DNA of 64,000 bases from Verrucomicrobiota bacterium (lineage in GTDB: Bacteria; Verrucomicrobiota; Verrucomicrobiia; Verrucomicrobiales; Verrucomicrobiaceae), in the NCBI GenBank assembly GCA_025360015.1, contig JANYCZ010000001.1:1-64000 (forward strand), in the 5' to 3' direction. Position numbers and translations under genes: made by a program. Of the stretch, positions 1 through 64,000 are shown one piece after another (within the stretch, counting starts at the first letter, position 1; each line of letters opens with the position of its first letter). Under the pieces are notes generated by a model. The model saw only the letters and a program-made list of their open reading frames with translations. It did not search any database and was not told the origin of the DNA.

Positions 1-147
1 CAGACGCGGGGTCATTTTTAGAAGGCTGGGGTGTCTTCGCACTGCATCCATCGCAAAGCTCCAACAAGAACCGTCCTACCCTCTGCTTAACCTCGTTGGC
101 CAACCCCGGCCAGCTCAATCTCAGAACTTACCAAAGTAGAATTAACC

Positions 148-225
148 ATGGTCATCATGGGCGCCGTCCTGTTCACCCTCGTTGGCATCTTCTTCAGTAT
201 CTCACTGCTCCGCTCCTCTTGGTGA
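148..225 (+). CDS. Possible 25-aa hydrophobic microprotein
   Basis: An ATG opens a 25-codon frame reading MVIMGAVLFTLVGIFFSI followed by SLLRSSW and TGA. The product would be one membrane-spanning helix with a short polar tail. Against it: there is no clear ribosome-binding site, no partner gene is visible on this side of the window, and a hydrophobic run of this length can occur by chance. It is recorded only because the composition is clean and differs from the surrounding shadow frames. Confidence 0.2.
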   Translation: MVIMGAVLFTLVGIFFSISLLRSSW

Positions 226-520
226 TGAAATTCTCTCCCTGTGGACGGGGAACTCAGCCTGGCAGAATGGGAAAGCGCCCAGTCGCGTAGCGATCACACC
301 CCGCGCTGCAAGCTTGATCGTGAAGTGGTCTGCACGCTCCGTGTGCGGGTCGCAAAATCACACCCACCGCGCAACAAAGATGTGTGCGGAGTTCCCTGCG
401 GTGTGGCAGGCTGGGCAGTGCTGGTTTTTAGCTGGCTCTGGACGAGCGTGCCTGCTGCACCTAGCGGAATGAAGCTGGGTGAAATGCGGTACTTGCACTT
501 GTGGCGGAGCCATACCCGGA

Positions 521-719
521 GCCGATGAAACATCAGCGCTCCCAGTACGGAGCTCCCTTTGCGGAAGTCCTTGTGCGGAAGCCCCTGTGGGCAAGTCCCT
601 CTGCGGAGAACTTAGCGCGGAGCTTCGTGTGGGGGTGCAAACGATCTATGGATTGCTTGGCGGCTGCGTTGCGAGCTGGGGTGGGAGGGACGTGCGCCCG
701 GAGCCGATGAAACATCGGC
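521..719. repeat. Two REP-like hairpin units (GCCGATG-AAA-CATCGGC family)
   Basis: Units at 521-537 and 703-719 have 7-bp stems around an AAA loop; the first has one mismatch. Both are followed by GCGCTCCCAGTACGG. A third unit is at 6038-6054 and a stem-compensated variant at 5932-5948, so the family recurs in the efflux operon gaps. Confidence 0.7.
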
Positions 720-788
720 GCTCCCAGTACGGAACTCCCAGTGCGGAGCTCCCTGCGTCACTCTCTGCGAGGCGCTCCCAGTACAGAC

Positions 789-2195
789 CTACCAGCCGCC
801 GCCCATGGCTTTGACGAGGCGGACGGTGGCGATGAACCTTTGGGCGGTGACTTGATTAGCCTGGCGTTCGTTTTGCAGTCTTGTGCGTTCGGCGTCGAGG
901 AATTCGAGGTAGCCGGTGGCGCCGCTGTCGTATCTGGCGCGGGTGAGGTCGGCGGCTTGCGCGGCGGCGGCGAGGGCTTCGTTTTGGGCGGCGGACTGCT
1001 CGGTACGGTAGCGGGTTTGAGCGAGGGTGGTCTCGACGTCTTTTAGGGCGGAGAGCACGGCCTGGCGGTAGGTGGCGATGGCTTCTTCACGGGCTTCGCG
1101 ACGGCGGCGGACGTTGGCGCGGATGAGGGCGAAGCCGGTGATGGGGAGGCTGAAGCTGGGGCCGATGGACCAGACGCGGCTGTCGGCGTTGAACAGGGTG
1201 CCGGTGTCCTTGCTCAAGTAGCCACCCTGGGCGGTGAGGCTGATGGAGGGGAAATACGCTGCGGTGGCGACGCCGATGTCGGCATTGCGCGCGGCGACGA
1301 GGCGCTCGGCGGAGGCGACATCCGGGCGGCGCTCCAGCACGCTGGCGGGGACGCCGGCGGGTATGACGGGCGGGGTGCCGTGGAGGGGGCGCTCGGCTAC
1401 TTTGAAATTTGAGGCGGGCACGCCGCAGAGGAGTGAGAGATTGTCGGAGGCTTCCTGGCGCTGGCGTTTGATGTCGGCGAGCTCGGCCTTGGCGGTGGCG
1501 ACTTCGGTTCTGGCGCGCAGCAGATCGGTCTCCTGGATGGTGCCGGCGGTGAAGCGCTGCTGGATGAGGCCGAGGCTTTTTTCACGCAGCGCGATGGTGC
1601 GGCGCAGCGAGGCGAGGTCGGAGTCCAGCGCACGAAGCTGGAAGTAGGTGGCGGCGACATCGCCGCCGAGCGTGAGGAGCAGGTTGTTGTAATCGGCGGC
1701 GCTGGATTCGGCCTGGGCGCGGGCGGACTCAAAGGAGCGGCGTACCCTGCCCCAGAGATCGATCTCATAGCTGAGGTCCAGCGTCTGGCTGAAGGTGTCG
1801 ATCTGCGCGGAGGGAATCTTGACGGGGACGGGCGTGGGCAGATGGGCGGAGGTGCGCTCGCGCTTGTCGCGGGAGTTGGCGGCGATGTTGGGAAACCAGT
1901 CGGTGGCGGCGGCGCGGGCGTTGGCGCGGGACTGCATGATGCGGGCATAGGCGGCGCGCACGTTTTGGTTGTCCGCCAGCGCGAGTGCTTCCAGGCGGTT
2001 GAGCTCGCTGTCGTGGAAGACCTTCCACCAGTCGCCCTTGGGTGAGTCATCGCGCGGGGTGCTGGCCTGCCAGCGCCAGGTGGCGGGGGTGATGTCGGTA
2101 GTATCTGGTATTTTATAATTGGGCCCGACAGAGCAGGCGGCGAGCCCCACGAGGAGGACCGGGACAAGGCAAAGGCGTGGAATGGGGGCTGCCAT
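789..2195 (-). CDS. RND efflux outer-membrane factor lipoprotein (NodT/OprM family)
   Basis: This 468-aa protein should form the trimeric outer-membrane channel of a tripartite drug or solvent efflux pump. The N-terminus is a lipoprotein signal peptide with lipobox LAAC, giving a predicted acylated Cys21. Two outer-membrane efflux repeats follow (roughly residues 55-245 and 270-460), rich in Ala/Gln/Arg coiled-coil segments such as ALADNQNVRAAYARIMQSRA, and the tail ends AERTRLQNERQANQV and VRLVKAMGGGW, typical of this family. Length is normal for the family. It is the last gene of a minus-strand operon behind the regulator, adaptor and pump, separated from the pump gene by about 450 bp, so it may have its own promoter or be processed separately. 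The substrate cannot be read from the sequence. Confidence 0.93.
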   Translation of the reverse strand: MAAPIPRLCLVPVLLVGLAACSVGPNYKIPDTTDITPATWRWQASTPRDDSPKGDWWKVFHDSELNRLEALALADNQNVRAAYARIMQSRANARAAATDWFPNIAANSRDKRERTSAHLPTPVPVKIPSAQIDTFSQTLDLSYEIDLWGRVRRSFESARAQAESSAADYNNLLLTLGGDVAATYFQLRALDSDLASLRRTIALREKSLGLIQQRFTAGTIQETDLLRARTEVATAKAELADIKRQRQEASDNLSLLCGVPASNFKVAERPLHGTPPVIPAGVPASVLERRPDVASAERLVAARNADIGVATAAYFPSISLTAQGGYLSKDTGTLFNADSRVWSIGPSFSLPITGFALIRANVRRRREAREEAIATYRQAVLSALKDVETTLAQTRYRTEQSAAQNEALAAAAQAADLTRARYDSGATGYLEFLDAERTRLQNERQANQVTAQRFIATVRLVKAMGGGW

Positions 2196-2648
2196 GGGGT
2201 GCGGAGGGGGCTGTTTTTTTAAAGAGCTGATGAAAGAGTCAGGCTCCTGGGGCAGGACGGGCGTTGAGTGTGGAAATCAGAGGGTCGAATGCCGGCATGA
2301 TGGAACGCCTGCGCTCTGAGCTGCGGGGTTTGGGAGGACTTGTTCGCGAGCAGAGACGTTCCACTGCGGGTCGAGCATTCGCGGTCGTAGGATGGGTGTG
2401 GCGACAGCCCGCCCGTCCATGAGCGTGCTGCAAACACAATGGAGTACGAACGTCCTCGCAGTCGGGCGGTTTGGCGGAGGGGGCTGTTGGGCGTTGCCAT
2501 GCCTTCGACGCCAAACACACCCAACCTACGTCAAGAGCGGCCTCGCTGTGCGGGAACAAGTCTATGGAAGTTTCGGTTTTCATCTGGCGTTCAGTCGCGT
2601 TTCGTTCATGCAGACGGGGGCTGGATACCCCGCCACCTTGAGGCGCTG
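2196..2648. other. 453-bp gap inside the efflux operon
   Basis: No gene is supported on either strand; the very long plus-strand open frame across this region is the shadow of the RND pump gene. The gap lies between the pump stop and the outer-membrane factor start, both on the minus strand. A segment near 2480-2500 (GGGCGTTGCCATGCC) resembles the middle of the GGGGAGAGGGG repeat family seen near 24963 and 33307. A promoter for the outer-membrane factor gene could sit here but none is clear. Confidence 0.45.
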
Positions 2649-5600
2649 TTAAACGGTGGCGGGTGCTGGCGTGGCAGAAGGCTCCGGTGGCAGGGCCGCT
2701 TCGCGCTCGGCGCGGCGGGCGGCGCGCTTTTCAGAGCGGCGGCGGCGCCATTCGACGATGTCGTCGAAGTAGGAATAGAACACGGGCGTGGCGAGCAGGG
2801 TGAGGAGGAGGGAGAGCGTCTGGCCGCCGAGGATGACACCGGCGGTGGCGTTGTTAAACGCGGCACCGACGCCGCGTGCGAGCATCATGGGCACCATGCC
2901 GGCGACGAAGGCGAGCGTGGTCATGAGGATGGGGCGGAGACGGTCTTTGTTGGCTTTGAGGATGGCCTCGTGCCGCTCCATGCCATGCAGGCGGAGCTGG
3001 ATGGTGTGGTCAATTTGAAGGATGCCGTTTTTCTTCACCATGCCAAAGAGCACGAGCACGCCGAGCATGGAGAAGAGATTGAGCGACTGGCCAAAGATGA
3101 TGAGCGAGAGGATGGCAAAGGGCAGGGTGAGGGGCAGCGCGAGCAGGATGGTGAAGGGATGGATCCAGCTCTCAAACTGCGCGGCGAGGATGAGGTACAT
3201 GAACACAAAGGCCATGAGGAAGGCCATGCCAAAGGCTTTGCCGGTGCGGGCCATTTCCTTGGACCGGCCTGCGGCACCGCTGCTGTAGTCGGCGGGGAGG
3301 TTTTGCTTTTTCACCAGCGCGCCGATGGCATCGACGATCTGGCTTTCGCCGACGTCCGGCGCGTTGTTCGCGCTGATGGTGACCTGACGGCGGCGGTTCA
3401 GGCGGTCGATCTGCGAGGGGCCGGAGGTTTGATCGAGCTTCAGAACATTGTCCAGCGCCACGGGCACGCCGGTGGAGCTGGGCACGGAGAGCTGCGCCAT
3501 GGATTCGCGATTGTTGCGGTAGCCGGCTTCGGCGCGCAGGTGGATGTCATACTGCTCGCCGCCCTCATCGTAGGTGGAGACGTCCAGGCCGCCGACGAGG
3601 AGGCGCAGGGTGGTGGAGAGATCGGCGATGTTCACGCCAAGCTGCCCCGCCTTGCTGCGGTCCACGCTGGCGGTGATCTCGGGCTTGCCGCTGATGAGGG
3701 TGGAGTCCAGATCGCGGATGCCGGGGATGTTTTTCGCCTCCTTCATGATGACGTCCGTGGCGGCAGTGAGGCGGTCGAGATCCGGGCCGGCGATGTAGAA
3801 CTGCACGTTGGCGCTGGACTGGCCGGTGTTGAAGGGCGGCACGGCCATGACGGTCATGCGCCACTCGGCGGGGTACTTGGGCAGGATCTGCTGACGCACC
3901 TGGTCCATGATGTCCTGCTGCGTGGCTTTGCGGGTGTCGGGATCGCTGAGGCGGACGTAGATGCCGGCGAGATTGGGCACGCGCTGGTCGTTGTCGCCGA
4001 TGGTGAGGAGGGTGGACTGCACGCCGGGCAGCTCGCGGATGCTGCGTGCCACGCGCTCGCCGAGGAGATCGGTGCTGGCAAGGGTGGTGCCTTCGGGCAC
4101 GCGGAGGTTCACCAGGAACTCGGCTTCTTCGGTGGGTGGCATGAAGCTTTTTTGCACAATGCCCATGAGCAGCGGCAGGGAGGCCAGCGCGCCGATGCAG
4201 GCGAGCAGCACCACCCAGCGGTGGCGCATGGAGAAGCGCAGCATGATCATGTACACGGCCTCGACAGGGCGGTAGAAAACATTCACCACGCGGTCCAGCG
4301 CGCGCTCCACCCAGCTCTTGCGTTTGCGCTCGAGCATGCGCGCGGCGAGGGAGGGCACGAGGGTGAAGCTGATGAGCAGAGATACGGCGATGGCGAAGGC
4401 CATGGTGAGACCGAAGCTTTTCAAGAACATGCCGACGATGCCGCTGAGGAAGGCGACGGGGACAAACACAGCGAGCAGCGAGAGCGTGGTGGCCATGACG
4501 GCGAGGCCGATCTCGCGCGTGCCATTGATGGCGGCGTCATGCGCGTTTTCGCCTTTCTCCTCCATGTGATGGACGATGTTTTCCACGACAATGATGGCGT
4601 CATCGATCACGATGCCGACGGCCAGCGCGAGGGCGACGAGGCTGATCTGATTGAGCGTGACATCCTGCGCCCACATGACGCCAAACGCGGCGATGATGGA
4701 GGTGGGGATGGACAGGGCGGCGATGATGGTGGCGCGGGTGTTTCCCAAAAAGAGCAGCACGATGAGCGCGGCAAAAACAGCACCGAGGACCAAGTGCTCC
4801 TGCACGGCGTGCGTGCTGGTGCGGATGACGGTGGAGTTGTCCCGCACGACATTGATCTCATAGCCTGCGGGCAGGATCTTCTTCATTTCGGCCACACGCT
4901 CATTCACGGCGTCCACCACCTTGATGGTGTTTTCGCCGGACTGCTTGCGCAGGGAGAGGACGACGGTGGGGATGCCATTGCGGCGGGCGGCGGTCTGCGG
5001 CTCTTCTTCGCCGTCTTCCACGCGCGCCACATCGCCGAGGCGGACCATGCCGCCGTCTTTTTCACGCACGACCATCTGGGCGAGCTCGGCCACGGAGGCG
5101 GCCTTGCCGAGGACGCGCAGGCCGGCCTGGCTGGCGGCGTCCTTCACGGTGCCAGCGGGGATTTGTACGTTCTGCGACTTCAGCGCCTTCTGCACATCGA
5201 TGGCGGTGAGATTGAAGGACTTCAACCGCACGGGGTCGATCCACACATTGATCTGGCGCTTGCGCCCGCCAAGCAGCGTGGCCTGGCCGACGCCGGGCAC
5301 GCTTTCAAGCTGGCGGCGCAGCACCTTGTCGGCGTATTCGGTGATCTCGCGCTGGGGGCGCTCGGCGGTGAGGGCGACGTTGAGGATGGGCGCGGCATCG
5401 GGGTCGAGCTTTTCGACGATGGGTGGATCGGCATCGTCCGGGAGATCGGTGATGATGCGGTTCACGCGGTCGCGGATTTCTTGCGCGGCGACGTCGGTGT
5501 TCTTTTCGAGGAGGAAGACGACGATGACCTGGGAGATGCCTTCGCTGGAGACGGAGCGCAGTTCATCGATGCCGCTGACGGTGTTCACCGCTTCTTCGAT

Positions 5601-5801
5601 CTTGTCGGTGATCTGGGTTTCGACTTCCTTTGGCGTGGCACCGTCAAGGCGCGTGGTGATGACGACGGTGGGGAAGTCCACCTTGGGGAAGCGATCCACC
5701 GGGAGGCGGGAGTAGCCGATGAGGCCGACCACCACGAAGACCAGCACGATGACGCTGGCGAGGACAGGACGCTGAACACAGATGCGGGCGAGCCATTGCA
5801 T
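2649..5801 (-). CDS. RND multidrug efflux transporter permease (AcrB/MexF-type, HAE1)
   Basis: This 1050-aa inner-membrane proton antiporter is the motor of the tripartite pump. It begins with the classic cytoplasmic/TM1 start ([20 protein letters not shown]), followed by a first periplasmic porter domain. TM4 carries the proton-relay pair Asp400-Asp401 in [16 protein letters not shown] second periplasmic half and a C-terminal membrane bundle (about 855-1010) include the family signature [19 protein letters not shown]. The Asp-Asp pair favours the hydrophobe/amphiphile exporter group over metal exporters. The length is that of the family and no break is visible. The C-terminal tail is unusually basic and Arg/Ala-rich ([19 protein letters not shown]). 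The gene lies 332 bp downstream of the adaptor, with hairpin repeats in between. Confidence 0.96.
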
Positions 5802-6133
5802 GGAGTAAAAGAGGGGGGAAGGGGGTTAAGCCGGTGAGGTCAAGGCAGCCGGTTGTGTTGATTTATGCTTATTCATACCATTTAGCGGTGGGTGGATGCG
5901 GTGCTGGCAGGGGCGCTCCGGCCCTGGGAGCGCCGGTTTGTAACCGGCTCTGGCGTGTGCCCCCCCGAGGCGCAAACGACCCACATGTTTCTTGCCAGCG
6001 TGATGGCATGTCGATGCTGCAGAGACGCGCGCCCAGAGCCGATGAAACATCGGCGCTCCCAGTACGGAACTCCCCGTGCGGAGCTTCCTGCATTCATGTT
6101 GGAGGGCTGCGTGGCGGTCATGAGGCGGCGGAT
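5802..6133. repeat. Operon gap with REP-like hairpins
   Basis: This gap between adaptor and pump genes holds two units of the hairpin family seen at the left edge. The unit at 5932-5948 has stem GCCGGTT/AACCGGC with loop TGT. The unit at 6038-6054 has stem GCCGATG/CATCGGC with loop AAA. Both sit in the same flank (GGGAGC...TCTGG read on the minus strand). The stems differ at several positions but both pair perfectly. No gene is supported. Confidence 0.65.
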
Positions 6134-7240
6134 TTAAGATTGAGGAGCCGTCTGCACGTGCACGCCGTCTGCGGCGTCGGCACCGGGGGAGAGCACGACG
6201 TTTTCGCCCTTCTGCACGCCGCGGCGGATTTCGACGCGGTCCTTGTCCGTCTCGCCGACTTCCACCAGGCGCTCGTTGAGCTGGCCGTCCTGCACGATCC
6301 AGACCCGCTGGACTGCGCCATCGGTGCGCACGGCGCTGGTGGGAACGGTGATGGCGGGCTGCTCCGGCAGTGCGAGGCGTGCCTCGCTGAAGAGGCCGGG
6401 GCGCAGGCGGCCGTCTGTGTTGATCACCACGGCCTCGATCTGGAGATCGCGCGATTCAGCGCGCACGGCGGCACCGATGTACTTGACGGTGCCTTTAAAA
6501 ATCTCACCTGGAAACGGCGTGACGCTGAACTCCACCGTCTGCCCCACGCTGATGAGACCCACGGAGGGCTCGGCCACATTCACGAGCAGGCGCAGGTGCT
6601 GGAGATCGATGACTCGCGCGACCTTGGAGTCTGCCATGACGTATTCGCCAGTGGCCACGAAGCGCTCGGCCACGGTGCCGTCAAACGGCGCGCGGATGGT
6701 GGAATCCTCCAGCGTCTTCTTCGTCATGTCGCGGCGTGCTTGAGTGGCGGCGAGGCTCGCGGCGGCCCCATCGCGGTCCGACTTGATGCGGGCGAAATCG
6801 ACATCTGAAACGGCCTTCATCTGCGCGAGCGGTGTGTTGCGCTTCACCTCGCTCTCCGCGAGATCTAGCTTGGATTTTGCCTGCACCACATTGGCCTCGG
6901 CCTCGGCGAGATTGAGCGAGGCGGTGCGGTTGTCGAGCTGCACGAGGACATCGCCCGCTTTGACGACGCTGCCGCGTTCCACGGGAGTCGCGGTCACCTT
7001 GCCGGTGGTGTCTGCGGCGACGGCGGCGTTTTGTGCGGCGGTGATTTCACCCGTGAGGCGGAGGTAGCGCGGCATGGGCTGCTCCTGCGCGGCGGCGGTT
7101 TTGACGGTGATGGCAGGGGGCACTTTTTTTTGCGCGGCGGCGGCGGGGTCTGCGGCGGGTGACTTGCCGCAACTGGCCAGGGCAAGGCCCAGCGCGCTGA
7201 GGCCGAGTGCGTGGCAGCATCTGAGGAGGGAGGAAGTCAT
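6134..7240 (-). CDS. RND efflux periplasmic adaptor lipoprotein (membrane fusion protein)
   Basis: This 368-aa protein should bridge the inner-membrane pump and the outer-membrane channel. A lipoprotein signal with lipobox LASC predicts acylation at Cys24. The barrel-sandwich hybrid/lipoyl half is visible as AAQNAAVAADTTGKVTATPVE and VVKAGDVLVQLDNR; a helical hairpin (LNLAEAEANVVQAKSKLDLAESEV) follows, then IRAPFDGTVAERFV and a beta-barrel with the LRPGLFSEARLAL segment. Order and length fit the AcrA/MexA-type HlyD family. Its start overlaps the stop of the upstream tetR-type gene by four bases (ATGA at 7237-7240), so the two are probably translationally coupled and expressed under the regulator's own promoter. 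Confidence 0.94.
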   Translation of the reverse strand: MTSSLLRCCHALGLSALGLALASCGKSPAADPAAAAQKKVPPAITVKTAAAQEQPMPRYLRLTGEITAAQNAAVAADTTGKVTATPVERGSVVKAGDVLVQLDNRTASLNLAEAEANVVQAKSKLDLAESEVKRNTPLAQMKAVSDVDFARIKSDRDGAAASLAATQARRDMTKKTLEDSTIRAPFDGTVAERFVATGEYVMADSKVARVIDLQHLRLLVNVAEPSVGLISVGQTVEFSVTPFPGEIFKGTVKYIGAAVRAESRDLQIEAVVINTDGRLRPGLFSEARLALPEQPAITVPTSAVRTDGAVQRVWIVQDGQLNERLVEVGETDKDRVEIRRGVQKGENVVLSPGADAADGVHVQTAPQS

Positions 7241-7941
7241 GACTGTTTTTTCGTGCGTGAGGCGGGTTTCGATTTGGCAGGTTTCGCTGCTGCTGCGGCA
7301 CGCCGTGAGGCGAGTGCGCCGAGCACAAAGTCGGCGATGTTTTCAGCGAGGTGCGCCACCTCCGCCTCGGTCTTGGGGACAGGCGGGCCGAGGCGGTCGA
7401 TGAAGGCGCGGCAGTGGTCGTAATGCAGGCAGAGGCCGATGATGTGGTGGCCAAAGAGCGCGCAGTCCTCCTCCGTCGTCGCGCTGCCCAGTACGGCGGC
7501 GATGATGCGCTTCAGCTCATCATGGAACGGGCGGACGACGAGCTTGACGAATTCATTCAGCAACGGCGTGGGCTGGTGCATTTCATGTGCCATGATCTGG
7601 CTCTTCACCGGATTCGCCGCGCGCTTGATCAGCACATGCGAAAGCAGGTGGTGCACCCAGCCGCGCAGGGTCTCCTCCGGTGCGGTGCCCTTCGTGAGGG
7701 AAGGGGGCACGTCCTTGTCCGAGCCCTGGCCGCAGCAGGAGAGGAAGACCTCGCGGTAGAGTCCTTCCTTGTTGCCAAAGTAGTACTTCACGGAGGCGAT
7801 ATTGGCCTTCGCCTTCAGGCAGATGGCGCGGACGCTGGCCTTCTCAAAGCCGTCCTTGGCGAAGACGGCGGCGGCGGCCTTCAGCAGGCGCTCGCGGCGC
7901 GCTTCGGCATCGTGTTCACGGGATGGGGGAAAGTTAAACAT
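7237..7941 (-). CDS. TetR/AcrR-family repressor with CecR-like C-terminal domain
   Basis: This 234-aa protein is a one-component repressor expected to control the pump operon it heads. The N-terminal helix-turn-helix domain (residues 14-60) reads RRERLLKAAAAVFAKDGFEK and IASVKYYFGNKEGLYREVF, the standard TetR signature. The C-terminal ligand domain resembles the DUF1956/CecR (YbiH) group, with IMAHEMHQPTPLLNEFV and a GHHIIGLCLHY helix. The C-terminus is basic (KPAKSKPASRTKKQS). The ATG at 7941 is the only plausible start: upstream in-frame codons run into a TAA within seven codons, and no further Met precedes the DNA-binding domain. The start codon lies inside a 36-bp dyad (7931-7966), suggesting autorepression. 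The gene overlaps the adaptor by four bases. Confidence 0.92.
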   Translation of the reverse strand: MFNFPPSREHDAEARRERLLKAAAAVFAKDGFEKASVRAICLKAKANIASVKYYFGNKEGLYREVFLSCCGQGSDKDVPPSLTKGTAPEETLRGWVHHLLSHVLIKRAANPVKSQIMAHEMHQPTPLLNEFVKLVVRPFHDELKRIIAAVLGSATTEEDCALFGHHIIGLCLHYDHCRAFIDRLGPPVPKTEAEVAHLAENIADFVLGALASRRAAAAAKPAKSKPASRTKKQS

Positions 7942-7966
7942 GCGTTTATAAACGACTGTTTAACTT
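7931..7966 (-). promoter_or_regulatory. 36-bp dyad, predicted TetR operator overlapping the start codon
   Basis: Arms AAGTTAAACA (7931-7940) and TGTTTAACTT (7957-7966) are perfect complements. Between them CGTTTATAAACG (7943-7954) is itself a perfect palindrome with the same centre (7948.5), so 16 of 18 symmetric pairs match. The regulator's ATG is at 7939-7941, inside the left arm. A TATAAA lies in the centre. No Shine-Dalgarno is visible. The symmetry and position fit an autoregulated TetR operator; binding is inferred. Confidence 0.75.
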
Positions 7967-8078
7967 ATTGAGGCCCGTTGGTCAAATCCTTTCCGGATCT
8001 CGCAGGGTGCGGCCCGCCGCCTCCAGTGTTGTTTTGCGCCTGGGTTTTCATGCGGGGCAGGGAGCGTTCGACGACATC

Positions 8079-8116
8079 AAAAAAAGAGGGCGTGAAGTCT
8101 TTGCAGACTCACGCCC
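8079..8116 (-). terminator. Rho-independent terminator of the pseudopilin operon
   Basis: On the minus strand a stem of GGGCGTG/CACGCCC plus AGTCT/AGACT (one bulged base, TTGC-type loop at 8101-8104) is followed by a run of T (seven A at 8079-8085 on the plus strand). It lies about 100 bp beyond the last pseudopilin gene and before the tetR promoter region, so it separates the two minus-strand operons. Confidence 0.8.
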
Positions 8117-8219
8117 CAGGTCAGTTCTTCAGCTCTCGGTTCGGTTGAACTTCATCGCTGACCACTGACTTATCGCCGCACACGCAGACAGCGGATGCAT
8201 CTGGCAGATTTTTTTCCGC

Positions 8220-8936
8220 CTACCGCATCACTCCTGAAGACGTGTTGCCCACAGCCTCCACGGGCGCGATCCAAAAAATCTGCTCCTGCAGCTCCGAGCC
8301 TGCCTGCTGCATCACCAGTTTCATGAGCGGCGGATGGGTCGCAGAGGGCATGAGTACCGCCGTGGGTGCCGCAGGCGGCGCTCCTGGAACCGCTGCCGCA
8401 GGTGGGGTGGGGGGCGTGAGCACGGCGGTGGGATTGCTCTCCGCCCAGAGGGTGGCCCACTGCCGCACGGCCGGATTGTACGCGGTCCATTCGCACTGCC
8501 CCAAATCTTCAAACAGCACGACACTGCTCGCCGGAAGCGTGCTGCCGGAGGGCTTGCTGCTCAGCATCAGGCGCAGTCCGCCGCCGGGCTGCACCTGGGT
8601 GAACAAAATCACCAGGCAGTTCGGCATGCCATTGAAGGGGGAGCTCACATGGTCCAGCTCGAGCTGAGTCTGATACTGGCCGCCCTTCTGCGAGGTGGTC
8701 AGATTGAGCGTGGCGGGGGCGGGCAGTCCGCCCAGGAGGTGCTCGCAAAAGCTGGTGAAGGCCTGCGTGCGTGCGTCACGCCGCTGCGCGCGGCGGACAT
8801 CATCCGCCAGAATGAGGGTGCCCTGCGCCACGGAGTAAACGGCGCTGAGCAGCAGTGCGGTGATGGCCAGCACGATGACCACTTCCAGCAGGGTGAAAGC
8901 GCGTGAGCCGGGGGGCTGGCATCGCAGGTTTTTCAT
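8220..8936 (-). CDS. Type II secretion/type IV pilus pseudopilin, GspJ-like
   Basis: This 238-aa protein has a class III prepilin signal: a basic leader MKNLRCQPPGSRA followed by FTLLEVVIVLAITALLLSAV, with the conserved Glu at +5. The residue before the predicted cleavage site is Ala rather than Gly, which some pseudopilins tolerate. I chose the ATG at 8936 because it forms ATGA with the stop of the upstream gene and gives a leader of normal length; a longer frame starting at 9008 adds an unlikely Arg-rich extension. The globular part contains a Pro/Ala-rich stretch (PPTPPAAAVPGAPPAAP). It is the last of three coupled pseudopilin genes. Length and order suggest the GspJ position, but this is inference from order only. 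Confidence 0.8.
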   Translation of the reverse strand: MKNLRCQPPGSRAFTLLEVVIVLAITALLLSAVYSVAQGTLILADDVRRAQRRDARTQAFTSFCEHLLGGLPAPATLNLTTSQKGGQYQTQLELDHVSSPFNGMPNCLVILFTQVQPGGGLRLMLSSKPSGSTLPASSVVLFEDLGQCEWTAYNPAVRQWATLWAESNPTAVLTPPTPPAAAVPGAPPAAPTAVLMPSATHPPLMKLVMQQAGSELQEQIFWIAPVEAVGNTSSGVMR

Positions 8937-9361
8937 CGGGGGAAAAAGAGCGGTGGATAGATCCAGGTCTCGGCGCTGGCGTGCTGCTGCAGGCGGCCTT
9001 CCTTCCACGCGGCCGTCACGCGCACTTCATACAATCCGGTGACGGGGATGCCGTCCTTGTTGCGCAGTTCCAGCAGCGTGTGCTGCACGGTGTAGGTCGC
9101 GTCGCGGTCCTTCACTTCGATGGCCGCCAGCGGGTCCGGCACGGGCAGGCGCGAGTACTGCACCAGGAGGGAGCGCATGCGCTCCTGCACGGCGGCCTCA
9201 CGGCGGCGCAGCAGCGTGTGCTCGCCCATCTCATGCACCGCCTCCACCAGCGACACCACCGCCACGCTGAAGACCATCAGCGCGAGCAGCGTCTCCAGCA
9301 GCGTGAAGCCGAAGCCGCGTGCGGTTTTCATCACGCGTCGTGGTTTGAGCGGCGCGTTCAC
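8933..9361 (-). CDS. Prepilin-type pseudopilin, GspI-like
   Basis: This 142-aa protein carries a prepilin leader ending in G before FTLLETLLALMVFSVAVVSL, with Glu at +5 and a hydrophobic helix that would pack into the pilus core. The start is a GTG at 9361 that overlaps the stop of the preceding gene as GTGA; an internal Met at residue 11 (MKTARGFG) would give a more canonical short leader and is the alternative start. The stop overlaps the next gene's ATG by four bases. It lies between a GspH-like and a GspJ-like gene, the order seen for minor pseudopilins. No secretion ATPase or secretin gene is in the window, so it presumably works with machinery encoded elsewhere. Confidence 0.78.
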   Translation of the reverse strand: MNAPLKPRRVMKTARGFGFTLLETLLALMVFSVAVVSLVEAVHEMGEHTLLRRREAAVQERMRSLLVQYSRLPVPDPLAAIEVKDRDATYTVQHTLLELRNKDGIPVTGLYEVRVTAAWKEGRLQQHASAETWIYPPLFFPR

Positions 9362-9771
9362 AGATGTTCCTCCAGATCATTGAAGGCCGCTGTCAGCGGG
9401 TCCAGCGTGGCGCTGACCCAGGCCGTGCCGCGTTGCCAGCGCAGCGTCAGAGGCTCGCACAGGCCGCCGGGGCGCAGCCACAGGCGCTGCTCGGCGGCGG
9501 CTTCGTAGGTGTCGCTGCCAGCACGCCGGACCATCAGCTTGGCCCCCTGGCTCAGGCCGGCCAGCACCACCACCTGGGGCTTCACGGTGGTGACCGTACG
9601 CGTCATCGCCTCCATCAGTACATACTCGCCTTCATGCGCCACGCGCAGCAGCTCATGCTCCCCGGTGATGCTCTGCACCGCCGATGCGCCCACGCCAACG
9701 ACCAGCGCCGCGATGACCAGCACCACGATCATTTCCAGCAGCGTGAAGGCGGCGGCGGAGCGGGGTTTCAT
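9358..9771 (-). CDS. Prepilin-type pseudopilin, GspH-like
   Basis: This 137-aa protein starts MKPRSAAA then FTLLEMIVVLVIAALVVGV, a textbook prepilin cleavage/methylation motif (Ala at -1, Glu at +5). The remainder is short and beta-rich with WLRPGG and LRWQRGTAWV segments, as in GspH-type minor pseudopilins. It is the first gene of a three-gene operon with four-base or shorter overlaps throughout. Upstream (9772-10017) is the divergent space shared with a plus-strand gene, where the operon promoter should lie. Assignment to GspH rather than a generic minor pilin is by position and size only. Confidence 0.78.
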   Translation of the reverse strand: MKPRSAAAFTLLEMIVVLVIAALVVGVGASAVQSITGEHELLRVAHEGEYVLMEAMTRTVTTVKPQVVVLAGLSQGAKLMVRRAGSDTYEAAAEQRLWLRPGGLCEPLTLRWQRGTAWVSATLDPLTAAFNDLEEHL

Positions 9772-10017
9772 GCTCTACCAGTAAGTGGAAAGCGGGGGCG
9801 TGAAAAGGGAAAAGGGGTGAGTAAAACGTAGCGCAGCAGCGCGAGCCATCGCGTCATGCGAGCCAAGGTGGAGTGATGGGGTGTGAAGCGCACGACGCAC
9901 CGCAGCGTCCAATCTGAGCCGAGAAGGCTTTTCACTTCTTTGCATTGACACCCTCCGCGCCTTTTTCGTAACCTCGCGTCAAGAGTTCCACCTGCCACGA
10001 CGTTTTCCCCAACCGCC

Positions 10018-11571
10018 ATGAATCCCATCCCACGCACGCCATTTCTCTCCGCCACCGCATTCGCCTTGAGCCTCCTGCTGGCGGGCGGACTGCACGCGGC
10101 AGACATCGGACTGAAGAACGGCGACTTCCTCACTGGCAAGCAGTTCTGGCATGGCGATGGCAAGGTAGTCTCGCTGCCGGACGGCAACAAAGTCCTGGAG
10201 CTCACCTCGAACACGCGGGACATCGACCACGTATTTCAGGCGCTCACCCTGAACTCCCTGCCGGAGGTCGAGGTGAAATTCCGCGCACGCTTCCTCGGCG
10301 GCAAAGGGCAGATGCGTGCGAGGCTCGGGCGCCCGGACGGCGGCAGCACGCTCTTCTCCTTTGCCCTGCCGCCCGACGGCGTGTGGCGCGACATCACCTT
10401 CAAGCACGTGCGGGACAACCTCAAAGAGGAGCTTGCCCTGTCCCTGGAAACGCTGCCTTACGAAGGCAAGCTGCAGATCGACGACGTCTGGGCCGGCGAG
10501 CCCGGCACGCACCCCTCCGCCCGGCCCAAGGAGCCGCCCGCCGCCACGCCCATGCCGCCCAAGCCAGACGCACCTGTTAGGCCGCCCGTCGTGCCCACGC
10601 CCGGCAAACCCATGCCCGCCGTGGCCGTGGTGCCACCTCCCGCGCCTGCACCGCGCCCCAGCGCCGAGCTCGACCTCCTGCTGGACGCGCTGCCCGCCGA
10701 CCTGCGGGCGAAGCTGAATGCCACCGAACTCGCGCCAGACGATCTGGCCGCGATCAATGCGTGGTTTGCCAAAGAAAAGCTCAACAAGCCCTTGCAGATG
10801 ACCTTCGTCATCGACACCTCCGAGCTCACCCCCAACGACCCCAATCGCTACCGCGTCCGCGCCGCCAACGGCCTCCTCAGCGGCAAATATCCCGTCGTGC
10901 CTCATCAGCAGGTCTTCGCCTACCTCCTCGCCTCCGACGCCACCGAGCTCGCGCAGCTGCCTGTCGGCACCACCATCACTGTCACCGGCCGTCTTGGCCG
11001 TTGCGATCTCAAGCAATTCCCCGCCGGCGTCCGCCTCAACATCGACCTCGGCGAAATCGTCTGGGCCCAAGGCACCCGCGCCCCCGGCAAACCCATGTCC
11101 GGCGCCGCTGCCACGCCCGCTGCCGCCGCTGCGCATCCCAGTGCGGAGCTTGACCGCTTCCTGGACCGCCTCCCTCCGGCCATGCGCGCGGAGCTCACTG
11201 CCAAAAATCTTTCCGCAGACGCCATCGAGGAGATCAATGCCTGGTTTGCCACTGAAGTGGTCAACAAGCCCCTGCAGATCACCCTTGTCATCCAAATCTC
11301 CGAGGTCGTGCCCGCCAACCCGAAGAACTTCCGCATCTACGCCGCCGAAGGCCTGCTCGGCGGCAAGTACCCCGCCGTGCTCCGCCATCAGTTCTGGGCC
11401 TACATGCCCTCCGCCAACGCCAACGACATCGCCCAGGAGCCGCTCGGTGCCACCATCATCGTCTCCGGCCGCCTGAGCTTCTGCGAGCTCAAATCCTTCC
11501 CCACCGGCGCACGCCTGCTCATGAATTTGTCGGACAGTGTGTGGGTGAAAAATGCGGGGGCGGGGAAGTAG
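10018..11571 (+). CDS. Secreted protein of unknown function with a duplicated C-terminal domain
   Basis: I do not recognise this 517-aa protein. A Sec signal peptide (FALSLLLAGGLHAA, cleavage near residue 28) indicates export. Residues 28-165 look like an all-beta carbohydrate-binding/galactose-binding-like module (IGLKNGDFLTGKQFWHGDGK, VEVKFRARFLGGKGQMRARL). A Pro/Ala linker (about 165-218) leads to two tandem copies of a ~135-aa domain (about 218-355 and 377-510). Both copies share SAELD..LD.LP....AEL, EINAWFA.E..NKPLQ, GLL.GKYP and GTTI.V.GRL..C.LK.FP.G.RL...L. The beta part resembles an OB-fold such as the tRNA_anti-like domains of exported proteins; this is a weak structural guess. It is a lone plus-strand gene flanked by divergent and convergent minus-strand genes. 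Confidence 0.75.
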   Translation: MNPIPRTPFLSATAFALSLLLAGGLHAADIGLKNGDFLTGKQFWHGDGKVVSLPDGNKVLELTSNTRDIDHVFQALTLNSLPEVEVKFRARFLGGKGQMRARLGRPDGGSTLFSFALPPDGVWRDITFKHVRDNLKEELALSLETLPYEGKLQIDDVWAGEPGTHPSARPKEPPAATPMPPKPDAPVRPPVVPTPGKPMPAVAVVPPPAPAPRPSAELDLLLDALPADLRAKLNATELAPDDLAAINAWFAKEKLNKPLQMTFVIDTSELTPNDPNRYRVRAANGLLSGKYPVVPHQQVFAYLLASDATELAQLPVGTTITVTGRLGRCDLKQFPAGVRLNIDLGEIVWAQGTRAPGKPMSGAAATPAAAAAHPSAELDRFLDRLPPAMRAELTAKNLSADAIEEINAWFATEVVNKPLQITLVIQISEVVPANPKNFRIYAAEGLLGGKYPAVLRHQFWAYMPSANANDIAQEPLGATIIVSGRLSFCELKSFPTGARLLMNLSDSVWVKNAGAGK

Positions 11572-11887
11572 GCGCCTGCCACAACATGCATGTCCCGGTT
11601 AACCTTCGGCCTCCGTGTCCAAAAAGTATCTCGCCCATGTGGAGACCATGATGCTGCTGATGACATCTGCCACCCCCTCAAACTACCCCATGGGGATCAA
11701 GATGATCCCCTTCCTGAGCGTGATACGGGCTGCCAGCCCGTCCGACTCTCGCTCACTTTTCCCGACCCACAGGCTGGCAGCCTGTATCACGTACTATGGA
11801 ACCGTAGGCGAGTAGAGTGCGCGAGTAACTGGGGTGCGGGAAAGTCATGATTGCAAGGAGTTCGGGCACGGGGGACGAGGACAAGGG
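11572..11887. repeat. Gap with an imperfect inverted repeat (GGCTGCCAGCC element)
   Basis: No gene is supported in this convergent gap. TGATACGGGCTGCCAGCCCG (11721-11740) and CAGGCTGGCAGCCTGTATCA (11770-11789) are inverted copies differing at two positions, with a 29-base loop. Each arm also contains the short palindrome GGCTGCCAGCC/GGCTGGCAGCC. It could act as a two-way terminator or be a REP-like mobile repeat. Confidence 0.6.
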
Positions 11888-12361
11888 CTAACCAAGAACC
11901 CCGAGCACCCGCTCCAGATGCTCATCCGGCTTCACCTTCTCCAGGATGGCCGCGATTTTTCCATCCTCGCCAATGACAAAAGTGCTGCGCTCGGTGCCCA
12001 GGTATTTTTTGCCGTAGAGGGTCTTCTCCACCCACACGCCATAGGCGTTCACAATCGCGTGGTCTTCATCGGCGATGAGGGGGAAGGGGAGGGCGTGTTT
12101 TTCGATGAACCTGGCGTGGCGCTTGATGGGGTCGGGGCTGATGCCGAAGAGGCGGGCCTTGGATGAGATCTGCGGCCAGGCGTCGCGCAGGGCGCAGGCT
12201 TGCCGGGTGCAGCCGGGGGTGTCGTCCTTGGGGTAGAAGTAGAGCACCACTTTCTGCCCACGGAGCTGGCTGAGGGTGAGGGTGTCGCCCGCTGTGTAAG
12301 CGCCGCCGATGACGGGGGCGGTGAAGTCGGGGGCGGGGGAATGCAGGGCGGGTTTGCTCAT
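11888..12361 (-). CDS. bcp: Thioredoxin-dependent thiol peroxidase (Bcp/PrxQ-type peroxiredoxin)
   Basis: This 157-aa cytosolic peroxiredoxin reduces hydrogen and alkyl peroxides using thioredoxin. The motif KDDTPGCTRQACALRD gives the peroxidatic Cys and, five residues on, the resolving Cys, the arrangement of E. coli Bcp. The YGVWVEKTLYGKKYLGTERSTFVI segment is also diagnostic, and the length matches the family. I chose the ATG at 12361 (MSKPALHSPAPDF); the longer upstream frame crosses a terminator hairpin and encodes non-homologous Cys/Pro-rich sequence. The start codon lies only 11 bases after the hairpin that terminates the upstream small PEP-CTERM gene, so expression may depend on readthrough or a promoter inside that region. 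Confidence 0.95.
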   Translation of the reverse strand: MSKPALHSPAPDFTAPVIGGAYTAGDTLTLSQLRGQKVVLYFYPKDDTPGCTRQACALRDAWPQISSKARLFGISPDPIKRHARFIEKHALPFPLIADEDHAIVNAYGVWVEKTLYGKKYLGTERSTFVIGEDGKIAAILEKVKPDEHLERVLGVLG

Positions 12362-12364
12362 CAA

Positions 12365-12402
12365 AATAAAAAGCCACCCTGCATGCGGAGATGCAGGGTG
12401 GC
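12365..12402 (-). terminator. Rho-independent terminator between the PEP-CTERM gene and bcp
   Basis: A perfect 12-bp stem (12373-12384 with 12391-12402, loop GCGGAG) is followed on the minus strand by TTTTTATTTT. It lies just after the upstream small gene and directly before the bcp ATG. The only purine-rich ribosome-binding candidate for bcp (AGGGTGG) is in the hairpin's 3' arm. Confidence 0.85.
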
Positions 12403-12440
12403 GCGGAAATTTTATCGGCGGCTGAATCCCGCCCGACGGA

Positions 12441-12635
12441 CTAACGGCGGCGGCGCACGACCAGACCCACGACGCCCAGCATGAGCAGCATGGCATGGGA
12501 AGGCTCGGGCACGGCGGCATACAGATTCATGCCTGGCGCAGGGGCGATGCTGTTGCTGGCCTGCGGCTGGGCGGAATCAGCGGCGGACACAACTGAAGCG
12601 AGGGCGAGGGTGGCGAGCAGAAGGAGGGATTTCAT
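12441..12635 (-). CDS. Short PEP-CTERM sorting-signal protein (copy 1)
   Basis: This 64-aa protein is essentially a signal peptide joined to a sorting tail. The N-terminus MKSLLLLATLALASVVSA is a Sec signal; the middle is a short linker SIAPAPGMNLYAA; the tail is VPEPSHAMLLMLGVVGLVVRRRR split as motif, helix and Arg cluster. VPEP plus a hydrophobic helix plus RRRR is the PEP-CTERM architecture processed by exosortases. I chose the ATG at 12635, not the one ten codons upstream, because it begins the signal peptide. It is a paralogue of the gene at 12934. With only about 20 residues left after both signals are removed, it may be a peptide precursor or a minimal surface protein. No exosortase is in the window. 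Confidence 0.8.
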   Translation of the reverse strand: MKSLLLLATLALASVVSAADSAQPQASNSIAPAPGMNLYAAVPEPSHAMLLMLGVVGLVVRRRR

Positions 12636-12874
12636 TTTTGTGGAGGGGCTGCGGAAGGCACGCATTTATTTATTTTCGATGCGATATTTATTTGTTATAA
12701 AGGGTTGGGTTTGAAACGGCAAGGCGAAAGTAGAGGAAAACTTTATTTATTGATAGAGGCAAGCGCTACAAGCGCGAGTGACGAAAACGTCACTGAAAAA
12801 ACGGCCCGTTGGCACAGCTATTACCGGTGACTTGGGCTCACAGCTGGGCAGCCTGAGCGGCGGTTTTTGCACAT

Positions 12875-12911
12875 AAAAAAGCCACACTGCATTGATGAGA
12901 CGCAGTGTGGC
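12875..12911 (-). terminator. Rho-independent terminator after PEP-CTERM copy 2
   Basis: A perfect 10-bp stem (GCCACACTGC at 12881-12890 with GCAGTGTGGC at 12902-12911, 11-base loop) is followed on the minus strand by a T run (12875-12880). It mirrors the terminator after the paralogous gene, so each small gene appears to be its own transcription unit. Confidence 0.82.
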
Positions 12912-12933
12912 CCGGAGATGTTCAATCAATGGA

Positions 12934-13131
12934 TTAGCGGCGGCGGCGCACCGCCAGGCCCGCGAGGCCCAGCATGAGCAGCATGGCGTGGGAGGGCTCA
13001 GGTGTTGAGGCCGCGTAAAGATTCATGTCCGGCGCAGGCGCGATGCCGTTGACAGACTGCGGCTTGGTGGCCTCGGCTGCGGAAGCTGCGGCTCCGAGAG
13101 CGAGGGTGACGAGGAGGAGGAGGGCTTTCAT
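12934..13131 (-). CDS. Short PEP-CTERM sorting-signal protein (copy 2)
   Basis: This 65-aa protein has the layout of its neighbour: signal peptide MKALLLLVTLALGAAASAA, short linker (NGIAPAPDMNLYAAS), then TPEPSHAMLLMLGLAGLAVRRRR read as PEP motif, hydrophobic helix and Arg cluster. The shared IAPAP.MNLYAA core and tail show the two genes are a tandem duplication about 300 bp apart, and both have a dedicated terminator. The conserved central dozen residues are what would remain after processing at both ends, so this segment may be the functional part. The start ATG at 13131 begins directly with the signal peptide. A PrsW-type membrane protease gene lies just upstream on the same strand. Confidence 0.8.
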   Translation of the reverse strand: MKALLLLVTLALGAAASAAEATKPQSVNGIAPAPDMNLYAASTPEPSHAMLLMLGLAGLAVRRRR

Positions 13132-13222
13132 GGGAAGAGGTGAGGGGGCATTTCATGCCGATTGATTTTGTTTTACTAGGAATCAGCGGGAAAGGACAGC
13201 TCAAAAACGCAGCGTCTCTTTA

Positions 13223-14149
13223 CTAGCGGTCGGAGGCCGCCCTCGGCCGTGACGCCGGGAAGCCCCGCATCAAAAAAATGCCAGTGGCAGCGATGACGGG
13301 CAAAAACAAAGCGCACTCCCGCGCGCAGACCCACACCGCTTCAGGCGATCCCCAGCGCGCCCAGGTCAGCCCGAGCGCCAGGGCATATTGCAGCACCGCG
13401 CCGCAGCCGAGCCATAGCGCGGCGGCACGCCCCTGTACGCCTCCCGGCTGCAGGGCGTGGTACTGCCGTAGCAACCAGCCCGCGAGGGCGATGACGACTG
13501 CCTGGGACAGCCAGGAGGTGCCGCCCATCAGCAGCCATGCGCGTCCACTGGCCGGGGCCCAGTCATAGAGGCCATGGGCCGCCGCCACGATGAGGCAGGT
13601 GGCGGCGCAGCGTGCCCAGGCCTGCCAGCCGCCACGCCAGGCCCTCAGCAGCGCCGCGCCGCACAGGCCGGTGGCGGTGGCGTGCAGCAGCGTGGTGGAA
13701 AAGACGCGGCCCACCAGCAGCGTGGGCTCGCTATGGCCGGTGAAAAACCAGCGGTTCTCCGCCGTGGCAAATCCCACACCGACGAGGGCCGCTGCGAGCA
13801 GCGCTGAGGACGGAGCTGAGCGTAAGGCCAGCCACAGCAGGAAGGGCAGCGAAAAGAGCAGTTTCAGGAGCTCCTCCCGCACGCCCACGTCGATGATGAA
13901 GCGCAGCAGGCTGCCTGCGCCTGCCAGTGATTCCAGATGCGGCGTGAGCAGCGGATGCACCGTGGCCAGGTACGTGCCCAGCACGCGGAAGCAGACCGCG
14001 CCCGCCAGCAGCGGCAATACGGGGCGCAGCCAGCGCAGGCCGTCCCGGCCGTCCAGGCAGGCGAACACGCCATACCAGATGCAGAGGCCGGTGAGTGCCG
14101 CGACATGGGGAGGGAGGGAAGGCGGCATAAGGGCGTCAGTCGATGGCAC
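13223..14149 (-). CDS. PrsW-family intramembrane metalloprotease
   Basis: This 308-aa polytopic membrane protein shows all four PrsW motifs in order: EELLK, GVGFATAEN, LLHATATGLCG and AHGLYD, supplying the Glu/His residues expected to bind zinc. PrsW proteases belong to the CAAX-protease (ABI) superfamily and cleave within or near membranes, for example an anti-sigma factor in Bacillus. About eight hydrophobic segments are visible. The start is a GTG at 14149 overlapping the end of the upstream kinase gene by 14 bases; an ATG at 14128 avoiding the overlap is equally plausible. It is on the same strand as, and just upstream of, the two PEP-CTERM miniproteins, which makes a role in handling such substrates conceivable but unproven. 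The C-terminus is Arg-rich. Confidence 0.85.
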   Translation of the reverse strand: MPSTDALMPPSLPPHVAALTGLCIWYGVFACLDGRDGLRWLRPVLPLLAGAVCFRVLGTYLATVHPLLTPHLESLAGAGSLLRFIIDVGVREELLKLLFSLPFLLWLALRSAPSSALLAAALVGVGFATAENRWFFTGHSEPTLLVGRVFSTTLLHATATGLCGAALLRAWRGGWQAWARCAATCLIVAAAHGLYDWAPASGRAWLLMGGTSWLSQAVVIALAGWLLRQYHALQPGGVQGRAAALWLGCGAVLQYALALGLTWARWGSPEAVWVCARECALFLPVIAATGIFLMRGFPASRPRAASDR

Positions 14150-16904
14150 CAGGGGCCACCCGTTCCTTCAAGTATTGGCTGAGCACAGCGAGGTCGATGG
14201 GTTTGACGAGGTATTCATCAAACCCGGCCTGGTGAGCCGTCGCGCGGTCTTCGGGGCTGCCGTAGCCGCTCATGGCGATGAGGAAGACGTCCTGCAGCCA
14301 TGGCATCGCCCGCAGTTGATGGGCGACTTCAAAGCCGTCCATGCCGGGCAGGCCGATGTCGAGCAGCACGACTTCGGGTTTGAATTCGAGTGCGGCGGTC
14401 AGCGCCTCCGGGCCGGTGAAGGCGGTGCAGGTTTCATGGCCGCGCCGGCGCTGCAGCATGGCGAGGCTTTGCGCGGAGTCGGTGTTGTCATCGACAATGA
14501 GGATGCGGCGCGGGGTTTCGCGCGGCGGCCTAGGGGGCATCGCGGGCCGGGGTGGCGGCTCGCGCAGGATGGGCAGGCGCACGATGAATTCGCTGCCCTT
14601 GCCGAGGCCTCCACTGTGGGCCTCGATGCTGCCGTCGTGCATTTTCACCAGGCGCTGGACGAGGGTGAGGCCGATGCCGAGACCGCCATGCGCGCGGTCC
14701 AGCGCACGCGTCGCCTGTACAAACAAATCGAAGATCTGTGGCAGCAGTTCAGAGGAGATGCCGATGCCGTTGTCGCTCACGGAGACGCTGACCTCCGGCG
14801 GCACCGCGCTCATGTTGCGCTCGGCACGCAGCACGATGTGGCTGCCATCACCGCTGTATTTGGAGGCGTTGCCGAGGAGATTGCCAAACACTTGCTCCAG
14901 CCGCGTGGCATCTGCGTTCAGATAGATCGGCTCCGGCGGCATGGACACGGTCAGCTCCTGATGATGGCTGGCGCAACTGGCGCGCACGACGCTGGTCGCG
15001 GCGGTGAGGATTTCCTCCAGAGCCACGGGCTTTTTGCGCAGCTCGATCTTGCCGTGGGTAATGCGGGAGACGTCCAGCAGATCGTCGATCATGCGGGTCA
15101 TGTTGTCGATCTGCCGGGCGATGATGTTCTGCGCGTGCTGGCGCTCCTCCGAGTTGGTCTCTTCGAGATTCATGATCTCCGCCGCATTGCGCAGCGGGGC
15201 GAGCGGATTGCGCAGCTCATGGGCGAGCATGGCGAGAAACTCGTCTTTGCTGCGGTCTGCGTCGCGCAGGGCGGCCGCCTGTGATGCGAGTGTTTGCGCC
15301 ATCTCGTGCCGCGCCGTGACATCGCGTGAGACAGCGAGCAGGCGGGAGGGCTTGTCGCTGCCATCCCGCATGGCGGAAATGGCCACGTCCCACCATTTGT
15401 CATGGCCGTGCAGGGTGCGGAAAAAGCCGACGAAGCCGCCGTCCCTGCCCGCCGCCGCAGCGGCCACGGCCGCGTGTGCTGCGGCACGGTCCTCCTCGCG
15501 CACCCATAAGTCGATCCACGCGGTGCCGAGATAGGGCTTGATGTCGGGGATGCCGAGCAAGTCCCGCCCTGCCTCCAGCGAGAGCAGATTCCCTTCGAGG
15601 TCCAGCACTTTGATGCAGTCCGGGCTGCTGTCGATGATGCTGCGCTTGAACTCCTCACTGGCGCGCAGGGATTCCGCCGCGCGCCGACGTTCGGAGACAT
15701 CGGTGAAGTAGCAGACGACGCCGTGGCCGCCCATCGGCAGGCTGATGCGCTGGACTTCCCATTCGTAGGACTGCGTGACGCCGAGGTCCACGCGCCGCTC
15801 ATAGAAATCGACCGCCTGGTACCGCTCTCCGGTGTCCAGCGTGTGCTGGAAGATTTTCATGACCTGCGCCGTCACCTCCGCGCCCCAGAGGATGTCCATG
15901 ATCTCGGCAAAGGATCTGCCGATCAAGGGGCCGAGAGGTCCGAAGACTTCGAGGGCCTTGCGATTGAGCTGCTGAAAGCGCAACCGGCCATCCAGCGCAA
16001 AGACGGCACCGGGCGACTGCTCGATCAGGGTGGCAAAAAGGGCCGCGCTGCGCTGCTCCGCAGCCTCAGCTTTGCGATGCTCCGTCACATCCGTGTGGAC
16101 GCCAACCCATTCGCGGATCGCTCCATCGGCACCGAGCAGAGGCATGGCACGGATGGTGCAGTGGCGATACTCGCCATCGTGGCGGCGCACGCGGTGCTCG
16201 AACTGAAACAGGCGCTTCTCCGCCACTGATTGGTTCCAGGCGTCAACGGTAGGCTGGGCGTCGTCCGGATGCACGGCCTGGCTCCAGCCGTAGCCTTGGT
16301 ACGCCTCCGGGGGCTGACCGGTAAAGTCGCCCCAGCCGGGCTGCTCGCCCTCCATCTGGCCCTCGGCATTGTTGGTCCAGACGAGGCTGCCGACGATGGC
16401 GGCGGCGATGCGGAAGCGCTCTTCGCTGGCGTGCAGCGCCGCCTCCTCGCCCCGGTGTTCGGTCACATCCAGACTCGTGCCGATGACAAAGGCTGGCTGC
16501 CCCAAAGCATTCAGGCGGACCGTGGCCACGGATTGGATGTGGCGGCAGGCACCGTCATTCATGCGGCGGATGCGGAACTCACGGCGGCTGCTCTCCTGCG
16601 AGCGGATGGTTTCCTGCAGGACCTCTTCTTGATAGGCCAGATCCTCCGGCCACACGGCCAGTCTCCAGGTGCTGTACGGCACGATGCCCTCCGGCATGGG
16701 AGCCACGCCATAGAGACGGAACATCTGCGCATCCCAGCGGATTTCATTCGTGAGGAGGTTCCACTCCCAGATGCCGACGCCGGTGGCCTCCGTGGCCAAG
16801 TGCATGCGCTGCTCGCTCTCGCGCAAAGCCTGTGCCGCCGTCACCCCTGCTTCCCCGATGATGCCATGGGGGAGAGAGGCTGATGACAGATCAGGGGAAC
16901 TCAT
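14136..16904 (-). CDS. Hybrid sensor histidine kinase, four PAS domains plus receiver
   Basis: This 922-aa protein has no membrane segments and should be a cytosolic multi-PAS sensor. PAS-like domains lie at about 33-150, 160-275, 285-405 and 418-535; the first two end in DVTEH and the others in TDVSERR and RDVTARH, the usual PAS/PAC endings. The dimerisation/phosphoacceptor domain (551-615) has His562 in LAHELRNPL. The ATPase domain (about 660-780) has NLLGNASKYS, DNGIGI and GGLGIGL boxes. A receiver (about 800-915) has VDDNTDS, phosphoacceptor Asp849 in LLDIGLPGMDG and Lys901 in LVKPID. The region from HisKA to the end is almost the same as in the CheB/CheR kinase at 19960. It is a single gene; the PrsW gene overlaps its 3' end. 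Confidence 0.93.
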   Translation of the reverse strand: MSSPDLSSASLPHGIIGEAGVTAAQALRESEQRMHLATEATGVGIWEWNLLTNEIRWDAQMFRLYGVAPMPEGIVPYSTWRLAVWPEDLAYQEEVLQETIRSQESSRREFRIRRMNDGACRHIQSVATVRLNALGQPAFVIGTSLDVTEHRGEEAALHASEERFRIAAAIVGSLVWTNNAEGQMEGEQPGWGDFTGQPPEAYQGYGWSQAVHPDDAQPTVDAWNQSVAEKRLFQFEHRVRRHDGEYRHCTIRAMPLLGADGAIREWVGVHTDVTEHRKAEAAEQRSAALFATLIEQSPGAVFALDGRLRFQQLNRKALEVFGPLGPLIGRSFAEIMDILWGAEVTAQVMKIFQHTLDTGERYQAVDFYERRVDLGVTQSYEWEVQRISLPMGGHGVVCYFTDVSERRRAAESLRASEEFKRSIIDSSPDCIKVLDLEGNLLSLEAGRDLLGIPDIKPYLGTAWIDLWVREEDRAAAHAAVAAAAAGRDGGFVGFFRTLHGHDKWWDVAISAMRDGSDKPSRLLAVSRDVTARHEMAQTLASQAAALRDADRSKDEFLAMLAHELRNPLAPLRNAAEIMNLEETNSEERQHAQNIIARQIDNMTRMIDDLLDVSRITHGKIELRKKPVALEEILTAATSVVRASCASHHQELTVSMPPEPIYLNADATRLEQVFGNLLGNASKYSGDGSHIVLRAERNMSAVPPEVSVSVSDNGIGISSELLPQIFDLFVQATRALDRAHGGLGIGLTLVQRLVKMHDGSIEAHSGGLGKGSEFIVRLPILREPPPRPAMPPRPPRETPRRILIVDDNTDSAQSLAMLQRRRGHETCTAFTGPEALTAALEFKPEVVLLDIGLPGMDGFEVAHQLRAMPWLQDVFLIAMSGYGSPEDRATAHQAGFDEYLVKPIDLAVLSQYLKERVAPGAID

Positions 16905-17097
16905 CGAAGGTGGAGTTTAAGCAGTGAGCACATCCGCAGCCAAGCTCATTTTATCTTTTCTCTCCTTGTGATGACGGCGGAGACAGGGCGGGCGCTGACC
17001 CGCATGAGAAGGATGTCATGCCCCCCCCCTGCAAAGAGGCACATCCATGGCCGCAGCAGGGCACGATAAATACCTGATCCGTCTAACACCAGCCATC

Positions 17098-17397
17098 ATG
17101 AAAACATCCATCCTCCTCCTCATCCCTCTGCTTGGCCTCAGCCTGACAGCCTGCAAAGACAAAAGCTCCGCCAAAGTAAGCACAGACGTCAAGGAGTCCG
17201 CCAATGACTCCACCGGTACGCTCAAAATCAAAGGTGACTGGAATCAGATGAAGGGCAAGCTGAAGCAGAAATACGGTCAGCTCACCGATGACGATCTCAT
17301 GTATCAAAAGGGCAAGGAAGACGAACTTCATGGGCGTCTGCAAAAGCGCCTGGGAAAATCCCGCGAAGAGGTCGATCGCATTTTGAACGAGCTCTAA
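17098..17397 (+). CDS. CsbD-family lipoprotein
   Basis: This 99-aa protein has a lipoprotein signal ([19 protein letters not shown], lipobox LTAC) followed by a CsbD-like domain: [20 protein letters not shown] then [29 protein letters not shown]. CsbD proteins are small stress-induced proteins of unknown biochemical role; most are cytosolic, so the lipid anchor is a notable variation. I chose the ATG at 17098 because it opens the signal peptide; an in-frame ATG at 17047 adds a non-signal extension. A 42-aa membrane peptide gene follows 58 bp downstream on the same strand and is probably cotranscribed. Expression under envelope stress would fit the family but nothing in the DNA shows it. Confidence 0.88.
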
Positions 17398-17455
17398 GTC
17401 CGCGCGTCCTGGCAGGCGCGATATCAACAAGAAGAAACTTTAACCATCCACTATT

Positions 17456-17584
17456 ATGAAAAACACACTCATCAAATCATGGAAGCGCTGGGAAGAAGGC
17501 AAAATTGGCTATGCACTGCTCTGGCTGCTGGGGATCCCACTGCCTGTGCTCGTCATCTTCTACCTGATGCGCGGCGGCAATTAA
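17456..17584 (+). CDS. 42-aa single-pass membrane microprotein
   Basis: The frame opens with ATG and reads MKNTLIKSWKRWEEGKIGYA, then a hydrophobic helix LLWLLGIPLPVLVIFYLM and the end RGGN before TAA. The layout is a basic amphipathic N-terminus (inside-positive) and one transmembrane helix with an IPLP kink. A purine-rich GAAGAAAC about 15 bases upstream may serve in ribosome binding. It follows the CsbD lipoprotein gene with no terminator between, and similar tiny proteins with a W-L-L-G-I-P-L-P motif are, from memory, common in stress loci of Gram-negative bacteria. No function is assigned. It could act as a stress-responsive membrane peptide; a chance frame is unlikely given the clean composition. 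Confidence 0.6.
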   Translation: MKNTLIKSWKRWEEGKIGYALLWLLGIPLPVLVIFYLMRGGN

Positions 17585-17759
17585 CGCCGGTGTAGTGAAG
17601 GTAGAAACTCCACGCCAAGGGCGAACCTGGAAATGGGTTCGCCCTTGTCTGTTTTGGGGGTGGATATGCCCTGCCTCGCATGTGCCCCGGGATGCGAAGG
17701 GGGCATGGCTGGCATTCAGTTAAGATGGGGATCGTTCGTCCCATCATCTGCCGCGTCGC

Positions 17760-18310
17760 TGAGAGCAGAGCCCACTGGTAGGGCGGTTGGTCCTCCAACC
17801 GCCGCCGAGCGTCGCCTCACTCTCTTCACCCCATTCGATCCTCCTCCAACCGCCAGCGCTCGCAGACCGGTGGGCTTCGTCTTCGCTGCTGGACGCTCAA
17901 CATCTCACGGCCTCACGCGGCGGGCTGAGGACAGCCCGCCCTACCTTGCGCTGGGCTTCGTAGTCGCCGCTGCACGCTCAACAATCTCACGGCGTCACGC
18001 GGCGGGCTGAGGACAGCCCGCCCTACCTGGCGCTGGGCGCTCGCACACCCAGCGCGGGTAGGGCGGTTGGTCCTCCAACCGCCGCCGAGCGTCGCCTGAC
18101 TCTCTTCAACCCATTCGGTCTCCTCCAACCGCCAGCGCTCGCAGGCCGGTGGGCTTCGTGTTCACCGCTGGACGCTCAACATCTCACGGCCTCACGCGGC
18201 GGACTGAGGACAGTCCGCCCTACCTGCACTGGGCTTCGTGGTCGCCGCTGGACGCTCAACATCTCACGGCCTCACGCGACGGGCTGAGGACAGCACGCCC
18301 TACCTGCGGG
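17760..18310. repeat. REP array, left block (two hairpin families)
   Basis: Family A units (GGCGGTTGG-TCCT-CCAACCGCC) lie at 17782-17803 and 18062-18083. Family B units (GGCGGGCT-GAGGAC-AGCCCGCC) lie at 17919-17940, 18001-18022, 18198-18219 and 18278-18299. The unit at 18198 has stem GGCGGACT/AGTCCGCC, a paired compensatory change. Spacers are also repeated (GCTGGACGCTCAACATCTCA and similar). The block ends directly before the RAYT gene. Confidence 0.88.
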
Positions 18311-18315
18311 CCGTC

Positions 18316-18792
18316 TTACCCGCCGACCAAAAGATCGCCGTTCGACCATCGGAGTTGATGCGGCCAATCATCGGGACTGGCGCAAAGCTCTTTCCTCACG
18401 GGATTGTGCCGGATATAATGATGCTTGGCGTTTTCCTCATGGGTATTGCGCAAGCGATGATCAAAGAACCCGTCTTGCCAGACGATGCCAAGCTGCCGTG
18501 CGGTGTAGCGTTTCCAATGTTTGAACAAGTCCTCCATCGCTGCTTCTCGCGAAAAACTCAGGATCGCATGGAAGTGGTCGGGCATGAGCAACCAAAGGGT
18601 GATGTGCCACTTCCGTTGATCGTGATAGAACCGCGCCGCATCAAGCAATGCTGAGGCATTGTCTTTCCGAGTGAGTTGTTTGGGGCCCCGTTCAGCGCAG
18701 TTCACGGTGATGAAAAACAACGCACCCTCCTCGACCCAATGAGGCATGTCATGATGCAGATGTTTGCGATTCGTCAGCTCATTGTCCGGCAT
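18316..18792 (-). CDS. REP-associated tyrosine transposase (RAYT, Y1/HUH family)
   Basis: This 158-aa protein is a single-strand DNA transposase-like enzyme of the IS200/IS605-related RAYT group. The HUH motif is in LLMPDHFHAILSF (His-Phe-His), preceded by FFITVNC and HITLW, and followed by WQDGFFDHRLR and HHYIRHNPVRKEL. The catalytic Tyr is probably the one in this last segment. I place the start at the ATG at 18792 (MPDNELTNRK); the longer frame to 18894 runs into the repeat array and encodes low-complexity sequence. It is flanked on both sides by hairpin repeats, the classic arrangement in which a domesticated RAYT and its REP elements co-occur. No transposon ends or target duplication are obvious, so it is probably a resident gene. 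Confidence 0.9.
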   Translation of the reverse strand: MPDNELTNRKHLHHDMPHWVEEGALFFITVNCAERGPKQLTRKDNASALLDAARFYHDQRKWHITLWLLMPDHFHAILSFSREAAMEDLFKHWKRYTARQLGIVWQDGFFDHRLRNTHEENAKHHYIRHNPVRKELCASPDDWPHQLRWSNGDLLVGG

Positions 18793-18839
18793 GAAAAGAC
18801 GATGCGGCAGGTCGTTTGTTTCTGCAACCGCCGACGTGC

Positions 18840-19600
18840 GCAGGGTGGTGGGCTTCGTAGTCGCCGAGGGACGCTCAGCATCACGTAGCCTCACGCGGCG
18901 GGCTGAGGACAGCCCGCCCTACCTGGCGCTGGGCTTCGTAGTCGCTGCTGGACGCTCGACGTCTCATGGCCTCACGCGGCGGGCTGAAGACAAGTCCGCC
19001 CTACCTGGCGCTGGGCGCACGCACATCCAGCGCTGGTAGGGCGGTTGGTCCTCCAACCGCCGCCGAGCGTCGCCTGACTCTCTTCAACCCATTCGATCTT
19101 CCTCCAACCGCCAGCGCTCGCAGGCTGGTGGGCTTCGTCTTCGCTACTGGACGCTCAACATCTCACGGCCTCACGCGGCGGACTGAGGACAGCCCGCCCT
19201 ACCTTGCGCTGGGCGCTCGCACACCCAGCGGTGGTAGGGCGGTTGGTCCTCCAACCGCCGCCGAGCGTCGCCTGACTCTCTTCAACCCATTCGGTCTCCT
19301 CCAACCGCCAGCGCTCGCAGGCCGGTGGGCTTCGTCTTCGCTGCTGGACGCTCAACATCTCACGGCCTCACGCGGCGGACTGAGGACAGTCCGCCCCTAC
19401 CTGCGCTGGGCTTCGTCTTCGCTGCTGGACGCTCAACATCTCAGGGCGTCACGCGGCGGGCTGAGGACAGCCCGCCCTACCTGGCGCTGGGCGCTCGCAC
19501 ATCCAGCGCTGGTAGGGCGGTTGGTCCTCCAACCGCCGCCGCGCGTCGCCTGACTCTCTTCAACCCATTCGATCCTCCAACCGCCGCCGAGCGTCTCCAC
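18840..19600. repeat. REP array, right block (two hairpin families)
   Basis: Family A hairpins lie at 19040-19061, 19238-19259 and 19516-19537. Family B hairpins lie at 18897-18918, 18978-19000 (imperfect), 19177-19198 (one mismatch), 19374-19395 (GGCGGACT/AGTCCGCC variant) and 19455-19476. A half copy of the family A flank ends the array near 19576-19600. Units are joined by near-identical spacers such as GTGGGCTTCGTCTTCGCTGC, in alternating composite order as in bacterial BIMEs. Confidence 0.88.
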
Positions 19601-19959
19601 GGGTGCTTTTCGGAAATTCGTTGGGAAAAAGCTACTCCATGCCTGACCCTGCCGGTATCGCATGACAGGGTTAACCTGCATTTCTTTCTCATACTCGCAG
19701 GGAGCCTACGAACAGCGTGTTGCTGCCATGATGTAGCTCGGTATTCCGATGCCGATTCGGTGCCGTCGCGGAATTGGGATTCCGCGCTACATCCCCGCAT
19801 GGCAACGCTGGGAGTGTGAGAAGTGCGGGTTAAACCGGTGAGCGTGGATGTTTATGCAGCACTCGCTACAGCCGGTGGGATGCCAGTGTTTTCAGCTCGC
19901 TTTACTCGCACCGTTGTTCGCGTGGGATCCATGCCAAACGAGTCAGCCTTGACCAGTGC
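19601..19959. repeat. Gap with a second inverted repeat type (GATGTAGC element)
   Basis: No gene is supported. GATGTAGC at 19730-19737 and GCTACATC at 19786-19793 frame an imperfect long inverted repeat. The inner arms (TCGGTATTCCGA and TCGCGGAATTGGGATTCCGCG) also pair partly. It lies just right of the RAYT array but has a different sequence from its units. Confidence 0.5.
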
Positions 19960-22900
19960 TCAAGCCTTTGAACCGCGTTCCTTCAAGAACTGGCAGAGCA
20001 CGCTGAGGTCGATGGGTTTGACGAGGTATTCGTCAAATCCGGCTTTGTGCGCGGTGGTGCGGTCTTCGGGGCTGCCGTAGCCGCTCATGGCAATGAGGAA
20101 GATGTCTTTCAGCATGGGCAGCGCGCGCAACTGACGGGCGACTTCAAAGCCGTCCATGCCGGGCAGGCCGATGTCGAGCAGCACGACTTCGGGTTTGAAT
20201 TCGAGTGCGGCGCACAGCGCCTCCGGGCCGGTGAAGGCGGTGCGGGTCTCATGGCCGCGCCGCCGCTGCAGCATGGCGAGGCTGCAGGCGGAGTCGGTGT
20301 TGTCATCGACAATGAGGATGCGGCGCGGGGTTTCGCGGGTGGTTTTGGCGGGCAGCTCGGGCCGGGGTGGCGGCTCGCGCAGGATGGGCAGCCGCACGAT
20401 GAATTCGCTGCCCTTGCCGAGGCCGTCACTGTGCGCCTCAATACTGCCGTCGTGCATTTTTACCAGGCGCTGGACGAGGGTGAGGCCGATGCCGAGACCG
20501 CCATGCGCACGGTCCAGCGCGCGCGTGGCCTGCACAAACAAGTCGAAGATGTGCGGCAGCAGGTCAGGGGAGATGCCGATGCCGTCATCACGCACCGAGA
20601 CGACGACCTCCGGTGGCACCGCGTCCACGTTGCGTTCGGCACGCAGCACGATGTGGCTGCCGTCACCGCTGTACTTGCAGGCGTTGCTGAGGAGATTGCC
20701 AAAGACCTGCTCCAGCCGGGTGCAGTCGGCCTGCAGATAGACGGGCTCCGGCGGCATGGACACGGTGAGCTCCTGATGGTGGCTGGAACAACTGGAACGT
20801 ACGATGCTGGTCGCGGAGGTGAGGATGTCCTCCAGGGAGACGGGCTTTTTGCGCAGCTCGATCTTGCCGTGAGTGATGCGGGAGACGTCCAGCAGATCAT
20901 CGATCATGCGGGTCATGTTTTCGATCTGGCGGATGATGATGCACTGCGCCTGCGCACGCTCCTCCACGCTGGCATCCGTACCGTGCATGATCTCCGCCGC
21001 ATTGCGCAGCGGGGCAAGGGGGTTGCGCAGCTCATGGGCGAGCATGGCGAGAAATTCATCCTTGCTGCGGTCCGCCAGCGCCAGCTCCTCGGCGCGTGCC
21101 ACCAGGGCATTTTCCAGCAGGCGGCGGCCAGTGATGTCACGGGCGATCTTTGACGCACCGACGACGCGGCCCGAGCTGTCCCGAATGGGGGAGATGGTGA
21201 GCGATACATCAATGGGCCTGCCATCCTTGCGGAGGCGAACGGTTTCGAAATGATCGACGGGCTCCCCACGGCGGATATGGCCGAGGATGTCTGCTTCTTC
21301 CGTCTGACGTTCCGGCGGAATGAAAAGGGTGACGGGCTGGCCGATGACTTCGGCGGCGGTGTAGCCAAACAGGCGCTCCGCGCCGGGATTCCAGCTCATG
21401 AGGATGCCGTTGAGGTCCTTGCTCATGATGGCGTCATCTGAGGAGGCGACGATGGCGGCCATCCGGCTGAGCGCCTCCTCCGCCTGCACGCGCTCGGTGA
21501 TGTCCTCGACCGAGAGAACGATGAGCGGCTCATGGCGGGTGTTAGGGAGGCGGCAGGCGCGCAACTGCATGACGCGTGAGCCAATATCCTCAAAGGTGTG
21601 GCTCACTTCGAAGTGGTCGATGATGGACTCCTGCGGCAGCACGTTTTCGAGCAGCCGGCGCAGGTCGGGGATGTCCCACTGCTGATTGCCGACGTCATAG
21701 ATGAGGCGGCCCAGCGTGGTGGCGGGCGTGACGTGAAAACATTCGTAGAAGGCGCGGCTGGCCGTGCGGATGCGCGGCTCCTTGGTGAGGACCAGCAGCG
21801 GCACTCGCACGCTGGCGACGATGTCCTCGGCGTAGTCGCGGGCTTCCTGGATTTCCTGGTTGCGGTGGTTGAGCTCGTCATTGACGGTGGCCAGCTCCTC
21901 GTTGCTGGACTGGATCTCCTCCTTGGAGGTCTCCAGCTCTTCATTCACGCTTTGCAGCTCCTCATTGGCGGACTGCGTTTCTTCATTGGCAGACTGCAGC
22001 TCTTCATTCGCCGCCGCCTGCTGCTCGATGACAGACTCCAGATACTCGCGCGTCGCCGCCAGCTCCTGGGTCAGGCGCAGGATTTCTTCCTCGGCGCTGC
22101 CGGAGAGCGGCAGTGGAGGGGGCGGTGCGCTGGCGGCGGCATGCGCACCTTCATCAAAAAGCACGACAAAGCCGCCCTCACGATTCGGGGAATTTTTGAT
22201 GGGGATGACGTCCACGGCGACCTCGCGGAAGCCGACTTCGGTTTTCACGCGCAGGCCTTCTTCGCGGACGGCGCGGCCTTCGGTCCCGGCGCGGGCGATG
22301 GCGGAGCGCACGCCGATGAGCAGGCCCTCGCGCAGCATCTTGAGCAGGTGCAGGCTCGGGGTGCCGGCCGCCGGGGCCAGGTAGGCACCGGTCTCTCCGC
22401 GAAACTGGAGGATCTCCATGCCGGCGGAGATGACGACGCCGGGCGGTGAGTATTTGGCCAGCAGGAGGCGCTCGGCATCGCGGTAGAGCTCCGCGTGCGG
22501 TACCTCACGCGCTCTTGGCGCAGGCTGGAGGCTGCGGCCATAGGCTTCCACATGCTCCGTGTGCAGGGTGCTGCGCAGCGTGAGGGCTGCCGGGCGGCGC
22601 TTGAAAATCTTGTGCCGCACATCCTCGACCTCAAAAAGCTTGCGGTGGGTGCCCACGGTTTCGGAACTGCCGAGCCAGAGAAAACCGCCGGGCTTGAGCG
22701 CGTAATGCAGCACGGGAAGGAGCTGCTGCTGCAGCACCGGCTCAAAATAAATGAGCATGTTCCGGCAGGAGATGAAATCCACGCGTGAGAAAGGCGGGTC
22801 TGTCAGTGCATTGTGCCGCGAGAAGATGCAGCGCTCGCGGATGGACTTGCAGATGCGCCAGCCGCCCTCCTCCTGGGTGAAAAAACGCTGCAATCGTTCG

Positions 22901-23607
22901 GGGGATACCTCCTGTTCGATGCTGGCGGGGTAGAGGCCCTTGCGGGCCTTTTCGACACCCGTGTCGTTGAGATCTGTGGCGAACAACTGGAGCCGCACCG
23001 GGCTGCCTGCGGCCTCCGCGCATTCGGTGAAGAGGATGGCCAGCGAATAAGCCTCCTGCCCGGTGGAGCAGCCGAGCGTCCAGATGCGCAGCGGATCATG
23101 GCGCTGATGCGAGGCCAGGAGCTGTGGGATGACGGTGCCAGCCAGCACCTCGAAGGCTTCTGGATTGCGGAAAAAGCTGGTGACATTGATCAGCACATCC
23201 TGATAGAGAGCCTCGACCTCCCCCGGTGTGCTGCGCAGGTACGCTTCGTATTCCCGCAGCGTGTCGAGCTTGTGCAGCATCATGCGACGGGTGATGCGGC
23301 GGTGCAGGGTCTGCGCCTTGTAGTGGGTGAAGTCCACGCCCATGGCGCGCCGTACAATCTGCGCGATGCGGCCGTGCTCCAGCCCCTGCTCGGAGAGTTC
23401 CCCCGCGATCTGAGGCAGCCGGGCGATGCGGGCGATCTCATGGGCGATCTCCGCCGGGGGCAGGACGAAATCCACACAGCCGGTGGCGACTGCGCTGTGT
23501 GGCATGCTGACATGTTGCGCGCTGTCATCCTGGGCAAACACGATGCCGCCCACAGCTTTGATTTCCTCGATGCCCAGCGCGCCATCGCTCGCACTGCCGG
23601 AGAGCAC
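19960..23607 (-). CDS. CheB(C-terminal)-CheR-PAS-histidine kinase-receiver fusion (main part of a split gene)
   Basis: This 1215-aa frame starts inside a CheB methylesterase domain (VLSGSASDGALGIEEIKAVG with its catalytic-triad Asp). A CheR methyltransferase follows (about 70-340; SAM motif WTLGCSTGQEAYS, and NVTSFFRNPEAF). A long coiled coil (about 509-590; NEELQSANEETQSANEELQS) leads to two PAS domains (about 600-840), a HisKA domain with LAHELRNPL (about 850), an ATPase domain and a receiver (about 1095-1210, LLDIGLPGMDG). This is a known fusion type in which chemotaxis-like domains are coupled to a sensor kinase. The formal GTG start at 23607 overlaps the stop of the upstream CheB frame, but it lies within a conserved domain. 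The gene is therefore most likely one reading frame broken by a single-base indel near 23645, either a mutation or a sequencing error. Confidence 0.88.
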   Translation of the reverse strand: MLSGSASDGALGIEEIKAVGGIVFAQDDSAQHVSMPHSAVATGCVDFVLPPAEIAHEIARIARLPQIAGELSEQGLEHGRIAQIVRRAMGVDFTHYKAQTLHRRITRRMMLHKLDTLREYEAYLRSTPGEVEALYQDVLINVTSFFRNPEAFEVLAGTVIPQLLASHQRHDPLRIWTLGCSTGQEAYSLAILFTECAEAAGSPVRLQLFATDLNDTGVEKARKGLYPASIEQEVSPERLQRFFTQEEGGWRICKSIRERCIFSRHNALTDPPFSRVDFISCRNMLIYFEPVLQQQLLPVLHYALKPGGFLWLGSSETVGTHRKLFEVEDVRHKIFKRRPAALTLRSTLHTEHVEAYGRSLQPAPRAREVPHAELYRDAERLLLAKYSPPGVVISAGMEILQFRGETGAYLAPAAGTPSLHLLKMLREGLLIGVRSAIARAGTEGRAVREEGLRVKTEVGFREVAVDVIPIKNSPNREGGFVVLFDEGAHAAASAPPPPLPLSGSAEEEILRLTQELAATREYLESVIEQQAAANEELQSANEETQSANEELQSVNEELETSKEEIQSSNEELATVNDELNHRNQEIQEARDYAEDIVASVRVPLLVLTKEPRIRTASRAFYECFHVTPATTLGRLIYDVGNQQWDIPDLRRLLENVLPQESIIDHFEVSHTFEDIGSRVMQLRACRLPNTRHEPLIVLSVEDITERVQAEEALSRMAAIVASSDDAIMSKDLNGILMSWNPGAERLFGYTAAEVIGQPVTLFIPPERQTEEADILGHIRRGEPVDHFETVRLRKDGRPIDVSLTISPIRDSSGRVVGASKIARDITGRRLLENALVARAEELALADRSKDEFLAMLAHELRNPLAPLRNAAEIMHGTDASVEERAQAQCIIIRQIENMTRMIDDLLDVSRITHGKIELRKKPVSLEDILTSATSIVRSSCSSHHQELTVSMPPEPVYLQADCTRLEQVFGNLLSNACKYSGDGSHIVLRAERNVDAVPPEVVVSVRDDGIGISPDLLPHIFDLFVQATRALDRAHGGLGIGLTLVQRLVKMHDGSIEAHSDGLGKGSEFIVRLPILREPPPRPELPAKTTRETPRRILIVDDNTDSACSLAMLQRRRGHETRTAFTGPEALCAALEFKPEVVLLDIGLPGMDGFEVARQLRALPMLKDIFLIAMSGYGSPEDRTTAHKAGFDEYLVKPIDLSVLCQFLKERGSKA

Positions 23608-24029
23608 TACGCCGATGATGAGCCGCCCGTCATCCTCGACCAGCGATGGAAGAACTGATCAATGCCGTGATGAACGAAGCGACGCTCCTGCGGGAGCGGC
23701 AGGAGGCGCAGACGTCCTTCAGCAATGAGCATGCTGCGTCCCGGCGGGATCACATAGACGTGATTGGCTTTGACCTCCGGCTCCTCCCGCACCTCGCAGA
23801 CCGGCATCGTCGTGGACCGTCCCAGAATCTCCGCGAGACTGCTGGCATGATCGGGTGAGAGATGCTGGACGATGATGAAGCCCATGCCGGTGTCCGGGGG
23901 CAGCGCCTGCAAAAGCTGCTGCAGCGCCTGCAGTCCGCCCGCTGAAGCTCCGATGCCGACGATGGGAAAAGCGGCGGCTTGCTCAGCCGGCGTCGATCTC
24001 TCCTCGGTTGTGGGTTCATCTGGGGCCAT
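23607..24029 (-). CDS. CheB methylesterase N-terminal part (5' part of the same split gene)
   Basis: This 140-aa frame is the start of a CheB domain: FPIVGIGASAGGLQALQQLL with the nucleophile Ser, VQHLSPDHASSLAEILGR with the triad His, and VYVIPPGRSMLIAEG. After HHGIDQFFH the frame slips into RWSRMTGGSSSA and stops. One frame over, the DNA reads SLVEDDGRLIIGVVLSGSAS, exactly the expected CheB continuation and in frame with the following ORF. A one-base deletion near 23644-23649 explains this. TAG and GTG overlap (TAGTG) at the junction, so limited coupled reinitiation is possible. Without the rest of the fold the fragment alone should be inactive. There is no N-terminal receiver, as is usual for CheB in these fusions. 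Confidence 0.85.
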   Translation of the reverse strand: MAPDEPTTEERSTPAEQAAAFPIVGIGASAGGLQALQQLLQALPPDTGMGFIIVQHLSPDHASSLAEILGRSTTMPVCEVREEPEVKANHVYVIPPGRSMLIAEGRLRLLPLPQERRFVHHGIDQFFHRWSRMTGGSSSA

Positions 24030-24156
24030 GCCGGGAGAGTGAGACTTGAGCCGCAGGGTGGCAATGATCTATTTAAGGGAAATCGCAAAGAGAAGGCGTG
24101 CCGTAAGGAGCGCACGCGTGATGCGGGGGCACACTCTGCGGAGCCTGCCGGAGGCG

Positions 24157-24729
24157 TCAGCGCAGGCCCAGCGCGTGCAGCACCGCCTGCGCCGCCGAGA
24201 TGAAGAGCCAGGCATAAAAGACCCAGGCGATGACGATGAAGCCAATGACCATGGCGATGAGGATGAAGATGCCGCAGTAAAAGTGCAGCGTACTGCGGTG
24301 CACTTGGTGCTGGTGCCCGGCCTGCCAGGCTGTGAGCAGCTTCAGATTGCGCGAGTTCGATTTGAAAAACACTGATGCCACCGGCCCCGCGCCGGGGATG
24401 AGGCCGATGAGGAAATTGATCCCCATGTTCAGCGCCATGCGCAAAAACACCGGAATGGAAATGCCGCTGCGCAGCGCATCCAGCAGGATGATGACGCCCG
24501 CGCCGGAGGCCACCGTGTCTCCCACCGCCGGGATCAGCGCCAGGATGGGGTCGAGGCCGAAGCGGACGTTCGTGCCCGGCACGCGCATGAGTTCATCCAG
24601 GTACTTCGTGAGGATGCGCGCCGCCGCGTTGTTCACCGGGTCCTTGCTCGCCGCCAGCTTGGCCGCGATGGGATTGACCGAAGGCGGCAGCACCTCATCC
24701 ACTTTGATGTCAGGGGTGGGGGACGGCAT
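24157..24729 (-). CDS. DUF4112 membrane protein
   Basis: This 190-aa protein matches DUF4112: RFGLDPILALIPAVGDTVAS followed by GAGVIILLDA, and NFLIGLIPGAGPVASVFFKSN in the second half. Two IP-G repeats give loops re-entering or capping membrane helices, and a hydrophobic helix pair near the C-terminus (FYCGIFILIAMVIGFIVIAWVF) anchors it. The N-terminal ~25 residues are polar. The family's function is unknown. The start at 24729 is the first Met with a normal N-terminus. It is a single gene between the split CheB/CheR kinase and the rho region, separated from rho by nearly 600 bp of repeats. Confidence 0.85.
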   Translation of the reverse strand: MPSPTPDIKVDEVLPPSVNPIAAKLAASKDPVNNAAARILTKYLDELMRVPGTNVRFGLDPILALIPAVGDTVASGAGVIILLDALRSGISIPVFLRMALNMGINFLIGLIPGAGPVASVFFKSNSRNLKLLTAWQAGHQHQVHRSTLHFYCGIFILIAMVIGFIVIAWVFYAWLFISAAQAVLHALGLR

Positions 24730-25307
24730 GGGAGGGGATACGCTGACGGGGGGAGGGTGGCAACTGGGAATGCGGCGTGGTGGAATGCGCGCGGTAGTTT
24801 GGAATCATGTTCGTGCGCGGCGCTCCGTTAGCGATCAATCCAGAGCAGCTACTAAAGCGGCTCTCTCTCTCCCCGCGCATGACACACGCCACGGGCGAAG
24901 ATTTTTCTTCGGGAGAGGGTGGGGAGAGGGGACTGCGAGTGCCTTTCGCTACCACGGAACGGCCCCTCACCCTTACCTCTCCCCATGGGGTGTTTTGGGC
25001 GTTGCGAGATCAGCGGTGGGGAGAGGGGATTCGCTTTGTGTCCGCACGATAGGATGAGCCCAGTAAGGCTATAAAAATCCGACGTGTTTGCGGCGCTGTT
25101 GCGAGCGGAACGATGGATGCAAAGCCGGAACCAGAAACAGCTTAAGCGAGGCACGACAGAACAGCACAGGGTCAAGCAGGAACGCAGAACTCAGAACGGG
25201 CTCAAGCCCGAACCGAGAACCGAGAACGACTCCACCCGCTTTCAGCCTTCGACGCGCCATGATCGAGGACGAGGACGATTCCGAAACGATGAACCGTGAA
25301 CTGTAGC
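24730..25307. repeat. Gap downstream of rho with two dispersed repeat families
   Basis: No gene is supported. About 24963-25031 reads CCCCTCACCCTTACCTCTCC ... GGTGGGGAGAGGGGATTCG, closely matching 33307-33374. Part of another copy (GGGAGAGGGTGGGGAGAGGGG) sits just before it near 24909-24930. At 25259-25281 is ATGATCGAGGACGAGGACGA, one of four copies of that motif in the window. Short GAACTCAGAAC/GAGAACCGAGAAC repeats lie at 25175-25230. Confidence 0.65.
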
Positions 25308-27308
25308 CTACGTTTTGCTTGGCAGATCCACCAGCATCTGCGCATTGCTCGGGTAGCGCTCCAGCAGGGAGATGACGCGCTGGATGGCTTCGACGGGCTT
25401 GTGGCCGGCGAGGCCGCGGCGGAGCATGTGGATCTTGTCGAGCTGGAAGGTCTGCAGCAGCAGTTCTTCACGGCGCGTGCCGGATTTGAAGATGTTCACG
25501 GCGGGATAGACGAATTGCTCGGCGATCTTGCGGTCGAGCACGAGCTCCATGTTGCCGGTGCCTTTGAACTCCTGGAAGATGAGGTCGTCCATGCGGGTGC
25601 CGGTTTCCACCAGGGCGGTGCCGAGGATGGTGAGGGAGCCTGCGGTGCGGGTGTTGCGCGCAGCGGCGAAGAGGCGACGTGGAATCTCCAGCGCGCCGAC
25701 GCCGACGCCGCCGCTCATGACAGCGCCGCTTTTGGCGGTGTTGTTGAAGGCACGGGCCATGCGGGTGAGGGAGTCCATGAGCATGAAGACGTGCTCGCCG
25801 CATTCGACGAGGCGCTTGGCGCGCTCGATGGCGAAGGTGCAGATGCGCGTGTGGTTCTTCACGTCCTGGTCGTTGTTGCTGGCGTAAATTTCCGCCTGCG
25901 GCAGGATGCGTTTGAATTCAGTGACTTCTTCGGGGCGCTCATCCACGAGGAGGATCATGAGATGCACGCCGGGATGATTGGTCACCATGGCCTCAGCGAT
26001 GTGCTGCAGGATGGTGGTCTTGCCGGCGCGGGGTGCGGCGACGATGAGACCGCGCTGGCCACGGCCGACGGGCGTCATCATATCGATCACACGCGTGGTG
26101 AGGCGTTCCTTGGTGGTCTCAAGCTGGTAGCGCTTGTTGGGATTGATGGCCTTGAGTTCTTCGAAGAGCGGCAGGTCGCGCATGGCCAGCGGATTGCGGC
26201 CATTGACCTCGGTCACTTCGGTAATCTGCGGGCCGCGCGCGCCTTTGCACTGGACGCCGACGATCTGCATGCCCTCACGGAGGCCGTATTTGCGGACGAA
26301 CTCCGGTGCGATGAACGCATCCAGCGGATGCTGGGCGAAGGACAGCTCTCTGCGGCGCAGGAAGCCGTAGCCCTTGGGGGACATTTCGAGAATACCATTG
26401 GCAGGCTCTGGCGGGCCGAGCGGCTTCTCCGGCTCGGGCTCGTAGTTGCGGCCACCCTGGGCGTGCTGCTGGGGTGCGCCGTTGTCGCGCTCGCGTTCAC
26501 GAGGGCCACTGTGGTCGCGGTCGCGATTGTTGCCATTGTCACGCTCGCGATTGTTGCCGTTGTCGCGCTCGCGATTGCCACCGCCTTCGCGATTCACATT
26601 GGGATTGGGCGTGTAGGGGGCTCCGGAGCGGCGCTGGGCGTCGCGTTCGGCACGGCGCTGCTTCCAGCGTTCGAACTTGGCCTTGCGGCGTTCCTTGGCC
26701 GTCATGGGGCGGGGCTGGCCGTTTTCACCGATGACGGTGTAGCGCGGCAGGCCATTGGGCTCGGTGCCGCCGTTGCCTTCAGCTTCGTCGTCGCCGTCAG
26801 AGTCTTCTGCGCCTGCGGCAGTCGCAGCGGGGGCGCTGGGTGCGGCGGGGGCAGGGGCGCTGGCTCCTGCTGCGGGAGCAGGTGCGGCTACGGGCGCAGG
26901 GGCTTCATTGACGAGTGGAGCAGGCGCTGCAGCAGCGGCTTCCACAGGGGCAGATCTAGCGGCGGCGGGTGCCTCGGCAGGCGTCAGGTCCAGCTCAGGA
27001 GCATCTGCGGCATCGGTCTTTTTCTTCGCGGTCTTGCGCGCTACTTTGGCCTTCGCCTTGGCGGGAGCAGGTGCTTCTTCCACGGCGGTTTCCATGACAG
27101 GCTCCACCACGGGAGGAGCGACAGGGGCGACGGCTTTGGCCTTGACCGCTTTTTTCGCAGGAGGCGCAGCTTCTTCCACAACCACAGCTACTTCCACGAT
27201 GGGTTCAGCTTTGGCTTTGGCGGCGACTTTTTTGACCGCTGCTTTTTTGGCCGGGGCTTTGCGCTTGATTTTAGGAGCTTCGAGCTCGGCGATGGTTTCG
27301 TCAGACAT
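25308..27308 (-). CDS. rho: Transcription termination factor Rho with a long disordered N-terminal extension
   Basis: This 666-aa hexameric RNA helicase terminates transcription. Residues 1 to about 300 form a low-complexity extension: Lys/Ala/Pro-rich first (KKAAVKKVAAKAKA), then Ala/Pro, then Arg/Asn/Asp-rich with an eight-residue tandem repeat NRERDNGN. The core follows: an RNA-binding OB domain (ANGILEMSPKGYGFLRRREL), Walker A GLIVAAPRAGKTT (about 421-433), Walker B MILLVDERPEE (about 451) and FMLMDSLTRMARAFN (about 508). E. coli Rho is about 420 aa, so the extension is the whole difference. Such insertions are known in Rho of Bacteroidota and Actinobacteria and can change RNA binding or condensation; the effect here is inferred. 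yebC lies 20 bp upstream on the same strand. Confidence 0.96.
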   Translation of the reverse strand: MSDETIAELEAPKIKRKAPAKKAAVKKVAAKAKAEPIVEVAVVVEEAAPPAKKAVKAKAVAPVAPPVVEPVMETAVEEAPAPAKAKAKVARKTAKKKTDAADAPELDLTPAEAPAAARSAPVEAAAAAPAPLVNEAPAPVAAPAPAAGASAPAPAAPSAPAATAAGAEDSDGDDEAEGNGGTEPNGLPRYTVIGENGQPRPMTAKERRKAKFERWKQRRAERDAQRRSGAPYTPNPNVNREGGGNRERDNGNNRERDNGNNRDRDHSGPRERERDNGAPQQHAQGGRNYEPEPEKPLGPPEPANGILEMSPKGYGFLRRRELSFAQHPLDAFIAPEFVRKYGLREGMQIVGVQCKGARGPQITEVTEVNGRNPLAMRDLPLFEELKAINPNKRYQLETTKERLTTRVIDMMTPVGRGQRGLIVAAPRAGKTTILQHIAEAMVTNHPGVHLMILLVDERPEEVTEFKRILPQAEIYASNNDQDVKNHTRICTFAIERAKRLVECGEHVFMLMDSLTRMARAFNNTAKSGAVMSGGVGVGALEIPRRLFAAARNTRTAGSLTILGTALVETGTRMDDLIFQEFKGTGNMELVLDRKIAEQFVYPAVNIFKSGTRREELLLQTFQLDKIHMLRRGLAGHKPVEAIQRVISLLERYPSNAQMLVDLPSKT

Positions 27309-27328
27309 ATACAGAAAGGGGGCGGGGA

Positions 27329-28078
27329 TTAATCGAGCTGCTCGGCAATGGAGTCGTCGATTTCAAAATTGGCGTGGATGTGGTGTGCGTCGTCGTAGTC
27401 GTCCAGGATGTCGTAGAGGCGGACCAGCGCTTTTGCGGTGTCCACATCGCTGATGGTGACGGTGGTCTGCGGCTGGTAGATGAGCTTTTGGGAGCGTGAG
27501 GTGAAGCCCTTTTCGCGCAGGACGCCGTTCACTTGAAACAGTTGATCGGTGGGGGTGTAAACGATCCAGTCGTCACCGTCCTCCACGATGTCTTCCGCAC
27601 CGCCATCCAGCGCGGCTTCCATGATCTGGTCTTCCGTCGCTGCGGCTTTGTCCAGGCGGATCTCGCCACGGCGGGCGAACAGATAGGCCACGCTGCCGGA
27701 GTCGGCAAAGGTGCCCTGGTTCTTGCCCAGCAGCACGCGGATGTCATTGGCGCTGCGGTTGCGGTTGTCCGTGACGATTTCGATCATCATGGCCACGCCG
27801 CCGGGTGCGTAGGCCTCGTACAAAATTTCTTCGATCTGCGCGCCGCCCAGCTCACCGGTGCCCTTCTTGATGGCACGGTCGATGTTGTCATTGGGCATGT
27901 TCGCCGCGCGTGCCGCCAGCACAGCGCTGCGCAGACGTGCATTCATGTCCGTGCTGCCGCCGCCATGCTTCGCCGCCAGGGTGATCTCCTTCGCCAGCTT
28001 GCTGAACGCATTGCCGCGCTTGGCGTCCGTGATCGCTTTGCCACGCTTGATTTTGGACCATTTATTGTGGCCTGCCAT
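27329..28078 (-). CDS. yebC: YebC/PmpR-family protein
   Basis: This 249-aa protein matches YebC/TACO1 from its first residues: MAGHNKWSKIKRGKAITDAK, then NMPNDNIDRAIKKGTGE, YEAYAPGGVAMMIEIVTDNR and GTFADSGSVAYLF. YebC-family proteins bind DNA as regulators in some species and act as ribosome-associated factors easing translation of difficult (for example polyproline) motifs in others. The length is typical and the start is unambiguous. It lies 20 bp upstream of rho, so cotranscription is likely. The linkage may be relevant because this rho begins with a Pro-rich stretch, but that is speculation. Confidence 0.96.
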   Translation of the reverse strand: MAGHNKWSKIKRGKAITDAKRGNAFSKLAKEITLAAKHGGGSTDMNARLRSAVLAARAANMPNDNIDRAIKKGTGELGGAQIEEILYEAYAPGGVAMMIEIVTDNRNRSANDIRVLLGKNQGTFADSGSVAYLFARRGEIRLDKAAATEDQIMEAALDGGAEDIVEDGDDWIVYTPTDQLFQVNGVLREKGFTSRSQKLIYQPQTTVTISDVDTAKALVRLYDILDDYDDAHHIHANFEIDDSIAEQLD

Positions 28079-28688
28079 GATGAAGAACGATGTCTGTGTG
28101 AATGCAGCGAACGGGTGCGGCCATGACTATGACGGCGGCTTTCCGTGCGGTGTGGTTTGGGGAAATGTAGGGGGAGAAGCGGCATTGCCGCGGTGAGTCT
28201 CAACAGGAATGACGGCCTCGCAGCGAGTGCGGAGTCGCGTTTCATCAGCGCCAGGGCTGGGGAAACTTCGGCAATCCTGCCGGGAACAACACCAAGTGTT
28301 CACCAAGTTGAGAGAACTTGGAACGGCGTGAAGTGTGCGGGATGGAGCGCCATCATGCAAGATGTTTTTCAGGAGGGGCTGGGAAAAGTCAAAAAAGTGA
28401 GAGGTGCCAGCACTTCCGCCCCCTCTGCAGCGAAGACGCAAGGCACTCAGAAAGTACTCATGAGCTTCAGCTCGTTCCGGATTCTGGCTGCTCTCGTCCG
28501 CCCATCGTGTCTCCGTGGGGAACCTCTGCGCTGAGAGCAGTCACCCGTGATGAACTGCCCGGGGAGTTGCAAACGGTTTATTGGGGCGGCGGTAAAGCTG
28601 AATTTTAAAGGTGGCACATGAATGCTGTTGCGCACTCGACAGCATTGTTTCTCATCAAGGGGTCGATCCAATCAATACCTCACTCGCC
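28079..28688. other. 610-bp gap between divergent genes
   Basis: This is the divergent space between yebC (minus) and a secreted-protein gene (plus); both promoters should be here but no confident -35/-10 pair is visible. At 28451-28480 the sequence AAAGTACTCATGAGCTTCAG then CTCGTTCCGG matches one arm of the long inverted repeat at 53354-53429, so it is a solitary half copy. Otherwise I see nothing. Confidence 0.5.
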
Positions 28689-29354
28689 ATGAACACGAAG
28701 CTTTGCACGCTGGTCTTGAGCCTGTGCCTGTCAATGAGATGCGACGCGCAGGAATCCAAACCGAGCGCCCAGATGTCTGCGCTCTTCGCTGAGTTTAGGA
28801 AAGGCGCTCAGGAACAACAAAAGCTGAGGGAGTTTGCGGTCGCCAGTGACAAGTCTGTCGCTGCTCTCCGGGCGGATCTGGCCACACCGTGGACCTCACT
28901 CATCATCGCCCTTCGACACGACGACTCTCTCAACGGCACTTCCTTCAGGGGATTCCGCCTCGGCCGGGAGGGCGAGTCGGTGACGGTGGCACCGTGGATC
29001 GAAACGAGAGGCAAAGAACAAACGGGTGAATCCCGCCAGTTGACGAAGCCTGAAGTGGAGAGACTGCTCTCGGAGACCACCTTGTACTATCTTGCTGCTT
29101 CACTGTCGGAGGCACCCATCGAGAAAGTAGGCCCAAAGCCGGGCGACCCCGACAAGGCATACGAATGGAACAGGCGCTATCGTGCTGCCGGTGGCATGCA
29201 AGCTAACCGACTGGCTGAGACCAATGATTATGGGATTGACGTTCGAATCGCCACGGCTGGCGGCTTGAAGCGACATGGCAACATGTGGGGGAATCATTGC
29301 CCCGATGTTTTCTATGACTGGATCGACGCGTTTGGAACACTGCCCCGCCAATAA
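28689..29354 (+). CDS. Secreted hypothetical protein
   Basis: I do not recognise this 221-aa protein. The ATG at 28689 starts a signal peptide (MNTKLCTLVLSLCLSMRCDA, cleavage near AQES). The mature part has a helical segment (MSALFAEFRKGAQEQQKLRE), a region with SVTVAPWIETRGKEQ, and a C-terminal GGLKRHGNMWGNHCPDVFYD with one Cys. An in-frame ATG at 28611 precedes it but adds a Cys-rich leader without signal features. It is followed about 100 bp later by another small hypothetical gene on the same strand. Base composition is somewhat less GC-rich than the neighbours, which may mean recent acquisition. Confidence 0.65.
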   Translation: MNTKLCTLVLSLCLSMRCDAQESKPSAQMSALFAEFRKGAQEQQKLREFAVASDKSVAALRADLATPWTSLIIALRHDDSLNGTSFRGFRLGREGESVTVAPWIETRGKEQTGESRQLTKPEVERLLSETTLYYLAASLSEAPIEKVGPKPGDPDKAYEWNRRYRAAGGMQANRLAETNDYGIDVRIATAGGLKRHGNMWGNHCPDVFYDWIDAFGTLPRQ

Positions 29355-29459
29355 GCGGCCCCATCATGAATCAATGATCACGGACAAAGTGGTGGGCCCG
29401 AAACGCCGTAGCGCGAGGAGATCGAAAAGCTGCTAAGATTGACCGACCCCTAAATTTTG

Positions 29460-29732
29460 ATGAACAATTCAGCCACTGATCGACCACGACGCAAAAAAGG
29501 GGGTATCAGGTTTTTTGTGATTCTTGGGCTCTATTTCGCGAGCTTGGGACCCGTAGAAGCATTGGCGAGAATGGATGCTCCACCCCATCGATTTTGGAAC
29601 TGGATCAATCCAGTTTATGAGCCAGCCCAATGGTTGATCGACAAAACGGATGTGAGCAGCGTTTTCCATCGATACGTCCTGTGGTGGGAACGCCTGTTAA
29701 AGTCTGGCGGGAAGAGGCTTTCCTCGTCCTAG
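29460..29732 (+). CDS. Small hypothetical membrane-anchored protein
   Basis: This 90-aa protein has a basic N-terminus (DRPRRKKGGIR), one hydrophobic segment (FFVILGLYFASLGPVEALA) and a C-terminal Trp-rich part (FWNWINPVYEPAQWL, YVLWWERLLK). It resembles the single-pass, Trp-rich small proteins often seen near other hypotheticals, but no family is recognised. ATG at 29460 is preferred over a TTG one codon earlier. It lies about 105 bp after the secreted-protein gene and ends 11 bp before the remains of a toxin-like gene on the other strand. Its lower GC content matches its upstream neighbour. Confidence 0.5.
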   Translation: MNNSATDRPRRKKGGIRFFVILGLYFASLGPVEALARMDAPPHRFWNWINPVYEPAQWLIDKTDVSSVFHRYVLWWERLLKSGGKRLSSS

Positions 29733-29743
29733 GTGCGCATGAA

Positions 29744-30118
29744 TCAGGACGGCGGAGATAGGGGCAGATGGCGGAGGCGGACGCGATGGCCGGAGATCGT
29801 CAGCAGGGCGCCCGCTGCAAGCGGTGCTTCCGCGAGCGCGATGGCCGCGCAGACGTGGTCACGTGCCGCAGCATCAAACTCATTGTCCATGCGCAGGAGG
29901 ATGACGCTGGGGCCGGACTCACGCGTGGCGTAGAGGAGCTGCGAGAAATCCAGATCCTAAGTAAGCACCACATGCTCATGCTCGCGTGCCCAGTGCATGA
30001 GGGATGAATCAGGAGCGTTGCTCGGCCCGATGGTGCTCCAATGGCAGGCATCCCAGCCGTGCGCAGCGAGCAGTGGCACCCAGTCCGGACTGAGATTCAT
30101 GTCCACCAGCAGTCTCAT
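29744..30118 (-). pseudogene. DUF5615 PIN-like toxin gene interrupted by an amber codon
   Basis: Read from ATG at 30118, the frame gives MRLLVDMNLSPDWVPLLAAH, GWDACHWSTIGPSNAPDSSL and MHWAREHEHVVLT, then TAG (29957-29959, codon 54), and continues in the same frame as DLDFSQLLYATRESGPSVIL and onward to TGA at 29744. This is the DUF5615 PIN-like layout: N-terminal acidic Asp in LVDMNLSP, then VLT-x-DLDF and PSVILLR. A single substitution (CAG or AAG to TAG) would explain the stop, since the rest of the frame is intact. The ATG overlaps the stop of the DUF433 gene by four bases (ATGA), the normal arrangement for this toxin-antitoxin pair. The toxin is probably inactive unless the amber codon is suppressed. 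Confidence 0.82.
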
Positions 30119-30342
30119 GCTGCGGTCATGACAAGCTCTTCATCATCCACGCGCAGGGCGGCATAACTCAGGCAGGCGTCAATGTCCGCCGATTCCAGAT
30201 ACGGGTAGGCCGTGAGGATCTGCTCGGGCGTGCGATGGTTGGCGAGCTGGCGGAGAATGTTTGTCACCGTGACACGCAGCCCGCGAACGCAGGGCTTCCC
30301 CGACATGACGGTGGGATTGAGAGTGATGCGGTCAGTGTTCAT
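30115..30342 (-). CDS. DUF433 antitoxin
   Basis: This 75-aa protein is a DUF433 member: RITLNPTVMSGKPCVRGLRV followed by TVTNILRQLANHRTPEQILT and AYPYLESADIDACLSYAA. DUF433 proteins are HTH-containing partners of DUF5615 PIN-like proteins in type II toxin-antitoxin loci (VapB-VapC-like). I chose ATG at 30342 because the conserved domain begins there; the extension to 30423 is Cys-rich and unlike the family. The toxin gene overlaps its stop but has an amber codon, so this may be an orphaned antitoxin. Confidence 0.88.
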   Translation of the reverse strand: MNTDRITLNPTVMSGKPCVRGLRVTVTNILRQLANHRTPEQILTAYPYLESADIDACLSYAALRVDDEELVMTAA

Positions 30343-30499
30343 GACGGGAGATATTACAACGTCAGCGGCGTGTTTGCAAAGACTGCTGCATACGGACTTC
30401 AAAGAACAAGGAATGAAGAACAATTGGCGCGTGATGCAGCCTCCCAGCTACTGCGAATCATCGTCAGCCGTTGCAAACGGCTCAATTATCGGGAGTGCA

Positions 30500-30523
30500 A
30501 TGATCGAGGACGAGTTCGAGTAG
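30500..30523. repeat. ATGATCGAGGACGAG dispersed repeat
   Basis: The motif ATGATCGAGGACGAGTTCGA then GTAG lies 17 bp beyond the 3' end of the minus-strand TPR gene. Matching copies are at 25259-25281, 33272-33286 (shortened, one change) and 33404-33427. The 30500 and 33404 copies share upstream GCAAACGGCTC sequence as well. Confidence 0.6.
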
Positions 30524-30539
30524 GATTGGCTGAGCCCCC

Positions 30540-33164
30540 TCACTTCACCTTCTTCTTCAAACTCTTCCCACCCGCTTTGTCAGTCGCTGCTTTCTCAGGC
30601 GTTTCATCAAACTTCAGCACCTTCGGCGGTGTGGGGGCGGGGCCGTCCCAGAGGAAGTGTTCGAGGCGGATCTTGGTGGCGCGGTCGCGGGCTTCAGTGG
30701 CGCGGTCGCCGGGGCGCTGGGCGATCTGTTCGGCGAGGCGGGCGGCGGCTTCCCACTGGCGGGAGGCTTCCAGGAGATCGACGCCGAAGAAGCCGGCTTT
30801 GGAAAACCAGATGTAGTCTGCGGGACTGGTGGGCGGGGTCAGATCGGCGGCGCGCAGGACGTTGTAGCAGGCTTCGAGGGCTTCGGTGTCGTGCTTCGCA
30901 TCATGGTGCACGGAGGCGAGGGTGAAGCCGGCGCGGGCCTTCCACATGAAGGGCAGGGTGGAGTTGGCGAGAAATTCGTCCAGCAGATCGGCGGCGGCGT
31001 CCAGGCTGGAGGGGTCCGTCTTGCCCAGCAGCAGGAGGAGCTCCGCCTTGTCACAGATCGTCATCAGTCGCTGCTCGGGGTCCAGCCCTTTCATGGCCAG
31101 CACCTTGTCCAGCACGGCCAGCGCGGCGGCGTGGTTTCCTTGCAGCCTTTCAGACAGCGCCTGCTGCCTGCGCGCGGCCACCGCGAGGGGGCTTTTCTTC
31201 TGCGCCAGATCCTCCCAGATTTCCAAGGCACGCGTGCGGCCTTCCACACTCATCACGGAGGTGGCGGACATGGCGGCAAAGTACAGCGCGGTGTCCGCCT
31301 GCTCGGTGTCGGGATAATCCCGCGCGATGATTTCGAATTCCGTGCGCGCATTGGCAAAATCCTCCAGCCGGTAATACGCGCTGGCGATCTTCATGCGCAC
31401 CTCTGGCAGCAGCGTGCTCTTGGGCCAGAGCTTGATGAATTCAGCGCCCGTGGTGACGAGGCCTTTCAGGTCTCCCCCGGCATCCGCCAGCCACAGGCGG
31501 GTGTAGTGGATGCGCTGCTGCTGCACCGGGGTGAGTGCGCCTGCTGCGGTGCCGGCGTTGTCCAGCGCGGTGCGGGCATCCTGGATGCGCGGCGGCACGG
31601 CGAGGAGAAACCACTCGGTCAAAGCGATGCACGCATCCGCAAAGCGCGGGTGATTGGGATACGTGCGGAGAAAGGCCCGCAGCGCGCCCTCCGCCTCCGG
31701 CTTGCGACCTGCCGCCAGGACGAGCGCTTTTTCCAGCTCCAGTGTGGCGGCGGAGTCCGCGCTCTCGGGGCCCACGACGGCTGCGTTGGAGATGAGTTCC
31801 AGTTGTCCCAGCAGGCTCTGGTATAAAGTGAAATCACTCGCGGAGATGGCGGCCACGGCGGCATTGAACAGCGCGCGCCGGCGCTCGGTCAGCGTGGTGG
31901 CCACGTTCGCGGCATTTTGAAACATTTGCAGCGCCTGCTGAGTCTCGCCACGGCGGAAGCGGATGCCGCCCACGGCAAAGTCCACCGGCACGGAGTCGTC
32001 GCTGTACTCCTGGTGCCACGCCGCCGCCAGTGCCAGCACGCGTTCGTCGTGGTGGTGGCTGGCGTGCAGTTCCATCGCCATCTGCATCGCATCGCTGCGG
32101 CGCGGGTGTTCGGGGTACAGTTGGATCAGCGCCTCCAGCAGGCTGACGGCCTCGTCATCGCGCTGCTGCGCGGCCAGCCACTGCGCGGTGAGATAAATGG
32201 CATGCCCGCGAAACTCCGCTGTGGCGGCCACCAGCACGGGCGGCGGGTCCGGCTGCTGCTGGGCCGTGTTGCCAGCGGAGATCCAGCGCAGCACGCCTGC
32301 CGGCAGGGAAACCGGGGGCGGGATCTCCTGGTGCACGCGGTTCAGCAGGTCAAAGGCCTCCACCCACAGGCGGCTCTCCGCCGTGGCATCCAGAAACTTC
32401 AGGAGCTGCTCCTGCGCCTGCGCCGCCTGGTGCTGCAGCAGCAAAGACTCCACCTGCAGCAGCAGCGCCGCGTGATGCATGCGCTCCCCGCCCTGGGGGG
32501 AGCCCAGCACGGACTGCAGCATCTGCTGCGCGGGTTTGATCTGGCCGCTTTGCAGCAGCGCCCGTGCCCGCAGAAAGCGCGTGGCCGTATTCTCCTGCTC
32601 GGTCCGGGCAGGGAGGCCGCTGGCGGGCTTGCCTTCATTGATGTCGATCTCGCTTTGCAGCAGCAGCGCGTGGTTTTTCAGCGCGGCATCGCCCGACTTC
32701 AGCAGCGGGGCGAGCGCGTTGCGGGCCTCGGCATTTTCACCCAGCGCCGCGAGGATCTGCGCCAGCAGCAGCCGCGTGCGCGGGTGCTGCTGGGCGGGGG
32801 CGTCCTCCGCCAGCGCCTTGCGTGCGGCGCTGAGGTCTCCCGTCAAAGCCAGGCCCTGTCCGCGCCAGAAAGGTTCATCATCCAGGTCATACGCTTCCGC
32901 CAGCGCCAGTACTCGGCTGCCCTCCGCAGCACGCGTCCAGGCCTCCGCGGCAAAGGTGGCCAGGAGGCGTGTCTCCACCCGCGTCCAGCCCTTGTTCTTC
33001 AGCAGGCGCTCGGCCTTCACCCCCGCGACGCCGGGCAGCCCGTCCCCCAGCGCCTGCCGCGCGGAGACATACTCCGCTGCTTCCTCCAGCCCCGCCGCAA
33101 CGAGGCCGGCAGGAAACGCGAGAAGGGTGGCGGCGATGAATGATAGACTCCGAGTCGTGGGCAT
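30540..33164 (-). CDS. Large exported TPR-type protein
   Basis: This 874-aa protein has a Sec signal peptide (MPTTRSLSFIAATLLAFPAG then LVAAGLEEAAEY) and is otherwise an alpha-alpha repeat solenoid. Typical TPR segments include AAQWLAAQQRDDEAVSLLEA, ALIQLYPEHPRRSDAMQMAM, ASAYYRLEDFANARTEFEII and ARDYPDTEQADTALYFAAMS. These resemble outer-membrane assembly and YbgF-like repeats. The C-terminus is basic (DKAGGKSLKKKVK). The ATG at 33164 is chosen because upstream Met codons fall in dispersed-repeat DNA without signal features. It probably works as an envelope scaffold; no partner is adjacent except the phosphatase/kinase pair upstream on the same strand, about 280 bp away. Dispersed repeats lie just beyond both ends. 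Confidence 0.8.
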   Translation of the reverse strand: MPTTRSLSFIAATLLAFPAGLVAAGLEEAAEYVSARQALGDGLPGVAGVKAERLLKNKGWTRVETRLLATFAAEAWTRAAEGSRVLALAEAYDLDDEPFWRGQGLALTGDLSAARKALAEDAPAQQHPRTRLLLAQILAALGENAEARNALAPLLKSGDAALKNHALLLQSEIDINEGKPASGLPARTEQENTATRFLRARALLQSGQIKPAQQMLQSVLGSPQGGERMHHAALLLQVESLLLQHQAAQAQEQLLKFLDATAESRLWVEAFDLLNRVHQEIPPPVSLPAGVLRWISAGNTAQQQPDPPPVLVAATAEFRGHAIYLTAQWLAAQQRDDEAVSLLEALIQLYPEHPRRSDAMQMAMELHASHHHDERVLALAAAWHQEYSDDSVPVDFAVGGIRFRRGETQQALQMFQNAANVATTLTERRRALFNAAVAAISASDFTLYQSLLGQLELISNAAVVGPESADSAATLELEKALVLAAGRKPEAEGALRAFLRTYPNHPRFADACIALTEWFLLAVPPRIQDARTALDNAGTAAGALTPVQQQRIHYTRLWLADAGGDLKGLVTTGAEFIKLWPKSTLLPEVRMKIASAYYRLEDFANARTEFEIIARDYPDTEQADTALYFAAMSATSVMSVEGRTRALEIWEDLAQKKSPLAVAARRQQALSERLQGNHAAALAVLDKVLAMKGLDPEQRLMTICDKAELLLLLGKTDPSSLDAAADLLDEFLANSTLPFMWKARAGFTLASVHHDAKHDTEALEACYNVLRAADLTPPTSPADYIWFSKAGFFGVDLLEASRQWEAAARLAEQIAQRPGDRATEARDRATKIRLEHFLWDGPAPTPPKVLKFDETPEKAATDKAGGKSLKKKVK

Positions 33165-33271
33165 GCTGGCGGCAGCGTATCGCAGCATTCGGCGCGGGGC
33201 AAAGAGGAATGCGGGGTGTTGTTCGCCAGCGCAGAGCCGAGCAGCGATTTTAAGCTTGAAGCGGCGCGCCA

Positions 33272-33427
33272 TAATCGAGGACGAACCTTTCGCCAGTATC
33301 GGATGCCCCCTCACCCCTGCCTCTCCCAAAGGGGTGTCTTGGGCATTGCCATGTCGGCGGTGGGGAGAGGGGATCAGCAAACGGCTCGGCCATTTGGCGC
33401 GCTATGATCGAGGACGAGTTCGAATAG
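33272..33427. repeat. Repeat cluster upstream of the TPR gene
   Basis: Between two copies of the ATAATCGAGGACGA/ATGATCGAGGACGAG motif (33272-33286 and 33404-33427) sits a copy of the longer repeat CCCCTCACCCCTGCCTCTCC ... GGTGGGGAGAGGGGATC (33307-33374). It closely matches 24963-25031. The long repeat has partial dyad symmetry (CCCCTC/GAGGGG ends), giving a hairpin-forming element of about 70 bp. Confidence 0.7.
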
Positions 33428-33445
33428 GAGGACGAGCCGAGCCTT

Positions 33446-34260
<815 letters not shown>

Positions 34261-34264
<4 letters not shown>

Positions 34265-34659
34265 GCAGCAGGCTTCGGCGGCTCGTCGAGGATGGTTGCG
34301 AGCTCGAAATCAATCAGGCAGAACCTGCCGTCCGTGCCACGGTAGGTGATGTTCCGCGCAAAGGCGTCGTCATGGCGCACGCCGTAGTCACGCTCCAGAT
34401 CGTCAAAAAGCTCCTTCACCCGCGTCGTGCTGATGTGAGTGACGATGGAGCCGCAGTTCGAGGTCACGATTTTGAGCGTGGCGGGGTCGGAGTCCAGCAG
34501 GCGCGGCACGTAGTTGCACCCGCGCTCCTCCAGCAGCTGCAGCACCCGCACCTCGTTTTCAAAGCGCCCCTGCGCATTGTGCCCCTTGAACTGTTTGTAC
34601 ACCTTGCCGTCATAGCCGATGTGCACGATGGCGCGGGCGGTGTTTTTGGCTTCGGTCAT
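34261..34659 (-). CDS. Minimal protein kinase-like protein
   Basis: This 132-aa protein looks like a stripped-down protein kinase fold. Conserved landmarks appear in order: Lys22 in KVYKQFKG (ATP-anchoring Lys), Glu34/Glu36 in RFENEVRVLQLLEE (alpha-C), His96-x-Asp98-(4)-Asn103 in VRHDDAFARN with exactly the HRD...N spacing of the catalytic loop, and Asp117 in CLIDFELA at the DFG position. There is no activation segment or large C-lobe, so it is about half the size of a normal kinase and resembles the compact RIO/LPS-kinase-like group. The start ATG at 34659 is the first in frame. It overlaps the downstream PP2C phosphatase gene by four bases. Whether it phosphorylates protein or a small molecule cannot be told. 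Confidence 0.7.
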
Positions 34660-34985
34660 GATGAGGGGCGGGTAAATCTTCCTTCCTTTGCCAGAAGGCG
34701 CAATGATGAAAACAGGCTACGAATGGGGGATGAAGGAGGTGGCGGAAAGGTCAAGGCTGCGCCGTCAAGAGGGTCAAGGAATCGTCAAGAAGCGCCCCAG
34801 TCCCGACTCTTGACCACCTTTGACGGCCCAGCGTCCAGACCTTTTGACTGCCCCAGCGACCTCTCCGATGTAAAATAAAGAAAAAACATCTGGCATCTGG
34901 CACGGCACATGCTCATTTCGCGATTGCTGCTGCTGGAGGAAACATTTCCAAAGGCCTACGCAAGACTCAATCCACACATTCAACC
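34660..34985. promoter_or_regulatory. Regulatory gap upstream of glutamine synthetase with a GTCAAG cluster
   Basis: GTCAAGG/A occurs four times in direct orientation at 34750, 34764, 34773 and 34784. The inverted form (TTGAC) follows three times, near 34810, 34820 and 34844. Seven copies in about 100 bp is far above expectation and suggests a binding array for a regulator of the downstream gene. The last TTGAC could double as a -35 element, but the spacing to TAAAAT (21 bases) is long. There is no Shine-Dalgarno in front of the gene. Confidence 0.5.
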
Positions 34986-36002
34986 ATGGCCAAATACAAA
35001 CTCGAATATCTCTGGCTGGACGGTTATCAGCCTGTCCGCAACCTTCGTGGCAAAACTCAGATCAAGGAGTACGCCAGCTTTCCCAAGCTGGAAGAACTTC
35101 CGGATTGGGGCTTTGACGGTTCCTCCACACGACAGGCTCCTGGCGGCAGTTCCGACTGCGTGCTGAAGCCCGTGGCCGTGTACCCGGACAGCACCCGCAA
35201 GAATGGCGTCCTCGTCATGTGCGAAGTGTACAAGGCCGACGGCACCCCGCATGAGTCCAACGACCGTGCCACCATCCTGGACGATGCAGACACCTGGTTT
35301 GGCTATGAGCAGGAGTACTTCCTGTATCAGGACGGCCGCCCGCTCGGCTTCCCTGAGAATGGCTTTCCTGCTCCGCAGGGCCCTTACTACACCGGCGTCG
35401 GCTTCAAAAATGTCGGCGACATTGCCCGTCAGATCGTCGAAGAACATCTCGAGATCTGCCTTGACGCAGGCATCAACCACGAAGGCATCAATGCCGAAGT
35501 GGCCAAGGGCCAGTGGGAATTCCAGATCTTCGGCAAAGGCTCCAAGAAGGCCGCTGACGAAATGTGGGTTGCCCGTTACATCCTTCAGCGTCTGTGTGAA
35601 AAGTACTCCATCGATGTCGAATACCACTGCAAACCTCTGGGTGACACCGACTGGAACGGCTCCGGCATGCACTGCAACTTCTCCACGAAGTACATGCGTG
35701 AAACCGGCGGCGAAGCCTACTTCCTCGCCCTCATGGCCCAGTTCGAGAAGAACTGTGCTGAGCACATCGCCGTCTATGGCCCTGACAATCATCTGCGCCT
35801 GACCGGCCTGCATGAGACCCAGTCCATCGACCAGTTCTCCTGGGGCATTGCTGACCGTGGCGCGTCCATCCGCGTCCCGCACAGCTTCAAGAACAACGGC
35901 TGGAAAGGCTACCTCGAAGACCGCCGTCCGAACAGCCAGGGAGATCCCTACGCGATCTCCAGCCGCGTGCTCAAGACCATCGGCGAAGTGCCGAAGCCTT
36001 AA
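34986..36002 (+). CDS. Glutamine synthetase, type II (GSII, beta-grasp)
   Basis: This 338-aa enzyme makes glutamine from glutamate, ammonia and ATP. It is the short eukaryote-like GSII form: MAKYKLEYLWLDGYQPVRNL, PDWGFDGSSTRQAPGGSSDC, DTWFGYEQEYFLY, HEGINAEVAKGQWEFQIF and GDTDWNGSGMHCNFST, with GLHETQSIDQFSWGIADRGA near the end. Compared with bacterial GSI (about 470 aa) it lacks the adenylylation loop and should form a decamer. The length is complete. It has its own upstream region with a repeated GTCAAG motif and a strong downstream terminator, so it is a single-gene unit. Nitrogen-dependent control is likely from the function, but the regulator is unknown. Confidence 0.97.
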   Translation: MAKYKLEYLWLDGYQPVRNLRGKTQIKEYASFPKLEELPDWGFDGSSTRQAPGGSSDCVLKPVAVYPDSTRKNGVLVMCEVYKADGTPHESNDRATILDDADTWFGYEQEYFLYQDGRPLGFPENGFPAPQGPYYTGVGFKNVGDIARQIVEEHLEICLDAGINHEGINAEVAKGQWEFQIFGKGSKKAADEMWVARYILQRLCEKYSIDVEYHCKPLGDTDWNGSGMHCNFSTKYMRETGGEAYFLALMAQFEKNCAEHIAVYGPDNHLRLTGLHETQSIDQFSWGIADRGASIRVPHSFKNNGWKGYLEDRRPNSQGDPYAISSRVLKTIGEVPKP

Positions 36003-36030
36003 TTGACTCGCTGAGACATCCCTCCACGAA

Positions 36031-36059
36031 CGCCGCCTGGAAACAGGCGGCGTTTTTTT
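36031..36059 (+). terminator. Rho-independent terminator of glutamine synthetase
   Basis: A 9-bp perfect GC-rich stem, CGCCGCCTG (36031-36039) with CAGGCGGCG (36044-36052), encloses a GAAA tetraloop and is followed by seven T. It lies 28 bp after the stop codon. Confidence 0.93.
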
Positions 36060-36303
36060 GTGGGCGGTGGCGGGGCGGAAGGCAGTGGAAGTTGCTGAGG
36101 CTCGCGGTCAGATCCTCCCATTCCCACGCCCCGCAAACCCGGCGCGAAGTGGCCCGCACAGTCCTCTGTGCGGTTAGCAGCCCCCTGATGTGCAAAAACC
36201 CCCAAGACTCACACCGGAAGAACCCAAAACCGGGGGGCAGGATAAAACCCTTTTCTCTTTTCCTTCCCGCTTCTCGCGCTACGTGAGACGTATCCCCAAC
36301 CCC

Positions 36304-37341
36304 ATGCCCACCGAACAAGACATCCGCACCGCCCTTGGCAACGTCCGCTACCCTGGCTTTAGCCGCGACATCATCTCGTTCGGCCTCGTCAAAGGCATTC
36401 AGATTGAGGGCAAGAATGTCACCATCGACATCTCCGTCGCCACGCGTGATCCGAACATCCCGCGCCTCATTCATGAGCAGGCCATGGACGTGCTGAACAA
36501 GGTGGCCGGCATCGGCGAAGTGAAGCTGAATTTCGACATCAAAGACCCGCCCGGCGCAGGCGTCACCGCCTCGGAAAAGCTGGGCAAGTCCAGCATCCCC
36601 GGCGTGAAGAAGGTCATCGCCATCGCCTCCGGCAAAGGCGGCGTGGGCAAGAGCACGGTCGCCTCCAATCTCGCCATCGCGATGAGCCAGAGCGGCCTGC
36701 GCGTGGGCCTGTGCGACTGCGACTTGTACGGCCCCAGCATTCCGCACATGTTTGGCACGGAAGAGCGCCCCTACCAGAACGACGAGCAGCAGATCGTCCC
36801 CATTGAAAAATACGGTGTGCAGCTCATCTCCATGGGCTTCCTCCTGGAAGACGGCTCGCCCGTCATCGTGCGCGGCCCTATCGCCACGCGCTACACGCAG
36901 CAGTTCCTGCGGCAGGTCGCGTGGGACAACCTGGACGTCCTCATCCTCGATCTCCCGCCCGGCACCGGCGACATCCAGCTCACCATCGTGCAGACCGTCT
37001 CGCTCGATGGCGCGGTGATCGTCACCACGCCACAGGAAGTCGCCCTCATCGATGCGCGCAAAGCCGTGGGCATGTTTCAAAAGGTCAATGTGCCGATCCT
37101 CGGCATCATCGAAAACATGAGCTACTTCCTTTGCCCCAGCGACGGGCAGGTGTACCACATCTTTGGCAAAGGCGGTGGCGAGCACGAAGCCAAGCGCCTC
37201 GGCGTCCCGCTCCTCGGTCAGATCCCGATCGAGATGCACGTGCGTGAGTGCGGCGACGAAGGCCATCCCATCGCCCTCGAAGATGTGGAGAAGTCGGCGT
37301 CGTCGAAAGTGTTTCGCGAGATTGCGGCGAAGCTGAAGTAA
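36304..37341 (+). CDS. apbC: Mrp/NBP35-type iron-sulfur cluster carrier ATPase
   Basis: This 345-aa protein should assemble or deliver Fe-S clusters. The N-terminal ~90 residues are a MIP18/DUF59 domain (MPTEQDIRTALGNVRYPGFS). The deviant Walker A is IASGKGGVGKSTVASNLAIA, followed by CDCDLYGPSIPHMFG, LILDLPPGTGDIQLTIVQTV and NMSYFLCPSDGQVYHIFGKG. The usual CxxC that bridges a cluster is not seen: only one Cys is present in this last segment, which may be why this branch differs from ApbC proper. The ATG at 36304 is chosen because the DUF59 domain starts there; the longer frame from 36190 runs through untranslated sequence. It stands alone in its orientation between glutamine synthetase and the sigma-factor gene. 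Confidence 0.93.
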   Translation: MPTEQDIRTALGNVRYPGFSRDIISFGLVKGIQIEGKNVTIDISVATRDPNIPRLIHEQAMDVLNKVAGIGEVKLNFDIKDPPGAGVTASEKLGKSSIPGVKKVIAIASGKGGVGKSTVASNLAIAMSQSGLRVGLCDCDLYGPSIPHMFGTEERPYQNDEQQIVPIEKYGVQLISMGFLLEDGSPVIVRGPIATRYTQQFLRQVAWDNLDVLILDLPPGTGDIQLTIVQTVSLDGAVIVTTPQEVALIDARKAVGMFQKVNVPILGIIENMSYFLCPSDGQVYHIFGKGGGEHEAKRLGVPLLGQIPIEMHVRECGDEGHPIALEDVEKSASSKVFREIAAKLK

Positions 37342-37543
37342 GCCGCCGTCCTCGGTTCAGCACTCCGCATTCAAGAGGCCCCGCGTTGCGTCGGCCTCAG
37401 CAGTGCTATTGGTCAAATCGGACCTCGCCGTCCTGTCAAGGATTGCGCGTGCCCTCATGCCTCGAACGATCAATCTCGCCTTCGGCGAAAATATCTCCCA
37501 AGATACTGCCGCCTCACCCGTGATGCCCGCCGAACACACCCTC

Positions 37544-38083
37544 ATGAGCGAACCGCACGATCTCTTCCTCGAAACCCTCCAGCGCTACGAGCGGCCCCTC
37601 ATCCGCTACGCGCACGGTTACACGGGCGACCTGGAAGACGCGCGAGACATTGTGCAGGACGTGTTTGTGAAGCTCAACCAGCACCTGCCCACGCTCGACC
37701 ACGCGCGGCTCGCCCCCTGGCTCTTCACCGTCTGCCGCAATCGTGCCCTGGACCACCATCGCAAACATCAACGCCTCGTCGTTATGGAAACCGAAACACT
37801 CGATCTCGAAACCTCCGCCGATCCCGCGCCCAATGACGCGATGGAGCAGCGCGAGACCGCCACCGCCCTGCGCGAGCTCATCGAAACCCTGCCCGTGCGC
37901 CAGCGCGAGGCGGTGCGGCTCAAGTTCATCGCAGGGCTGGACTACCAGCAGATCAGCGCCGCCATGCAGACGAGCATCGGCAACGTCGGCTACCTCATCC
38001 ACCACGGCGTCGCCGCCCTGAAGACCAAATGGCAGGCCCATGACCAGCCGCCAGTGGTGAAACTGAAACACGCCATCGCTTAA
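37544..38083 (+). CDS. ECF-type RNA polymerase sigma factor
   Basis: This 179-aa sigma factor has region 2 (ERPLIRYAHGYTGDLEDARD then IVQDVFVKL, with LAPWLFTVCRNRALDHHRKH) and region 4 (LIETLPVRQREAVRLKFIAG then LDYQQISAAMQTSIGNVGYL), with no region 3, as in ECF factors. The ATG at 37544 is chosen because conserved sequence starts there; an in-frame start at 37403 would add about 47 less conserved residues. It lies 28 bp upstream of the gene for a predicted transmembrane anti-sigma/VWA protein, so the two probably form a sigma/anti-sigma pair controlled by an envelope signal. Its target promoters are not known. Confidence 0.92.
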   Translation: MSEPHDLFLETLQRYERPLIRYAHGYTGDLEDARDIVQDVFVKLNQHLPTLDHARLAPWLFTVCRNRALDHHRKHQRLVVMETETLDLETSADPAPNDAMEQRETATALRELIETLPVRQREAVRLKFIAGLDYQQISAAMQTSIGNVGYLIHHGVAALKTKWQAHDQPPVVKLKHAIA

Positions 38084-38111
38084 CCCCCCTCTCACCCTTT
38101 TTTCGTAGATC

Positions 38112-41100
38112 ATGAAACCGGAACAAATCACCGCCTGGGCGCTCGATGAAGCCAGCGCCGAAGAACGCCAGCAACTGGAGACGGCGCTGCTGGAAAATCC
38201 CCAGGACAAACAGAAAGCCGAAGAAACCAAAGCCTTCTGCGACTTCCTGCTCACCGAACTGCGCGATGACTCGCTCGCTCTCACGGACGCCCAGCGCGAA
38301 AAGCTGAAAGCGCATACCGTGGCACAATCGAGTCGGCTGCGCTCCCCGCGCCCACCGCAGACCCAGTGGCGGATCGGCGTCATCGTCCGCTTAGCCATCG
38401 CCGCCTGCATTGCGCTCGGCGGCTTTTGGACGTGGCAGTCCTATTCGGAGAAGCAGGCCGAGCCACAAGTCGCCGCCGCCGCTGAAAAGCCCGGCATCAA
38501 AGTACAACTCACGCCGAAACCGGATGCGAAAAAGAAAGCAACGCAGGGGCCTGAGACGCGCCTGCTGGCGGACAAGCAGGTGAAAGCATCCGTGGTCAAA
38601 ATGGAACCGCAGGCTGGCAAAGCGCTGTCCCCGGCACCCGTGCCTGCCGCTGTCGCCGGTTCGTCCCCTCTGGCTTTAAAGAAAGACCAGCGCGCCATGA
38701 CCCCGGGTGATGTGATCAAGCTCAAGCAGATCCAAGATCAGAATGCGTATGCCTTGAACTTTGGCGATAAGATGGAGGTGCCTGCGGCACCCCTCCCAGC
38801 CACGGCGGTAAAGAAAGCGGTGCAATCCGCTGCGGCAGTGGCCGCCGCGTCAGCACCTGCAGCCACGCGCAGCGGAGGCGTGCTTCTCGCCTCCAGCAGC
38901 ACCCTCACCCAGCAGAGCGCCTCTGTCGTGCCACTGAGCGGCGGCGGAGCCATGACCTTGGCGGTGACGACAGATCTGCCCGTTGCCTTGAGCCTGGCCC
39001 CCGACATCTTCGAGGTTAATGGTTTCATCAACCTGACGGACTTCTCTGCGGCCCACACCGCCTCCAGTAGCAGAACGACGTTTGCCTGTATCGATGGCTT
39101 GCCGGGTGGTTTGGCGATGATTGATCTGACTCAAGATCCCGAAGTCACTATTAAGGCCGCCCTGACGGCTAAACTGCTGGGACGTGGCACTTGTTTTGTG
39201 TTGCCTGATCAGCGTCTGACGAAAACGGCAGCGAATGGGCTGCCTTTAACTCCAACACCCTCTGGTTTGAGCGCTGCATTGGGCGTTTCGTTGGCGGACT
39301 ATCAGCCGAGCGTGGCCTCTGGACCCTTCGGCTGGACCGCAAGTGTTGCGCTGGTGCTGGAAGGTGCAGACGCAAGCACTGGCAGCATGTTTATCCGAGC
39401 GGGCTCTCCGCTTACGATGAGCGCCTTTTTACAAGGGGAGCTCCCGTCTGATTTTGCAGATTTCATCGCTTTTGGCACGAAGAATCTCGTCATTATCAGA
39501 GACATTAGCATCGGATCTTCGGGATTTATGTGGATCCCAACGGGACCCTATGTGGATGCGACCTCCCCGGGATTGATTTCCTTCGCTACTGCCTCCCGTT
39601 CGCATCTCATCGGTCGATCAGACATCGGCATCCCAGCGGATGGGCTGCCGCTGCTGAGTGCTTTCTTCAAAATGGAGCAGGGCTTGGCCCGCAATGCTGC
39701 GGCGCTGGCTGATTTGTCCAAGGTGAGCGAAACGCAGGCTGCTGTTTTTAACAACGGCGCCGTGGTGACGCGGTCGTCCGGCATCGCAGGGATAGGAGTT
39801 CTGGCATTCGGCAGCGTGGCTGCGCCTGCTGAAACGAAGGCGTTTGAGGTCCGGGGGGATTTGCCGTTGGCGGGCGGTGCGAACATCGCGGCTGGAAGCG
39901 GGGCGTTGGTGATCAATGGTGCGGCTTCCGCGCCGGTGGAAAAGATTCCGCCTCTGGATTTCTCTGGTGCAGCCACGGTCCTTACCAAGGCTGGAACGAT
40001 TGCCAAGGTGCCGGTCACTCGTGAGCTGCTTTATCCCGCTGAGACAGCGGCGAATTCTGGCAGCTTCCAATTCGCGGGGGCAGTCACTGGCAATGACACC
40101 TACTTTAAGCTCATGGGGTTCACTGATTCATCACGCGGGCTTGGTGACTACACTTCTTCTGCAGTGGAAGAAACACCGCATGGTGCGATCGCCGGGAACG
40201 CTGGGACGCTGGTGGTGAGCTCGATTGCTGGCAATGCGGGGCCGAGTTCGACGATGGTGGGGCAGGTCGTCACAGCGACTCCCATGACCAGGAACGCCGG
40301 GGGCACGGTGGCCTTGGGTGATGTCGCCGCAGGGACCCGAATGACCAGGGCGGACACGGGTGCCGTGGTCTTGGGGACGGGGGCAAACGTTTATAGTGGC
40401 GGCACTACGGTGAATTATGGTGGTGGAGCTACCCTGACCAAGAGCGGTGCGGGCACGCTGACTTTGACGGGCGGGACAACCTATACCGGCAGCACGACGA
40501 TCAATGGCGGCCCGTTGACTTTGGCTGCAGAATCCGAGCAGAGGCTCTCTTCGGGTATCACCGCAGGGGGGGGGAAGGTGGCCGGTGACGCGCCTGCGGC
40601 TGCCCTGCTCGATTTGAACGGCACTGTACTTTCGACTGCAGCGACTCCGCAGCCACCTGCACTCGTCGCAGCTGGAACAGCGTTGGTGATGACCAACGGC
40701 AGCGCCCCCGTCACTTTCACCACAGCGGCACCGATGGAGCAGAAGCCACAGACTGCGACGGCGACAACCACTTCTCATACGGCTGTTTCTGACCAGCTAA
40801 GAGCGTATAACCACACCAACGTATTTGTCACTGCCGACCCGGCTATGAAACCTCTGCAGCAACAGCTGCGCTCAGGCAGGGAGACTGTCGGTGCGCTCAC
40901 CATCACAGCCTCACCCGTGGTGGCGAAGAATCTACAGCCTGTTCCGGCTACTGTCGGCGCAACCATTGCTGCCGTTGACCCAACCAAAGGAATCGTTCCA
41001 TGGGCGATCGTTGGTGCGGCTGCGCCTGCTGCCCCTGCCGAAGCGCCGGTGGCGCTGAGCGTGAGTCCGGGGTCGGACACGCGCTATTTTACGGTCGATT

Positions 41101-42638
41101 CGATTTCTAGCATCGCCACGAAGGACATGCCGCAGAAGCAGGAAGCCGCCGCCGTCCGCAAAGCCACCCCCGTTGAAGAATCTGACCCCACCTCTGGCGA
41201 GTCCTACACGCACATCATCGAAAACGAGATGAAGGACGTGGTACGGGAGCCGCTGTCCACGCTGTCGATTGATGTGGACACCGCTTCGTATGCGAACGTG
41301 CGGCGCTTCCTGAATCAGAACATGATCCCGCCGCCGGATGCGGTGCGCATTGAGGAACTGGTGAATTATTTCCCCACCGCCGAGGAAGGCCCGGCGCATG
41401 AGGCGAAGGAACCCTTTGCGGTGCGGGTGGAACTGGCGCCTTGCCCCTGGCAGCCGGTGCATCGGCTGGCACGCATCGCCATCAAAGGGCGCGAGATGGA
41501 CAAGGACCGCAAGGCGAGCAATCTGGTCTTCCTGGTGGATGTGTCGGGCTCGATGAATGAGCCGGCGAAACTGCCGTTGGTGCAGCAGTCCTTGCGCATG
41601 CTCACCGCACAGCTTGGGGAAGGGGACCGCGTGACGATGGTGGTCTATGCGGGCAGCAGCGGCGTCGTCCTGCCGCCAACGAATGGGGAGAAGAAAGCGG
41701 AGATCCTCGCCGCCATCGACCGGCTCAGCGCCGGTGGTAGCACGCATGGCAGTGCCGGGATCAAGCTGGCGTATGAGCAGGCCGTGGCCGGATTCATCAA
41801 AGGCGGCGTGAACCGCGTCATCCTCTGCACGGATGGTGACTTCAATGTGGGCGTGAGTTCACCGGAGGAGCTGGAAAAACTCATCAAGCACAAGGCCAAG
41901 ACCGGCGTCTTCCTCAGCGTGCTCGGCTTTGGCAGCGGAAACCTGAAGGACCGCACCATGGAAACCCTGGCCGACAAAGGCAACGGCAACTACGCCTACA
42001 TCGACAGCCTCAGCGAAGCCCGCAAAGTCCTCGTGGAGCAGATGAGTGGCACGCTCGACACCATCGCTAAAGACGTGAAAATTCAGGTGGAGTTTAATCC
42101 CGCTGCGGTGCGCAGCTATCGACTGATTGGTTATGAAAACCGGCTGCTGGCGAAGGAGGACTTCAACGACGATACTAAGGACGCCGGCGAGATCGGCGCA
42201 GGCCACAGCGTCGTCGCCCTGTATGAAGTCGTCCCCGCCAATCTGCCCACCGGTGACGACTCCCGCCCCGCCGTGGACAGCCTGAAATACCAGGCTCCCG
42301 CCATCTCCGCCGCGCAGCTCGCGGAGGGGGCGAAGAGCGGCGAGATGATGACCGTGAAGCTGCGCTACAAAGCCCCCGATAGTGACCTCAGCAAGCTCAT
42401 CGAAGTGCCCGTCAAAGACAGCGGCAATACCCTCACCGCCAGCAGCGACGAATTCAAATTCAGTGCCGCCGTCGCAGGCTTCGGCCTGCTGCTGCGCGAC
42501 TCCGCCTACAAAGGTACACTGAGCTGGGAAACCGTGCGACGCCTCGCCCTCGATGGCAAAGGCACCGACAAACTCGGCTATCGCGGCGAGTTCCTGCAAC
42601 TCATTGATAAGGCGCGGGGTCTGAAGGAAACGCGGTAG
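38112..42638 (+). CDS. Predicted transmembrane anti-sigma factor fused to beta-repeats and a VWA/DUF3520 (YfbK-type) module
   Basis: This 1508-aa protein has three parts. The first ~75 residues (MKPEQITAWALDEASAEERQ) look like a cytosolic anti-sigma domain that would hold the preceding ECF factor. One membrane helix follows (about 85-105, IGVIVRLAIAACIALGGFWT). A very long exported middle of low similarity (about 110-1000) includes an autotransporter-type beta repeat (GAGTLTLTGGTTYTGSTTIN, about 770-795). The C-terminal third is a YfbK-like module: YTHIIENEMKDVVREPLSTL, SIDVDTASYANVRRFLNQNM, then a VWA domain with MIDAS FLVDVSGSMNEP (about 1140) and a DUF3520-type end. YfbK-type proteins lacking the middle are about half this size, so the middle is an insertion; its DNA has a weaker GC bias than its flanks. 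Sensing of envelope state through the VWA part is inferred. Confidence 0.85.
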   Translation: MKPEQITAWALDEASAEERQQLETALLENPQDKQKAEETKAFCDFLLTELRDDSLALTDAQREKLKAHTVAQSSRLRSPRPPQTQWRIGVIVRLAIAACIALGGFWTWQSYSEKQAEPQVAAAAEKPGIKVQLTPKPDAKKKATQGPETRLLADKQVKASVVKMEPQAGKALSPAPVPAAVAGSSPLALKKDQRAMTPGDVIKLKQIQDQNAYALNFGDKMEVPAAPLPATAVKKAVQSAAAVAAASAPAATRSGGVLLASSSTLTQQSASVVPLSGGGAMTLAVTTDLPVALSLAPDIFEVNGFINLTDFSAAHTASSSRTTFACIDGLPGGLAMIDLTQDPEVTIKAALTAKLLGRGTCFVLPDQRLTKTAANGLPLTPTPSGLSAALGVSLADYQPSVASGPFGWTASVALVLEGADASTGSMFIRAGSPLTMSAFLQGELPSDFADFIAFGTKNLVIIRDISIGSSGFMWIPTGPYVDATSPGLISFATASRSHLIGRSDIGIPADGLPLLSAFFKMEQGLARNAAALADLSKVSETQAAVFNNGAVVTRSSGIAGIGVLAFGSVAAPAETKAFEVRGDLPLAGGANIAAGSGALVINGAASAPVEKIPPLDFSGAATVLTKAGTIAKVPVTRELLYPAETAANSGSFQFAGAVTGNDTYFKLMGFTDSSRGLGDYTSSAVEETPHGAIAGNAGTLVVSSIAGNAGPSSTMVGQVVTATPMTRNAGGTVALGDVAAGTRMTRADTGAVVLGTGANVYSGGTTVNYGGGATLTKSGAGTLTLTGGTTYTGSTTINGGPLTLAAESEQRLSSGITAGGGKVAGDAPAAALLDLNGTVLSTAATPQPPALVAAGTALVMTNGSAPVTFTTAAPMEQKPQTATATTTSHTAVSDQLRAYNHTNVFVTADPAMKPLQQQLRSGRETVGALTITASPVVAKNLQPVPATVGATIAAVDPTKGIVPWAIVGAAAPAAPAEAPVALSVSPGSDTRYFTVDSISSIATKDMPQKQEAAAVRKATPVEESDPTSGESYTHIIENEMKDVVREPLSTLSIDVDTASYANVRRFLNQNMIPPPDAVRIEELVNYFPTAEEGPAHEAKEPFAVRVELAPCPWQPVHRLARIAIKGREMDKDRKASNLVFLVDVSGSMNEPAKLPLVQQSLRMLTAQLGEGDRVTMVVYAGSSGVVLPPTNGEKKAEILAAIDRLSAGGSTHGSAGIKLAYEQAVAGFIKGGVNRVILCTDGDFNVGVSSPEELEKLIKHKAKTGVFLSVLGFGSGNLKDRTMETLADKGNGNYAYIDSLSEARKVLVEQMSGTLDTIAKDVKIQVEFNPAAVRSYRLIGYENRLLAKEDFNDDTKDAGEIGAGHSVVALYEVVPANLPTGDDSRPAVDSLKYQAPAISAAQLAEGAKSGEMMTVKLRYKAPDSDLSKLIEVPVKDSGNTLTASSDEFKFSAAVAGFGLLLRDSAYKGTLSWETVRRLALDGKGTDKLGYRGEFLQLIDKARGLKETR

Positions 42639-43089
42639 CGAAAGTAGTCCAGTTGCGCCGCAACTGGAGTCCTTCATGGCAGGAGCATGCGACCAGATCA
42701 AAGGTGGAAAGATTAGGGGTAGAAAATTTCAGAATCAGAAGGCTGGGGAATTTTTTCTAAACCTCATTTTTCTACCTAACTTTCAATGGGCCAACCCCGG
42801 CACGGACATCGACAAACTCGGTGATATCGATTTCCGAAACTGATTTCCGAACAGGGAGTGAGGCCGCTTGACGGCGGTTGGAGGACCAAGCGCCCTGACC
42901 TGAACCTGTTGTTCACGCCAGATGTGCGATCACCCATCGGTCCGATTCCCCACTGCGAACACGCGCCTCCCATCAATTTCATTCATGGCTGAGATGAAAT
43001 GTTAGAGGCTCCCGCGCTCGTGCCGCGCTTGGCGTTTGCCCCTGCGGATGATTCATTCCCGCTGTCGTCAGTCTTGCCCTTTTGAATTT
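42639..43089. other. 451-bp gap with a lone REP family A copy
   Basis: No gene is supported. TCCAGTTGC (42648-42656) and GCAACTGGA (42660-42668) form a 9-bp hairpin just after the VWA gene, without a T run. At 42873-42895 is GGCGGTTGGAGGACCAAGCG then CCC, a degenerate inverted copy of family A from the RAYT array, 23 kb away. The rest contains nothing I can identify. Confidence 0.55.
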
Positions 43090-43569
43090 ATGCACGCCCT
43101 CATTCCTCTGGCCCTTGATCTCACCAGCACCGACCACCGCCCTGCGGACGCACCGGCTCTGGATGCCACCGGCTTCGAGTCTTTTCGTTCGGATCACCTC
43201 ATGTCCGAGGAAGAACTGCAGGACCACCTGCAGCACTTCACCCGCCACTGCGACCAACTGGACCGGCCACTGACAGAGGAGCAGGAGGAGAAAAACTTTG
43301 CGCGCTTTTTCGCGGTGGTGCAGGAGGCGCTCATGAACCTGGGCTCCTTCAGCCAGAGCCGCATGGACGAGGCCGACTTCACCGCCCGCCGCGATGTGGA
43401 CCCCGCCCACGTGCTGCGCGTGAAATCTGCCGTGCCCATCACCCCGGAGATCGTCGTCACGACCATGTCCGCCTGCGTGTCCCTGGGCTCCGATTATGCC
43501 GTGATCTTTGACGGGCATGAAGGCCGCTCGGTCTTGTTCAGCAACGGGGACTGGGTGCGGGCGGAGTGA
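43090..43569 (+). CDS. Hypothetical protein
   Basis: I do not recognise this 159-aa protein. It begins MHALIPLALDLTSTDHRP at the ATG at 43090; an in-frame ATG at 43036 is a possible earlier start. The middle is acidic and helical (MSEEELQDHLQHFTRHCDQL, EEQEEKNFARFFAVVQEALM), and the last third has ITPEIVVTTMSACVSLGSDY and AVIFDGHEGRSVLFSNGDWV, which looks like beta structure. It has no signal peptide or membrane segment. It is a single gene between the VWA gene and the cytochrome/DUF1549 operon. Codon use is normal for the window, so it is probably a real gene. Confidence 0.65.
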   Translation: MHALIPLALDLTSTDHRPADAPALDATGFESFRSDHLMSEEELQDHLQHFTRHCDQLDRPLTEEQEEKNFARFFAVVQEALMNLGSFSQSRMDEADFTARRDVDPAHVLRVKSAVPITPEIVVTTMSACVSLGSDYAVIFDGHEGRSVLFSNGDWVRAE

Positions 43570-43816
43570 GGCGCCTGCTAGGGCTCATCACATCGCGTGG
43601 ACACAAAGCCGATCTCTTCTCCCCACCCGTGATGTGGCCACGCCCAAGACTTCCTTGGGGGGAGAGGGAAGGGTGACGGGGTCATCCCATGCTGGCAAAG
43701 GGCTGCCGTCGTGTGCCAGGAGCGGGGAGTAGGGAACCACCGCCAACCTTAAACTCCTCTGTTTCCCCCGCAAGAATCCCACTCCGCGCCGTGTAGTTTC
43801 AGCACCCTTATTCTGC
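43570..43816. repeat. Intergenic repeat of the GGGGAGAGGG family
   Basis: About 43610-43690 reads CTTCTCCCCACCCGTGATGT ... CAAGACTTCCTTGGGGGGAG then AGGGAAGGGTGACGGGG. This is an inverted and diverged copy of the repeat seen at 24963 and 33307. No gene is present in this 247-bp gap. Confidence 0.5.
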
Positions 43817-45703
43817 ATGCCGCGCTGCGCCCTCGTCGTTTCCTTTCTCTGCCTCTCACTCTCTGCCGCCTCCTTCACACGCGCGGCAGATGCGGCCGCA
43901 CTCTGGTCCGGAAAAGTGAGGCAGATTCTGGATGTGAACTGCGTGAAGTGCCACGGCGTGCTGGAGCAAAAAAGCGGTCTGGAGCTCGACACCCCGGCCA
44001 TGGTACTCAAAGGCGGTGAGAACGGTGCCGTCGTCGTCCCCGGCAAACCGGAGGAGAGTTCCTTGTACACCAGCCTGGAAAAAGGCGCGGACCCGCACAT
44101 GCCGCCCAAGAAATTCCTCACGGATGCCGAGCGCGCAGCGGTGAAGGAATGGATCGCTGTGCTGCCTGCCACACCCGCCGCCGCCGTGCAGACCCCGCAG
44201 CCCAAGGCCGCGCGCCAGTTCCCCTCCGGTGAAGAAGCCATCAACACCCTCCTCGCCGAAGGCTGGACTCGCGCAGGCGTGAAGCCCGCCGCGCCTGTGG
44301 CAGATGCCACATGGTGCCGCCGCATCTATCTCGATCTCGCGGGGCGCATCCCTACCGCCGCCGAACTCGCCGCCTTCACCGCCGCACCGCAGCGGGATGT
44401 GCTCATCGACAAACTCCTCGCCGCGCCGGAGTATGCCGTGCATATGCGCGAGCTGTGGGACAACTTCCTCATGGGCCGCCTCAAGCGCGGCAATCCCGAT
44501 GGCCGCCGCAAAGGCGCCGGCTGGTGGACCTTCCTCGAAAAGGCCTTTCAAACCAACCGCCCGTGGAATGAGGTGGTGTATGACGTGCTCTGCGCCCGCC
44601 CCGAAAAATCACCGGACCGCAAAGGCGCCCCCTGGTTTTTGTTTGAGCGGAAGAACGACTTCCAAAAGATCGCCGAAGCCGTCGCGCCCGTGGTGTATGG
44701 CACCAAGATCGACTGCGCGCAGTGCCATGACCACCCGCTGGCGCGCGAGATCAAGCAGGCGCACTACTGGGGCCTCGTGGCCGCGTTCAACCGTGGCAAA
44801 AACGTGGACGCCAGCAACGCCGTGGCCGAGTCCGCCGTGGGCGGCTTCATGAATTTCACCAATCTCAAAAAGGAATCGCAGCCCGCCGTCGTCACCCTGC
44901 TCACCGGCCGCACCCTGCCTGAAGTCTGGCCCGGCGGCGAGACGCAGGAAAAGGACACACCCGATCTGTACGAAGACCCGAAGGCCGCTGTGCGCATGCC
45001 CAAGTACTCACGCCGCGAAGCCTTCGCTGAAGCCGCCACGCAGGACAATCCGCTGCTGGCGCGCGCCTTTGTGAACCGCATGTGGGCCGCGCTCATCGGC
45101 CGTGGCATCGTCAATCCGCCGGATGAAATCAACGAGCGCAACACGCCGAGCCACCCCGAGCTGCTCGACTGGCTGGCGCAGGATTTCGCCACGCACAAGT
45201 ATGACACCCGCCGTGTTGTGCGCGAGATCGTTCGCAGCCGTGTGTATGCGCTGGGCGCGTCTGATGCTGCGCCGGAGTTGTTTGCGGGGATGGCTGAGCG
45301 CCCGCTGACGGCTGAGCAGCTCGCCCGCTCCTGGCGCGTGGCCCTCGCCCTGCCACCGGAGGACGATGAGTTCCGCCGCCAGGTCATCACTGCCATGCCC
45401 GACGTGCTGCCCAAGGAATACAACGCCACCTTCCAGCAGGCCCAGTTCCTCTCCGGCTCCCCCACCATGACGGCGCTGCTGCAAGCCGCGCAGCCCGGAG
45501 CCATCACCCGCCTCTCCGCGCTACCAGATCCTACCACCCGCGTCCGCGAGGCCTTCCAGTCCGTCTACGGCCGCGCGCCGGATGCCGATGAAACCGCGCA
45601 GGCGGTGGCCTTCGTGAATGCCAACGCCGCCCACCCCGCCGAAGCCACGCGAGATCTCCTCTGGGCCCTCCTCACTAGCGCAGAGTTTCTGGCGATGCCG
45701 TGA
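43817..45703 (+). CDS. Secreted planctomycete-type cytochrome/DUF1549/DUF1553 protein
   Basis: This 628-aa exported protein starts with a signal peptide (ALVVSFLCLSLSAASFTRAA). It has a PSCyt1-like c-type cytochrome domain with heme motif CVKCH (ILDVNCVKCHGVLEQKSGLE) and PGKPEESSLYTSLEKG. DUF1549 follows (CRRIYLDLAGRIPTAAELAA), with a second CAQCH (KIDCAQCHDHPLAREIKQ), and DUF1553 (ARAFVNRMWAALIGRGIVNP). These families occur mostly in Planctomycetes and Verrucomicrobia, usually next to DUF1501 proteins, and are thought to be periplasmic redox/polymer-degradation proteins of unknown reaction. It is the first gene of a three-gene operon, 114 bp before the DUF1501 gene. The length is shorter than many family members because only one N-terminal cytochrome domain is present. 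Confidence 0.93.
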   Translation: MPRCALVVSFLCLSLSAASFTRAADAAALWSGKVRQILDVNCVKCHGVLEQKSGLELDTPAMVLKGGENGAVVVPGKPEESSLYTSLEKGADPHMPPKKFLTDAERAAVKEWIAVLPATPAAAVQTPQPKAARQFPSGEEAINTLLAEGWTRAGVKPAAPVADATWCRRIYLDLAGRIPTAAELAAFTAAPQRDVLIDKLLAAPEYAVHMRELWDNFLMGRLKRGNPDGRRKGAGWWTFLEKAFQTNRPWNEVVYDVLCARPEKSPDRKGAPWFLFERKNDFQKIAEAVAPVVYGTKIDCAQCHDHPLAREIKQAHYWGLVAAFNRGKNVDASNAVAESAVGGFMNFTNLKKESQPAVVTLLTGRTLPEVWPGGETQEKDTPDLYEDPKAAVRMPKYSRREAFAEAATQDNPLLARAFVNRMWAALIGRGIVNPPDEINERNTPSHPELLDWLAQDFATHKYDTRRVVREIVRSRVYALGASDAAPELFAGMAERPLTAEQLARSWRVALALPPEDDEFRRQVITAMPDVLPKEYNATFQQAQFLSGSPTMTALLQAAQPGAITRLSALPDPTTRVREAFQSVYGRAPDADETAQAVAFVNANAAHPAEATRDLLWALLTSAEFLAMP

Positions 45704-45817
45704 ATGTTTGTCCTCTGCTCTGAGTCAGCGATTCTTCGTATTGTAGCCCCGCATCCCTGCTAAAAACCCCCTTCAAACCGTGTAACTTTCCTGCGCCCCC
45801 AAAGCCCTCCGCCCCTG

Positions 45818-47143
45818 ATGAATCTCCGCGATCCCCACCCACGCTGCCCCGCCAACGAGCACACGCTGCACCGGCGGCTCTTTTTGAAGGGCCTCACCGG
45901 CGGTGCGCTCGCCAGCACCGCCAGCTTTACCGGCCTCTTCCAGAACCCCGTCTTCGCGGCGGAGACAAAGAAAGCGCAGAAGCACTGCATCCTCCTTTGG
46001 CTCTGCGGTGCGCCGAGCCAGTTTGAGACCTGGTATCCGAAGCCCGGCAGCCCCGGCAACGGGCCCTTTGGCAGCATGCCGACGAAGGTTCCCGGCATTC
46101 ATTATTCCTCGCTCATGCCGAAGTGTGCGAGCATCGCGGACAAGCTGAACCTGGTGCGCAGCATGAAGACGAACCAGCCCGAGCACGCGCTGGCGATCAA
46201 TCTCCTCCAGCGTGGCGGGCCGGAACGCCCGGGCTTCACGCGCCCCACACTGGGCAGCAGTCTCGCGCAGGCCATGGGCCAGATGGACGCCAAGCTGCCG
46301 AACTTCATCTTCCTGGATCCCATCCCCGGCGGCAATGAATTTGAAGGCTTTAAAGCGGGCAACTGGGCGGGCTGGCTCGGCGCTGAATACGCGCCCGTGC
46401 GCCTCGGCGGGGACTACACGCAGTTTCTCAACACCGAGGGCGCGTCCATCCCGCAGCATGACCGCGAATCCCGCGAGACGCTGCGCAAATTCCTCACCGC
46501 CAAGTATGAGCGGGACCGCAGCAGCGCGGTGGCGCGCAGCCAGAATGCCGCCTTTGAGCGCATGAAGGGCCTGAGCGCCAGCGCGGATCTCTTTGACGTC
46601 AACAAACTCCCCGCCAAAGACCGCGAACGCTACGGCCCCGGCAGCTTTGCGCAGCATGCGCTGATGTCCCGCCATCTGGTGGAAAATGGCGCGCCGTTTG
46701 TGATGGTAGCCAATGGTATGAACTGGGACAACCACGTCTTCAATCACGAGATCCACCAGATGCTCGTTCCGGAGCTGGACCACGTGATTTACAATCTGGT
46801 CACCGACCTCGAAGAGCGCGGTCTGCTCGACTCCACGCTGGTCATCGCCATGGGCGAGTTTGGCCGCAGCCCGTGGATGAATGCCGCACGCGGGCGCGAG
46901 CACTACCCTACCGCCTGGAGCATGATGATGACCGGCTGCGGCCTGAAGCGCGGCGTCGTCACCGGCGCCACGGATGTCGATGGCGTGGACGTCATCGAAA
47001 AACCGTACAGCGAGCAAAACCTCTTCGCCACCATCTTCACCGCCCTGGGCATTGATCCCTACGCTGAGTACGATCTCCCCGGCATGCCCACCTTCCACCG
47101 CGTGGAAAACAAGGCCGAGCCCATCCGCGACATCCTCGCCTGA
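45818..47143 (+). CDS. DUF1501 protein (sulfatase/alkaline-phosphatase fold)
   Basis: This 441-aa protein is a DUF1501 member: HRRLFLKGLTGGALASTASF, then HCILLWLCGAPSQFETWYPK, GPFGSMPTKVPGIHYSSLMP, MSRHLVENGAPFVMVANGMN and TLVIAMGEFGRSPWMN. The N-terminus is a Tat-like signal, though the pair RR is followed by LFLK rather than a strict RRxFLK context. DUF1501 belongs to the alkaline-phosphatase superfamily fold. It is always found beside cytochrome/DUF1549 proteins, as here, and the two are assumed to form one exported complex. The ATG at 45818 is the first suitable one. It is separated by only 13 bp from the downstream WD40 gene. Confidence 0.93.
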   Translation: MNLRDPHPRCPANEHTLHRRLFLKGLTGGALASTASFTGLFQNPVFAAETKKAQKHCILLWLCGAPSQFETWYPKPGSPGNGPFGSMPTKVPGIHYSSLMPKCASIADKLNLVRSMKTNQPEHALAINLLQRGGPERPGFTRPTLGSSLAQAMGQMDAKLPNFIFLDPIPGGNEFEGFKAGNWAGWLGAEYAPVRLGGDYTQFLNTEGASIPQHDRESRETLRKFLTAKYERDRSSAVARSQNAAFERMKGLSASADLFDVNKLPAKDRERYGPGSFAQHALMSRHLVENGAPFVMVANGMNWDNHVFNHEIHQMLVPELDHVIYNLVTDLEERGLLDSTLVIAMGEFGRSPWMNAARGREHYPTAWSMMMTGCGLKRGVVTGATDVDGVDVIEKPYSEQNLFATIFTALGIDPYAEYDLPGMPTFHRVENKAEPIRDILA

Positions 47144-47156
47144 GACCGCCCCGCCC

Positions 47157-48224
47157 ATGAAACTCACCCGCACCAAGCAATATGAGATTCCTTTTTCCGT
47201 CCTCGGCCTCGCCACCACACCGGACGGCGCGCAGGCCTACGCCGCCTGCATGGACGGCAGCGTGTATGCCGTGGACACTGCCAGCGGCAGGACGGAAGTG
47301 TTTGAAAAAAAGCACACGTCCTACGCCAGCGGCTGCGTGCTGCTGCCCGATGGCAAGACCCTCATCTCAGGTGGCTATGATGGCACGCTGCTCTGGCATG
47401 ACGTGACCACGCGCAAGTGCACGCGCGAGGTGAAGGCGCACACTTTCTGGAGCTGGCAGCTCGCTCTTTCTCCCGATGGCAAACGCGTCGCCAGCGTCAC
47501 CGGCCAGTACCTCGCCGGTGGCTGGAAATACGAACCCGCCGCCGAGACCGAGCCCTCCGTGCGCGTGTATGACACCGCCAGCGGCGCGCTCCTCGCCAGC
47601 TACCCCCACACTCCCCCCGTGCTTAGCTGCGCCTTCAGCCCGGACAGCAGGCACCTCGCCGCCGCCAACATGCTCGGCGAAGTCCGCGTGTGGGATGTGC
47701 AGGCGCAGGACGGCAAGCCCGTCTCGCAGTGGACCTCGCCCGACTTCACCTCATGGGGCAGCACCAAATCCCACCACTACTCCGGCGGCATCTACGGCCT
47801 CGTCTTCTCGCCGGATGGAAATGCCCTGCTCGGCTGCGGCATGGGCCCGATGGTCGATCCCATGGCAGGCAACGGCAAGATGACCTGGCAGCGCTGGGAC
47901 TGGCGCAGCGGCAAGCGCATCGACCAGATCAAAGACGGCCAGCACGGCTCCGGCCTCATGGAGACCCTCGCCTTCCATCCCGATGGCAAACACTTCCTCA
48001 TGGCCGGTCGCCAGGCGCAGGGGACATGGAATGTGGCGGTGTTCAGCGGGGCGGACGGGAGTCTGGTGACATCGCTGGACAGCAAGTCCCGCCTGACGCA
48101 TGCGCGCTTCACGGCGGATGGGAAGAATCTAGTCACCTCCGTCATCGTGGGGCCTGGGAAGGTGAAACCCGGCCAGCCTTGGCCCGCGATGGGGCGGGTG
48201 CAGGTCTATAGTGTGGAGGTGTGA
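47157..48224 (+). CDS. WD40 repeat beta-propeller protein
   Basis: This 355-aa protein consists of WD40-type repeats: VLGLATTPDGAQAYAACMDG, VLLPDGKTLISGGYDGTLLW, WQLALSPDGKRVASVTGQYL, CAFSPDSRHLAAANMLGEVR and GLVFSPDGNALLGCGMG. Six or seven blades can be counted, enough for one propeller. The ATG at 47157 follows the DUF1501 gene by 13 bp, ruling out the longer frame that overlaps it. There is no signal peptide, unlike its two operon partners, so it may be cytosolic or cofold with the others by an unusual route. A scaffold role for the module is the natural guess. Confidence 0.9.
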   Translation: MKLTRTKQYEIPFSVLGLATTPDGAQAYAACMDGSVYAVDTASGRTEVFEKKHTSYASGCVLLPDGKTLISGGYDGTLLWHDVTTRKCTREVKAHTFWSWQLALSPDGKRVASVTGQYLAGGWKYEPAAETEPSVRVYDTASGALLASYPHTPPVLSCAFSPDSRHLAAANMLGEVRVWDVQAQDGKPVSQWTSPDFTSWGSTKSHHYSGGIYGLVFSPDGNALLGCGMGPMVDPMAGNGKMTWQRWDWRSGKRIDQIKDGQHGSGLMETLAFHPDGKHFLMAGRQAQGTWNVAVFSGADGSLVTSLDSKSRLTHARFTADGKNLVTSVIVGPGKVKPGQPWPAMGRVQVYSVEV

Positions 48225-48434
48225 AGGCGCCCCCTTCTGCAAATCGTCCTCGATCCTGCCGCGCCGCAGTAGCTTCAACCGCTCTGCTGTCGCTGCGATG
48301 CCTGATGGGGGGCGGGGCTTCAAGGCGCGAGATCTCGACTTTGACCTCACCCGCTGTAACCGCCCCCCATCGCCTGCGTATCAACCATCAGACACGCGTG
48401 CGTCTCATCCAGCGCCCGCCGTGTTTTTTCCACC

Positions 48435-49340
48435 ATGAAAAAAGACCCCACGATTTTAAGTGTCCTCATCGGGCTGCTCGTCCTCTCGGCTGTGTTTTTC
48501 CTGATCGAGCGCGTCTTTGGCAAAGGGCGCAGGCAACCGATCATGCGCAAGGGATGGTGGACGGATGTGGTGTACTGGGTGCTCACACCGCTGGTGACGA
48601 AGCAGGTGACCAAGCTCGTCTTCATCGTGCCGGTGGTGGTGCTGGTCATTGCGAAGGTGACGACACCGGAGGCGATCAAGGCGGGGGCGTACCATGGCTT
48701 TGGCCCGCTGAGCCGGCTGCCGCTGTGGCTGCAGGTGGTGATGATTTACATTCAGGGAGATTTCATCGGCTACTGGATGCACCGCTTCTTTCATTCACGG
48801 CAGTGGTGGCCGTTTCATGCGGTGCATCACAGCTCGGAGGAGCTGGACTGGCTGGGCAGTGTGCGCGTGCATCCGGTGAATGATCTGCTCAACAACCTGG
48901 CGCAGGTGACGCCGCTGCTGCTGCTGGGCTACAATGTGTTTGCCACGCTGAGCGCGCCGGTGTTCTTCACCTTTTACGCCATCTTCATTCACGCCAATGT
49001 ACACTGGGACTACGGCCCGCTGCGCAGTGTGATCGCGTCCCCCGTGTTTCACCGCTGGCATCACTCGAAGGACGAGGAGGCCTGGGACAAAAACTTCGCC
49101 GGGCTGCTGCCGGTGTGGGACATCCTCTTCGGCACCTACTACATGCCGAAGGGGCGCTATCCGGAAAATTTCGGCATTCACGAGCCCATGCCCGCAGGCT
49201 ACCTGGGCCAGCTCTGGGCGCCCTTTGCGTGGCTGAAGAGGATGAGAAAGCCCGCCGTGGTGCGGGAAGAGGAGCGCGTGAACGCTGAGCGAGCCGTCGT
49301 GCCGGAGGTGGCCGTGATGGACGCACCGCCCGCTGCGTAA
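48435..49340 (+). CDS. Sterol desaturase/fatty acid hydroxylase-family membrane protein
   Basis: This 301-aa membrane protein belongs to the di-iron fatty acid hydroxylase superfamily. The His box motifs are visible: [20 protein letters not shown] (HxxxH and HxxHH), [10 protein letters not shown] and [18 protein letters not shown]. Four hydrophobic segments lie in the first half ([50 protein letters not shown]) and centre. Bacterial members act on fatty acids, sterols, carotenoids or hopanoids; the substrate here is unknown. The ATG at 48435 is the only one with a suitable N-terminal helix. It stands alone between the WD40 gene and the kinase-SUMF1 gene. Confidence 0.92.
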
Positions 49341-49452
49341 CGACGGATGGCGGGCTGAAACGGGGCGCTGTGGTGGCTTGCAGTTTTTTCGTGCAATGGC
49401 GCGGCCATGCTGCCATACCTTGGAAGAATTCAGCCCTGGTTGCCTGCGCCTC

Positions 49453-51327
49453 ATGTCCCACTCTTCCTCTCCCGCCGAGACCTCCAGACCCAGCTCTGCC
49501 GGAGCGTCGCACGGCTGGGAGCCGCCGGCACCGGAGGAACTCCAGGAGCTGCTGCCGCAGTATGAGATCACTGCGCTGATCGGCCGGGGAGGCATGGGCG
49601 CAGTGTATCGCGGGCGGCAGGTCACGCTGGACCGCGCAGTGGCCATCAAGATTTTGCCGCCGGGACTGGACGAGACGGACGCCACCTTCAGCGAGCGCTT
49701 TCGCAATGAGGCGCTGGCCATGGCGAAGCTGAACCACCCCGGCCTTGTGGCCGTGTATGACTTCGGCCGCACCAGCGACGGCATGCTCTACATCGTCATG
49801 GAATTTGTCGATGGCACGGACGTGGCGCAGATGATGGCGGAGCAGGGCCACCTGCCTGCCGCGCATGCCCTGGCCATCACCGCGCATGTGTGCGATGCGC
49901 TGAAGTATGCGCATGAGCGCGGCATCGTGCACCGCGACATCAAGCCCGCGAACATCATGGTGGGCTATGACGGCGTGGTGAAGGTGGCGGACTTTGGCCT
50001 GGCCAAAATGAGCCAGAGCGGGGAGAACGCGGGCCTCACCCAGAGCGGACTCGCCATGGGCACCATGCACTACATCGCGCCTGAGGCGCTCACGCTCGGC
50101 GTGCTGGTGGATCAGCGTGCGGACATCTATGCGATGGGCGTCATGCTCTACCACATGCTCACCGGCGGCCTCCCGCAGGGCATGTTTGAGCTGCCGTCCT
50201 CCCAGGTGCCCGGGCTGGACCCGCGTTATGACGCCATCATCACCCGCGCCCTGCGCAACGACCGCTCCCTTCGCTACCAGACCGTGGTAGAGCTCCGGCG
50301 CGACCTCGACGCCATCATGGCGCAGCCCGTGGTGCATGTGGAGGCGCACGCCCAGCACGCCCCCGCCGCACTGAATACCATGGCAAGGCCGCAGCGCCCC
50401 GCCGGCCCAACTTACCCCACGCGACCTGCCAGGGAAGGCAATCTTGGCTTCTGGCTGGCCATGGGGGCGGTGGCAGCCGCATGTGCCGGCTTTGTCATCT
50501 GGTCTGAGCAGAGCAAAGCCAAGACGAAATCACCCATGCAAGCTGCGGCAGGGGCGTCCGCCGGAGCTCCCGCCGTGGTGCCAAAGCCCGTTTTTACCAA
50601 TAGCCTCGGCATGCAGTTCATCCCTGTGGCGGGGACGAAGGTGCTCATGTGCATCCACGAGACGCGCAATCAGGATTACCGGGCCTACGCCGCAGCCGTG
50701 AAGGGGGTGAATCCCCATCCGGCCTACTCGGAAAAATCTCCCGCAGACGACGCTGGCGATCACCCCGTGCGCAATGTCAAATACGTGGATGCCGCCGGCT
50801 TCTGCGAGTGGCTCAGCCAGAAGGAGGGGCGCACCTACCGCCTGCCCACCGATGAAGAGTGGAGCCGCGCCATCGGCATTGGCGCGGAAGAGAAGCGCGA
50901 GCCCGGCACCACGCCGCAAAAGCTCAGCGCGCAGCCCGTCAGCACCTTTCCCTGGGGCAGCAAGCAGTGGCCGCCGCCGCCAGGCTACGCCAACTACGCC
51001 GACACTGCCTGGAAAGAAGCCTTTCCGAACCAACCCGGCTTCATCGAAGGCTACACCGACGGCTTTCCCACCACCGCTCCGGTGATGAGCTTCCCGCCCA
51101 ACAGCCAGGGCCTCTACGACATGAGCGGAAACGTCAGCGAGTGGGTGCAGGACTGGTGGAATGCCGAGCAGAAGATGCGCACCTTTCGCGGCGGCGGCTA
51201 CGGCAGCCGCGAGCAGCGAGATCTGCTCCCCTCCACCCGCGGCCAGCTCCTGCCCACCGGCAACTTCAGCAACGCCAACCACGGCTTCCGCTGCGTGCTG
51301 GAGGGGGATGCGGGGAAGGAGAGGTGA
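49453..51327 (+). CDS. Membrane Ser/Thr kinase fused to a SUMF1-like (formylglycine-enzyme) domain
   Basis: This 624-aa protein joins two modules. The N-terminal Hanks-type kinase has [20 protein letters not shown] then AIKIL, catalytic loop [11 protein letters not shown] and DFGLAKM. A Pro/Ala-rich linker and a transmembrane helix ([20 protein letters not shown]) follow. The exported C-terminus is a SUMF1/FGE-like domain: [66 protein letters not shown] and HGFRCVLEG. Most such domains act as C-type-lectin-like binding folds, not as sulfatase activators, because they lack the paired Cys of true FGE; I see no such Cys pair here. I choose the ATG at 49453 because the upstream frame lacks homology. 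The layout fits an extracellular ligand sensor linked to cytosolic phosphorylation, with the PP2C at 33446 as a candidate antagonist. Confidence 0.92.
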
Positions 51328-51954
51328 CTCGGTGCATTGAGGCCATGACTCGGTGCTGCCTGTGAAAGCGCTGGCGAAGCGTGTTGCCGCCGACGCAACG
51401 CAAAAAAAATGCCAGGCAGGAATGGCACTCAGTGAAGGGCTCGCATCGCGGAATGAAGCGCCGCAGGCAGCAAGTCCCCTGGCGCGCGGGCCTCCGAGCC
51501 CGCAGCGGGTCGCTTACACGCAGGGGGTGTGGCTGCGTGCGGGACAGCGGAAGCACGATGACCCTGGGGACGACTGAGCGATGGCGGCAGGGAGGTTGAG
51601 GAGCTGCGTGTGTTTGCGGAGTGCTGCGGACTCGGAGGTCCGCGCGCCAGTAACTCTGGGGCCTGCGTCGCTCCATCGGCCACGGCGCTTTCGATAGGTG
51701 TGGAACATTCTTCGTCCTTATCCTGCCGTCCAGCCTGCGTAAGGAGGTAATCTCCTGAGTAGTGAATTTGGAGAGTGTCCCAAGGGGGAAGGGGCGCGAA
51801 GCATGGCAGGGTCAGCCCCGGGGCGAGGCTCTGGGCCGCCACTTCAGTGCGGCCAAAATCGGCGCAGGCTGCGATAATAGATGGGGTGAACATCCCATTT
51901 CGCTGCGTAGGACACTGCGCTTTGCTGAGGGATGAAAATAACCGTAGTCACACC
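51328..51954. repeat. 627-bp gap with a paired hairpin repeat
   Basis: No gene is supported. GGCGCGCGGGCCTCCGAGCC then CGCAGC (51481-51506) and an inverted copy (51623-51648) differ at two positions. Each arm also folds on itself: CGGGC-CTCCGA-GCCCG in one and CGGAC-TCGGAG-GTCCG in the other, a compensatory change. The promoter of the stress-protein operon should lie in the right part. Confidence 0.6.
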
Positions 51955-52872
51955 ATGAACAAGCTCTCAACCATCCTCGTGGCCGTGGATTTTTCCACGG
52001 GGTCTCGCACGGCCTATGAGCAGACCGTGCGCATCGCGGCGCTGCATGGCGCGAAAATTCATGTGCTGCATGTGGTGGACTCCGCCGCCGTGGCGGCATT
52101 GGCGGACAGCCGGGAGGAACCCTTTGAAAATCATGCGAAGGTGGCGACGGAAGGCGCCAGCGCCGCTCTGACCCGCTGGATGGAGCAATCGACCGCGCCA
52201 GCGAATTGCGAAGTGACCATCGCGCTGGGCACGCCGCTGCATGAAATTTTGGAGCACGCACGCACGCTGAAGGCAGACCTGCTGGTGGCGGGGATCGCGG
52301 GTGCGGGAGACATGCCGGCGGGCGCTGGATCCATCTCCAGCAAGCTGGCGCGCAAGGTGCAGGTGCCTGTGCTGCTGGTACGCACGAATCATCCGCAGGC
52401 GTTTCGCAAGATCGTGGCCTGCCTTGATTTCTCGGAGTCGTCGCGGGCAGTGGTGGAGCAGGCGCACAGTCTGGCCCGCATGGATGGTGCCGAAGTGGAC
52501 TTTCTGCATGTGTGGCAGGAGCCGTGGGTGGCCATGGCCTACCCCACGCCCTTTGCCGATCCAGGCGGCCCGGCGATGGTGTACACGCCGGAGGAGCGGG
52601 ACGCGTGCATCCAGAGACTGCGCGTTGATCTGCATGAGTTTGTGGGCAAGGCCGCGCAGGGCATTGAATCCACCGAGGTGCTGCATGAGGCAGCCAGCCA
52701 CGGCAACGGCATCGTGGTGCATGCGCAGGAGGCCCTGGCAGATTTGATCATTGTGGGTGGCAAGGGGCGCACAAATTTGCATTATGTCCTCATGGGCTCC
52801 ACAGCCGAGCGGCTGCTGACCCGGCTGCCGTGCTCGCTGCTGGTGGTGAAACTTCCTGTCAAAAATATCTAA
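51955..52872 (+). CDS. Tandem-domain universal stress protein
   Basis: This 305-aa protein consists of two UspA-type Rossmann-like domains. The first (about 1-145) begins MNKLSTILVAVDFSTGSRTA and ends LVAGIAGAGDMPAG with a tail resembling the ATP-binding loop, SISSKLARKVQVPVLLVR. The second (about 150-303) begins RKIVACLDFSESSRAVVEQA and has the G-2x-G-9x-G-S/T-type loop GGKGRTNLHYVLMGSTAERL. The second domain keeps the better ATP-binding loop. The ATG at 51955 is chosen by domain start; the longer frame from 51775 is untranslated repeat DNA. The gene is followed five bases later by a single-domain relative, so both are in one operon. Such proteins aid survival of starvation, oxidative or envelope stress. 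Confidence 0.93.
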   Translation: MNKLSTILVAVDFSTGSRTAYEQTVRIAALHGAKIHVLHVVDSAAVAALADSREEPFENHAKVATEGASAALTRWMEQSTAPANCEVTIALGTPLHEILEHARTLKADLLVAGIAGAGDMPAGAGSISSKLARKVQVPVLLVRTNHPQAFRKIVACLDFSESSRAVVEQAHSLARMDGAEVDFLHVWQEPWVAMAYPTPFADPGGPAMVYTPEERDACIQRLRVDLHEFVGKAAQGIESTEVLHEAASHGNGIVVHAQEALADLIIVGGKGRTNLHYVLMGSTAERLLTRLPCSLLVVKLPVKNI

Positions 52873-52876
52873 TCCT

Positions 52877-53326
52877 ATGAAAACCATCGTTGCCCTCGTC
52901 GATCTCTCCGATCTCACCTTCAAAGTCCTCAAGCAGGCCCACACGCTTGCCACCGCCTTTCACAGCGAAGTCATCATCCTGCATGTGCAGGGCAAGGTGC
53001 CGGTGGTTGTGGATGTCGGCATCGCCTCGCCGGTGATCATGGAGGAGCCCACGATCACGGTGGCGCAGGAGCAGGCCGAGCAACTGACGGAAATCCGCGA
53101 GTCGCTGGCCAAATTTGGCGTGCGAGCCAGCATCGTGCAACTGGTCGATCCCAAGGTGGAGTCGGTGCTGGCGGAAACCAAGCGCCTGAACGCCGATTTG
53201 ATCATCCTCGGCTCCCACCACCATAGCACGATCTATCACATGCTGGTAGGCAGCGTGGCCTCCGACGTCTTGAAGCACGCCCACTGCCCGGTGCTGGTGG
53301 TGCCGAGCGATGAGGAAAAGAAGTGA
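52877..53326 (+). CDS. Single-domain universal stress protein
   Basis: This 149-aa UspA-family protein starts MKTIVALVDLSDLTFKVLKQ and ends ILGSHHHSTIYHMLVGSVAS then DVLKHAHCPVLVVPSDEEKK. The ATP-binding loop is changed to GSHHHSTIYHMLVGSVA with a His cluster; the G-x-x-G spacing is altered, so nucleotide binding is uncertain. The start is four bases beyond the tandem-domain relative's stop, so the two are translationally linked. A long inverted repeat follows its stop codon and may terminate transcription. Confidence 0.93.
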   Translation: MKTIVALVDLSDLTFKVLKQAHTLATAFHSEVIILHVQGKVPVVVDVGIASPVIMEEPTITVAQEQAEQLTEIRESLAKFGVRASIVQLVDPKVESVLAETKRLNADLIILGSHHHSTIYHMLVGSVASDVLKHAHCPVLVVPSDEEKK

Positions 53327-53353
53327 GCGCGGGCTGCGGATTCGCGGCTCGGC

Positions 53354-53429
53354 AAAGTACTCCAGAGCTTTAGCTCGTTCTGGGTCGTACCCCGCGCTCC
53401 CAGAGCGAGCTGAAGCTCTGAAGTACTTT
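53354..53429. terminator. Long inverted repeat between convergent genes
   Basis: Arms at 53354-53384 and 53399-53429 are 31 bases each with three mismatches and a 14-base loop; both start or end with AAAGTACT. It lies between the stress-protein operon (plus) and the nickel exporter (minus) and could terminate both. A single arm of the same sequence occurs at 28451-28480, so it is also a dispersed repeat. Confidence 0.65.
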
Positions 53430-53438
53430 CTTCCGCTT

Positions 53439-54773
53439 TCAATGCGCATGCCCATGCGCCAGCCCGTGCCACCCGGCCCAGGCCATGTACCCCGCCAGCA
53501 CTGTGAGCAGCGCGCAGGACACATACGGAGCCTTGCGCATCCAGTCGCCAAAGCCGCTGAATCGTTTCTCCGCGCGCTGCACGCTCCAGGCCGCCGCAGC
53601 GCCCACCGTCACCATCGTCAGCGCCAGGCCGAAGCTGAAAGCACCCACAATGGCAAAGCCAAGCGCGACTTTCTTGAGCTGCAGGCACACCAGCAAAACC
53701 GTGAATGCCGCCGGGCAGGGCATCAGCCCGCCGGTGATGCCAAACATCACAATTTGAGCCGTGGTCACATTGCGGCTGCCGAAGCGTTTGGCGATGTCCT
53801 CCGCATGCGCGCGCTCATGCGCATCCTGATACACATCGCCCTCCGGCCGCACCTCCTCCGCGATCACCGGCGCGTGGCTGTGCCCTGGCTCGGCCCCATG
53901 TTCATGCCCGTGTTCATGTCCATGCCCATGCGCGGCCTCGGCAAATTTCAACCGGTAGGTGTGCGCGTGGTCCGCGTGGCCCAGCGTCAGCGTCGCCATG
54001 AACTCATGCGGCTCCGGCAGCATCGCCGTCGCTTCCCAGCAGCCGGCGGCGGGTTCAAATTTGAACAACTGCGTGCTGCCATCCAACCGCGCCGTTTCCA
54101 GCGTGAGGCGGCTGCCCTGCGGCAGTGGCACCGCAGCACCAGTGGCCGTGCAGGGGTAAATGCGGAAGCGCGGCGGCACGCCCTCCTCAAACACCGCGAT
54201 CTCCAGCCAGCCATGACCCGTGTCCAGCAGCATGCCGCCATGCGGCCCATGCGTGCGCCGCGCCGCCGCAGCCCGCATGCTCGGCACCTTAAATCCAGCC
54301 GGGAGCGCCACCTCATGCTCAAAGGCATGCGTCTCTTCATGATGATGTTCGTGCGCATGATCATGCGAGTGACCGTGATCATGAGAATGGTCATGGCCAA
54401 GCCCATGTTCGTGCCCATGCGCCTGCGCTTCCGACACCTCCCGGCGTGTCCGAAAGTACATCCACACCGCCAGCGCCAGGATCAGCACCGCGGAGCCCAG
54501 TTGCAAATACGGCTCCGCCGTTTCCGCATTCCACTGCCCGCCGTAGTGCAGCGCCACCGCCGCCAGCACCCAGATCAGCAGCGAGTGCGAGAACGCCGCA
54601 GACAGCCCCAGCAGCACCGCCTGCCAGATGGTGCCACGGATCGCGATGATGAACGCCGCCATCATCGTCTTCGAGTGCCCCGGCTCCAGCCCATGCAGCG
54701 CGCCAAGGAGGATGGCCACAGGTACATACAGCCACGCGTGGCCGCTGCTGAGGTAGTCAGAGAAGGAGTTCAT
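53439..54773 (-). CDS. RcnA-like nickel/cobalt efflux protein with an inserted domain
   Basis: This 444-aa membrane protein resembles the NicO/RcnA exporters: GALHGLEPGHSKTMMAAFII (residues 24-43) with the H-x7-D-like metal helix, and GITGGLMPCPAAFTVLLVCL (346-365). The last part has a TM pair ending WHGLAHGHAH. Two His-rich stretches flank an insertion: residues 119-150 (HGHEHGLGHDHSHDHGHSHD) and 282-301 (HGHGHEHGHEHGAEPGHSH). Between them, residues about 175-280 form an extra beta-rich domain (HGGMLLDTGHGWLEIAVFEE). RcnA of E. coli is 274 aa with a single His-rich loop, so this is a substantial enlargement and may be a metal-binding sensor domain. The ATG at 54773 is chosen by family N-terminus. 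Confidence 0.88.
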   Translation of the reverse strand: MNSFSDYLSSGHAWLYVPVAILLGALHGLEPGHSKTMMAAFIIAIRGTIWQAVLLGLSAAFSHSLLIWVLAAVALHYGGQWNAETAEPYLQLGSAVLILALAVWMYFRTRREVSEAQAHGHEHGLGHDHSHDHGHSHDHAHEHHHEETHAFEHEVALPAGFKVPSMRAAAARRTHGPHGGMLLDTGHGWLEIAVFEEGVPPRFRIYPCTATGAAVPLPQGSRLTLETARLDGSTQLFKFEPAAGCWEATAMLPEPHEFMATLTLGHADHAHTYRLKFAEAAHGHGHEHGHEHGAEPGHSHAPVIAEEVRPEGDVYQDAHERAHAEDIAKRFGSRNVTTAQIVMFGITGGLMPCPAAFTVLLVCLQLKKVALGFAIVGAFSFGLALTMVTVGAAAAWSVQRAEKRFSGFGDWMRKAPYVSCALLTVLAGYMAWAGWHGLAHGHAH

Positions 54774-55017
54774 GAGCGCGAAAAGGGTGGCGGCAGGTGT
54801 GGTAAGGCACACACTCTGCATCCTGTTTGTCAACTTGCAGGACTCTTTCGCAAAATCCCATTTGAGAATCTGCGGATCGAAGCCCCCCATCTGCAGCAAG
54901 GTAGAATGTCACCCGTGCCTCCCCGGCGGCAGCGTCCGGAATGTTCTCCTTCATGCCTGCATGAACTTGCTCAGCATCGCCGCTTGAACCCTCGCCCACC
55001 ATCGTTATGAAACCCGC

Positions 55018-55398
55018 ATGGAACTCATCAACAACACTCCCCATGTCCCCGCAGCGGTCGGTCCTTATTCGCAGGCGGTGAAGCAGGGCGGTCTGCTGTT
55101 TTGCTCGGGGCAGATCCCCATTGATCCGGCGGCGGGGAAGATCGTGGCGACGGATGTGGAAGGCCAGACCACGCAGGTGCTGGCAAACATCCGCACGCTG
55201 CTGGAGGCGCAGGGGCTGACGCTGAGCTCCGTCATCAAGGCCACCGTGTTTCTGCAAAGCATGGCGGACTTTCCCAAAGTGAATCCGCTGTATGAAGCGG
55301 CGTTTGCCGGTCACAAGCCCGCGCGTTCCACCGTCGCTGTGGCAGGTCTGCCGCTCGGCGCGCTGGTGGAGATTGAGGTGATTGCGGCACTGGAGTGA
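55018..55398 (+). CDS. ridA: RidA-family reactive enamine/imine deaminase
   Basis: This 126-aa protein matches RidA (YjgF/YER057c/UK114): NTPHVPAAVGPYSQAVKQGG, LLFCSGQIPIDPAAGKIVAT, ANIRTLLEAQGLTLSSVIKA, TVFLQSMADFPKVNPLYEAA and RSTVAVAGLPLGALVEIEVI. The Arg needed for catalysis is present in the ARSTVAV segment. RidA proteins hydrolyse reactive 2-aminoacrylate made by PLP enzymes and protect other enzymes. The length is normal and the ATG at 55018 unambiguous. It stands alone between the divergent nickel exporter and a convergent TPR gene 10 bp downstream. Confidence 0.96.
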   Translation: MELINNTPHVPAAVGPYSQAVKQGGLLFCSGQIPIDPAAGKIVATDVEGQTTQVLANIRTLLEAQGLTLSSVIKATVFLQSMADFPKVNPLYEAAFAGHKPARSTVAVAGLPLGALVEIEVIAALE

Positions 55399-55408
55399 CC
55401 GTCCTTTC

Positions 55409-57205
55409 TTACCGCGCCCGCATCAAAAACAGCTTCTCTTCCGGCAGCAGCAGTACGGGGGAGATGCGCTCGACGAGGCGGAAGGCTTTGCCGGCATCGC
55501 CACCGGCGGATTTGAGCAGGGCGGCGTACACGCTGCGCAGCCCCGGGGAAAGGTCCTCCGGCTTGTCCACGTCCGTGAGGAACCGCCACACCTGAGGCGG
55601 CTCGCCCCTGCGGTAAGCGGCCAGGGCCTGCAGCAAATGCAGGTGATCGGTGCGGGGCGTGCTGGCCTGGAGGAGGTCATTTTGAAGCTGCTGCTGAGCC
55701 AGCTCGAGCTCAATCCCGAGAAGGAACTGGAGGTAGAGCTGCTGCGTGAGCAGCGGTCGGCTCTCCGGCTGCAGCACCCGTAGGCGCGTGCAGGCTTGCA
55801 GCATGCCGGGGCCATCATGCTGGTGGTCGGCCATTTGGTAAATTTTGCCCAGCATGGCCTGCCTTGCGCTGGCATGCTTGGTGGCGATGGCGTCGTAGCA
55901 TTTTTCCGCCAGATCCCACTGGTTGAGCTTCTCGGCCAGGGTGCCGGCCTGAAGGGTCGCAGCGAGGTCATCGCCACGCCCGGCTTCTTCATAAATGCGC
56001 AGGAGTGTCTGGCGTGCCTGCGCGGGGCCCGCGTGCAGGTGGCTCTGCATCTCCGCCTGCCAGAGCCGGATTTTTTGTGGAGGAAAAGCCGGGTCGATGC
56101 CGCCGGTGGTGAGCAGCGTCTTGAGCGCCTGCCACTGGCCTGTGCCACGCAGCGCGTCCACATAGGCCGGGAGGAGATCTGTGTAGCGTGCGGCGGTCTG
56201 CGCGGGCAGCATGCGCAGGATGCGGGCGTATTCCTGCTCAGCGGCCAGCCAGTTGAGCAGGGGCGCCGTTTGCACGGGCGGCCGGTTTTTCCAGCGCATG
56301 ATTTCTTCATCCACAAGATCGGAGCGCAGATGTGGGTAGAGACGCAGGTGGGCGGACATTACCCCGAGCCTGACGGTCTCATACCGGGTGGTCGCTTTCG
56401 CCGGTGCGGCGGCCTCGACCAGCCGCAGCAGTTCATCGAGCTGCGGCACGGTGAGCTCTCTGCCATGAGCCAGCAGGTCCATGGCCATGAGAGCCGTGGG
56501 GCTGCTGCCTGCGCGTGCGGACTCCCAGAGGCGCTCCCGCATGGCCGTGCGGCGGCCGGGGTCGCTGCTGCCCAGATCCATGGCGGCAAGTTTTTGCAGG
56601 CTCGCGGCGTCGTCCGCAGTGCTCAGCGCTTCGCGCCGGGCCTGGTTGGCCTCGGTCATCTGCCCGGCAGCCTGCAGCAGATCCGCGTGCAGTTCCAGGC
56701 CGTGCTGCTGCTGGCGGGCGGCGGTGGGGAGCTGGTCATAGATTTCCCTGGCCTTGGCGATCTCTCCCAGCCGCGCATGCATCTGCCCCATTAAAACGAG
56801 GTCTTCGGTGGTGGCGGCTCCTCTCTCCTGCAACTGGCGAATGAGGCTGAGTGTGGTGCGCGGATCTCCCCCCGCCAGCGAGTTGAACTCCAGGCTGGCA
56901 TGCAGCACTTCGGCATCATCAGGCGCCCAGCGTCGGGCCTCCTGCAGCAGCGCTCCCGCCTGCTGCCAGTTTTCATCCTTGAGGTGCTGCCGGAGTTCCG
57001 GCAGGTGGCGGCGGCCCAGCCACTGCTTCGTCAGCGGAGTGACATACGGGTAGCCGAGCCAGCATACCGCGCCAAAGCCGACCATCACGGCGGCAAACAG
57101 CAGCAGCCTGCGCTGCTCCCGCCGGGTGTGCGCGGCACGCCTCACGCCCGCGCCTTCCGCTGCAGCGGCGTCGGTGGCCGGACTGGGGGGCGGCGGCTGG
57201 CTCAT
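55409..57205 (-). CDS. Membrane-anchored TPR protein
   Basis: This 598-aa protein has a short cytosolic N-terminus rich in Pro/Ala, one membrane helix (LLLFAAVMVGFGAVCWLGYPYV, about 34-55) and then a TPR-like solenoid facing the periplasm. Repeat helices include RQHLKDENWQQAGALLQEAR, APDDAEVLHASLEFNSLAGG, DPRTTLSLIRQLQERGAAT, QMHARLGEIAKAREIYDQLP and CYDAIATKHASARQAMLGKI. No catalytic domain is present. It is separated by 17 bp from the upstream tandem SUMF1 gene on the same strand, so an operon is likely. The two may belong to one envelope complex. A scaffold or assembly role is likely but nothing more can be said. Confidence 0.82.
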   Translation of the reverse strand: MSQPPPPSPATDAAAAEGAGVRRAAHTRREQRRLLLFAAVMVGFGAVCWLGYPYVTPLTKQWLGRRHLPELRQHLKDENWQQAGALLQEARRWAPDDAEVLHASLEFNSLAGGDPRTTLSLIRQLQERGAATTEDLVLMGQMHARLGEIAKAREIYDQLPTAARQQQHGLELHADLLQAAGQMTEANQARREALSTADDAASLQKLAAMDLGSSDPGRRTAMRERLWESARAGSSPTALMAMDLLAHGRELTVPQLDELLRLVEAAAPAKATTRYETVRLGVMSAHLRLYPHLRSDLVDEEIMRWKNRPPVQTAPLLNWLAAEQEYARILRMLPAQTAARYTDLLPAYVDALRGTGQWQALKTLLTTGGIDPAFPPQKIRLWQAEMQSHLHAGPAQARQTLLRIYEEAGRGDDLAATLQAGTLAEKLNQWDLAEKCYDAIATKHASARQAMLGKIYQMADHQHDGPGMLQACTRLRVLQPESRPLLTQQLYLQFLLGIELELAQQQLQNDLLQASTPRTDHLHLLQALAAYRRGEPPQVWRFLTDVDKPEDLSPGLRSVYAALLKSAGGDAGKAFRLVERISPVLLLPEEKLFLMRAR

Positions 57206-57222
57206 CAGCGTGAGTGCAGAGC

Positions 57223-58914
57223 TTAAGGTGTGCCCAGATCCAGCACACAGCGGAAGCCCAAGTCCGCACGCGTGACATTCTTCAGCGCATGCATGCGCGC
57301 AGAGGTCAGCAGGGCGTCTTTGTCAAAGCTCAGCCAGCTTCCCCCGCGGATCACGCGCTCCTCCGGCGCACCGGGCCACGCATCCGCGCACCATTCAGAC
57401 ACATTGCCGCCCATCTCATACAGGCCCAGGGCATTGCCGCGCGCGCTGTCCACTGGCGCGGTGTAGGAGTAGGGGTCCGTGGTGCCGGGGATTTTCGTGG
57501 CGTCCAGATTGGCCGTGAGCGCCGGTGGCTTCCAGTCATCCGCTTTCGGCGTCCAAGGGTAGTGCGTTTTGTCCGCCAGATTTCGCGCGGCAGGATCGGC
57601 CCCGGTTTCATCTTTCAAGCCAGCCGCCAGGCTCCATTCGACATCGCTCGGCAGACGATACGCGGCGGTGGCCGGGATGAGCTTGCTGGCGCGGTCGCGC
57701 TCCGTCAGCCAGGCACAGAAAGCGGTGGCATCCTCCCAGGACACACCTGCAGCGGGGTGGTTCCCCCCCAGCAGAAAGGAAGGCTTCTGGCTCCAGATGC
57801 GGTTCGTGTCACGCATCCAGGTTTCATAATCACGCACGCTGGTCTCCGTGGCGCAGATGAGCCGGCCGCCGCCTTTCTCCTGCAGCGGGACAAAGCGCAT
57901 GCCCAGCGCATTGATGAAGCTGCTGCCGTCCCCCACTGCTGGTTTCAGGCTGGCGGGGTCGGGCAGGCCTTCATCGTCGCCCTTGCCCTGCATCTTTTTG
58001 CGCAGTGCCTCCACCGCCGTGGCGTCCACCTTACGGTTGTCAGTCATCGCCTTCATGCGCTCATCCAGCGCCTGCCGCTTTTCCGCATCAGACGCAGCCA
58101 GCAGGCTGGCGGTGCGGCGTTTGTCATCAAACACGACCCGAAAGCCGATGGTGGGCGCGCGCAGATCCACCGGCACCACGTACTGATAGGCTGAGGTCAG
58201 GCACTCCGCACGGAAGTAGGCCCACGAACCACCACGCAGGATGCCCGTGGGCTGCGCGCGGACCTCCACCGGCTGCGTCCATTCCCAGACATTACCCGCG
58301 AGATCATACACGCCCTCTTTCGTCGGAGTAAAGCTGCCTACCGGCGCGGTATAGATGTAGCCGTCATTCGCGTAGCCGGGGATCTCGCCATCGGCAAAGT
58401 TCGCCGTCTTCGCGGGAGGTGGCCAATCCGGGCCCCAGGGGTAGATCCGGTCGTCCAGCAGGCGGTCTTCTGCGGAGAGGCTCATTTTTTTGCGCCCACG
58501 CGCCAGCGCCACAGCGGAGTCCCACTCATCCGGTGTCGGCAGGCGGTAGCTCTGGGAGCCGTCGATCAGGCGCTTGTCACGCTCCGTTTCCGTGAGCCAG
58601 TTGCAGAAGGCCACGGCGTCCTGCATGTTCACCCCCACCACGGGATGCTCCGGCGTCTGCTGAAAGTGCGGCTGATAGGTCCAAGGGTACTTTTTCTGCC
58701 GCAGAAACTCATTCCACTCCGAGAGCCGCGTCTCCCACACTGCAAACAGCACCGTGGTGCCCGGCACGCTGGCAAAGCGCGCGCCAAGGCTGCTCACCCG
58801 AGGGGGTGGGGGGGCACCGTCGGCTCCCGGCTGAGGAGTGGTCTGTCCCTGGGCGGCAAAACACACCGCCAGACCAAGGGCAAGTGCAGGCAAAAGGGGA
58901 GGGGAATGGCGCAT
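57223..58914 (-). CDS. Secreted protein with two SUMF1-like (formylglycine-enzyme) domains
   Basis: This 563-aa protein has a signal peptide (MRHSPPLLPALALGLAVCFA) and two tandem SUMF1/FGE-type domains. Domain 1 (about 40-265): FAVWETRLSEWNEFLRQK, VVGVNMQDAVAFCNWLTETE, YRLPTPDEWDSAVAL, VYDLAGNVWEWTQPVE and LRGGSWAYFRAECLTSAY. Domain 2 (about 335-560): NALGMRFVPLQEKGGGRLIC, AAGVSWEDATAFCAWLTERD, YRLPSDVEWSLAAGL, EMGGNVSEWCADAWPGA and RGGSWLSFDKDALLTSARMH. The ATG at 58914 is chosen because the signal peptide begins there. Because both domains lack the double-Cys active site of true FGE, they are better viewed as ligand-binding folds. The downstream TPR gene follows within 17 bp on the same strand. 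Confidence 0.93.
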   Translation of the reverse strand: MRHSPPLLPALALGLAVCFAAQGQTTPQPGADGAPPPPRVSSLGARFASVPGTTVLFAVWETRLSEWNEFLRQKKYPWTYQPHFQQTPEHPVVGVNMQDAVAFCNWLTETERDKRLIDGSQSYRLPTPDEWDSAVALARGRKKMSLSAEDRLLDDRIYPWGPDWPPPAKTANFADGEIPGYANDGYIYTAPVGSFTPTKEGVYDLAGNVWEWTQPVEVRAQPTGILRGGSWAYFRAECLTSAYQYVVPVDLRAPTIGFRVVFDDKRRTASLLAASDAEKRQALDERMKAMTDNRKVDATAVEALRKKMQGKGDDEGLPDPASLKPAVGDGSSFINALGMRFVPLQEKGGGRLICATETSVRDYETWMRDTNRIWSQKPSFLLGGNHPAAGVSWEDATAFCAWLTERDRASKLIPATAAYRLPSDVEWSLAAGLKDETGADPAARNLADKTHYPWTPKADDWKPPALTANLDATKIPGTTDPYSYTAPVDSARGNALGLYEMGGNVSEWCADAWPGAPEERVIRGGSWLSFDKDALLTSARMHALKNVTRADLGFRCVLDLGTP

Positions 58915-59183
58915 GGAACTCGGTAGATGCAAAAACGTCGGATTCATCCAAAAAAATATCGCGGAAACACAACGACTCGTATTCTGTCAGAGAAAGGTGG
59001 CTGCTACCAGTGGAGGATGGTGTCAAACTGTTAACAAACAGAAGAACTTTATTCTTTGCGCTGGAGGTCAGCATGTTACAGTCACCTCCCTTTTGGAAAA
59101 ATGCCGTCCCAACCCTTGGCGACATCTCCTGGCCGCCCTTTGAGCGACCATTGGCGGCAGCTTGGCCGCATCTTTTTGCCTAA
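58915..59183. other. Divergent promoter region for the polysaccharide operon
   Basis: This 269-bp gap separates the divergent SUMF1 gene and the carbamoyltransferase gene. It has a more AT-rich patch around 58940-59070 (for example CTGTTAACAAACAGAAGAAC), where promoters in both directions are expected. No clear -35/-10 pair or operator is seen. Confidence 0.4.
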
Positions 59184-60956
59184 ATGATCGTCCTCGGACT
59201 CAATGCCTACCACGGCGACTCCGCCGCCGCACTCGTCAAAGATGGCCGGCTCATCGCCGCCGCTGAAGAAGAGCGCTTTCGCCGCATCAAGCACTGGTCC
59301 GGCCTGCCCACCGAGGCCATGAAGTGGTGCTTGGCCGATGCAGGGCTCACGCTGGCCGACGTGGATCACATCGCCATCAATCGCAATCCCAAGGTCAACA
59401 ACCTCCGCCGCGCGCTCTACGTCCTGCGCAAACGGCCCAGCCTCAGCCTGATCCTCAAGCGCCTCGGCAACATCCGGCGCGCAGGCAGCTTCGAAGACGC
59501 CGTGCAGGCCGCCTTTCCTGGCGACAAGCTGCGTGCCCAGGTCCACCGCGTGGAGCACCATCTCGCGCATCTTGCCTCAGCCTTCCTCGTCTCGGAATTC
59601 GAGGAAGCCGTCTGCCTCTCGGTCGATGGCTTTGGCGACTTCGCCAGCTCCGCCTGGGGCATGGGGAAGGGGAACGACCTTCAGATCGACGGCCGCGTCT
59701 ATTTCCCGCACTCGCTGGGCATTTTTTATTCCGTCGTCACCCAGTTCATCGGCTTTCCCTACTTTGGCGATGAATACAAAGTCATGGGCCTGGCCCCCTA
59801 CGGCGAGCCGAAGTACCTCAAGGAGATGCGCGAACTCGTGCACGTGCAGACAGACGGCACCTTCAAACTGAACTTGAAATACTTCCGTCATCACACCGAT
59901 GACGTGCACTACACCTGGGACAACTGCTGTCCCGAAGTCGGCACGCTCTACAAGCAGGAGCCCATGGAGGCGCTCTTCGGACCGCAGCGCGAGAAAGGCG
60001 CTGCACTGGAGCAGAAGCACCGGGATCTCGCCCGCAGCGCGCAGGCCATGTATGAGGAGGCCTTCTTCGCCATGCTGCAATCTCTGCACGCACGCTACCG
60101 CTGCGACAACCTCGCCCTCTCCGGTGGCTGCGCCATGAACTCCGTGGCCAATGGCAAGGTCTACCTCAACTCCCCCTTCAAGCGTATGTACCTCCCAGCC
60201 TCCGCCGGGGATGCCGGCGGTGCCATCGGCTCCGCGTTCGTCGTTGCCTGCAAAAGCGGCAGCACCGTCACCCGCTCATCAGGCCAGCATGTTCCGCGCC
60301 CCTACGTCATGGACCACGCCTACGTGGGTCCGCAGACCAACGACATCGAAATCAAAGCCCTGCTCGATGCGCGCAACGCCGACATCGTGGCCGAAAACTG
60401 CACCGTGCGCCGCGTGGATGACGAAGCCGAGCTCTGCCGCCTCACCGCGACCGCCATCACTGAAGGCAAAGTCATCGGCTGGTTTCAAGGCCGTATGGAG
60501 TGGGGCCCGCGTGCCCTCGGCAACCGCTCCATCCTCGGCGATCCACGGCGCGCCGACATGAAGGACATCCTCAATCTCAAGATCAAACGCCGCGAGTCCT
60601 TCCGCCCCTTTGCCCCCAGCATCCTGCGCGAGCACGTCAGCGAATGGTTTGAGCAGGAAGACGACGTCCCCTTCATGATGGAAGTCTTCCAGGTGCGGGA
60701 AGACAAGCGCCCGCAGATCCCCGCCACTACGCATGTCGATGGCTCCGGCCGCCTGCAGACCGTCCATCAGGACACCAATCCGCGCTACCATCGTCTCATT
60801 GAAAGCTACCGCCAGATCACCGGCGTGCCTATCGTCCTGAACACCAGCTTCAACGAAAACGAACCCGTCGTCTGCACTCCGCAGCAGGCGCTGGACTGCT
60901 TCCTGCGCACGAAAATGGACGTGCTGGTGCTGAATGACTGGATGATTGTACGGTGA
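59184..60956 (+). CDS. NodU/CmcH-family carbamoyltransferase
   Basis: This 590-aa enzyme transfers a carbamoyl group from carbamoyl phosphate to a hydroxyl of a sugar or related metabolite. The N-terminal Kae1-like half has LGLNAYHGDSAAALVKDGRL, AAAEEERFRRIKHWSGLPTE, the metal-binding HHLAHLASAFLVSEFEEAVC and SVDGFGDFASSAWG, then ALSGGCAMNSVANGKVYLNS and PASAGDAGGAIGSAF. The C-terminal half has GWFQGRMEWGPRALGNRSIL and RESFRPFAPSILREHV. The length and domains are complete. It is the first gene of an overlapping operon with sugar-nucleotide genes, so the acceptor is probably a deoxysugar or other unit of a surface polysaccharide. Its TGA overlaps the next gene's GTG. Confidence 0.95.
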   Translation: MIVLGLNAYHGDSAAALVKDGRLIAAAEEERFRRIKHWSGLPTEAMKWCLADAGLTLADVDHIAINRNPKVNNLRRALYVLRKRPSLSLILKRLGNIRRAGSFEDAVQAAFPGDKLRAQVHRVEHHLAHLASAFLVSEFEEAVCLSVDGFGDFASSAWGMGKGNDLQIDGRVYFPHSLGIFYSVVTQFIGFPYFGDEYKVMGLAPYGEPKYLKEMRELVHVQTDGTFKLNLKYFRHHTDDVHYTWDNCCPEVGTLYKQEPMEALFGPQREKGAALEQKHRDLARSAQAMYEEAFFAMLQSLHARYRCDNLALSGGCAMNSVANGKVYLNSPFKRMYLPASAGDAGGAIGSAFVVACKSGSTVTRSSGQHVPRPYVMDHAYVGPQTNDIEIKALLDARNADIVAENCTVRRVDDEAELCRLTATAITEGKVIGWFQGRMEWGPRALGNRSILGDPRRADMKDILNLKIKRRESFRPFAPSILREHVSEWFEQEDDVPFMMEVFQVREDKRPQIPATTHVDGSGRLQTVHQDTNPRYHRLIESYRQITGVPIVLNTSFNENEPVVCTPQQALDCFLRTKMDVLVLNDWMIVR

Positions 60957-61480
60957 GCATGCGCACTTCAGCAGACAGTGCCAAAATCCACGCTTTTATG
61001 GCCGCTCTCGGGCGAACCGTGAAAAGCGCGGGACGCGTCTATCTCACGGGTGGAGCCACTGCCTTGCTCTATGGTTGGCGCAGCAGCACCATTGATGTTG
61101 ATTTGAAAGCCGATCCCGAGCCTTCGGGTTTCTTTGAAGCCATAGCCGCAATCAAGGATTCGCTCGACGTGAACATTGAACTCGCCGCGCCGGATCAATT
61201 CATTCCTGAACTGCCGGGCTGGAGGGAACGCTCGAGTTTCATCGTGAAACACGGTCTGCTGGAGTTTTTTCACTATGACATCTACAGCCAGGCGCTCGCC
61301 AAGATCGAACGCGGCCATGATCGTGACGTCACCGACGTGCAGGCCATGTGTCAGCATCAATTGATCGCGAAAGACAGGCTTTGGGAACTTTTTCAAACCA
61401 TTGAGCCCGCATTGATCCGCTACCCTGCCATCACGCCCTCCGAGTTCCGCCACTCCGTTGATCGGTTGTGCACCACATGA
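60953..61480 (+). CDS. DUF6036/AbiEii-like nucleotidyltransferase-fold protein
   Basis: This 175-aa protein looks like a small nucleotidyltransferase-fold protein: RVYLTGGATALLYGWRSSTI then DVDLKADPEPSGFFEAI has the G-G-x...-D-x-D pattern of the minimal nucleotidyltransferase superfamily, followed by LAPDQFIPELPGWRERSSFI-like and HYDIYSQALAKIERGHDRDV segments. DUF6036 and AbiEii-type toxins have this layout. Whether it is active cannot be told. The start is GTG at 60953 (overlapping the upstream stop as GTGA) or ATG six bases later. Its stop overlaps the next small gene by four bases (ATGA). The pair interrupts an otherwise sugar-related operon, which is unusual for either a toxin or a housekeeping enzyme. 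Confidence 0.75.
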   Translation: MSMRTSADSAKIHAFMAALGRTVKSAGRVYLTGGATALLYGWRSSTIDVDLKADPEPSGFFEAIAAIKDSLDVNIELAAPDQFIPELPGWRERSSFIVKHGLLEFFHYDIYSQALAKIERGHDRDVTDVQAMCQHQLIAKDRLWELFQTIEPALIRYPAITPSEFRHSVDRLCTT

Positions 61481-61773
61481 TCGCTCTTGATCAACTCCCC
61501 GGCGGCGAACTTATCAGTCGCGGGCTTGCAGATTATGCGAAGGGCCATGTCACCCCGGAGTCCTGCCTGCTGGCCGTGGGGTGGAGCCGCCTACAGCGCG
61601 GCGGGCTGCTCATGCCAGCCAAAAGCCCGGTAAGTTTCCCGGAGCCGGAAATGCAACTGTACGCTCTTCTTCGCTCCGAGCCGGGAGATGCCTACTCACG
61701 TTACAACGCCCTGCTCCGCCGCCTGATCAGCTTTGAGCAGTCCTTGGAGCAGCAGAAAGCGCACGCCGCATGA
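61477..61773 (+). CDS. Small protein paired with the nucleotidyltransferase-like gene
   Basis: I do not recognise this 98-aa protein (MIALDQLPGGELISRGLADY, SCLLAVGWSRLQRGGLLMPA, SRYNALLRRLISFEQSLEQQ). It is mainly helical with no signal peptide. The ATG at 61477 is chosen because it gives a four-base ATGA overlap with the upstream nucleotidyltransferase-like gene; a GTG three codons earlier is possible. Its stop overlaps rmlA by four bases. In this position it would be the cognate partner (antitoxin) if the upstream gene is a toxin, but no DNA-binding motif is visible. Confidence 0.65.
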   Translation: MIALDQLPGGELISRGLADYAKGHVTPESCLLAVGWSRLQRGGLLMPAKSPVSFPEPEMQLYALLRSEPGDAYSRYNALLRRLISFEQSLEQQKAHAA

Positions 61774-62657
61774 AAGGCATCATCCTCGCTGGGGGCGCAG
61801 GCTCACGCTTGTACCCACTCACCCAGGTTGCTTCCAAGCAGCTCCAGCCGGTGTACGACAAGCCCATGGTGTACTACCCGCTCACGGTGCTCATCGCCTC
61901 AGGCATCCGTGAGATCTGCCTCATCTCCACGCCACAGGATCTGCCGCGCTTTCAGCAGCTTCTCGGAGACGGCTCGCAGTGGGGCATCGTCATAGAATAC
62001 CGCGATCAACCCAGCCCGGACGGCATCGCGCAAGCCTTGCTGATCGCCGCATCCTTCATCGGCCAGGATCCCGTGACCCTCATCCTTGGCGATAACATCT
62101 TCTTTGGCGGCGATGCCTTTCCTCGCGCCTTTGCCGAATTCAAATCCGGTGCCACCATCTTTGCCTACCACGTCAATGACCCTGAACGCTACGGCGTGGT
62201 GGAGTTTGACGCCGCAGGCCACGCCATCTCTCTGGAGGAAAAGCCCGCCCAGCCGCGCAGCAACTACGCCGTGCCCGGCGTCTATCTCTACGACAACGAC
62301 GCCGTCGCCATCGCGCGGGAGGTGCAGCCTTCCTCCCGTGGCGAACTCGAGATCACCGACGTGAACAACGAGTACCTACGACGCGGCACCCTGCGCGTCC
62401 AGCGCCTCAGCCGCGGCACCGCATGGCTGGATGCCGGCACCAGCAGCAGCCTGCACGAAGCCTCCGCCTACGTGCAGACCATCGAAAAACGCCAGGGCAT
62501 GAAACTCGGCTGCCCCGAAGAAGCCGCCCTTTATCGCGGCTTCCTATCACTCGATCAATTCGACATCCTCATCTCCCGCATGCCGCGCTGCGAATACTGC
62601 GACTACCTCGCTGAAGTCGGCACGGAAGTCCGTCGCGTCGGCATCAAAAGCGCCTGA
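61770..62657 (+). CDS. rmlA: Glucose-1-phosphate thymidylyltransferase (RmlA/RfbA)
   Basis: This 295-aa enzyme makes dTDP-glucose, the first step towards dTDP-rhamnose and other deoxysugars. The signature MKGIILAGGAGSRLYPLTQV then ASKQLQPVYDKPMVYYPLTV, LILGDNIFFGGDAF, YGVVEFDAAGHAISLEEKP and RGTAWLDAGTSSSLHEASAY is complete, and the length matches RmlA. It is overlapped by four bases with the preceding small gene, followed eight bases later by a methyltransferase gene, and then rmlB. The pathway therefore produces a dTDP-sugar probably used in O-antigen or exopolysaccharide decorated by the carbamoyltransferase. Confidence 0.97.
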   Translation: MKGIILAGGAGSRLYPLTQVASKQLQPVYDKPMVYYPLTVLIASGIREICLISTPQDLPRFQQLLGDGSQWGIVIEYRDQPSPDGIAQALLIAASFIGQDPVTLILGDNIFFGGDAFPRAFAEFKSGATIFAYHVNDPERYGVVEFDAAGHAISLEEKPAQPRSNYAVPGVYLYDNDAVAIAREVQPSSRGELEITDVNNEYLRRGTLRVQRLSRGTAWLDAGTSSSLHEASAYVQTIEKRQGMKLGCPEEAALYRGFLSLDQFDILISRMPRCEYCDYLAEVGTEVRRVGIKSA

Positions 62658-62664
62658 GCCTCTC

Positions 62665-63399
62665 ATGATTCCCCATCCCGTACTCGCCCATCGCTACGCC
62701 CAGCCCGAAGAACGGCAGGGCTACGTCAAAGAACTCTTCGATCAAGGTGCCGCGCACTACGATCCCATCGTCGGCTGGGGATTCTTCGGCACCGGCAATC
62801 TCTACCGCAGGACCGCGCAGTACCGCCACGGCCTGCGCCCTGGCATGCAGCACCTCGATGTCGCCTGCGGCACCGGGCTTGTCGCCGTCGCTGCCAGCCA
62901 GGTGCTCGGGGGTGACAGCACCATCACCTGCGTGGAACCCAGCGACGGGATGCTCGCCGTCGCCAAAGCGAAACTGCCCAACGCACGCTTCGTCCAGAGC
63001 CGGGCCGAGAGCATGCCGCTCGAAGACAACGCCTACGACTTCCTCACCGTCGGCTACGCGCTGCGCCACTTCGCCGATCTCGAAGCCACCTTCCGCGAAT
63101 TTCACCGCGTGCTCAAGCCCGGCGGTCGCGTCCTCATCATGGAGGCCACTCGTCCCGCCGGCAAGATCGGCTCCGCGCTCTTCAAGCTTTACTTCGGCAT
63201 CGTGTATCCCTTCTTTGCAAAGCTGCTCACCCGCAGCTCAAAGGCCGAGGAAATGATGGTGTACTTTTGGGAGACCATGGACGCCTGCGTGCGCCCGGAA
63301 GCCGTCGTCTCCGCCCTCAAGGCCGCCGGTTTTCAAGACGCCCGGCGCATCGCCTGCATGAGTGTCTTCAGCGAGTACGCTGCCGTCAAAGCAGGATGA
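62665..63399 (+). CDS. UbiE/COQ5-like SAM-dependent methyltransferase
   Basis: This 244-aa cytosolic protein has the class I methyltransferase fold: MQHLDVACGTGLVAVAASQV (SAM loop), STITCVEPSDGMLAVAKAKL, YDFLTVGYALRHFADLEATF and LKPGGRVLIMEATRPAGKIG, with an N-terminal YVKELFDQGAAHYDPIVGWG as in UbiE/MenG. Because it is inside a deoxysugar operon and eight bases after rmlA, it could methylate a sugar or polysaccharide unit; on sequence alone the quinone-methyltransferase group is also possible. The ATG at 62665 is the first in frame. Its stop overlaps rmlB by four bases (ATGA). Confidence 0.88.
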   Translation: MIPHPVLAHRYAQPEERQGYVKELFDQGAAHYDPIVGWGFFGTGNLYRRTAQYRHGLRPGMQHLDVACGTGLVAVAASQVLGGDSTITCVEPSDGMLAVAKAKLPNARFVQSRAESMPLEDNAYDFLTVGYALRHFADLEATFREFHRVLKPGGRVLIMEATRPAGKIGSALFKLYFGIVYPFFAKLLTRSSKAEEMMVYFWETMDACVRPEAVVSALKAAGFQDARRIACMSVFSEYAAVKAG

Positions 63400-64000
63400 A
63401 TCTTCTCATTACCGGCGGAGCAGGCTTCATCGGCTCCCATCTCATCTGGCAGGTCATCGACCAGCCGGAAGTCACCAAGATCGTTAATCTCGACTGCCTC
63501 ACCTACGCCGGCCATCTTGAAAATCTCGAAGGCATCCACGGCACCCACCCGCGCTACCTCTTTGAGCAGGTCGATCTCCGCGACAAAGACGCCGTCCTCC
63601 GCGTCATCCGCCAGCACGACATCACCCACGTCATGCACCTCGCCGCCGAGTCCCACGTAGACCGCAGCATCACCGGCCCCGCCGACTTCATCACCACCAA
63701 CATCAACGGCACCTTCCACCTCCTCGAAGCCTGCCGCACCCATTGGTCAGATCCCGCATCGAGCATCCAGCATCGAGCATCCAGATTCCTCCACGTCTCC
63801 ACCGACGAAGTTTACGGCTCCCTCGCTCCCACCGCCCCCGCCTTCACCGAGACCACCCCCTACGCGCCAAACTCGCCCTACTCCGCCAGCAAAGCCGCCA
63901 GCGACATGCTCGTGCGCAGCTACCACCACACCTACGGCCTGCCCACGCTCATCACCCACTGCTCCAACAACTACGGTCCACGCCAGCACCCGGAGAAATT
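63396..64000 (+). CDS. rmlB: dTDP-glucose 4,6-dehydratase (RmlB/RfbB), truncated by the window edge
   Basis: The reading frame starts ATG at 63396 (overlapping the upstream stop as ATGA) and reads MNLLITGGAGFIGSHLIWQV, HVMHLAAESHVDRSITGPAD, RFLHVSTDEVYGSL and SPYSASKAASDMLVRSYH, the NAD-binding and catalytic signature of the short-chain dehydrogenase/reductase RmlB (YxxxK in YSASK). It runs off the window, so its 3' end is unknown. Between the usual LLEACR and FLHVST is an insertion (THWSDPASSIQHRASR) encoded by a duplicated 14-base unit CATCGAGCATCCAG (63757-63770 and 63771-63784); the frame is preserved. It converts dTDP-glucose to dTDP-4-keto-6-deoxyglucose. Confidence 0.95.
   Translation, partial: MNLLITGGAGFIGSHLIWQVIDQPEVTKIVNLDCLTYAGHLENLEGIHGTHPRYLFEQVDLRDKDAVLRVIRQHDITHVMHLAAESHVDRSITGPADFITTNINGTFHLLEACRTHWSDPASSIQHRASRFLHVSTDEVYGSLAPTAPAFTETTPYAPNSPYSASKAASDMLVRSYHHTYGLPTLITHCSNNYGPRQHPEK

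Follow-up and report, generated by a model that had tools for sequence, protein, structure and literature searches.

Organization of the locus

The window, by which we mean the whole 64,000-nt stretch of DNA that was analyzed, contains an intact minus-strand open reading frame for a REP-associated tyrosine transposase (RAYT, TnpA-REP), surrounded by 14 hairpins (five A and nine B units) at 17778-19539. The features are as follows:

17585..19996, no strand assigned: whole RAYT-REP block, bounded by flank alignments 17194-17584 and 19997-20669 to the genome G031
17778..17805, plus: REP unit A, GTAG-GGCGGTTGG-TCCT-CCAACCGCC
17917..17944, minus: REP unit B, GTAG-GGCGGGCTG-TCCT-CAGCCCGCC, GTAG end at 17944
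17999..18026, minus: REP unit B, GTAG end at 18026
18058..18085, plus: REP unit A
18196..18223, minus: REP unit B with both stem sides altered (GGCGGACTG/CAGTCCGCC), GTAG end at 18223
18276..18303, minus: REP unit B with one stem mismatch, GTAG 13 nt past the RAYT stop codon, gene-sense
18316..18792, minus: RAYT gene, about 158 aa, HUH motif PDHFH, catalytic-Tyr motif YIRHNPV
18895..18922, minus: REP unit B, GTAG 130 nt upstream of the RAYT ATG, gene-sense
18976..19004, minus: REP unit B, degenerate (1-nt insertion), GTAG end at 19004
19036..19063, plus: REP unit A
19175..19202, minus: REP unit B with one stem side altered, a wobble intermediate, GTAG end at 19202
19234..19261, plus: REP unit A
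19372..19400, minus: REP unit B with both stem sides altered, GTAG end at 19400
19453..19480, minus: REP unit B, GTAG end at 19480
19512..19539, plus: REP unit A
19573..19629, plus: right-end remnant of a dispersed REP element of about 200 bp (truncated A unit and GCTTTTCGGAAATTCGTTGGGAAAAAGCTA end), 82.8% identity over 58 nt

Every unit counted in an earlier sequence-only reading of this DNA is present, and the near-identical spacers that it described reappear as spacings recurring through the array: 31 nt between GTAGs that face each other, 110-111 nt between those pointing outward and 52-54 nt from one tandem B unit to the next. These indicate that the array is made of repeats of about 198 nt (A plus B) and about 80 nt (an extra B). 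When read from the GTAG end, nearly every unit has the form GTAG-GGCGG-NNNN-TCCT-NNNN-CCGCC, with the second NNNN complementing the first and an upper stem of TTGG in A (plus strand) and GCTG or ACTG in B (minus strand). Given that reverse complementation brings A and B to 79% identity and that they have the GTAG tag, the lower stem GGCGG/CCGCC and the loop TCCT in common, we consider them one dimorphic REP in two orientations, and not two hairpin families as first described. With GTAG, a palindrome of 9 bp and a loop of 4 nt, the units fall within the definition of GTAG REPs (6-13 bp, short loop), and the array, with its alternating orientation and conserved spacers, has the classic BIME layout known from E. 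coli. The RAYT gene has inverted REPs to either side: the nearest on each side are in gene sense, and their inverted partners lie farther out. The two B units said to carry changes on both sides of the stem (GGCGGACT/AGTCCGCC) are real (18196-18223 and 19372-19400), and the 19175-19202 unit, with only one side changed, has a G-T wobble on the GTAG-bearing strand.

Although hairpins and gene were correctly described, a second, unrelated GTAG REPIN (GTAGCTCGGTATTCC... / GTAGCGCGGAATCCC...) shortly downstream of the array, at 19733-19790, had been overlooked; it matches the hairpins around a RAYT-like paralog (L018) on contig C48. Two histidine-kinase/response-regulator genes on the minus strand (14136-16904 and 19960-23607) flank the array; over 1.1 kb their DNA is 88% identical, which places the array between paralogs.

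The RAYT protein

The ATG start at 18792 is backed by an aligned Met in the ortholog L177. The protein scores 95.7 bits against NCBIfam NF047646 (REP_Tyr_transpos; curated cut-off 80) and 23.3 bits against Pfam Y1_Tnp, marginally above the cut-off of 23. Its sole PDB match is TnpArep 4er8 (E=1.9e-9), to which both the HUH motif and the tyrosine align (PDHFH over PEHMH and YIRHNPV over YIYINPV). Among the 13 homologs aligned, D73, H74, H76, Y127, N131 and P132 are invariant (motifs MPDHFH and YIRHNPV), as are NPVR and the N-terminal Thr30, so that profile, HUH and Tyr residues all bear out the proposed Y1/HUH RAYT amid hairpin blocks. Published RAYT features include a Thr near the N-terminus that does not vary and the motif NP(L/V)(R/K)xG (PMC2817692); the window protein departs from this motif in having Glu in place of the final Gly (NPVRKE), which is kept in homologs L187-L190. 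The protein would be a DNA-cutting enzyme that binds REPs.

The motif set DHFH / WQ / YIRHNP is closest to subclass 2.5, or Bertels group 3, for which DH[LF]H, WQ and YI[VI]ANP are tabulated (PMC6006769), and a perfect stem that begins right after GTAG likewise agrees with group 3 REPs (PMC8266576). We therefore provisionally place the RAYT in group 3, with motifs and REP shape as the basis for choosing between groups 2 and 3.

Only one copy of this RAYT is present in its genome, the remainder of the 24 RAYT-family matches (some of them two pieces of one gene) being divergent paralogs, and no second close copy was found in any genome searched. An IS200/IS605 insertion sequence, for which near-identical multiple copies are expected, was rejected on the basis of this single copy and the divergence of the other matches. 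Four other RAYT-family genes of the genome (L015, L018, L027 and L028) have private GTAG hairpins (GTAGCCCTGTTCC, GTAGCGCGGAATT and GTAGCCGTGGGT), suggesting that several RAYT/REP pairs coexist in one genome.

REP copies and stem variation across the genome

Elsewhere in the 64 kb, GTAG-plus-hairpin matches are no more frequent than in shuffled sequence. Across the source genome (6.6 Mb in 79 contigs), the pattern GTAGGGCGG...CCGCC gave 71 matches versus 6 for the reversed pattern, with nested matches counted repeatedly, and the genome-wide covariance-model search that had been suggested showed strong over-representation, with about 100 matches at E<0.005. The array is therefore not a product of chance. 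REP copies form 52 clusters, 30 of them singletons, and the commonest dimer is a close pair with GTAG inside, mostly 30-35 nt apart.

Pairing is kept while the stem sequence varies, as had been proposed from the window: among 34 distinct sequences from the genome and its congeners, 94.8% of stem cells are paired, compared to 78.8% when shuffled and 31-52% with a slid partner, and double-changed stem cells number 51 against 19. The search patterns fixed the lower four pairs and left upper-stem positions free, so the invariance of the lower four is a consequence of the search and the covariation evidence comes from the upper five pairs.

Every clear facing pair is a heterodimer that joins a -CTTG, -TTGG or -CTGG partner to a -GCTG or -ACTG partner. 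In predicted folding with DNA parameters, the two hairpins stay apart in all of 10 natural dispersed heterodimers and in none of 20 artificial homodimers, which collapse instead into one long hairpin. Unequal stems may thus keep facing REPs as hairpins of their own, not one long cruciform; this is a plausible reason rather than proof, since the result is nearly forced by the sequences and the MFE model gives long-range pairing in two of the four window pairs. Di Nocera et al. left the heterodimer preference unexplained and suggested an escape from cruciform processing (PMC3733652).

A different arrangement was seen in genome G000 (contig C76:75890-76390), where eight REPs of this family, all in the same orientation, follow each other at 35-38-nt spacing (one at 58) without alternation and with no RAYT frame in the stretch examined around them. 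A second RAYT was also sought in the REP array on contig C8 of the window's genome, and none was found.

Homologous loci in related genomes

Among 34 genomes of the same genus, close orthologs (69-86%) were found only in G028, G032, G012 and G034, all flanked by GTAG-GGxxx..TCC hairpins with different stems. In total, six Verrucomicrobiaceae orthologs (62-86% identical) have GTAG hairpins of the same build and other stems near the gene; hairpins accompany the RAYT at every close ortholog locus examined. Named records place orthologs in Verrucomicrobiaceae, including MAGs labelled Prosthecobacter, with some MAG labels differing. Most of the more distant homologs (43-48%), in Opitutaceae and other verrucomicrobia, retain this hairpin build but have stems of their own, such as GGCGCGTTA-TCCC-TAACGCGCC. 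A strict GTRG hairpin lies at most 300 nt from the RAYT homolog in 17 of 20 loci; we counted 60 such hairpins in the 11.6 kb near the gene (5.16 per kb) versus one in the 59.6 kb far from it (0.017 per kb), and 0-1 in shuffled flanks.

REPs are also more numerous where an ortholog is present (median 39 versus 4; one-sided p=0.011, or p=0.035 when the model-source genome is left out, both ignoring the relatedness of the genomes). G002 and G023, which have 75 and 71 REPs with no detected ortholog, rule out a one-to-one correspondence within the genus between having the ortholog and the number of REPs; G031, likewise with no ortholog detected, has 32. Either another RAYT acts in these REP-rich congeners or REPs outlive their enzyme, and REPs without their RAYT are known in Pseudomonas (PMC3686654). 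No RAYT-like frame was found in the stretches fetched near REP-rich spots of G023, G002, G013 and G031. Outside the genus, the covariance model had no match in 21 genomes of the same order. One REP of G028 (contig C63; L102 3267-3286) contains a run of 20 N, making the REP number there a lower bound.

Interpretation of the locus

Taken together, the locus is very probably a REPtron, that is, a single-copy gene for a RAYT (a Y1 HUH nuclease) set among its cognate GTAG REPs, which form a BIME-like array and whose grammar is a perfect 9-bp stem directly after GTAG and a loop of TCCT or TCCC. The RAYT would bind the hairpin with its GTAG tag in single-stranded DNA, such as the lagging-strand template, cut nearby via the YIRHNP tyrosine and copy or move REP pairs; the array itself may have grown through local tandem duplication of the 198-nt (A plus B) and 80-nt (B) units. 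Group 3 enzymes of S. maltophilia and Marinomonas act on perfect palindromes and require specific loop bases (PMC8266576). By analogy with them, we predict that the conserved loop TCC and GTAG are the recognition points and that the variable upper four to five base pairs mainly need to pair.

Comparison with known systems

The sequence-only reading regarded such a system as less familiar in a verrucomicrobium, but Di Nocera et al. (2013, PMC3733652) had already documented GTAG REPs and REPtrons in Opitutus terrae and other PVC bacteria, together with heterodimers, stem changes that complement each other and genomes with several REP types, and dimorphic BIME-flanked RAYTs have been published since 2010 (PMC2817692). 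The window system shares with the former the phylum, the GTAG tag, complementary stem variants, HH/TT dimers and heterodimers, several REP types in one genome and REP-flanked RAYT genes; its GGCGG-NNNN stem and TCCT loop appear to differ. As in the group 3 REPtrons of Stenotrophomonas and Marinomonas (Corneloup et al. 2021, PMC8266576), a 3-4-nt loop with fixed bases accompanies a Y1 HUH enzyme, with the perfect palindrome directly after GTAG resembling Stenotrophomonas and the crowding of REPs around the tnpA-REP gene resembling Marinomonas. Loop and stem are different from theirs, however (a stem of 9 bp versus 8 or 5 bp), and the window system is known from its sequence. E. coli BIME-2 with yafM/TnpA-REP (Nunvar et al. 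2010, PMC2817692; PDB 4er8) likewise has a homologous protein and a RAYT gene flanked on either side by dimorphic REPs (Y/Z) that alternate in inverted orientation, but its group 2 REPs combine a bulged stem with longer loops, whereas the window stems are perfect. Pseudomonas fluorescens REPINs (Bertels and Rainey 2011, PMC3116915) are similar in their dispersed doublets and singletons and in a RAYT acting in trans; the commonest close pairs in the window's genome differ in having GTAG inside (30-35-nt spacer) and lying within an element of about 200 bp.

A search of the literature on Prosthecobacter REPs found no match. Overall, the system is largely ordinary, a well-preserved and well-supported example of a kind already published. 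Its value is that of a well-resolved REP/RAYT pair in a phylum that has received little study, and one that can be compared across many related genomes; it also offers a concrete test of why facing REPs are nearly always unequal and of whether RAYTs can relocate, given the standard view of them as vertical, single-copy and not self-copying.

Chromosomal position of the RAYT gene

RAYTs are described as single-copy genes that are inherited vertically and do not copy themselves (PMC8049555), with some Pseudomonas RAYTs at novel sites (PMC3686654). In each relative compared here, the gene lies at a different chromosomal place, which is less expected of RAYTs. Among seven orthologs, none of the 21 pairs have flanking genes in common, despite RAYT alignments at 68-85% DNA identity. 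At the matching junction of G031, the RAYT block is absent, with 73 nt in place of about 2.4 kb; the genes that flank the RAYT of G028 enclose another gene on contig C8 of the window's genome (DUF1016-type, a family recognized by eye), and the flanks of the G034 RAYT lie on other contigs there.

It is possible, and compatible with the REPtron interpretation, that RAYT and array together are a mobile, IS-like unit relocating within the genus and not a domesticated fixed gene, as the lack of common flanks, the empty G031 site, the DUF1016-type gene at the G028 site and the scattered G034 flanks would suggest. We hold this only tentatively, given that no genome has a second close copy, that the closest RAYT (G028) comes from a close host, as expected under vertical descent, and that the whole block has no defined ends or target duplications, while short or diverged flanks may escape detection. 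Gene loss could give the same picture, and relocation of the RAYT by itself, horizontal transfer and host rearrangement are all compatible with the flank differences, which do not separate the three. Rather unlikely in its entirety is the broader proposal that RAYT and heterodimer array travel jointly across the genus, with a species-specific site and a co-varying stem pair of their own in each case, seeding the 200-bp elements. If RAYTs were mobile in this way, they would be active selfish elements here, as opposed to domesticated, vertically inherited genes.

The dispersed 200-bp element

The dispersed REP pairs sit in an element of about 200 bp with common ends (GCAAAACTCATTTCC... and ...TTTTGGAAAACGCTATAG) that look imperfectly inverted and TIR-like. 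Copies enclosing the REP heterodimer occur across the genus (L137:1419-1627, L133, L110, L119, L129, L130 and others). The L129 copy, apparently located between two conserved blocks past an upstream stop codon, is absent from the same intergenic site in five congeners (G021, G028, G002, G004 and G008). In the alignment of L129:1380-1790 with G021 (contig C246), the site between the two genes is a terminator-like inverted repeat whose loop region is partly replaced by the copy, apparently through insertion into the loop, and no obvious target-site duplication is visible there. The L137 copy lies within a stretch of about 0.6 kb that is missing from G013 and G033.

The common ends outside the REPs could mean that these elements are MITEs mobilized by another transposase that recognizes their ends, with the RAYT uninvolved in their spread. 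We find this improbable, because the REP pair is the best conserved portion of the element, the empty-site alignment without a typical target-site duplication is a better fit to a Y1/HUH mechanism, and the right-end remnant also borders the RAYT array.

An improbable reading of the hairpins as passive RNA elements

It is very improbable that the hairpins act only passively in RNA, as terminators or mRNA-stabilizing stems, or are CRISPR-like repeats, with the RAYT beside them by chance: a same-sense REP does closely follow the RAYT stop codon in the window and its orthologs, and hairpin structure is conserved, but REPs occur in both orientations, the unpaired GTAG is constant (required by the search patterns, yet also mostly GTAG in a homolog scan that allowed GTGG or GCAG), the spacers are repeated and not unique, which rules out a CRISPR, and the association with RAYT homologs recurs at loci of several families.
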